Part shown: positions 1-23,744 of the stretch, one piece after another
How positions within the stretch are numbered: position 1 is the first letter of the stretch
Layout of the letters: each line of letters opens with the position of its first letter
IMG/VR virus record: IMGVR_UViG_3300045747_000094
Span: 1 to 23,744 of that record
Direction: 5' to 3' (one strand)
Length of the DNA: 23,744 nucleotides
Origin: a virus
The notes under the pieces: model-generated
The model's database searches: none
What the model was told of the DNA's origin: nothing
Seen by the model: the letters and a program-made list of their open reading frames with translations, nothing else
Made by a program: the position numbers and the translations under genes

Positions 1-56
1 CCGAGGTTTGCGGACGCGGTGACTTAGCAGCTTTGCCACGTATGACCAATGAGGTC

Positions 57-118
57 CCGGATAGCGGATTGTTGAAAAAATTTTTAGTTTTCATATGCGC
101 GTTTGCTCGCCTATCCGG
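57..118. promoter_or_regulatory. AT-rich tract framed by an inverted repeat, in the leader before the first gene
   Basis: CCGGATAG at 57-64 is matched exactly, inverted, by CTATCCGG at 111-118. Between them lies the only strongly AT-rich stretch of the window, with an A6T5 tract at 75-85. TTGTTG (69-74) sits 17 bases before CATATG (92-97), a poor match to a sigma70-type promoter. The tract could bend DNA, act as an UP element or bind a regulator. It precedes the whole + strand gene run, so a promoter or operator role is reasonable but not shown. No reading frame is supported in 1-149. Confidence 0.35.
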
Positions 119-145
119 CGTAAGGCATTGAACGAGCAGCCCCGA

Positions 146-161
146 CTTAGTGCAGCTAAGG
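146..161 (+). promoter_or_regulatory. Small hairpin covering the ribosome site of the HNH gene
   Basis: CTTAG (146-150), five loop bases, then CTAAG (156-160) form a 5-bp inverted repeat. The 3' arm includes most of the AAGG (158-161) that serves the ATG at 171. If it folds in the mRNA it would partly hide the ribosome site. The stem is short, so it may be chance. Confidence 0.25.
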
Positions 162-170
162 TGGCCGCCC

Positions 171-593
171 ATGAAAACCAAGCAATGCCCGTCGTGCAAA
201 CGGACGCTTGACCGCCAGAGAGACTTCTACCGGATCGAGACACCGAAGATCACGCGCACGTCGTCCTACTGCCGACGCTGCTCGTCGGACAAGGTCATGG
301 AGCGCTGGCGCGCCCGCCGACTGCGGAACATGGAGAAGGTCGTGGCGCACCTCCAGTCGAACGCCTGCGTCGACTGCGGCGAGGAGGACTGGCGCGTTCT
401 GGAGTTCGACCACCGCGAACCATGCCTCAAGGTCGACGCGATCACGAATCTTGTGAACCGCGTCCCATGGAACCGAGTGAAGGCCGAGATGGAGAAGTGC
501 GAGATCAGGTGCGCGAACTGCCACCGACGCAAGACCCAGGTCGACTTCGGCCACTACGCCTACCTGAACCTACCGACAGGAGTCCTGCACTGA
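171..593 (+). CDS. HNH endonuclease with N-terminal zinc ribbon, next to the packaging genes
   Basis: This 140-residue protein has an N-terminal zinc-ribbon pair (C6-x2-C9 and C34-x2-C37), as often precedes phage HNH or endonuclease VII-type nucleases. The HNH core follows: C66-x2-C69, then the FDH strand (D80, H81), then C114-x2-C117 with N116 and H118 in the CANCHRRKT motif. The core Cys and His residues are present, so it looks active. The ATG at 171 is preferred over the in-frame GTG at 150 because AAGG (158-161) fits it. Family knowledge: HNH proteins beside terminase genes, as in HK97 gp74, help the terminase cut DNA during packaging. Its position about 480 bases before the small terminase suits that. 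A free-standing homing endonuclease is the main alternative. Confidence 0.85.
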   Translation: MKTKQCPSCKRTLDRQRDFYRIETPKITRTSSYCRRCSSDKVMERWRARRLRNMEKVVAHLQSNACVDCGEEDWRVLEFDHREPCLKVDAITNLVNRVPWNRVKAEMEKCEIRCANCHRRKTQVDFGHYAYLNLPTGVLH

Positions 594-796
594 TGGACGA
601 AGCCGACACCAGCGACCGCTTCGAGGCCATGCGGACCATGACCTTCGATACTTTCCTCCAGAACTGCGTGGTCGACGCCATGACAAACGACGCGCAACAC
701 GTCAGTTTCACCATGAACTACCGCGGCAACGTCGTCGAAGCCGAGTTCAACATCAAGCGCGTCATAGTCCCTGGGTTCACAGATACCAAGCACTGA
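593..796 (+). CDS. Small protein of unknown function (67 aa)
   Basis: The ATG at 593 overlaps the HNH stop by one base (TGATG), and AGGAG (578-582) lies at normal distance, so translation is probably coupled. A longer open frame from 422 would run inside the HNH gene and has no ribosome site. The protein starts acidic (MDEADTSDRFEAM), has a central helical-looking part and a strand-rich end (VSFTMNYRG, VVEAEFNIKRVIV). It has no Cys cluster, signal peptide or membrane segment. I do not recognise a family. The place between an HNH nuclease and the terminase suggests a packaging accessory, but that is position only. Confidence 0.65.
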   Translation: MDEADTSDRFEAMRTMTFDTFLQNCVVDAMTNDAQHVSFTMNYRGNVVEAEFNIKRVIVPGFTDTKH

Positions 797-805
797 GGAG
801 TGCCC

Positions 806-1066
806 ATGCAAACCGAGTCTTTCAAGGTTCCGCAGCTCAAGCTCCGCGACATTAAGTCGTTCGAGGACCTCTTCGCGAACATGCCGCCGGAGGGCATGAG
901 CGGAGTCGAGTGCGGCGTATTGGATCATCAGGGCCAGGAGGGTGCAGTGTTCATCATCCTCGGCCCGGATACGTCGCTGCTCGCCGGGCACATCGCTAAT
1001 TTCGTGAACGAGCTGTTCAACGCCGCGTCGAGCGGCCTCGAACTCGGCGACTCGGACGACGAGTAG
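806..1066 (+). CDS. Small acidic protein of unknown function (86 aa)
   Basis: The start is placed at ATG 806 because TGAGGAG (794-800) ends five bases before it; an in-frame GTG at 800 overlaps that site. The protein has an amphipathic start (FKVPQLKLRDIKSFEDLF), a middle part reading like alternating strand and helix (EGAVFIILGPDTSLLAGHIANFVNELF), and a very acidic tail (GDSDDE). There is no membrane segment or catalytic motif. It sits four bases before the small terminase gene in the same run. Function unknown. Confidence 0.65.
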   Translation: MQTESFKVPQLKLRDIKSFEDLFANMPPEGMSGVECGVLDHQGQEGAVFIILGPDTSLLAGHIANFVNELFNAASSGLELGDSDDE

Positions 1067-1070
1067 CCGC

Positions 1071-1523
1071 ATGCCGGACTACACGGCCATCACCAACGAC
1101 CTCTCCCACAAGGAGCGACTCTACGTCCAGGCCAAGTTAAAGGGCCTGGACGAAAGGGCTGCCGCTGCTGCTGCGGGCCTGTCGGTGACGTCGGCGGTCA
1201 TCAAGCGCTGCCAACCAGTGCTCGAGGAAGCGCGCCGCCTGGACGCCGCTGAAGTCGGCATGACGCGCGACAAGCTGTACGACATGCTCATGGAGGCGTG
1301 GCGAATGTGCGTCGACGCCAAGGAGATGGTGCTTGTAGCACGCTCGCTAGCCGAGCTATACGGCCTGAACGCAGCCAAGAAGATCCAGGTCGAGCAGAAC
1401 AACACGACCACCGTGCGCGTCGAGCAGCTCAAGGGCATGACGCTACAGGAGCTGGAGAAGCTCGCCGGCCGCGAGATCGTGGACGCGGAGTTCACGGTGC
1501 AGAAGCAGCTCACGAATGGCTAG
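1071..1523 (+). CDS. terS: Terminase small subunit (probable)
   Basis: This 150-residue protein would recognise the phage DNA start site and load the large terminase. Residues about 11-48 (SHKERLYVQAKLKGLDERAAAAAAGLS onward, read in part) have the pattern of a phage small-terminase helix-turn-helix: KERLYVQ, a helix of alanines, then a glycine turn. The rest is helical and charged, with a motif typical of the C-terminal part (MTLQELEKLAG). Length is normal for the family. It lies directly before the large terminase and overlaps it by eight bases, which is the strongest support. No good ribosome site is seen before ATG 1071, so it may rely on the upstream gene. Confidence 0.75.
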   Translation: MPDYTAITNDLSHKERLYVQAKLKGLDERAAAAAAGLSVTSAVIKRCQPVLEEARRLDAAEVGMTRDKLYDMLMEAWRMCVDAKEMVLVARSLAELYGLNAAKKIQVEQNNTTTVRVEQLKGMTLQELEKLAGREIVDAEFTVQKQLTNG

Positions 1524-3543
1524 AGCCCACCGGAAGCAATTCCACGACCCCTGCCGCCGCTGCATCAAGGCGGAGGCCGGGAAGGAAGATCCTCGGCATC
1601 TGTGCGATCCGTGCTCTGCCGCCGCGAACTCCGCGTACGAGATCCTAAACCACCTGCGCGAACACCGCGACGAGATGCCGGACTGGATCGAGCGAGTGTC
1701 GGAGGCCATCGGCGCGCAGCCTCATAGGGCCTCCTCCGCCCTCGGCAAACTCATCGAGGACGTCCGCGACCGCGGGGTGATCCGCAACACGGTGCTGCGC
1801 CGCCTTGGAATCAAGGCCCCAAAAGAGGGTACGCCCGCCCAGCGCATCAAGCTCACCGCGCCGAAGGAGCGGCTGCACGTACCGAAGAACGCGCTGAAGG
1901 ATGGCCAGCCGCTCCTCGACCGCGCCGTGCGCATGATCGAGAGCGGAATCGTCCCGGCCCGACCCATCGAGCGCCAAGTCACTGAGTCACTTAGCCCTAA
2001 GTCACAGCCCACCCAGCAGCAAAGTGACGCAGTGACTAAGGAACTGGCCGAGCGGGAGCTGGCCCGGCGCAAGCTGCTGCGGTTCGTCCTGCGCATGTAC
2101 CCGGAGTACAAGGTCGGCTGGTTCAACATTGACCTGTGCGATCGGCTGGAGAAGTTCCTCCAGGACGTGATCGACCGCAAGAGCCCGCGACTGATGCTCA
2201 GCGTGCCGCCGCGCCACGGGAAGAGCTTCATCGTCTCCGAGAAGTTCCCGGCCTGGGCGCTGGGGCGCAACCCATCGCTGGAGTTCATCTCGACGTCGTA
2301 CGGTCAGTCCCTGGCGAACGACTTCTCGTACAAGGTCCAGAACCTGCTGCAGATGCCGGAGTACCGCTCGGTGTTCCCGGACTGCGAGCTGGAGGAGGGA
2401 AGGTCGTCCATCGAGTCGTGGCGCACCACGAAGGGCGGCCAGTACCACGCCGTCGGCGCGGGCGGGCCGCTGACCGGCCGCGGCGCCCACGTCCTGAACA
2501 TCGACGACCCGATCAAGAACCGCGAGGAGGCCGACAGCGCGAACATCCGCCAGTCGCTCTACAACTGGTACACGTCCACGGCGTACACCCGCCTGATGCC
2601 GGGCGGCGGGGTGCTGATCACCCAGACCCGCTGGCACGACGATGACCTGATGGGCCGGCTGGAGGCGGAGTTCAAGGTAGCGCTGCGCCAGCTCGCCGAC
2701 ACCGGCGTGTTCCCGGAGGACGCTGACCGCTGGGAGATCATCTCGTACCCGGCGATCGCCACCCAGGACGAGGAGCACCGGAAGCGCGGCGATGCGCTGC
2801 ACCCAGGCTGGATGCCGCTGGGCGAGTTGCTGAAGCGCAAGCGCGCGCTCGGCCCGCGCGACTGGTCGGCGCTGTACCAGCAGAACCCGGTGCCGGACGA
2901 GGGCGGGTACTTCAAGCCCGGGTGGATCCGGTACGCCGACACGATGCCGAAAACCGACACGCTGGCGATATACGCGGCGGTCGACTTGGCGGTGTCGAAG
3001 AAGGAGACGGCGGACTTCACGGCGATCGTCGTGGTCGGCGTGGACCAGCTCAACAACATCCATGTGCTCGACCTGCGCCATGGGCGCTTTGACTCGATGG
3101 AGATCATCGACCAGCTCTTCGACGTCTGGAAGGTCTGGCGGCCCCGCCTGATCGGTATCGAGGAGGGCGCCATCGCGTCGTCCATCGGACCGTTCCTGAA
3201 CAAGCGCATCCAGGAGGAGCAGATCTGGGAGATGGCGATCGAGCCGCTGAAGATCCGCCGAATGGATAAGGAGGCTCGCGCCCGGTCGATCCAGGGTCGC
3301 ATGAGCCAGGGGAAGGTGTTCTTCCCGAAGAATGCGGAGTGGACGCCGACTCTGGTCAACGAGCTGCTGCGGTTCGGGCAGACGGCGCACGACGACTGCG
3401 TGGACGCGCTGGCATGGATCGGACAGATGCTCGAGACCATCGTGGCGCCCGAGGCGCCGACCCGGCAGAAGACCGAGAGCTGGCGCGACAAGCTGCACAA
3501 GTTCGCCGGCGAGCAGGAGAGCGGGTCGTGGATGGCGGCTTAG
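1516..3543 (+). CDS. terL: Terminase large subunit with an unusual N-terminal extension
   Basis: This 675-residue packaging motor pumps DNA into the prohead and cuts it. The ATPase part has Walker A PPRHGKS (231-237), Walker B-type VLNIDDP (326-332) and the motif TRWHDDDL (371-378). LYQQNP (453-458) leads into the nuclease, where D490 in AAVDLAV, E549/E550 and HDDCVDA (625-631) give the RNase H-like acidic residues. The core is complete. About 180 residues precede it, which is long for the family: C13-x2-C16 and C30-x2-C33 form a possible zinc site, residues 35-100 look helical and could be a winged helix, and a Ser/Thr/Gln-rich linker spans about 150-175. The start ATG 1516 overlaps the small terminase gene, supporting coupling. 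The extension may bind DNA or replace part of a partner protein; this is inference. Confidence 0.95.
   Translation: MARAHRKQFHDPCRRCIKAEAGKEDPRHLCDPCSAAANSAYEILNHLREHRDEMPDWIERVSEAIGAQPHRASSALGKLIEDVRDRGVIRNTVLRRLGIKAPKEGTPAQRIKLTAPKERLHVPKNALKDGQPLLDRAVRMIESGIVPARPIERQVTESLSPKSQPTQQQSDAVTKELAERELARRKLLRFVLRMYPEYKVGWFNIDLCDRLEKFLQDVIDRKSPRLMLSVPPRHGKSFIVSEKFPAWALGRNPSLEFISTSYGQSLANDFSYKVQNLLQMPEYRSVFPDCELEEGRSSIESWRTTKGGQYHAVGAGGPLTGRGAHVLNIDDPIKNREEADSANIRQSLYNWYTSTAYTRLMPGGGVLITQTRWHDDDLMGRLEAEFKVALRQLADTGVFPEDADRWEIISYPAIATQDEEHRKRGDALHPGWMPLGELLKRKRALGPRDWSALYQQNPVPDEGGYFKPGWIRYADTMPKTDTLAIYAAVDLAVSKKETADFTAIVVVGVDQLNNIHVLDLRHGRFDSMEIIDQLFDVWKVWRPRLIGIEEGAIASSIGPFLNKRIQEEQIWEMAIEPLKIRRMDKEARARSIQGRMSQGKVFFPKNAEWTPTLVNELLRFGQTAHDDCVDALAWIGQMLETIVAPEAPTRQKTESWRDKLHKFAGEQESGSWMAA
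1977..2037. repeat. Cluster of five GTCAC/GTGAC boxes with inverted symmetry, inside the large terminase gene
   Basis: AGTCACTGAGTCACTT (1977-1992) pairs, with one mismatch, with the inverted copy AAGTGACGCAGTGACT (2022-2037) across 29 bases. Between them CTAAGTCAC (1997-2005) adds a fifth box, and ACTTAG-CC-CTAAGT (1989-2002) is a perfect gapped palindrome. The boxes are at 1978, 1986, 2001 and, reversed, at 2024 and 2032. The DNA encodes the linker between the N-terminal extension and the ATPase. An exact reverse copy of CTAAGTCAC is at 19-27. It could be a packaging start site or a protein-binding array. Confidence 0.6.
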
Positions 3544-3602
3544 ATTGCAGCCCCGATGCCGGAAGCCTGAGAGTAGGAAGCTACACGCCCTAGCGGAACC
3601 AA

Positions 3603-5834
3603 ATGCTCAACGCAAGCCCGGTGTCACCCACTCCAGCGGAGTCAGAAGAGGCCCGACGCCAAGGCGCGAAGGATCTCTCTGACGAGCTGTACATCGTCAC
3701 GTCACAGTGGCACGGGTACACCCGCGCCCGCGACAACGGGCACCTGAACTACATCCGCGACGCGAAGCTGTACGACAAGTACTACTACGGCGACCAGTGG
3801 GCCGACGACGTCCTGTCGGAGCTAAAGGCGTCGCGGCGCCCGGCGCAGACCGTCAACATGATCCTGTCGACCGTCAACGCGGTCACCGGTGAGTACCTCG
3901 CCACGCGCCAGGACATCGACGTCAAGCCGGTCGACAAGGACGCGGACGAGAGCACGGCCGGCGCGCTGTCGAAGGTGATCCACCAGATCCTGCACGACTC
4001 CCACTCGAAGTATGTGGAGAAGCAGGTGTTCATGGATGGCGTCATCCAGGACCGCGGATACTTCGATATCCGCATGAACTACGAGGACAACGTCTTCGGC
4101 GACATCCGCGAGAATGCGCTGGACCCGATCGACGTGCTGCTCGACCCGGGTGGTCGGGACTACGACCCGAAGACATGGGCCGAGATCTACACCACGCGGT
4201 GGATGACGCCGGACCAGATCGAGGAGATGTACGGGAAGGAGCTGGCCGACAAGATCCGCTTCGTCGATCCGGGCATCAGCTTCGGCCTCGACTCCATCGA
4301 GTTTGACCCGTCGACGTTCAGCGGTCGCGACGCGTTCTACACCGCCGGACCGATCGGCTTCCAGTACCGCGAGGACTGGAAGCAAGTGCGGCGGGTGCGC
4401 GTCATCGAGCGCCAGTGGTACAAGATGTCGCAGCGATCGTTCTTCCTTGACATCGCGACTGGCGATACGTCGCCGGTGCCGGACGGCTGGGACAATACCC
4501 GCGTCCAGCGCGTCATCGACGCGATGGCGAAGGAAGGGCAGGAGATGGAGATCATCAAGCGCAACGTGCGACGCGTGCGCTGGACGGTCTCGTGCGACAA
4601 GTTCCTCGTGTTCGACAAGTGGTCGCCGTACAACCGCTTCACGATCATCCCGTTCTTCCCGTACTACCGCCGCGGCAAGCCGTTCGGCATCGTGCGCAAT
4701 CTCATTTCGCTGCAGGACATCCTGAACAAGGTCTCGTCGCAGGAGATCCACGTCGTCAACACGACGGCAAACAGCGGCTGGCTGGTCCAGACCGGCGCAC
4801 TGAAGAACATGACAGTGCAGCAGCTCGAACAGGTCGGCGCCAAGACCGGCCTCGTGATCGAGTACAACAAGAGCTTCGAGGCGCCGGCGAAGATCCAGCC
4901 GAACTCGGTACCGCAGGGTCTCGAGCAGATCAGCCACAAGGCGATGGTTTACTTCCGCGAGGTCAGCGGCGTCAGCGACGCCATGCTCGGCCAGCCGGGC
5001 CGAGAGATCAGCGGCCGGGCGCTGGAGTCGAAACAGCAGCGCGGGCTTCTGCAGCTCGATCTCGTCTTCGACAACCTCGCGTACACACGCCAGTTGCGCG
5101 GCGAGTTCATGCTGGAGTTGATCCAGACGTTCTATAAGGACCCACGCATCATCAAGATCCTCGCGCACGACGTCGAGGAAGGCGAGCAGCAGAAGGAAAT
5201 TCTGCTCAACGCTCAGGTCGCCGCCGACGAGATCGTGAACGACGTGACGTGCGGGAAGTACGACGTCGTCATTACCAGCCGCACATCGAAGGACACCGAG
5301 CAGGACTCGATCTTTGCCCAGCTCATTCAGCTGCGCGAAGTCGGCGTCAAGGTGCCGGACTTCACCCTCATCGAGAACTCGAACCTGGAGAACCGCAAGG
5401 AAGTCGCGGACTGGGTACGGAAGCTCGAAGGCGCGGCCGCGCCGACGCCGGAAGAGATCCAAGCCGCGCAGCAGGCGCAGGAGATGGAGTTGCAGATGCA
5501 ACTCGCCGCGATCGACGAAAAGCGCGCCAAGGCGCAGATGCTCATGGCGAACGCGCAGTACTTCATGGCGCAGGCCCAGGCGCTGCCGGGCCAACAGCAG
5601 GCAGAGATGATGAAGATCGGCATGGAGATGCGGACGCGCGTCGAAGAGATGCAGCAGGAGATGGAGACATCGCGGCGCGAACTCCTTACTCGACTCACCA
5701 TCGCCCAGAAAAAGAGCCAGACGGAGACGTACACCGCCGGGCTGCAGACGATTGCCAAGAGATTCGAGACCGAGGCCAAGGAGCGCATCGCGAACACGCG
5801 CTCCGAGTCCCGGATTACATCGAAGAGAGTCTAG
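3603..5834 (+). CDS. Portal protein (P22-like size and layout)
   Basis: This 743-residue protein would form the dodecameric ring at the head vertex through which DNA enters and leaves. Recognisable portal features include the early YYYGDQW and RPAQTVNMI parts, the central stretch with IHVVNTTANSGW, and a late helix-rich part with REVSGVSDAMLGQPGREISG followed by ALESKQQRG. From about residue 617 to the end it is a long Gln/Met/Glu-rich helix. This matches the helical barrel known at the end of the P22 portal, and the total length is close to the roughly 725 residues of that protein. No strong ribosome site precedes ATG 3603. The place between terminase and scaffold is the classic one. Confidence 0.93.
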   Translation: MLNASPVSPTPAESEEARRQGAKDLSDELYIVTSQWHGYTRARDNGHLNYIRDAKLYDKYYYGDQWADDVLSELKASRRPAQTVNMILSTVNAVTGEYLATRQDIDVKPVDKDADESTAGALSKVIHQILHDSHSKYVEKQVFMDGVIQDRGYFDIRMNYEDNVFGDIRENALDPIDVLLDPGGRDYDPKTWAEIYTTRWMTPDQIEEMYGKELADKIRFVDPGISFGLDSIEFDPSTFSGRDAFYTAGPIGFQYREDWKQVRRVRVIERQWYKMSQRSFFLDIATGDTSPVPDGWDNTRVQRVIDAMAKEGQEMEIIKRNVRRVRWTVSCDKFLVFDKWSPYNRFTIIPFFPYYRRGKPFGIVRNLISLQDILNKVSSQEIHVVNTTANSGWLVQTGALKNMTVQQLEQVGAKTGLVIEYNKSFEAPAKIQPNSVPQGLEQISHKAMVYFREVSGVSDAMLGQPGREISGRALESKQQRGLLQLDLVFDNLAYTRQLRGEFMLELIQTFYKDPRIIKILAHDVEEGEQQKEILLNAQVAADEIVNDVTCGKYDVVITSRTSKDTEQDSIFAQLIQLREVGVKVPDFTLIENSNLENRKEVADWVRKLEGAAAPTPEEIQAAQQAQEMELQMQLAAIDEKRAKAQMLMANAQYFMAQAQALPGQQQAEMMKIGMEMRTRVEEMQQEMETSRRELLTRLTIAQKKSQTETYTAGLQTIAKRFETEAKERIANTRSESRITSKRV

Positions 5835-5856
5835 AACCACCAGCGAGGATTAGACG

Positions 5857-6966
5857 ATGCCAGACGCAGCACCGCCGGCCGCACCGCCGGCCCCGACCGA
5901 TATTCAGATCCAGGACCCGGTCAGCGGCCAGAAGGTCTCGGCCTTCCTCGGCAGCGACTTCAGTGACCAGGATGTGTCCACCGCGTCGCCCGAAGATCGC
6001 GGCGACGTGTTCGAGCCGCAGCCGGATGAACCGTCCAACGTCGTCGTGCGCGAGCGCAACGATAAGGGCCAGTTCGTAAAGCCTGACGAAAAGCCGGCCG
6101 ACCCGCCCGCGGATCCTCCGGCCGACCCGCCCGCGGATCCTCCGGCCGACCCGCCGGCCGACCCGGTCGTGCCGCCCGCGGATCCTCCGGCCGACCTGCC
6201 GGCCAAGGGGAAGGACAACCCGATGATCCCCCGCGCGCGTCTCAATCAGGAGATTGAGAAGCGGCGGAAGCTGGAAGCTGAATTGGCCGCGCTCAAGGCG
6301 ACCCCGCCTGCGCCGGCCGACCCGGCCGCGCCAGCTCCAGCCCCGGTGTACGACTTCGGAGCCAAGGAATCGGAGTACATCCAGCTCCTGACCGAAGGCG
6401 CGCTCGATAAGGCGGCCGCCCTGCGGACCGAGATCACGGCCGAGACGATCAAGCAGATCACTGAGACCGTCGGCAAGCAGGCCGAGGAGCGGGCGGTCCA
6501 GCGCGTCGAGGCGAATTCCGAGAACGCGCAGATAGAATCGATCGCCAACGACTACGCGGCGAAGTACCCCCAGCTCGACACCAACAACGAAGAGGGGTTC
6601 GATCAGTCGCTCGTCGACGAGATCAAGGTGTTCTACGCCGGGTACACCACGCAGTACGGCCGCATCCAAGCTTTCCAGAAGGCGTGCGAGGCGGCGATCA
6701 AGCTGCGCGGACTGGAGATGGGCGGCACGACCGCGGATCCGCCGGCCCCGCCGGCCCCGCTACCGAAGCCAAGCGGTACGGCGAAAGCCGTGCGGGACGC
6801 GGCGGCCGCGGCGCGCAGCCAGCCTCCAGTACTGTCAAGGAACGGCACTGGCGACAACGCGGCTGCTGGCGGGTACGCGAATATCGACGTGCAGAACCTG
6901 ACTGCCGCCGAGATGGACGCACTCCCTTCCGAGATCCTTGCGCGACTGCGCGGCGACTACATGTAG
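5857..6966 (+). CDS. Scaffolding protein (probable), with a Pro-Ala-Asp repeat
   Basis: The protein has 369 residues. Scaffolds guide assembly of the capsid shell and then leave. The N-terminal third is disordered and Pro/Ala/Asp-rich, with a PADP repeat at about residues 80-116. A charged helix follows (about 128-148, RLNQEIEKRRKLEAELAALK). Residues about 165-290 are again mostly helical and acidic, and the end has a Pro-rich linker and a helical tail. Low complexity, high helix content, acidic balance and the position between portal and capsid genes all fit a scaffold. A GAGG site lies about ten bases before ATG 5857. No protease motif is visible, so it is probably not a scaffold-protease fusion. 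Confidence 0.8.
   Translation: MPDAAPPAAPPAPTDIQIQDPVSGQKVSAFLGSDFSDQDVSTASPEDRGDVFEPQPDEPSNVVVRERNDKGQFVKPDEKPADPPADPPADPPADPPADPPADPVVPPADPPADLPAKGKDNPMIPRARLNQEIEKRRKLEAELAALKATPPAPADPAAPAPAPVYDFGAKESEYIQLLTEGALDKAAALRTEITAETIKQITETVGKQAEERAVQRVEANSENAQIESIANDYAAKYPQLDTNNEEGFDQSLVDEIKVFYAGYTTQYGRIQAFQKACEAAIKLRGLEMGGTTADPPAPPAPLPKPSGTAKAVRDAAAAARSQPPVLSRNGTGDNAAAGGYANIDVQNLTAAEMDALPSEILARLRGDYM
6094..6204 (+). repeat. 24-base tandem repeat coding PADPPADP in the scaffold gene
   Basis: The unit CCGGCCGACCCGCCCGCGGA plus TCCT occurs twice identically (6094-6117 and 6118-6141). It is followed by partial and altered copies to about 6204, including one interrupted by GTCGTG. The unit keeps the reading frame, so copy number can change without breaking the protein. 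The two identical copies suggest recent duplication. Confidence 0.85.
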
Positions 6967-6973
6967 TCGCGTC

Positions 6974-7003
6974 GCCCGTGCGGAGCACACACTCCGCACG
7001 GGC
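6974..7003 (+). terminator. Strong 12-bp hairpin after the scaffold gene, without a T-run
   Basis: GCCCGTGCGGAG (6974-6985) and CTCCGCACGGGC (6992-7003) are perfectly complementary around a 6-base loop, eight bases after the scaffold stop. No T-run follows, so it is not a standard intrinsic terminator. It may slow transcription, protect the 3' end of upstream mRNA or mark a processing point before the capsid gene. Confidence 0.55.
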
Positions 7004-7021
7004 TGCAGCCCCGCGCTGAAT

Positions 7022-7121
7022 CTGCGTTAATCACGCACAGCACTTGATCTCGCTGCGTTAAGTCGAGATCAGCCGGCCCACTTCACGGGCACATCGCCAG
7101 TTCGACTGCGTTAAGCCGAAC
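7022..7121 (+). promoter_or_regulatory. Three CTGCGTTAA copies, two in clear hairpin loops, in the capsid-gene leader
   Basis: CTGCGTTAA occurs at 7022-7030, 7053-7061 and 7106-7114. Copy 2 is the loop of an 8-bp perfect stem (TGATCTCG 7045-7052 with CGAGATCA 7064-7071). Copy 3 is in the loop of a 5-bp stem (GTTCG 7100-7104 with CGAAC 7117-7121). Around copy 1, TGCGT (7023-7027) pairs with ACGCA (7033-7037), so the motif is partly in the stem. The stem bases differ while the loop stays the same, which suggests an RNA or protein recognition element. A family of promoters or operators is the alternative. Confidence 0.5.
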
Positions 7122-7158
7122 GATAGCCCTCGCTCTCATCGGATTCTTAACCCTACAC

Positions 7159-7178
7159 GCCCCCGGAAGGGGCAGGAG
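7159..7178 (+). promoter_or_regulatory. GC hairpin touching the ribosome site of the capsid gene
   Basis: GCCCC (7159-7163), five loop bases and GGGGC (7169-7173) form a stem. It ends at the base before AGGAG (7174-7178), which serves the GTG start at 7186. A stem stacked just upstream can keep the ribosome site open, or control it. Confidence 0.4.
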
Positions 7179-7185
7179 TTGAACT

Positions 7186-8304
7186 GTGTCGATTACGAAT
7201 TTCAGTCTCCTCACGTCGAACCAGAAGACCCTCTGGGCGCGCGACATGTGGAAGATGGCTCGCAACCTGAGCTTCATCAACAAGTTTGCGGGCACTGGCC
7301 CGAACGCATGCGTGCAGCGCGTGACCGAGCTGCGCAAGGACGAGAAGGGCACCCGTGCGGTGATCACCCTGATCGCGGACCTGCTGGGTGACGGTGTCGC
7401 TGGCGACACGGCCCTGGAAGGCAACGAAGAGGCCGTCAAGTCGTACGAGCAGACGATCCGCGTGGATCAGCTCCGTCACGCGAACCGGCATCAGGGTCGC
7501 CTCGCCGAGCAGAAGTCGGTCGTCAACTTCCGCACCGAGTCGCGCGATGTTCTCGCGTACTGGCTGTCGGACCGTATCGACCAGATGGCGTTCCTGACGC
7601 TGGCCGGCATCACGTTCGACAAGAAGACGAATCTCGCCGCGCGCACCGGCTCCGCCCTGACTTCGCTGGAGTTCGCGGCTGATGTCACGGCCCCGTCGAC
7701 GAACCGCTACCTGCGGTGGTCGGCCTCGGGTTCGGGCTCGCTGCTCGCGGGCGACACGACCTCGGTCGCGGCCTCGGATACGCTGTCGTACGGCGCCCTC
7801 GTCCGCATCAAGGCGTACGCGAAGACGCAGTACCTCCGCGGCATCCGCGGTGCTGGTGGTGACGAGTTCTACCACCTGTTCGTGACCCCGCAGGGCATGA
7901 GCCGCCTCAAGCTCGATCCGGACTTCCTGGCGAACGCTCGCTGGGCGCAGGCCGGCAAGGGCGATGCGTCGATCACGCAGGCGGGCACGGGCTCCAGCGT
8001 GATGGTCGATGGCATCATGATCCACGAGTACCGCCACGTTCCTAACACGCTGGGCCTCGCCAGCGCGTCGAAGTGGGGCGCGGGCGGTCTGGTCGACGGT
8101 CAGGCGGCGCTGTTCTGCGGCGCGCAGGCCCTCGCGATGGCTGACATCGGCGACGCCGAGTGGGTCGAGAAGCTCTTCGACTACGAGAACTCGCCGGGCA
8201 TCAGCACGGGCAAGATCTTCGGGTTCCTCAAGCCGAAGTTCACGTCCATCTACACGGGTACCACCGAAGACTTCGGTGTCATCCGCCTCGACACGGCCAT
8301 CTAA
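7186..8304 (+). CDS. Major capsid protein, N4 gp56 / DUF4043 type
   Basis: This 372-residue protein forms the icosahedral shell. The stretch GDGVAGDTALEGNEEAV, then IRVDQLRHA, RLAEQKSVV and YWLSDRIDQ at about residues 67-143 is the signature of the N4 gp56-like capsid family, which has the HK97 fold. Length is normal for that family. The start is GTG 7186: AGGAG (7174-7178) is seven bases upstream and the protein begins SITNFSLLTSNQK, a usual start for these proteins. A 219-base structured leader precedes it, which is the longest gap in the window and suggests separate control of this abundant product. It is followed by a decoration-like gene after 12 bases. Confidence 0.93.
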   Translation: MSITNFSLLTSNQKTLWARDMWKMARNLSFINKFAGTGPNACVQRVTELRKDEKGTRAVITLIADLLGDGVAGDTALEGNEEAVKSYEQTIRVDQLRHANRHQGRLAEQKSVVNFRTESRDVLAYWLSDRIDQMAFLTLAGITFDKKTNLAARTGSALTSLEFAADVTAPSTNRYLRWSASGSGSLLAGDTTSVAASDTLSYGALVRIKAYAKTQYLRGIRGAGGDEFYHLFVTPQGMSRLKLDPDFLANARWAQAGKGDASITQAGTGSSVMVDGIMIHEYRHVPNTLGLASASKWGAGGLVDGQAALFCGAQALAMADIGDAEWVEKLFDYENSPGISTGKIFGFLKPKFTSIYTGTTEDFGVIRLDTAI

Positions 8305-8316
8305 GGAGTACTGAGC

Positions 8317-8727
8317 ATGGCGATCACGATTGATTATGGTCGGCAGTGGGCGCTCGAAGCGACCGTGTCGTTTGCTTTCGGCGACCTGACGTCAGGCGCT
8401 GCGACGGATGCCGTCAAGCTGCCGCCGGGTGCGGTGGTTCACGGCGGCCGCGTGTACACGGACACGGCGTGGAACTCGGGCACCAGCGACACCCTGTCGG
8501 TCGGTGACTCGGTCTCGGCGACCCGGTACATCAACGCCTCGGCTACCGCGCTGCGGACCGCGGCGCTGAACACCGAGTTCGCGTCGACGGCGAACGGCTT
8601 CAAGTACGCCGCGGGCGGCACCATTCAGGTGACCATCACTCGCGTCGGTACGGCAGCCACGGCAGGTGCGGCCCGCATGTACGTCCGGTACACGAACGAC
8701 ACCCGCGCGAACGAAGTCCAGCAGTAG
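8317..8727 (+). CDS. Capsid decoration or minor head protein (probable)
   Basis: This 136-residue protein is small, Ala/Thr/Ser/Gly-rich and appears to be all beta. The middle has the pattern PPGAVVHGGRVYTDTAWN, then DTLSVGDSVSATRYI, which I recognise loosely from small head proteins coded just after capsid genes in many phages. The tail strand VQVTITR-like part and ARMYVRYTND fit a beta sandwich. AAGGAG (8303-8308) gives a strong ribosome site for ATG 8317. Position directly after the capsid gene and before the terminators suggests a similar expression level, as expected for a decoration protein. Direct proof is lacking. Confidence 0.65.
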   Translation: MAITIDYGRQWALEATVSFAFGDLTSGAATDAVKLPPGAVVHGGRVYTDTAWNSGTSDTLSVGDSVSATRYINASATALRTAALNTEFASTANGFKYAAGGTIQVTITRVGTAATAGAARMYVRYTNDTRANEVQQ

Positions 8728-8735
8728 AGCGACTG

Positions 8736-8763
8736 ACCCCGTAAGGCCGGGGTGTGGTTTCTT
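8736..8763 (+). terminator. Weaker terminator-like hairpin after the decoration gene
   Basis: ACCCCG (8736-8741), six loop bases and CGGGGT (8748-8753) are followed by GTGGTTTCTT. The stem is short and the T-run broken, so alone it would be a leaky terminator. Confidence 0.4.
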
Positions 8764-8779
8764 GCCGGTGGTAGGCCTT

Positions 8780-8808
8780 CGTCGGGGGAGTGATCCCCCG
8801 ACGCTTTT
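8780..8808 (+). terminator. Intrinsic terminator inside the structural gene run
   Basis: CGTCGGGGGA (8780-8789), loop GTGA, and TCCCCCGACG (8794-8803) form a perfect 10-bp stem followed by CTTTT. An outer 7-bp pair, CCGGTGG (8765-8771) with CCACCGG (8810-8816), encloses it. It would cut down transcription after the capsid and decoration genes, with read-through feeding the neck genes. Confidence 0.8.
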
Positions 8809-8837
8809 GCCACCGGTGCCCCCAACAAGGAAGAGAC

Positions 8838-9278
8838 ATGGCCTTCATTACCGCCCGCAAAGACCTCTACGTCATTACGAAGATGGGTCACTCGTTCCGC
8901 GTGACCGCGAAGACCCCTAAGGAAGTTCCTGACATCGTCCTCGACGCCGCGCTCGAAGCGGGTTGCGTCGAGTGCGACGCCGTCGGCAACCTGATTCTGC
9001 GCGATGACGTGCAGGAGACGGAGACCGCGGCGGCACCGCTGGAGCCGAACGAAGCGCTGCTGGCCGAGGTCCCGGTGCTGAGCGCCGAGGATCGCCAGGA
9101 CGAAGAGAAGCGCCGCGACGCCGTCGTAGCCGCGATCAAGTACCTGCTCGAGGTCGGCGACCCGAAGGACTTCCGCAAGGACAACACCCCGAAGGCGGCC
9201 TCGCTCGCGCGAGTGCTCGGCTTCGATGTGACTGTCTCCGAACTCCTGCAGGCGTTCACGATCGTCCAGAAGGAGTAG
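8838..9278 (+). CDS. Unknown structural-region protein (146 aa)
   Basis: The start is ATG 8838, with AAGGAAGAG (8827-8834) before it; the open frame reaches further up only through the terminator. The first 60 residues mix strands and a helix (FRVTAKTPKEVPDIVLDAALEAGC). Residues about 60-90 are Ala/Glu-rich, and the last part (about 90-146) is helical: RQDEEKRRDAVVAAIKYLLE, then a piece ending ELLQAFTIVQKE. Genes of this sort often lie between head and neck genes in short-tailed phages, but I do not recognise the family. A head-completion role is a guess from place. Confidence 0.7.
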   Translation: MAFITARKDLYVITKMGHSFRVTAKTPKEVPDIVLDAALEAGCVECDAVGNLILRDDVQETETAAAPLEPNEALLAEVPVLSAEDRQDEEKRRDAVVAAIKYLLEVGDPKDFRKDNTPKAASLARVLGFDVTVSELLQAFTIVQKE

Positions 9279-9281
9279 TCC

Positions 9282-9965
9282 GTGGCTGTCCCTGCATCTG
9301 CACTGATCAGCACGATCCGTGATCAGCTGCAGGACACCGACGCCGGTGCGTACCGCTGGAGCGACGCAACGCTCCTGCGGTACCTCAGCGAAGGCGAGCG
9401 CGAAGTCGTGAGCTGGCGTGCGGACGCCAACACGATCGAGGCGCTCCACGTCGTCTCCAACACAAACCCGCGCCGCGCCTGCCCGGCCGACAGCATCTCG
9501 CTCGTCACGGTCGTGTGCAACGCGACGTCCGATAACAGTCGCGGCGGCGCCATCCGGCGCATCCTGGCCGACATCCTCGACGCGGTAGACCCGAAGTGGC
9601 GCAGCGCCACGGCGCCGACCAGCCGAGACGCAGACGCGTTCTATGACGGGTACGTCCACGACCCCCGCGAGCCGAACGTGTTCTGGCTCTACCCGCGCCC
9701 TCAGTCCGGACAGAACGTGTACCTGACGTACGTGCAGCAGCCGGCGCAGCTGACGCTCACATCGTCGGATATGAACATCAACCAGCAGTACCACGTTGCC
9801 GTAACCGAGTGGGCACTGTTCCGCGCTCTCTCTAGCGAGGGCCGATACTCGCAGCCGGCGATCGGGAAGCAGCATTTCGAGTTGTTTGCCAGCACGCTGA
9901 AGCTGAACCAGCAGGAGTACCGCACGCTAGTGCGCCGCTCCGCTGACGTGGAGAAAGGCCCGTGA
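9282..9965 (+). CDS. Head-tail adaptor protein, DUF6682-like (probable)
   Basis: The protein has 227 residues. The opening is the common pattern of phage adaptor proteins: a helix with IRDQLQDTD, then YRWSDATLLRYLSEGEREVV, then a PRRACPADSISLV stretch leading to strands. The later part has FWLYPRPQSG, VYLTYVQQPAQL and a helix with TEWALFRALSSE. Family knowledge: these proteins form a ring below the portal, like P22 gp4 or T7 gp11 in role. The start is GTG 9282, with AGGAG (9271-9275) six bases before it. It overlaps the next gene by four bases (GTGA), implying coupling. Confidence 0.7.
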   Translation: MAVPASALISTIRDQLQDTDAGAYRWSDATLLRYLSEGEREVVSWRADANTIEALHVVSNTNPRRACPADSISLVTVVCNATSDNSRGGAIRRILADILDAVDPKWRSATAPTSRDADAFYDGYVHDPREPNVFWLYPRPQSGQNVYLTYVQQPAQLTLTSSDMNINQQYHVAVTEWALFRALSSEGRYSQPAIGKQHFELFASTLKLNQQEYRTLVRRSADVEKGP

Positions 9966-10660
9966 CCGATATCAGCATCTTCCGTCCTGAGCTGAAGCTC
10001 GCGGCCGCCGGCCTGCCCGAAGTCATCTGCGACCGTATCGCGTGGCGCACGCTCAACGACTGGTTCCAGAGTACCGAGGCATGGAAGGTCGAGCTGACCG
10101 ATCCAATGGACTACGACCCGTCCGTGACGACGTACGACCCGTCGCTGTTGCTGCCCACGGGCGCAGCAGCTGCGCGCGTCGTATCGGTGCGGTGGCGGCC
10201 GGACTCGACGAATTCGATCAACTCATACGGCCAGTGGTCGCCAGGGTCGAACAACAAGAAACTGCGCTTCTTCACCCGCGAGGCGCTCGACGCGAAGTGG
10301 CCGGGCTGGGAGACGGACGTTGACCTCCGACCGTGGCGCTATACGTCGGAGACCTCCGGCACCGCGCGCTTGCACCCAGCCGCCCTGCAGTATGTCCCGT
10401 CTGCCGTCGAGATGACGGTGGCTTGCACCATTGCCGCAGGTTTCACAACGTTCCCGGATTGGATGTACCAGAACTTCGTCGAGCAGCTGCTGCCAGGTAT
10501 GTACGCGCGCCTGTACCTCATGCCGAAGAAGGACTGGTCCGACCTCAAGCTCGGCGCCGCGTACAAGGCGGAGTTCGAGGCCAGCATGCGCTCCGTCAAG
10601 AGCGAAGCCGAGTCGGACTACGGGCGGCCGACGCTCGAAGTATCGTACGGCGGGTTGTAA
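9962..10660 (+). CDS. Neck or tail-tube protein partner of the adaptor (probable)
   Basis: This 232-residue protein starts at GTG 9962 inside the end of the previous gene. It starts with a segment on choosing helices (LPEVICDRIAWRTLNDWFQ), then strands, a Trp-rich middle (LRPWRY), and a helical end (WMYQNFVEQLLPGMYARLYLMPKKDW, read in part). The last helix part ends in a Gly-rich tail (LEVSYGGL). Its constant pairing with an adaptor gene and a large nozzle gene is known in many short-tailed phages. No enzyme motif is visible. Tube-A-like function (T7 gp11 type) is inferred from order. Confidence 0.6.
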   Translation: MTDISIFRPELKLAAAGLPEVICDRIAWRTLNDWFQSTEAWKVELTDPMDYDPSVTTYDPSLLLPTGAAAARVVSVRWRPDSTNSINSYGQWSPGSNNKKLRFFTREALDAKWPGWETDVDLRPWRYTSETSGTARLHPAALQYVPSAVEMTVACTIAAGFTTFPDWMYQNFVEQLLPGMYARLYLMPKKDWSDLKLGAAYKAEFEASMRSVKSEAESDYGRPTLEVSYGGL

Positions 10661-10663
10661 CCC

Positions 10664-12820
10664 ATGACGAAGTTCGTCATGCAGGGCTTCAGCGGAACGC
10701 GTCCCAAGCTGTCGCAGCGACTGCTTGCGGATAACGATGCTGTGGTTGCCGAGAACGCGCGAATCGAGACCGGCGAGGTCTTCGGGTGGAACAATCCGTC
10801 GAGCGTACACGCCCTGTCTGGCGCCACCCCCCGCCGCACGATCTACAATTTCGGCACCGCGGCCAGCCCTAACTGGCTGAGCTGGGCGACAGACGTCGAC
10901 GTGGCGAAGTCGCCGATCGTCGGAAATGTCGACCACCGCACGTACTACACCGGCGACGGCGTCCCAAAGACGATCAACGATGCGCTGGTTGCGGCCAACT
11001 CCTGGTACCAGCTCGGGCTTCCCGCGCCAGTCGTCGCTCCTACCCTAGCCGCGCCGGCGCTGAACACCAGCGGCACGGTCGACGGCAACATGACGCGCAC
11101 GACCGCGATCGTGACGTTCGACCCGCCGGGCACCATCTTCACGCAGAACAGCCACAGTGCCGACACGTTCGCGCGCGGCGCGACGTCGGCGATTACGCAG
11201 CGGTTTCTGTTCTCGAAGTTCGTTATTGGTACCGTTCTGAACGTCAAGGAAGTCCTCGACGACAATACGTTCGTGATCGAAGAGCTGAACGGCGGCGTCG
11301 TTATCACCGAGGGCGACACGTTCGAGGCAGGGTGGCTGGTTGAGCCGTACAGCGCAGTCATCCCAGCCGCTGTTCACGGACACATGTCGCTCCCGAGCGG
11401 CATGCACTGCACGATCACCAATCACGGCCTCCGCAAGGGCGACACGTTGACAGTGACTGCCGTGAGCGTCGTCCCGCAGTGGGACGGCTGGCGCGGCAAA
11501 CTGACGACCGGATCCACCGCGTCGCTCACCGGCCCGCAAGAGTTCACTCCGCAAGACGCGACCGGCAACGTCAGCTTCGACGTTTATACGAACTGGTCGT
11601 TCTCGGTACAGCGCGATCAGGCAGCGGTGGCAGTCCGCGAATACGTCTTCACCTGGGTCACGGATCTGAGCGAGGAGAGCGCGCCGAGCTTGCCGACTGA
11701 CCCGCTCCTCGTCATGGACGGCGACGCCGTGACGATCTCGGGCTTCGGTACCGCGCCATCCACGGATCGAGTGATTTCAAAGATCCGCATCTACCGCACC
11801 GTTACTGGCACGAACGCGACCGCGTTCCAGTTCGTCGCGGAAATCAACGCCGGTGTCGGAACGTACATCGATACGCTGCTCGACACCGAGCTTGGCGAAA
11901 TCCTGCCGTCAGATGCGTGGGATCCGCCGCCGTCGGACCTGATCGGAATCATCTCGACGCCAACGGGGTTCATGGCAGGCTTCAGCGGGAATATGCTGTG
12001 CTTCTCGGAGCCGGACTACCCACACGCATGGCCGACGGAATACCGGTTCGCTACCGACTGGCCGATCGTCGGCATCGCGCAGGTAGGGCAGACCGTGTTC
12101 GCGATGACGGAGGCGATGCCGTACGCCGCGTCTGGCATCCATCCGCGCAACATCGCACTGCGACGGATCGAGGCGCACGAAGCCTGTGTCTCGAAGCAGT
12201 CGATCGTCGTCTGGGCGGGGTACGCGTACTACGCTAGCCCTAACGGCCTGATCAAGATCAACGAGTACGGCCCGGTGAACCTCACTGCCGAGCTGTACAC
12301 CCGCGAGCAGTGGCAGGCGCTGACACCGTCCACCATCGACGGCAAGATCCATAACGGTCGCTACATCGGCGTGTGGGGTGCCCCAGGTGCCGGTGGGATA
12401 TTCATCCTCGACCTGAGCAAGCCGCAGCAGGGCATCGAGACATTCAGCGGCTTCTACTATGGCGGGTACACCGAGCCGAGTAACGGCGACCTATATCTGT
12501 CCGATGGCGGCAACGTCGTCAAGTGGAACGGCGGCACGACAGCAACGGTGACATGGAAGTCGAAGGTTTTCGGTGCCACCGGGCCGATGAACCTCGGCGC
12601 TGCACGCGTACTTGCCACCGCGTACCCCGTGACGCTGAACGTGTACGACGCCGAGACCAGCACACTAATCGCAGCGCGCACAATCGCGAATGCCGAGCCG
12701 ACTCGACTCCCGAATGGAAAGCTGTACAACCAGTTCCAGTTCGAGGTGGTGTTCCCCTCGTCGACGTCGGTGAAGTTCGTCGCCGTGGCTGAGACGCTCG
12801 CCGAGCTGTCGGATACCTGA
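10664..12820 (+). CDS. Large tail nozzle / DNA-stabilisation-type protein (probable)
   Basis: The protein has 718 residues. The start (FSGTRPKLSQRLLADNDAVV and NARIETGEV) is typical of large beta proteins closing the short tail, in the role of T7 gp12 or P22 gp10. A fibronectin-like stretch lies near residues 325-410. At about 425-545 there is a propeller-like part with DYPHAWPTEYRF, the motif CVSKQSIVV and YYASPNGLIKI, which I know from many podovirus-like gene sets. Tyr, Gly and Thr are frequent and beta structure dominates. It starts three bases after the previous stop with no clear ribosome site, so coupling is likely. The exact equivalence to gp12 or gp10 is inferred from order and size. 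Confidence 0.65.
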   Translation: MTKFVMQGFSGTRPKLSQRLLADNDAVVAENARIETGEVFGWNNPSSVHALSGATPRRTIYNFGTAASPNWLSWATDVDVAKSPIVGNVDHRTYYTGDGVPKTINDALVAANSWYQLGLPAPVVAPTLAAPALNTSGTVDGNMTRTTAIVTFDPPGTIFTQNSHSADTFARGATSAITQRFLFSKFVIGTVLNVKEVLDDNTFVIEELNGGVVITEGDTFEAGWLVEPYSAVIPAAVHGHMSLPSGMHCTITNHGLRKGDTLTVTAVSVVPQWDGWRGKLTTGSTASLTGPQEFTPQDATGNVSFDVYTNWSFSVQRDQAAVAVREYVFTWVTDLSEESAPSLPTDPLLVMDGDAVTISGFGTAPSTDRVISKIRIYRTVTGTNATAFQFVAEINAGVGTYIDTLLDTELGEILPSDAWDPPPSDLIGIISTPTGFMAGFSGNMLCFSEPDYPHAWPTEYRFATDWPIVGIAQVGQTVFAMTEAMPYAASGIHPRNIALRRIEAHEACVSKQSIVVWAGYAYYASPNGLIKINEYGPVNLTAELYTREQWQALTPSTIDGKIHNGRYIGVWGAPGAGGIFILDLSKPQQGIETFSGFYYGGYTEPSNGDLYLSDGGNVVKWNGGTTATVTWKSKVFGATGPMNLGAARVLATAYPVTLNVYDAETSTLIAARTIANAEPTRLPNGKLYNQFQFEVVFPSSTSVKFVAVAETLAELSDT

Positions 12821-12822
12821 TC

Positions 12823-15483
12823 ATGGCGACGCTGACCAAAGTCGCGCCGAAACAGTCGTTGCAGGTGCCGGCCGATGCGCCCCCTGGCGTTGCCCAGTTT
12901 CTGACCGGCATCAAAGAATACGTCGACCAGATCCAGGGCAACGCCCGCGCGCCGCACGATCGCGTGCCGACGCTGCGCGAGCTGGCGGAAGCCGGCCTCG
13001 TCACCCTGAATACGAAGAACGGCTACGCGACAATCGACGGCACCCTGAGCAAGGACGCCGTGGCGTCAGTCATCAAGACCGCGAACAGCCTCGGGCTGAC
13101 GACCGGGACGGGCACCGGCACCGGCACGACGGGCACCGGTACGACAGGCGTGGCGCTGCCAACGACCCCATCGGGCTTCACGGCCGTCGGAGCGTTTACG
13201 AACGTCATCCTGTCATGGGACGCTGCGGCATACGCCGGGCACGACTACACCGAGATATTCCGCAGCACGACCTCGACATTCACAGCGGCGGTCTCGGTAC
13301 AGTCATCGAAGTCGTTCGTGTTCACTGACCCAGTTGGGCCGAACGTCACGCGCTACTATTGGATCCGGTTCGTCAATTCAAACGGGGTAGCCGGTACAGT
13401 CGTCGGCCCGGTAAGTGCGACGACGGCGCTGATCGACGGCGCTACGCTGGCGCTTGGTTCCGTCGACACTAGCGCGCTCGTGTCCGCGCTCCAGTCCCGT
13501 ATCGACTTGATTGATGCAGCTGCTGCCGTCTCGGGCAGCGTCAACGCGCGCCTCCTGGCAGACGCTAACGCAGCCGCTGCCGCGCTCGCTACTGAGGTTT
13601 CCGATCGGTCGACCGGCGACGCGGCGCTTCAGACTCAGATCGACACGCTGGCCGTCATGGCCGGTGGCGATACGCCGACGATTCTCGCCGCCATCAGTAC
13701 GGAGCAGACCGCGCGCATCGCTGCGGATGCGGCCGAAGCGGCGGCCCGCACGACGATGCTGGCACAGCTGACTGGTGGTTACACCGGTACTGACGTCACG
13801 CTGCTGACGACGGGACTGATCTACAACGAGAGCGTCGCCCGCGCGTCAGCCGACGCCGCCGAGGTGTCGGCCCGCTCGGCACTGTCCACGACAGTCACGA
13901 CGAACTACTCCACACTCAACGCCGCAATCACGAACGAGGCATCGCTCCGGACTACGGCCGACAGCTCGCTCGCGACTTCGATCTCGAGCGTATCAGCTAC
14001 GGCCTCGGGCAAGAACAAAGTGTTCGTGCAGAGTGGCACACCCACGGCGACGTCTACTGCGGACCTGTGGATTGACACCGGGCACGGTAATCTCCTGAAG
14101 TACTGGAACGGTACTGCGTGGACGGACACCGACGATACCCGCATCGCGACGAACGTCGCGGCGATTGCCACCGAGACCAGCGCCCGCGTCAGTGGCGACG
14201 CCGCGAACGCGTCGTCTATTACGACGATCGACGCGCGAGTGACGACCGCAGAGAGCAACATCGTAACGAACGCGGCCAGTATCAGTACGGAGACGACCGC
14301 GCGGGCGAGTGCCGATACGGCCATCGCGTCCACGATCACGACCTTGACCGGCCGAACGACAACGGCCGAGACGAACATCACGACGCTGTTCAGTACGACC
14401 GGCACGCAGGCGACGGACATCACGACGCTATACGCGACGACGGCCGGGCATACCTCGTCGATTTTGACGCAGGCCGCCACGCTCACGGCGCTCGGCGGGC
14501 AGTACACAGTCAAGATCGAGGCAGGCGGCCGAGTAGCCGGATTCGGCCTTGCCAACACGGCGGCCGACGCGGTCGGCTCCGTGTTCGCGATTGTCGCCGA
14601 CGCGTTTTACATCGCGCCCGTAGGCGGATCCTCGACCGGCGCCGCCGCGTTCGCGTACTACTCAGCCCCAACGACGATCAATGGCGTGGCGGTTCCGGCG
14701 GGCCTGTACCTGTCGAACGCGTTCATCAGCAACGGCGCGATCGCGAACGCCCAGATCGGCGTGGCAGCAGTCGATACCGCCAAGATCGCCGACGCTGCGA
14801 TTACTGTCGCCAAGATTGCTGATGCGACAATTACCGCCGCGAAGATCGCCGATGCGACGATCACTACGGCGAAGATCGCCTCCGCGGCCATCACGTCTGC
14901 GCTCATCGCCGACGCATCTATCACGACAGCGAAGATTGGCGACGCGTCGGTTAGCACCTTGAAGATCCAGGGCAACGCCGTGACCGTTCCGTCATCGGCG
15001 TACGTGTATACGGCGATCGCTCCGACGTCGTCACTGCCACCAGGGCACTCGATTGGCTACAACGACGGCACCTACACGTACGCGCTGGTCCCGAATTTCG
15101 CCCTGACTGCGTGGTATGACGCCGCGTCCGTGACAGTGGTGTCGAGCGGCCAGCGCCAGAATATCTGGTACCGACTGAACGCGTTTGTCAGCGTCGTCCC
15201 CGGCGGCGGCGATGTCGACCAGGTCGTGTGGCGCGTCGTGCGGAACAACGGGATCTTGGACGTCGAACTCACCGGATCGCGGAACCGTATCGTCGCCGAT
15301 AGCGCGGACACGCGACTCCAACCCGTCGTCGACAAGTGGCGCGGAACGATCATGGTCGACGACACGCCGGTAGCCGGGACGTACACCTACAAGCTGCAGG
15401 TGGCGACGGACACGCACGCCGCGTCCCCTTCGGACATGTACTTCAGCGACGCCGGCATCATGGTCATTGAAACGAAGAGGTAA
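12823..15483 (+). CDS. Tail-tip fibre with FN3, coiled-coil repeats and a DUF1983-like domain
   Basis: This 886-residue protein probably binds the host. Domains in order: an N-terminal anchor (1-90, PPGVAQFLTGIKEYVDQI); a Gly/Thr hinge (about 92-108); a fibronectin III-like domain (about 112-205, FTNVILSWDAA to YYWIRFVNSNG); long helical repeats of the form E-T-x-A-R-x-x-A-D (about 245-550), interrupted near 402-435 by a domain with LWIDTGHGNLLKYWNG; a DUF1983-like domain (about 559-630, YTVKIEAGGRVAGFGL); ten-residue AKIADATIT repeats (about 649-716); and a C-terminal beta domain (717-886). The DUF1983 plus repeats set is best known from lambda J-like tip proteins of long-tailed phages. Here it sits in a short-tail gene order. 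It starts two bases after the previous stop. Confidence 0.8.
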   Translation: MATLTKVAPKQSLQVPADAPPGVAQFLTGIKEYVDQIQGNARAPHDRVPTLRELAEAGLVTLNTKNGYATIDGTLSKDAVASVIKTANSLGLTTGTGTGTGTTGTGTTGVALPTTPSGFTAVGAFTNVILSWDAAAYAGHDYTEIFRSTTSTFTAAVSVQSSKSFVFTDPVGPNVTRYYWIRFVNSNGVAGTVVGPVSATTALIDGATLALGSVDTSALVSALQSRIDLIDAAAAVSGSVNARLLADANAAAAALATEVSDRSTGDAALQTQIDTLAVMAGGDTPTILAAISTEQTARIAADAAEAAARTTMLAQLTGGYTGTDVTLLTTGLIYNESVARASADAAEVSARSALSTTVTTNYSTLNAAITNEASLRTTADSSLATSISSVSATASGKNKVFVQSGTPTATSTADLWIDTGHGNLLKYWNGTAWTDTDDTRIATNVAAIATETSARVSGDAANASSITTIDARVTTAESNIVTNAASISTETTARASADTAIASTITTLTGRTTTAETNITTLFSTTGTQATDITTLYATTAGHTSSILTQAATLTALGGQYTVKIEAGGRVAGFGLANTAADAVGSVFAIVADAFYIAPVGGSSTGAAAFAYYSAPTTINGVAVPAGLYLSNAFISNGAIANAQIGVAAVDTAKIADAAITVAKIADATITAAKIADATITTAKIASAAITSALIADASITTAKIGDASVSTLKIQGNAVTVPSSAYVYTAIAPTSSLPPGHSIGYNDGTYTYALVPNFALTAWYDAASVTVVSSGQRQNIWYRLNAFVSVVPGGGDVDQVVWRVVRNNGILDVELTGSRNRIVADSADTRLQPVVDKWRGTIMVDDTPVAGTYTYKLQVATDTHAASPSDMYFSDAGIMVIETKR
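14782..14961 (+). repeat. Six 30-base repeats coding AKIADATIT-type decapeptides
   Basis: Six in-frame units of 30 bases start at 14782, 14812, 14842, 14872, 14902 and 14932. Each codes a variant of K-I-A-D-A-x-I-T-x-A. Third codon positions differ a lot between units, so the protein repeat is old and kept by selection. Such repeats usually form a stiff trimeric stalk. Confidence 0.85.
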
Positions 15484-15488
15484 TCGAA

Positions 15489-15665
15489 ATGGCATTTTTC
15501 GTGGTCTGTAATCCTGACGGCATCGTCGTGCGTGGTGGGCAGGTGCCGGATTCGGACTGGGTTCCCCTCCAGGCGCACGGCTCGGGCGAGACGGCGTATG
15601 AGGTCGACCGCCAGTACGAAGACTGGAAGTACCGCATGGTCGACGGCGTCCTGACCACGATGTAG
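15489..15665 (+). CDS. Micro-gene after the tail fibre (58 aa), unknown
   Basis: ATG 15489 has GAAGAGG (15474-15480) eight bases upstream, and the frame runs to TAG 15663-15665. The product begins MAFFVVCNPDGIVVRGGQVP and ends YRMVDGVLTTM. It looks beta-rich and soluble, with a Trp-containing middle (DSDWVPLQAHG) and an acidic stretch (ETAYEVDRQYEDW). Five bases separate it from the fibre gene, so it may be a fibre cap or assembly helper. I know similar short proteins after tail fibres, but not their function. Confidence 0.7.
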   Translation: MAFFVVCNPDGIVVRGGQVPDSDWVPLQAHGSGETAYEVDRQYEDWKYRMVDGVLTTM

Positions 15666-15693
15666 CAGCCCCAGTTCCGGGGCCTCAGGCTAC
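15662..15693 (+). other. Two-part hairpin over the stop of the micro-gene
   Basis: GTAGC (15662-15666) pairs with GCTAC (15689-15693), and inside it GCCCC (15668-15672) pairs with GGGGC (15679-15683) around six loop bases. No T-run follows. It may be a weak terminator or an RNA structure affecting the next gene. Confidence 0.4.
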
Positions 15694-15719
15694 GACTTCC
15701 CACCACTGCAGGAGTCTGT

Positions 15720-15887
15720 ATGACTGGTAATTCAGCGGGCGACGCCCTGGCTGTCGTCGCATTCTTCGGTCTGGCGTTCTTTGTCTGGCGCCTGATCTCC
15801 GGCCCAAGCAAGCGCCCGGACCTCACCGGCCCGCCCGATACGACCGGTGAACCGCCCAAGACCCTCCCGGACGACTACGTCTCGTGA
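15720..15887 (+). CDS. Single-pass small membrane protein (55 aa)
   Basis: ATG 15720 follows AGGAG (15710-15714) by five bases, an ideal site. Residues about 9-26 (ALAVVAFFGLAFFVWRLI) form one membrane helix, followed by a positive residue pair (KR at 31-32) and a Pro/Asp-rich soluble tail (about 30-55). The charge pattern favours the tail on the cytoplasmic side. Its end overlaps the next gene. Small membrane proteins in late operons can be holins, spanin parts or tail-linked factors; one helix and no lipobox do not settle it. Confidence 0.75.
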   Translation: MTGNSAGDALAVVAFFGLAFFVWRLISGPSKRPDLTGPPDTTGEPPKTLPDDYVS

Positions 15888-16069
15888 GCGACCTTGGAAT
15901 TGACCCCGCCGCCGCGTGCCGAGCGGCCCGGGTCTTATTCACTGACGCCACCATCCGAACGCCGATCAGTGCGACGTTCGATCTCGCGCAGCTGTATGCC
16001 CTGATGATCATGATCGAGACGGGAAAAGTCAGGCTTGTCAAGCCCGACGAGCAGCCCCCAGAGGCGTGA
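15884..16069 (+). CDS. Micro-gene of unknown function (61 aa), coupled to the membrane gene
   Basis: GTG 15884 overlaps the previous stop by four bases (GTGA), a common coupling arrangement. The protein looks helical, with a middle of TFDLAQLYALMIMIETGK and a hydrophilic end (KPDEQPPEA). It has one Cys and no membrane helix of full length. No family recognised. It may work with the 55-residue membrane protein beside it. Confidence 0.65.
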   Translation: MSDLGIDPAAACRAARVLFTDATIRTPISATFDLAQLYALMIMIETGKVRLVKPDEQPPEA

Positions 16070-16102
16070 GCTAGGGTCACAGGACCCGTAATTTCCCGAC
16101 TG

Positions 16103-16114
16103 GGAGCTAGCTCC
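16103..16114. promoter_or_regulatory. 12-base palindrome at the ribosome site of the next gene
   Basis: GGAGCTAGCTCC is a perfect palindrome that contains the GGAG used by ATG 16119. As RNA it could form a 4-bp stem with loop CTAG and hide the site; as DNA it could be an operator. Just upstream, GGGTC (16074-16078) and GACCC (16083-16087) form another short hairpin. Confidence 0.35.
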
Positions 16115-16118
16115 GCTC

Positions 16119-16817
16119 ATGAACTTTGAAGGCGTATGGACGCAGGGCGACACCCCCGGAGAGAACCGCCTACTCGTATCGGCGCGCGATCTCTCCGAGA
16201 ACGCCGCGACTTCATTCAATCCCGCGATCAACGCGCGCCTCGCGGCGTTGCGCAATCCGGGGGCGGAGAAGGGCGCCTCTGCGACTCGAGCGGCGGCCGA
16301 CGCTGCTCAGCGTACGGCTGTCCCGGCCCAGAACGGCGTCGGCCGCGGCCCGTCACTCGCTGGCCTTGTCACTCGGGCTGGCGCGCTCGCGCGTGTGTCG
16401 TCGTTCGGGGATCAGGCGGTCGAGAAGCAGAACCTGCAGGACCGGATCGCGATGCTGCGCGGCGCGCGCGGTATCCGAAACAACTCGTACACCGGCCAGC
16501 AGCAGATCGCCGAAAACGAAGCGATGCTAGCGCGTTCGCAGATCGAAGCGAACACCATCACGAAGAACGCACAGGCGAACATGTGGGGCAGCATGGCCGG
16601 CGCGGCGGTCGGGTACGGCGTAAACGCGTTCAACCAGCCGGGCTGGAATGCAGACCCTAAGTACGCGCAGCAGCTGTCGACGTACTCACCGACGATCAAC
16701 GGCGGACCGACGCTGAACAGCTCGGGGCTTGATTGGATGAACGACGTGACCGCTACGCCGATGATGAAGCCCGCGGTCAGCTACTCGCCACAGGCGTTCA
16801 ACACGATGGTCGGCTAA
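16119..16817 (+). CDS. Putative internal virion (ejection) protein (232 aa)
   Basis: The protein is Ala-rich and mostly helical, with a variable N-terminal part (MNFEGVWTQGD) and Ala/Arg-rich helices (about 55-150). A short small-residue hydrophobic segment lies at about 155-171 (MWGSMAGAAVGYGVNAF), and the tail is Asn/Pro/Ser-rich. It has no enzyme motif. In short-tailed phages a set of such proteins, stored in the head and ejected ahead of the DNA, is encoded after the tail genes. This is the first of four genes that fit the pattern here. The stop overlaps the next start by one base (TAATG). Confidence 0.6.
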   Translation: MNFEGVWTQGDTPGENRLLVSARDLSENAATSFNPAINARLAALRNPGAEKGASATRAAADAAQRTAVPAQNGVGRGPSLAGLVTRAGALARVSSFGDQAVEKQNLQDRIAMLRGARGIRNNSYTGQQQIAENEAMLARSQIEANTITKNAQANMWGSMAGAAVGYGVNAFNQPGWNADPKYAQQLSTYSPTINGGPTLNSSGLDWMNDVTATPMMKPAVSYSPQAFNTMVG

Positions 16818-17563
16818 TGACTAACTTCTTCACCGAGAACAAGAACACGTACTTCGGCTCGGACGCGCTGCACTCTGGCGAGAGCGCGCTGCGCCAGTTC
16901 ACCTACAACAGCATGACCGATTATACCAATCGGTTTAAGGCGCTGGAGTCGTCGATTTCTAAGCCGGTCGACGTCGAGCAGATGCGGACCGATGCGTCGA
17001 CGCGCGCGCGGGCCGCGTACAGCGGGACGACCGACCAGATGGCTCGCGCCCGTACAAACCTCGACATGGGCGCGCGCGGCGACCAGATCTCTTCGGAGAA
17101 GCGCCGGGTCGGGCTCGCCCGCGCGATCTCGGACGTGGACGCGCAGAACCGCGCGATCACCAGCGGACGGGCGATGACGAAGGACGCACAGTCGAGCGCG
17201 CTCGATATGTACGGCAGCGACCTCAGTACGGCGCGCTCGCTGATGTCGTCGGTGGCGGCGGCTGAAGCAGGTCGCGACTCGGCTGCTCGAATTGCCTCGG
17301 CTCAGCAGTCCGCCGCAGACGACCAGATGGTCGCTTCGGTGTTCGGCGCGGCGGTGAGTGCGATCTCAGATCGCCGCCTCAAGAAGCACATCCGCCGTAT
17401 CGGTTCGCTGCCGAGCGGCCTGTCGGTCTACGAATACAGCTACGTCTGGGACGACGCCAAGCACGTTGGCGTCATGGCCGACGAGGCGCGCGAGCTGTTC
17501 CCTGACGCGGTCCACACGATGGCGTGCGGCTACCTGTGCGTCAACTACGCGGGGATCCAGTAA
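16817..17563 (+). CDS. Helical virion protein ending in an S74 self-cleaving chaperone domain
   Basis: The protein has 248 residues. The start is ATG 16817, which overlaps the previous stop; the open frame upstream of it is unsupported. Residues 1-180 look helical and charged (MARARTNLDMGARGDQISS, then ARAISDVDAQNRA). From S184 the sequence SDRRLKKHIRRIG, then GLSVYEYSY, HVGVMADEARELFPDAV and GYLCVNY, is a clear Peptidase_S74 (endosialidase-type chaperone) domain. In that family a Ser and the Lys five residues on form the cleaving pair; here S184 and K189 are both present. Cleavage would release about 65 residues after the trimer folds. Such domains usually end tail fibres and spikes, so this may be a small fibre rather than an ejected protein. 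Confidence 0.85.
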   Translation: MTNFFTENKNTYFGSDALHSGESALRQFTYNSMTDYTNRFKALESSISKPVDVEQMRTDASTRARAAYSGTTDQMARARTNLDMGARGDQISSEKRRVGLARAISDVDAQNRAITSGRAMTKDAQSSALDMYGSDLSTARSLMSSVAAAEAGRDSAARIASAQQSAADDQMVASVFGAAVSAISDRRLKKHIRRIGSLPSGLSVYEYSYVWDDAKHVGVMADEARELFPDAVHTMACGYLCVNYAGIQ

Positions 17564-19857
17564 TGCCGAGCACGTTCAATTCCTTCGGCGAAGGGATGAT
17601 GCAGGGTTTCAATCTGGTCGACACCGTGTTCGCCCGTCGGCAGCAGCTCTCCATGCAGAAGCAGGAAATGGAGATGCGGCAGCGCCAGGAGGCGCGAGTC
17701 GAGTCGAAGTGGAACGAGGACCAGCTGACGACCGGCGTCGATCGCATCCAGCGCGCCGCCTCGCTCGAAGCGCAGCGCTTTGGTGGCGACATCTCAAAGC
17801 TGCCGGAAGACCGACAGAAGTTCTACCATGACCAGCTCGACTCGCTAGTCAATACGCACGGCACACTGCAGGAATCTGATGCCTTCAAGAACGGAGGCAC
17901 GGAATCGACACTCGCGGCGTATAGCCCGTCGTTCGCCGCACAGGCGAAGGACACCATGCTCTCGGATACCGAGAGCCGACTCGCGCGCTCGCAGGTTACG
18001 CAGGAGCAGCAGCCCGCTCCGCAAGCCCGGGCAGCGACCTCGTCGCTCCCGAACCAGCCGCTGTTCCGCCAGCCAGCCCCCGCAGCAGCTGCGCCCAGCG
18101 GCGTGCAGCCGACTGCTCCCGCTGCTGGTCCGCCCCCCGCGAAGCCAGTCGCCGTTCCTGCCCCCGCCCCGCAGCAGCCGCCTAGCCCGCACCCGGGCGG
18201 CGACTTCCTTTCGCAGACGGCGGGGGCCGACAACTCGGACACCACGCATGCGGTTACCCCGCTTGGCCGCGCTGCGGAGGCTGTCGGTGACGTCGTCTCT
18301 ACCATCGACGGCCTTCCTCGGCAGTACGCGAAGAAGGTGCTCGGACTGATCGGCGACGCCGGCGACGCAGTCTCCCGACTCACGAAAGTCGGCGCGTCGG
18401 ACTTCACGGCTATGCTCGACTCGGACGATAAAGGGCACGGCCGCGCGATGCGAGAGTACGCGCGCCGAGAGCCGGCTGCTGCTGCAAAGGACTACGTTAC
18501 GGCGCGCGCCGAGATGACGCCTGCCCAACTCAAGCAGCTCGACCCTGTGATGCGCCCAGTGCTGACCGGCCAGCTCACGGCGCTGCACGCTGCGTACGAT
18601 AAGGATATTCGCAACTTCGGTGTCGCGGCGCAGATCTCGGCCACGAACGCCGCGCTGAGCGACATGGAGGCGAAGCACACAGTCACGACGGCGCTCGGCT
18701 TTGACAAGAGCAAACCGATCCCCGTCAGCGACGCGCTCGTCGCCAAAGTCAACCCGGCCGCAGCCGCAGCGGCCCCGCCGTTCCAGTCGCCTGACTCCAA
18801 AGTCGGCCTCGCGCGCAACAGCGTCCTGGCGCAGAGCGCGGCGAACCTCGCTGCTGCCAATCGCCCCGCGCCGACCGCGGCGACAACCCCCTCCAGCCGC
18901 ACGCTGGCGCTGCGCGCGCCGCAGTCGGCCGCAGTCCAGAACGGCTACGCCGCACCCGACATGCCGGCGCCGGCAAGCCCGACCCAAGCTGCGCCACAGA
19001 AGCCGCCAACGATCTCGGCGCAGGCGCTCAACGATGCCGATCTCCTGTTCCGTAACAAGCGACTGAATGTCGAGCAGTACCAGCACTTCCTGCGCACCGG
19101 GACGCTTGGCCCCGACGGCATGGACGTCCTCAGCAAGTTCAAGCCCGACGAGGTGTTCACGTACTTCGACGGCGAGAAATACGTGACGAAGTTTCCGTCA
19201 ATCGAGGCTACCTCGAAGAAGTGGGAGATGGCGCAGAGCGAGCGACGCCTCGGCTTCGAGGAGCGCCGCCTCAACCTCGAGGAGTACCGCACGGATGCGG
19301 AGATCCAAGATCGTCAGGAACGGACCGCACAAGGCTGGCGTAAGCTCGCGACCCGCAACGTGACCGAGAACGGGGCCACGAAGAACGAGAAGACCAACCT
19401 CGATTTCCTCAAGAGCGCCTCGGACCGTGATGCCAAGCTCACGGGCAAAGAGACGTCGAAGGAAGAGTACGCGGCTGGCTTCATGGGCTGGCTGACGACT
19501 CCCGCCGGCGAGCGCACGCTCACGGAACACGGAATCAATCTCCACGGCAAGGACGGCACCTGGAGCGTAGGGCGTATGTCGACGTCGGACTTCGCGCGCA
19601 TGTACGGCGAGTACCGCGACTTCCATACTCGTCGCGACGAAGCGAAGAAGTCTTGGAACCCGTTCAACCGCGAGCCGACTGATGACGACCTGCGTACGCA
19701 GGTCAACAACAAGTGGAAGCCTTCGCTCGTGAGCGCGCTTGAGAAGGCCGGCTACTCGGAGGCAGATCTCGAAAAACTTCGCGCACAGCCGGGCGGCGAG
19801 GAGAAGATCGCTGAACTCGAGCGGATTATCGAGCAGAATTCCAGCGGTGCAGAATGA
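17563..19857 (+). CDS. Putative internal virion protein (764 aa) with Pro/Ala linkers
   Basis: The start is ATG 17563 in TAATG overlap with the S74 gene; the frame above it is a shadow. Parts in order: a helical, Gln/Met/Glu-rich start (FARRQQLSMQKQEMEMRQRQ), a Pro/Ala-rich disordered linker (about 148-213), a helical middle (about 230-390), further Ala/Pro linkers (about 396-405 and 464-482), then a long charged helix (about 545-600) and a more globular end rich in Lys, Glu and Trp. There is no enzyme motif and no membrane segment. Large modular helical proteins of this sort precede a giant last protein in many short-tailed phages, and are taken to be ejected into the cell envelope. Role inferred from place and build. 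Confidence 0.65.
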   Translation: MPSTFNSFGEGMMQGFNLVDTVFARRQQLSMQKQEMEMRQRQEARVESKWNEDQLTTGVDRIQRAASLEAQRFGGDISKLPEDRQKFYHDQLDSLVNTHGTLQESDAFKNGGTESTLAAYSPSFAAQAKDTMLSDTESRLARSQVTQEQQPAPQARAATSSLPNQPLFRQPAPAAAAPSGVQPTAPAAGPPPAKPVAVPAPAPQQPPSPHPGGDFLSQTAGADNSDTTHAVTPLGRAAEAVGDVVSTIDGLPRQYAKKVLGLIGDAGDAVSRLTKVGASDFTAMLDSDDKGHGRAMREYARREPAAAAKDYVTARAEMTPAQLKQLDPVMRPVLTGQLTALHAAYDKDIRNFGVAAQISATNAALSDMEAKHTVTTALGFDKSKPIPVSDALVAKVNPAAAAAAPPFQSPDSKVGLARNSVLAQSAANLAAANRPAPTAATTPSSRTLALRAPQSAAVQNGYAAPDMPAPASPTQAAPQKPPTISAQALNDADLLFRNKRLNVEQYQHFLRTGTLGPDGMDVLSKFKPDEVFTYFDGEKYVTKFPSIEATSKKWEMAQSERRLGFEERRLNLEEYRTDAEIQDRQERTAQGWRKLATRNVTENGATKNEKTNLDFLKSASDRDAKLTGKETSKEEYAAGFMGWLTTPAGERTLTEHGINLHGKDGTWSVGRMSTSDFARMYGEYRDFHTRRDEAKKSWNPFNREPTDDDLRTQVNNKWKPSLVSALEKAGYSEADLEKLRAQPGGEEKIAELERIIEQNSSGAE

Positions 19858-22800
19858 GCGCATCGTTCGAGGATATGCGCGCCGCGCTGCTGAATCGGCA
19901 GGCGCCGCAACCCGAGCCCGCTGATCAGGAAAGCGGCGACTCATTCGAGCGCATGCGCAGCGCGCTCCAGAGCAGCTATGCGCCACAGCCACACGCGGAG
20001 CAGGGCTTCGTCAAGAACGTCGGTGCTGGTTTCCGCGCAGGATGGGACAACACCAAAGCTCTGGCCTACGGGCTGAAGGCGATGGCCGGGCACTACCTCG
20101 GCAACGAGGAGATGTTCCAGTCCGGCCTCAAGGGCTACCAGACCCACATGACCGAAGCCGCCAACGAAGGCGTGCGCGTCGAAGGCCTGCACAACGTCAA
20201 GTCGGTCGATGACCTGATCGATTGGGCCGGCGCAGAAGTCGGCGGCTTCATCCCGGGCGCCGCGGCCATGACCGCCGGCGCCATCGCGTCCGCGCCGCTC
20301 GGCGGCGAACTGGCCGCCCCCGGCGCGTTGGAGCTGATTGCTCCGACGCTGGCGAAGAAGATGGCGGCGGACGAGATGCGCAAGCTCGTCATGAAGCACT
20401 CCGTGCGCGAGCTGGTCGAAAAGGGCGTCGCCGAGGATGTGGCGAAGGCCGCGGTCGGCAAGATGATCAAGGCCGAGGTTGGCGCTGCCGCTGTCGGCGG
20501 CGCTGTGGCGAACATGCCGCAGAACACCAGTAACCTGTACATGCAGCTCCAGCAGGGTAAGGACGACGACAAGGCAGCCACCTACGCGCTCGCGGGCGCG
20601 CTCGGCATGTCTGTGCTGGAGGCGGCACCATTCGTCGCCGGCGCGGCGACAGTGGCGAAGCACGCACTAGACAAGGAGCTGGCGAGCAGCTTTACCCGGG
20701 CGATCGCCAAGGAGTCGCCGAAGATGGCGGCGATCATGGGTGGCACCGGCGGCGCCGAGGCGGCGCTCGGCATCGCCCTGCACGCGGCTAAGGACCCGAA
20801 CTTCGACTGGAACAGCAGCGAGAGCCGCACCCAGGTGCTCGACGCACTTGGCGGCGGGGCCATCATGGGCACCGTCATGGGCATCGCGACCGGCGGCCTG
20901 GGCCACTATCTTGGTAAGCACGGCGAGATGAAGGCCGGGGCGGCCGGCGTCAAGGACCCGGTCGAGGGCGAACTGAATACCGCACCGCCCGCGGCGAAGC
21001 ACGCCGACCTCGCGCCTGAGCCATTCACTCCGCCGCCACCCCGTCGCCCATCGACTGCGCCGTCGGCAAGCGACGCGGAGCTTGAACGAATGGCGGCCTC
21101 GGCCCCCACTGGCGACGAGGCGGATTCGCCGCTCCCCGTGACGACTCACGCGGACCTCGAGCGCACCATGCTGGCGGGCGCACGTCCCGGTTGGCGCATG
21201 TTCGACGCCAATGGCGTCGAACTCAACAAGCGCGAGCGCGCTCCTGTTTCAGAACCAGCGCAGAAGGACGCCGCCGAAGGCCACGCCTACACGCCGAGTG
21301 ACGAAGACACTTGGCATGAGGGCGACATCGCGGACAACGCCGCGGCCGAGGCTGGGCAGCAGGTCATCGAAGGTCAGCGCGTCCGCTACATCGGCAAGCG
21401 CGGGATCGCTGGCGCGGAGCCAGACGGGCTTTCCGGCTGGAGTGCGACGAGTCACCTGACCCCAGAGTCGCACGCTAACGGCGGCGTACCGACCGACATG
21501 AACGAGCGCCTCACCGCGCTGCGCAACAACAACCCCGAGGCGTTCCAGAAGTGGAAGGACAAGGGCTGGGTTGACGACACTCGCGACGCGGTGCCGGAAG
21601 GCGCCGACGAGCGCACGATTGGGCACTACGACCAGGGAGCCCGCGTTACCGACGCCGGCCTTGAGCACATCAAGAAGAGCGGCTGGGAAGTTCCCGAGCC
21701 GGAGAGCACGGTCGATCGCGCCGCGCGGCAAATGAATGCCGAGCACCCGGACTACGAACACGTACCGGTCCGCAACAAGAAAGGCGAGTGGGTCCTGTCA
21801 CAGACGGCGAAGGACGCAATGCCGCCCGAAGCGCGCTACGACCCGAAGTCGCAGACAATGGTGCCGCACGCTGAGGAAGTCCGCACGGCGTTCGAGAAGT
21901 CGAAGAAGGCGGCTGGCGGAGCCGACTACAGCACACGCGACCCGTCGCTGAAGGACAACCAGCTCGACTACACGATGATGTCCGACCGCGCGCAGCGCGA
22001 GTGGGACCGGAAGGCGGGTGAGTTCCGCTCGAAGGACGAGGCTGAAGCACAGCTCGGCCCGCGGCCGGATCTGCAGCCGACTAACGAGAAGGGTCGGCTG
22101 AACGCACCGACGATCACGCGCATGGGCATGAAGCTCGACGCTGCCGGCCGTCAGTTCGATCAGGCGATCCAGCACAAGCGCGGCTTCGAGCTGGGCCTCT
22201 CGCACCTCGAAACCACTGCGATCCGCCACGAGTTTGACGAGCAGGGCCACGTCTACGGGTTCTACCCCCGTGTCGATCTACGCCGCGAAGTAAATATCTC
22301 GAAGACCGGCAAGAGCCAAGGCACCACGCGCACCGTGCTGCCGGGCAAGCTGCGCATCTACGACAGCACGCACAAGGGCACCGGCGCCCGCGTCGAGACG
22401 CGTTGGCGCGACGTCGCGAAGTCGAAGTCGTTCCCCGACACAGACCAGATTACCTCGCTCGGTGCAGAGTGGGCTGACAACCAGGCCCGTAGCGGCCAGC
22501 GCGAGCGCAACCAGAACGCAGAGACCCGTACGATGCAGCCGCACGGCGGGCTGCAGCCGTGGGAGTCGGAGGCGAAGAGCCGCGCCAACCTCGATCGCGA
22601 GCGGCAGCTCGAGACTGCTGGCGAGGCGATCAACCACCCCGACGACGACGCCAACGCGCGCCGCGCCGGCCAGAACCCCACTGGCCTTGGCACCTCCGCC
22701 GAGGAGCAGGGCACCGTCGGCACGATGTCGCATGGCCCCGGCCCGCGCACGCCCGGCCCGCGCGAGACTGCGGTGTCGCCGGAGGCGTCGCGCGCTGCCG

Positions 22801-23744
22801 CGCTGCCGCACGGGTACAACGCTGCGAGCGCCGTGGCGCGCGCCATCGAGGATGTCGCCAAGCGCTTCGGCATCAAGGGCAACGTCACCGAGGTCCAGCT
22901 CCCCGGCGCGAAGGCGCTGAGCGACCTGCGTTCGATCCAGAAGGCAGTGAACCTCGAGCGACTCGTCGAGCGTTACGGCCGCCACACGGCAGACTCCGTG
23001 GTCGAGACGGTGACGAACCACCTGCAGGCTGGCGACAAGGGCTTCTACGTTCGCGTCGGTTCAGACGAGCACTTCATCTACGTCGATCCGAAGCTGTCCG
23101 CCACCGAGCGCGCGGTCGTCACGTCGCACGAGTCCGGACACATGGTCACGCTCCAGCACTTCGACGAAGCGACGCGCGAGCAGCGCACTGCCCTGCTGGC
23201 TGCCTACAATCGCCGGAAGGCGACCGCCATCGTTGGCAAGGGGTACCAGCCGTTCCACGAGTGGCTGGCAAACCAGTTCAAGGACTGGGCGTTCGCCACG
23301 CGTCAGCCAAGCACTGCGATCGAGCACTGGTACCAGAAGGTCGCGACCGCACTGCGTCAGGTGTGGGAGCACTTCCGCGGGCGGGCCGACGGGCGGATCA
23401 GCCAGTCGTTCCGCGAGTGGATGGACGGCGTCGCGAAGCGCATGGACTACATGGAGCAGGAGAAGAACGGCGGAGTCAGCGACATCCGCAGCGCCGCGTT
23501 CCAGGGGCAGGGCGTGCTGGCCGACAAGTTCTGGCCGGGCCTCCCGGTCGAGGGCCACGCGTTCACTCCCGAGGAGATGCGCAGTAAGGCGGGCGAGTAC
23601 GTCAAGGGCTGGATCAAGCGCAGCGAGCTGGCGTCCGACGTGACGGCGCTGGCAGTCGAGCTGCATCGGAAGTTCGTCGGCAGCATGGACGCGCTGGCCC
23701 GTACGGTCCCCGGCGCCAAGGAATACGCGCGACTGTTCCTCCAC
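19854..23744 (+). CDS. Giant internal/ejection protein with a metalloprotease motif (5' part; runs off the edge)
   Basis: ATG 19854 overlaps the previous stop (ATGA). The frame is open for 1297 codons to the window edge, so the full length is unknown. The start has a twofold repeat (SFEDMRAALLNRQAPQP and SFERMRSALQSSYAPQP). Residues about 125-375 hold several Gly/Ala-rich hydrophobic segments (FIPGAAAMTAGAIASAPLGG, then GGGAIMGTVMGIATGGLG). A long polar part follows. Near 1092-1096 lies HESGH (HExxH), with E1136 in FHEWLANQF as a possible third metal ligand. Family knowledge: giant last proteins of short-tailed phages combine membrane-active segments and cell-wall or protease domains, and are ejected. 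No transglycosylase motif is seen in the visible part. A small protease beside virion proteins could also act in head maturation. Confidence 0.85.
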   Translation, partial: MSASFEDMRAALLNRQAPQPEPADQESGDSFERMRSALQSSYAPQPHAEQGFVKNVGAGFRAGWDNTKALAYGLKAMAGHYLGNEEMFQSGLKGYQTHMTEAANEGVRVEGLHNVKSVDDLIDWAGAEVGGFIPGAAAMTAGAIASAPLGGELAAPGALELIAPTLAKKMAADEMRKLVMKHSVRELVEKGVAEDVAKAAVGKMIKAEVGAAAVGGAVANMPQNTSNLYMQLQQGKDDDKAATYALAGALGMSVLEAAPFVAGAATVAKHALDKELASSFTRAIAKESPKMAAIMGGTGGAEAALGIALHAAKDPNFDWNSSESRTQVLDALGGGAIMGTVMGIATGGLGHYLGKHGEMKAGAAGVKDPVEGELNTAPPAAKHADLAPEPFTPPPPRRPSTAPSASDAELERMAASAPTGDEADSPLPVTTHADLERTMLAGARPGWRMFDANGVELNKRERAPVSEPAQKDAAEGHAYTPSDEDTWHEGDIADNAAAEAGQQVIEGQRVRYIGKRGIAGAEPDGLSGWSATSHLTPESHANGGVPTDMNERLTALRNNNPEAFQKWKDKGWVDDTRDAVPEGADERTIGHYDQGARVTDAGLEHIKKSGWEVPEPESTVDRAARQMNAEHPDYEHVPVRNKKGEWVLSQTAKDAMPPEARYDPKSQTMVPHAEEVRTAFEKSKKAAGGADYSTRDPSLKDNQLDYTMMSDRAQREWDRKAGEFRSKDEAEAQLGPRPDLQPTNEKGRLNAPTITRMGMKLDAAGRQFDQAIQHKRGFELGLSHLETTAIRHEFDEQGHVYGFYPRVDLRREVNISKTGKSQGTTRTVLPGKLRIYDSTHKGTGARVETRWRDVAKSKSFPDTDQITSLGAEWADNQARSGQRERNQNAETRTMQPHGGLQPWESEAKSRANLDRERQLETAGEAINHPDDDANARRAGQNPTGLGTSAEEQGTVGTMSHGPGPRTPGPRETAVSPEASRAAALPHGYNAASAVARAIEDVAKRFGIKGNVTEVQLPGAKALSDLRSIQKAVNLERLVERYGRHTADSVVETVTNHLQAGDKGFYVRVGSDEHFIYVDPKLSATERAVVTSHESGHMVTLQHFDEATREQRTALLAAYNRRKATAIVGKGYQPFHEWLANQFKDWAFATRQPSTAIEHWYQKVATALRQVWEHFRGRADGRISQSFREWMDGVAKRMDYMEQEKNGGVSDIRSAAFQGQGVLADKFWPGLPVEGHAFTPEEMRSKAGEYVKGWIKRSELASDVTALAVELHRKFVGSMDALARTVPGAKEYARLFLH

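Follow-up and report, generated by a model that had tools for sequence, protein, structure and literature searches.

Several structured leaders are described that resemble parts of the element reported here. The gene 32 mRNA of phages T4 and RB69 carries a translational operator in which an H-type pseudoknot lies upstream of the RBS (67 nt upstream in T4) and is bound by gp32, which thereby represses its own synthesis (PMC3014915; PMC535899). Ribosomal protein S1 binds H-type pseudoknots, as seen for SELEX ligands, the tisB standby site and the rpsO leader (PMC7708055), and pseudoknots selected on S1 carry ACA in their loops (PMC3879156). The STAXI motif (RF01728) is a pseudoknot repeated two to three times in tandem near SSB, topoisomerase, antirestriction and integrase genes in Enterobacteriales, with frequent UUCG tetraloops (PMC2864571). 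In CsrA/RsmE leader arrays, several hairpins display one loop motif near the RBS. Here, we analysed the leader of a phage major capsid gene in a 23,744-nucleotide window, positions 1 to 23,744 of IMG/VR record IMGVR_UViG_3300045747_000094. The leader shares with the gene 32 operator an H-type pseudoknot about 70 nt upstream of a phage gene, but gene 32 encodes an ssDNA-binding protein and has a single pseudoknot with UUAAA repeats 3' of it, while in the capsid leaders pseudoknots are often tandem and TTAA lies inside loop 3. With the S1-binding pseudoknots it shares a position about 60-150 nt upstream of an RBS that can be sequestered, and many relatives share the loop ACA of the SELEX ligands. 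The S1-binding pseudoknots are however not a sequence family, the capsid leaders hold a tandem array, and S1 binding to them is inferred by analogy only. STAXI is the nearest precedent for tandem pseudoknots but is not a match: no Rfam 15 family, RF01728 included, reached its gathering score in 13 sources including the window, and no relevant match was found at E<=5 in the window leader or at E<=1 in 8 loci. The motif loops also lack the GGA of CsrA-bound hairpins and are paired in pseudoknots; a GGA in the loop of the hairpin next to the Shine-Dalgarno sequence is absent from the nearest relative. Literature searches found no description of this leader, although they did not cover one main catalogue of structured RNAs (PMC5737381), so that absence from the literature is not proven.

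The window is a fragment of a podovirus in which terminase, portal, a scaffold-position gene and the major capsid gene follow one another. Homologues of the capsid gene were found in 62 phage records, the closest named relatives being Pseudomonas phage KPP25 and its kin at 57% capsid identity. The sequence-only reading had pointed out three exact copies of CTGCGTTAA before the capsid gene, the second and third in hairpin loops, and a fourth hairpin touching the ribosome site. This observation is confirmed. The motif occurs three times on the + strand and nowhere else in the window, against 0.04 copies expected and with 0 of 100 shuffles reaching three, and the leader folds better than all 200 dinucleotide shuffles (z -3.8). 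The coordinates of all features are collected in the table below.

Features of the capsid leader and neighboring genes (positions in the window; L004 is the nearest relative, L004/L083, at 77% capsid identity)
Feature	Position	Strand	Observations
Terminase gene	1516-3543		
Portal gene	3603-5834		
Upstream gene in the position of the scaffold protein (369 aa)	5857-6966	+	PHROG 32348, unknown function; lies between portal and capsid genes
12-bp hairpin directly after the upstream stop codon; possible RNA processing or 3'-end element	6974-7003	+	No T run, no terminator call; stem kept in L004 with a C-G to T-A double change
Motif copy 1, CTGCGTTAA	7022-7030	+	
Region of copy 1	7012-7041	+	Uncertain; possible pseudoknot CGC 7012-7014 / GCG 7024-7026 with GCTG 7015-7018 / CAGC 7038-7041, or simple hairpin TGCG/CGCA; no CGC partner in L004
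Motif copy 2, CTGCGTTAA	7053-7061	+	
Hairpin of copy 2	7034-7071	+	Clear 8-bp stem TGATCTCG 7045-7052 / CGAGATCA 7064-7071; possible stem 1 CGCA 7034-7037 / TGCG 7054-7057, uncertain, partner 7 nt away
Motif copy 3, CTGCGTTAA	7106-7114	+	
H-type pseudoknot of copy 3	7095-7121	+	CGC-CA-GTTCG-ACT-GCG-TTAAGC-CGAAC; 5-bp stem 2 GTTCG 7100-7104 / CGAAC 7117-7121; hit of the pseudoknot scanner; same architecture in about 100 relatives; identical apart from loop 1 in L004
Alternative partner of the RBS, CAGTTCGACT	7098-7107	+	Pairs with 7177-7186 in the MFE fold and excludes the pseudoknot; duplex -14.3 kcal/mol, -20.6 in L004 with different letters
Fourth hairpin, GCCCC-CGGAA-GGGGC	7159-7173	+	Stem 7159-7163/7169-7173, abuts the Shine-Dalgarno sequence; GCCCC/GGGGC becomes GGCTCC/GGAGCC in L004
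Shine-Dalgarno AGGAG	7174-7178	+	
Major capsid gene, GTG start	7186-8304	+	PHROG 334 major head protein, E 5.8e-81

To investigate how the leader is kept in related phages, we carried out scans with three capsid queries (a fourth found nothing; a scan with the phiA008 capsid protein gave no hit) and, together with the named phages, collected 171 distinct leaders of homologous capsid genes (L numbers denote loci of the analysis). A DNA-level search for the leader in phage records returned none. A search with a double-motif pattern returned two relatives of the window and L085, an unrelated low-GC contig with a near-tandem repeat at 8782-8831 that includes GCTGCGTTAA twice and was judged a chance or tandem-repeat match. 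The nearest relative keeps all three motif copies exactly, and both the fourth hairpin and the 12-bp hairpin change in a compensatory way. Comparison of the leaders showed that the loop is not free. RCG in the loop pairs with CGY just 5' of the hairpin to form an H-type pseudoknot, so that in the window the GCG of the motif is the 3' strand of stem 1 and the remaining TTAA is loop 3. Two main flavours differ in loop 3, namely ACA/ATA/AGA or TTAA/TAAA, and the window has the TTAA flavour. Our first reading of the P1 element of the relatives as a plain ACGAYA hairpin was dropped once CGT/ACG pairing was seen. In the window, only copy 3 is a clean pseudoknot, while copies 1 and 2 have a fair or clear stem 2 but a doubtful stem 1. 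The proposal made from the sequence alone, an array of loop-displaying hairpins for translational control or phage-protein binding at the capsid gene, is thus partly supported: relatives keep paired stems with different letters around a conserved loop motif, so that the outcome stated beforehand as refuting it did not occur, but the elements are pseudoknots, often in tandem, and for binding by a phage protein, which remains an inference, the ribosome (S1) is an at least equally likely alternative.

Most of the leaders carry one to three pseudoknots with the core CGY...RCG and loop 3 ACA/ATA or TTAA. A scanner with the core CG...CG finds 1.67 pseudoknots per leader compared to 0.36 in dinucleotide shuffles. 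Of 121 non-redundant leaders, 92.6% hold at least one compared to 31.7% of shuffles, and 55% hold two or more compared to 4.5% of shuffles. Pairing each upstream flank with the downstream flank of another leader destroys stem 2 (z 8.0 and 14.9, 0 of 300), with controls at z 0.5 and 3.4; the GCG-CA[CT] class alone gave no stem 2 signal (z 0, n 22). Stem 1 covaries almost without exception in the TTAA class (CGCC/GGCG 30, CGTC/GACG 27, one G-U), with nine or more paired types including CGAG/CTCG 33. In 27 homologous distal copies, chosen on ACGATA and a CGT in register and not on stem 2, 99.1% of cells pair and all five stem 2 pairs show double changes, with a covariation of 0.588 compared to 0.240 shuffled and 0.01-0.085 slid. 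Leaders of the L091-L170 group hold a longer multi-pseudoknot array than the window, with a further, strongly covarying distal pseudoknot of the fixed form CGT-NN-stem-ACG-ATA-stem about 180-210 nt upstream of the start codon. High G+C content makes hairpins common, but a chance origin of repeat and hairpins is refuted for the family by these results and is very unlikely overall, although copies 1 and 2 taken alone could still be degenerate.

The pseudoknots are tied to the capsid leader. Their density is 5.13/kb in leaders, 0.105/kb-strand in flanks and 0.41/kb antisense. In whole or near-whole genomes of relatives, hits elsewhere are only background, mostly scattered and on both strands. A blind DNA pattern for the TTAA flavour returned 80 loci, 48 of which lie upstream of this capsid gene; the rest are diverse, share no downstream gene and are, by our own rough estimate, about as many as chance would give. 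The element also occurs in KPP25, in the capsid leaders of Paracoccus phage KLEP18-1 and Microcystis phage Mae-JY35 (about 30% capsid identity) and in prophage-like loci of Comamonas, Ottowia, Solimonas and a Desulfurivibrionaceae genome. The near absence from the antisense strand and the G-U pairs present in stem 2 point to RNA of mRNA sense. This argues against DNA-level elements, such as promoters or the single-stranded hairpin promoters of the N4 virion RNA polymerase, which repeated hairpins upstream of a major late gene could otherwise suggest. In addition, no sigma-70 promoter-like site was found at 6850-7250, and in some relatives an ordinary promoter-like site lies 5' of the pseudoknots, making this reading very unlikely.

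The 5' half of the gene-proximal pseudoknot pairs with its own RBS region better than with those of other leaders (overall z -8.6). Within the window's group the signal is z -7.9 with controls near -1, and it is weaker in the AP1 group (z -3.6), where the 3' half of the pseudoknot scores too (z -4.5), and absent in the L091-L170 group (z +1.0). In the window the alternative duplex covers the end of the Shine-Dalgarno sequence and the first base of the start codon. Pseudoknot formation and RBS sequestration therefore look mutually exclusive, predicting one state with the pseudoknot formed and the RBS free and another with the pseudoknot broken and the RBS hidden. An alternative role in mRNA stability or processing, in which the structures would protect the 5' end or block exonucleases and the 12-bp hairpin would be a processing site, draws on that strong conserved hairpin and on the terminator and promoter found just before the leader in some relatives. 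It does not explain the co-variation between pseudoknot and RBS or the conserved loop 3 letters and is unlikely.

Overall, we interpret the leader as a cis-acting RNA that controls translation of the major capsid mRNA, a reading we consider more likely than not whatever the ligand. The pseudoknots, their covariation, their restriction to capsid leaders and the co-variation with the RBS in two of three groups are established by sequence comparison, whereas the operation of a translation switch and the binding of any ligand are inferred without experimental support. As ligand we tentatively favor the 30S subunit, which would hold the pseudoknots through S1 and load ribosomes on what should be the most heavily translated phage mRNA, although loop 3 is TTAA in the window and not ACA. 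A translational operator, in which the capsid protein or another phage protein in excess binds the pseudoknots and shuts off its own synthesis as gp32 does, also fits but appears slightly less likely. The element is tied to one gene and its protein family, from KPP25 to Paracoccus and Microcystis phages, which suits an operator as well as an enhancer, and repeated sites suit cooperative binding. However, there is no RNA-binding evidence for this capsid protein, and pseudoknot formation should free the RBS, which suits an activator or a trap better than a simple repressor. This and the diversity of hosts place S1/30S slightly ahead, by inference only. It is about as likely as not that these leaders represent a large undescribed RNA family, with tandem H-type pseudoknots of a common core in capsid leaders of podoviruses of diverse proteobacteria and a cyanobacterium, in which ribosome or capsid protein binding decides between pseudoknot and hidden RBS so that capsid output is tuned at translation. 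How tailed phages set the very high and well-timed output of the major capsid protein is little studied at the translational level, and the presence of the covarying element in cultured phages such as KPP25 makes this testable. If the ribosome is the partner, the leader would be a natural, evolved S1-pseudoknot loading site; if the capsid protein is, it would be a capsid-RNA operator in a double-stranded DNA phage.

The surroundings of the element vary among relatives. In L005-L082, about 120-190 nt upstream of the start codon, several leaders have a terminator-like hairpin with a T run followed by a TAGAAT-type -10 box just before the pseudoknots (7 of 49 reach 9/12 promoter matches compared to 1.9 in shuffles), so that the element would start the mRNA; the window has neither promoter nor terminator in its leader. 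In L090 (MW202615.1, 1146-2530) the homologous capsid gene is split by a group I intron (RF00028, E 7e-16) next to a PacI-like endonuclease ORF, and no pseudoknot was found in the leader of its first exon. The pseudoknots were also not found, apart from one weak hit, in four Bcep22-like relatives (BcepMigl, LASTA, PEp14 and Skulduggery; L274-L277). These instead encode a small protein of 60-69 aa, annotated as CsrA-like in two of the four, directly upstream of the capsid gene. The capsid leader may be a recurring site of RNA-level control.
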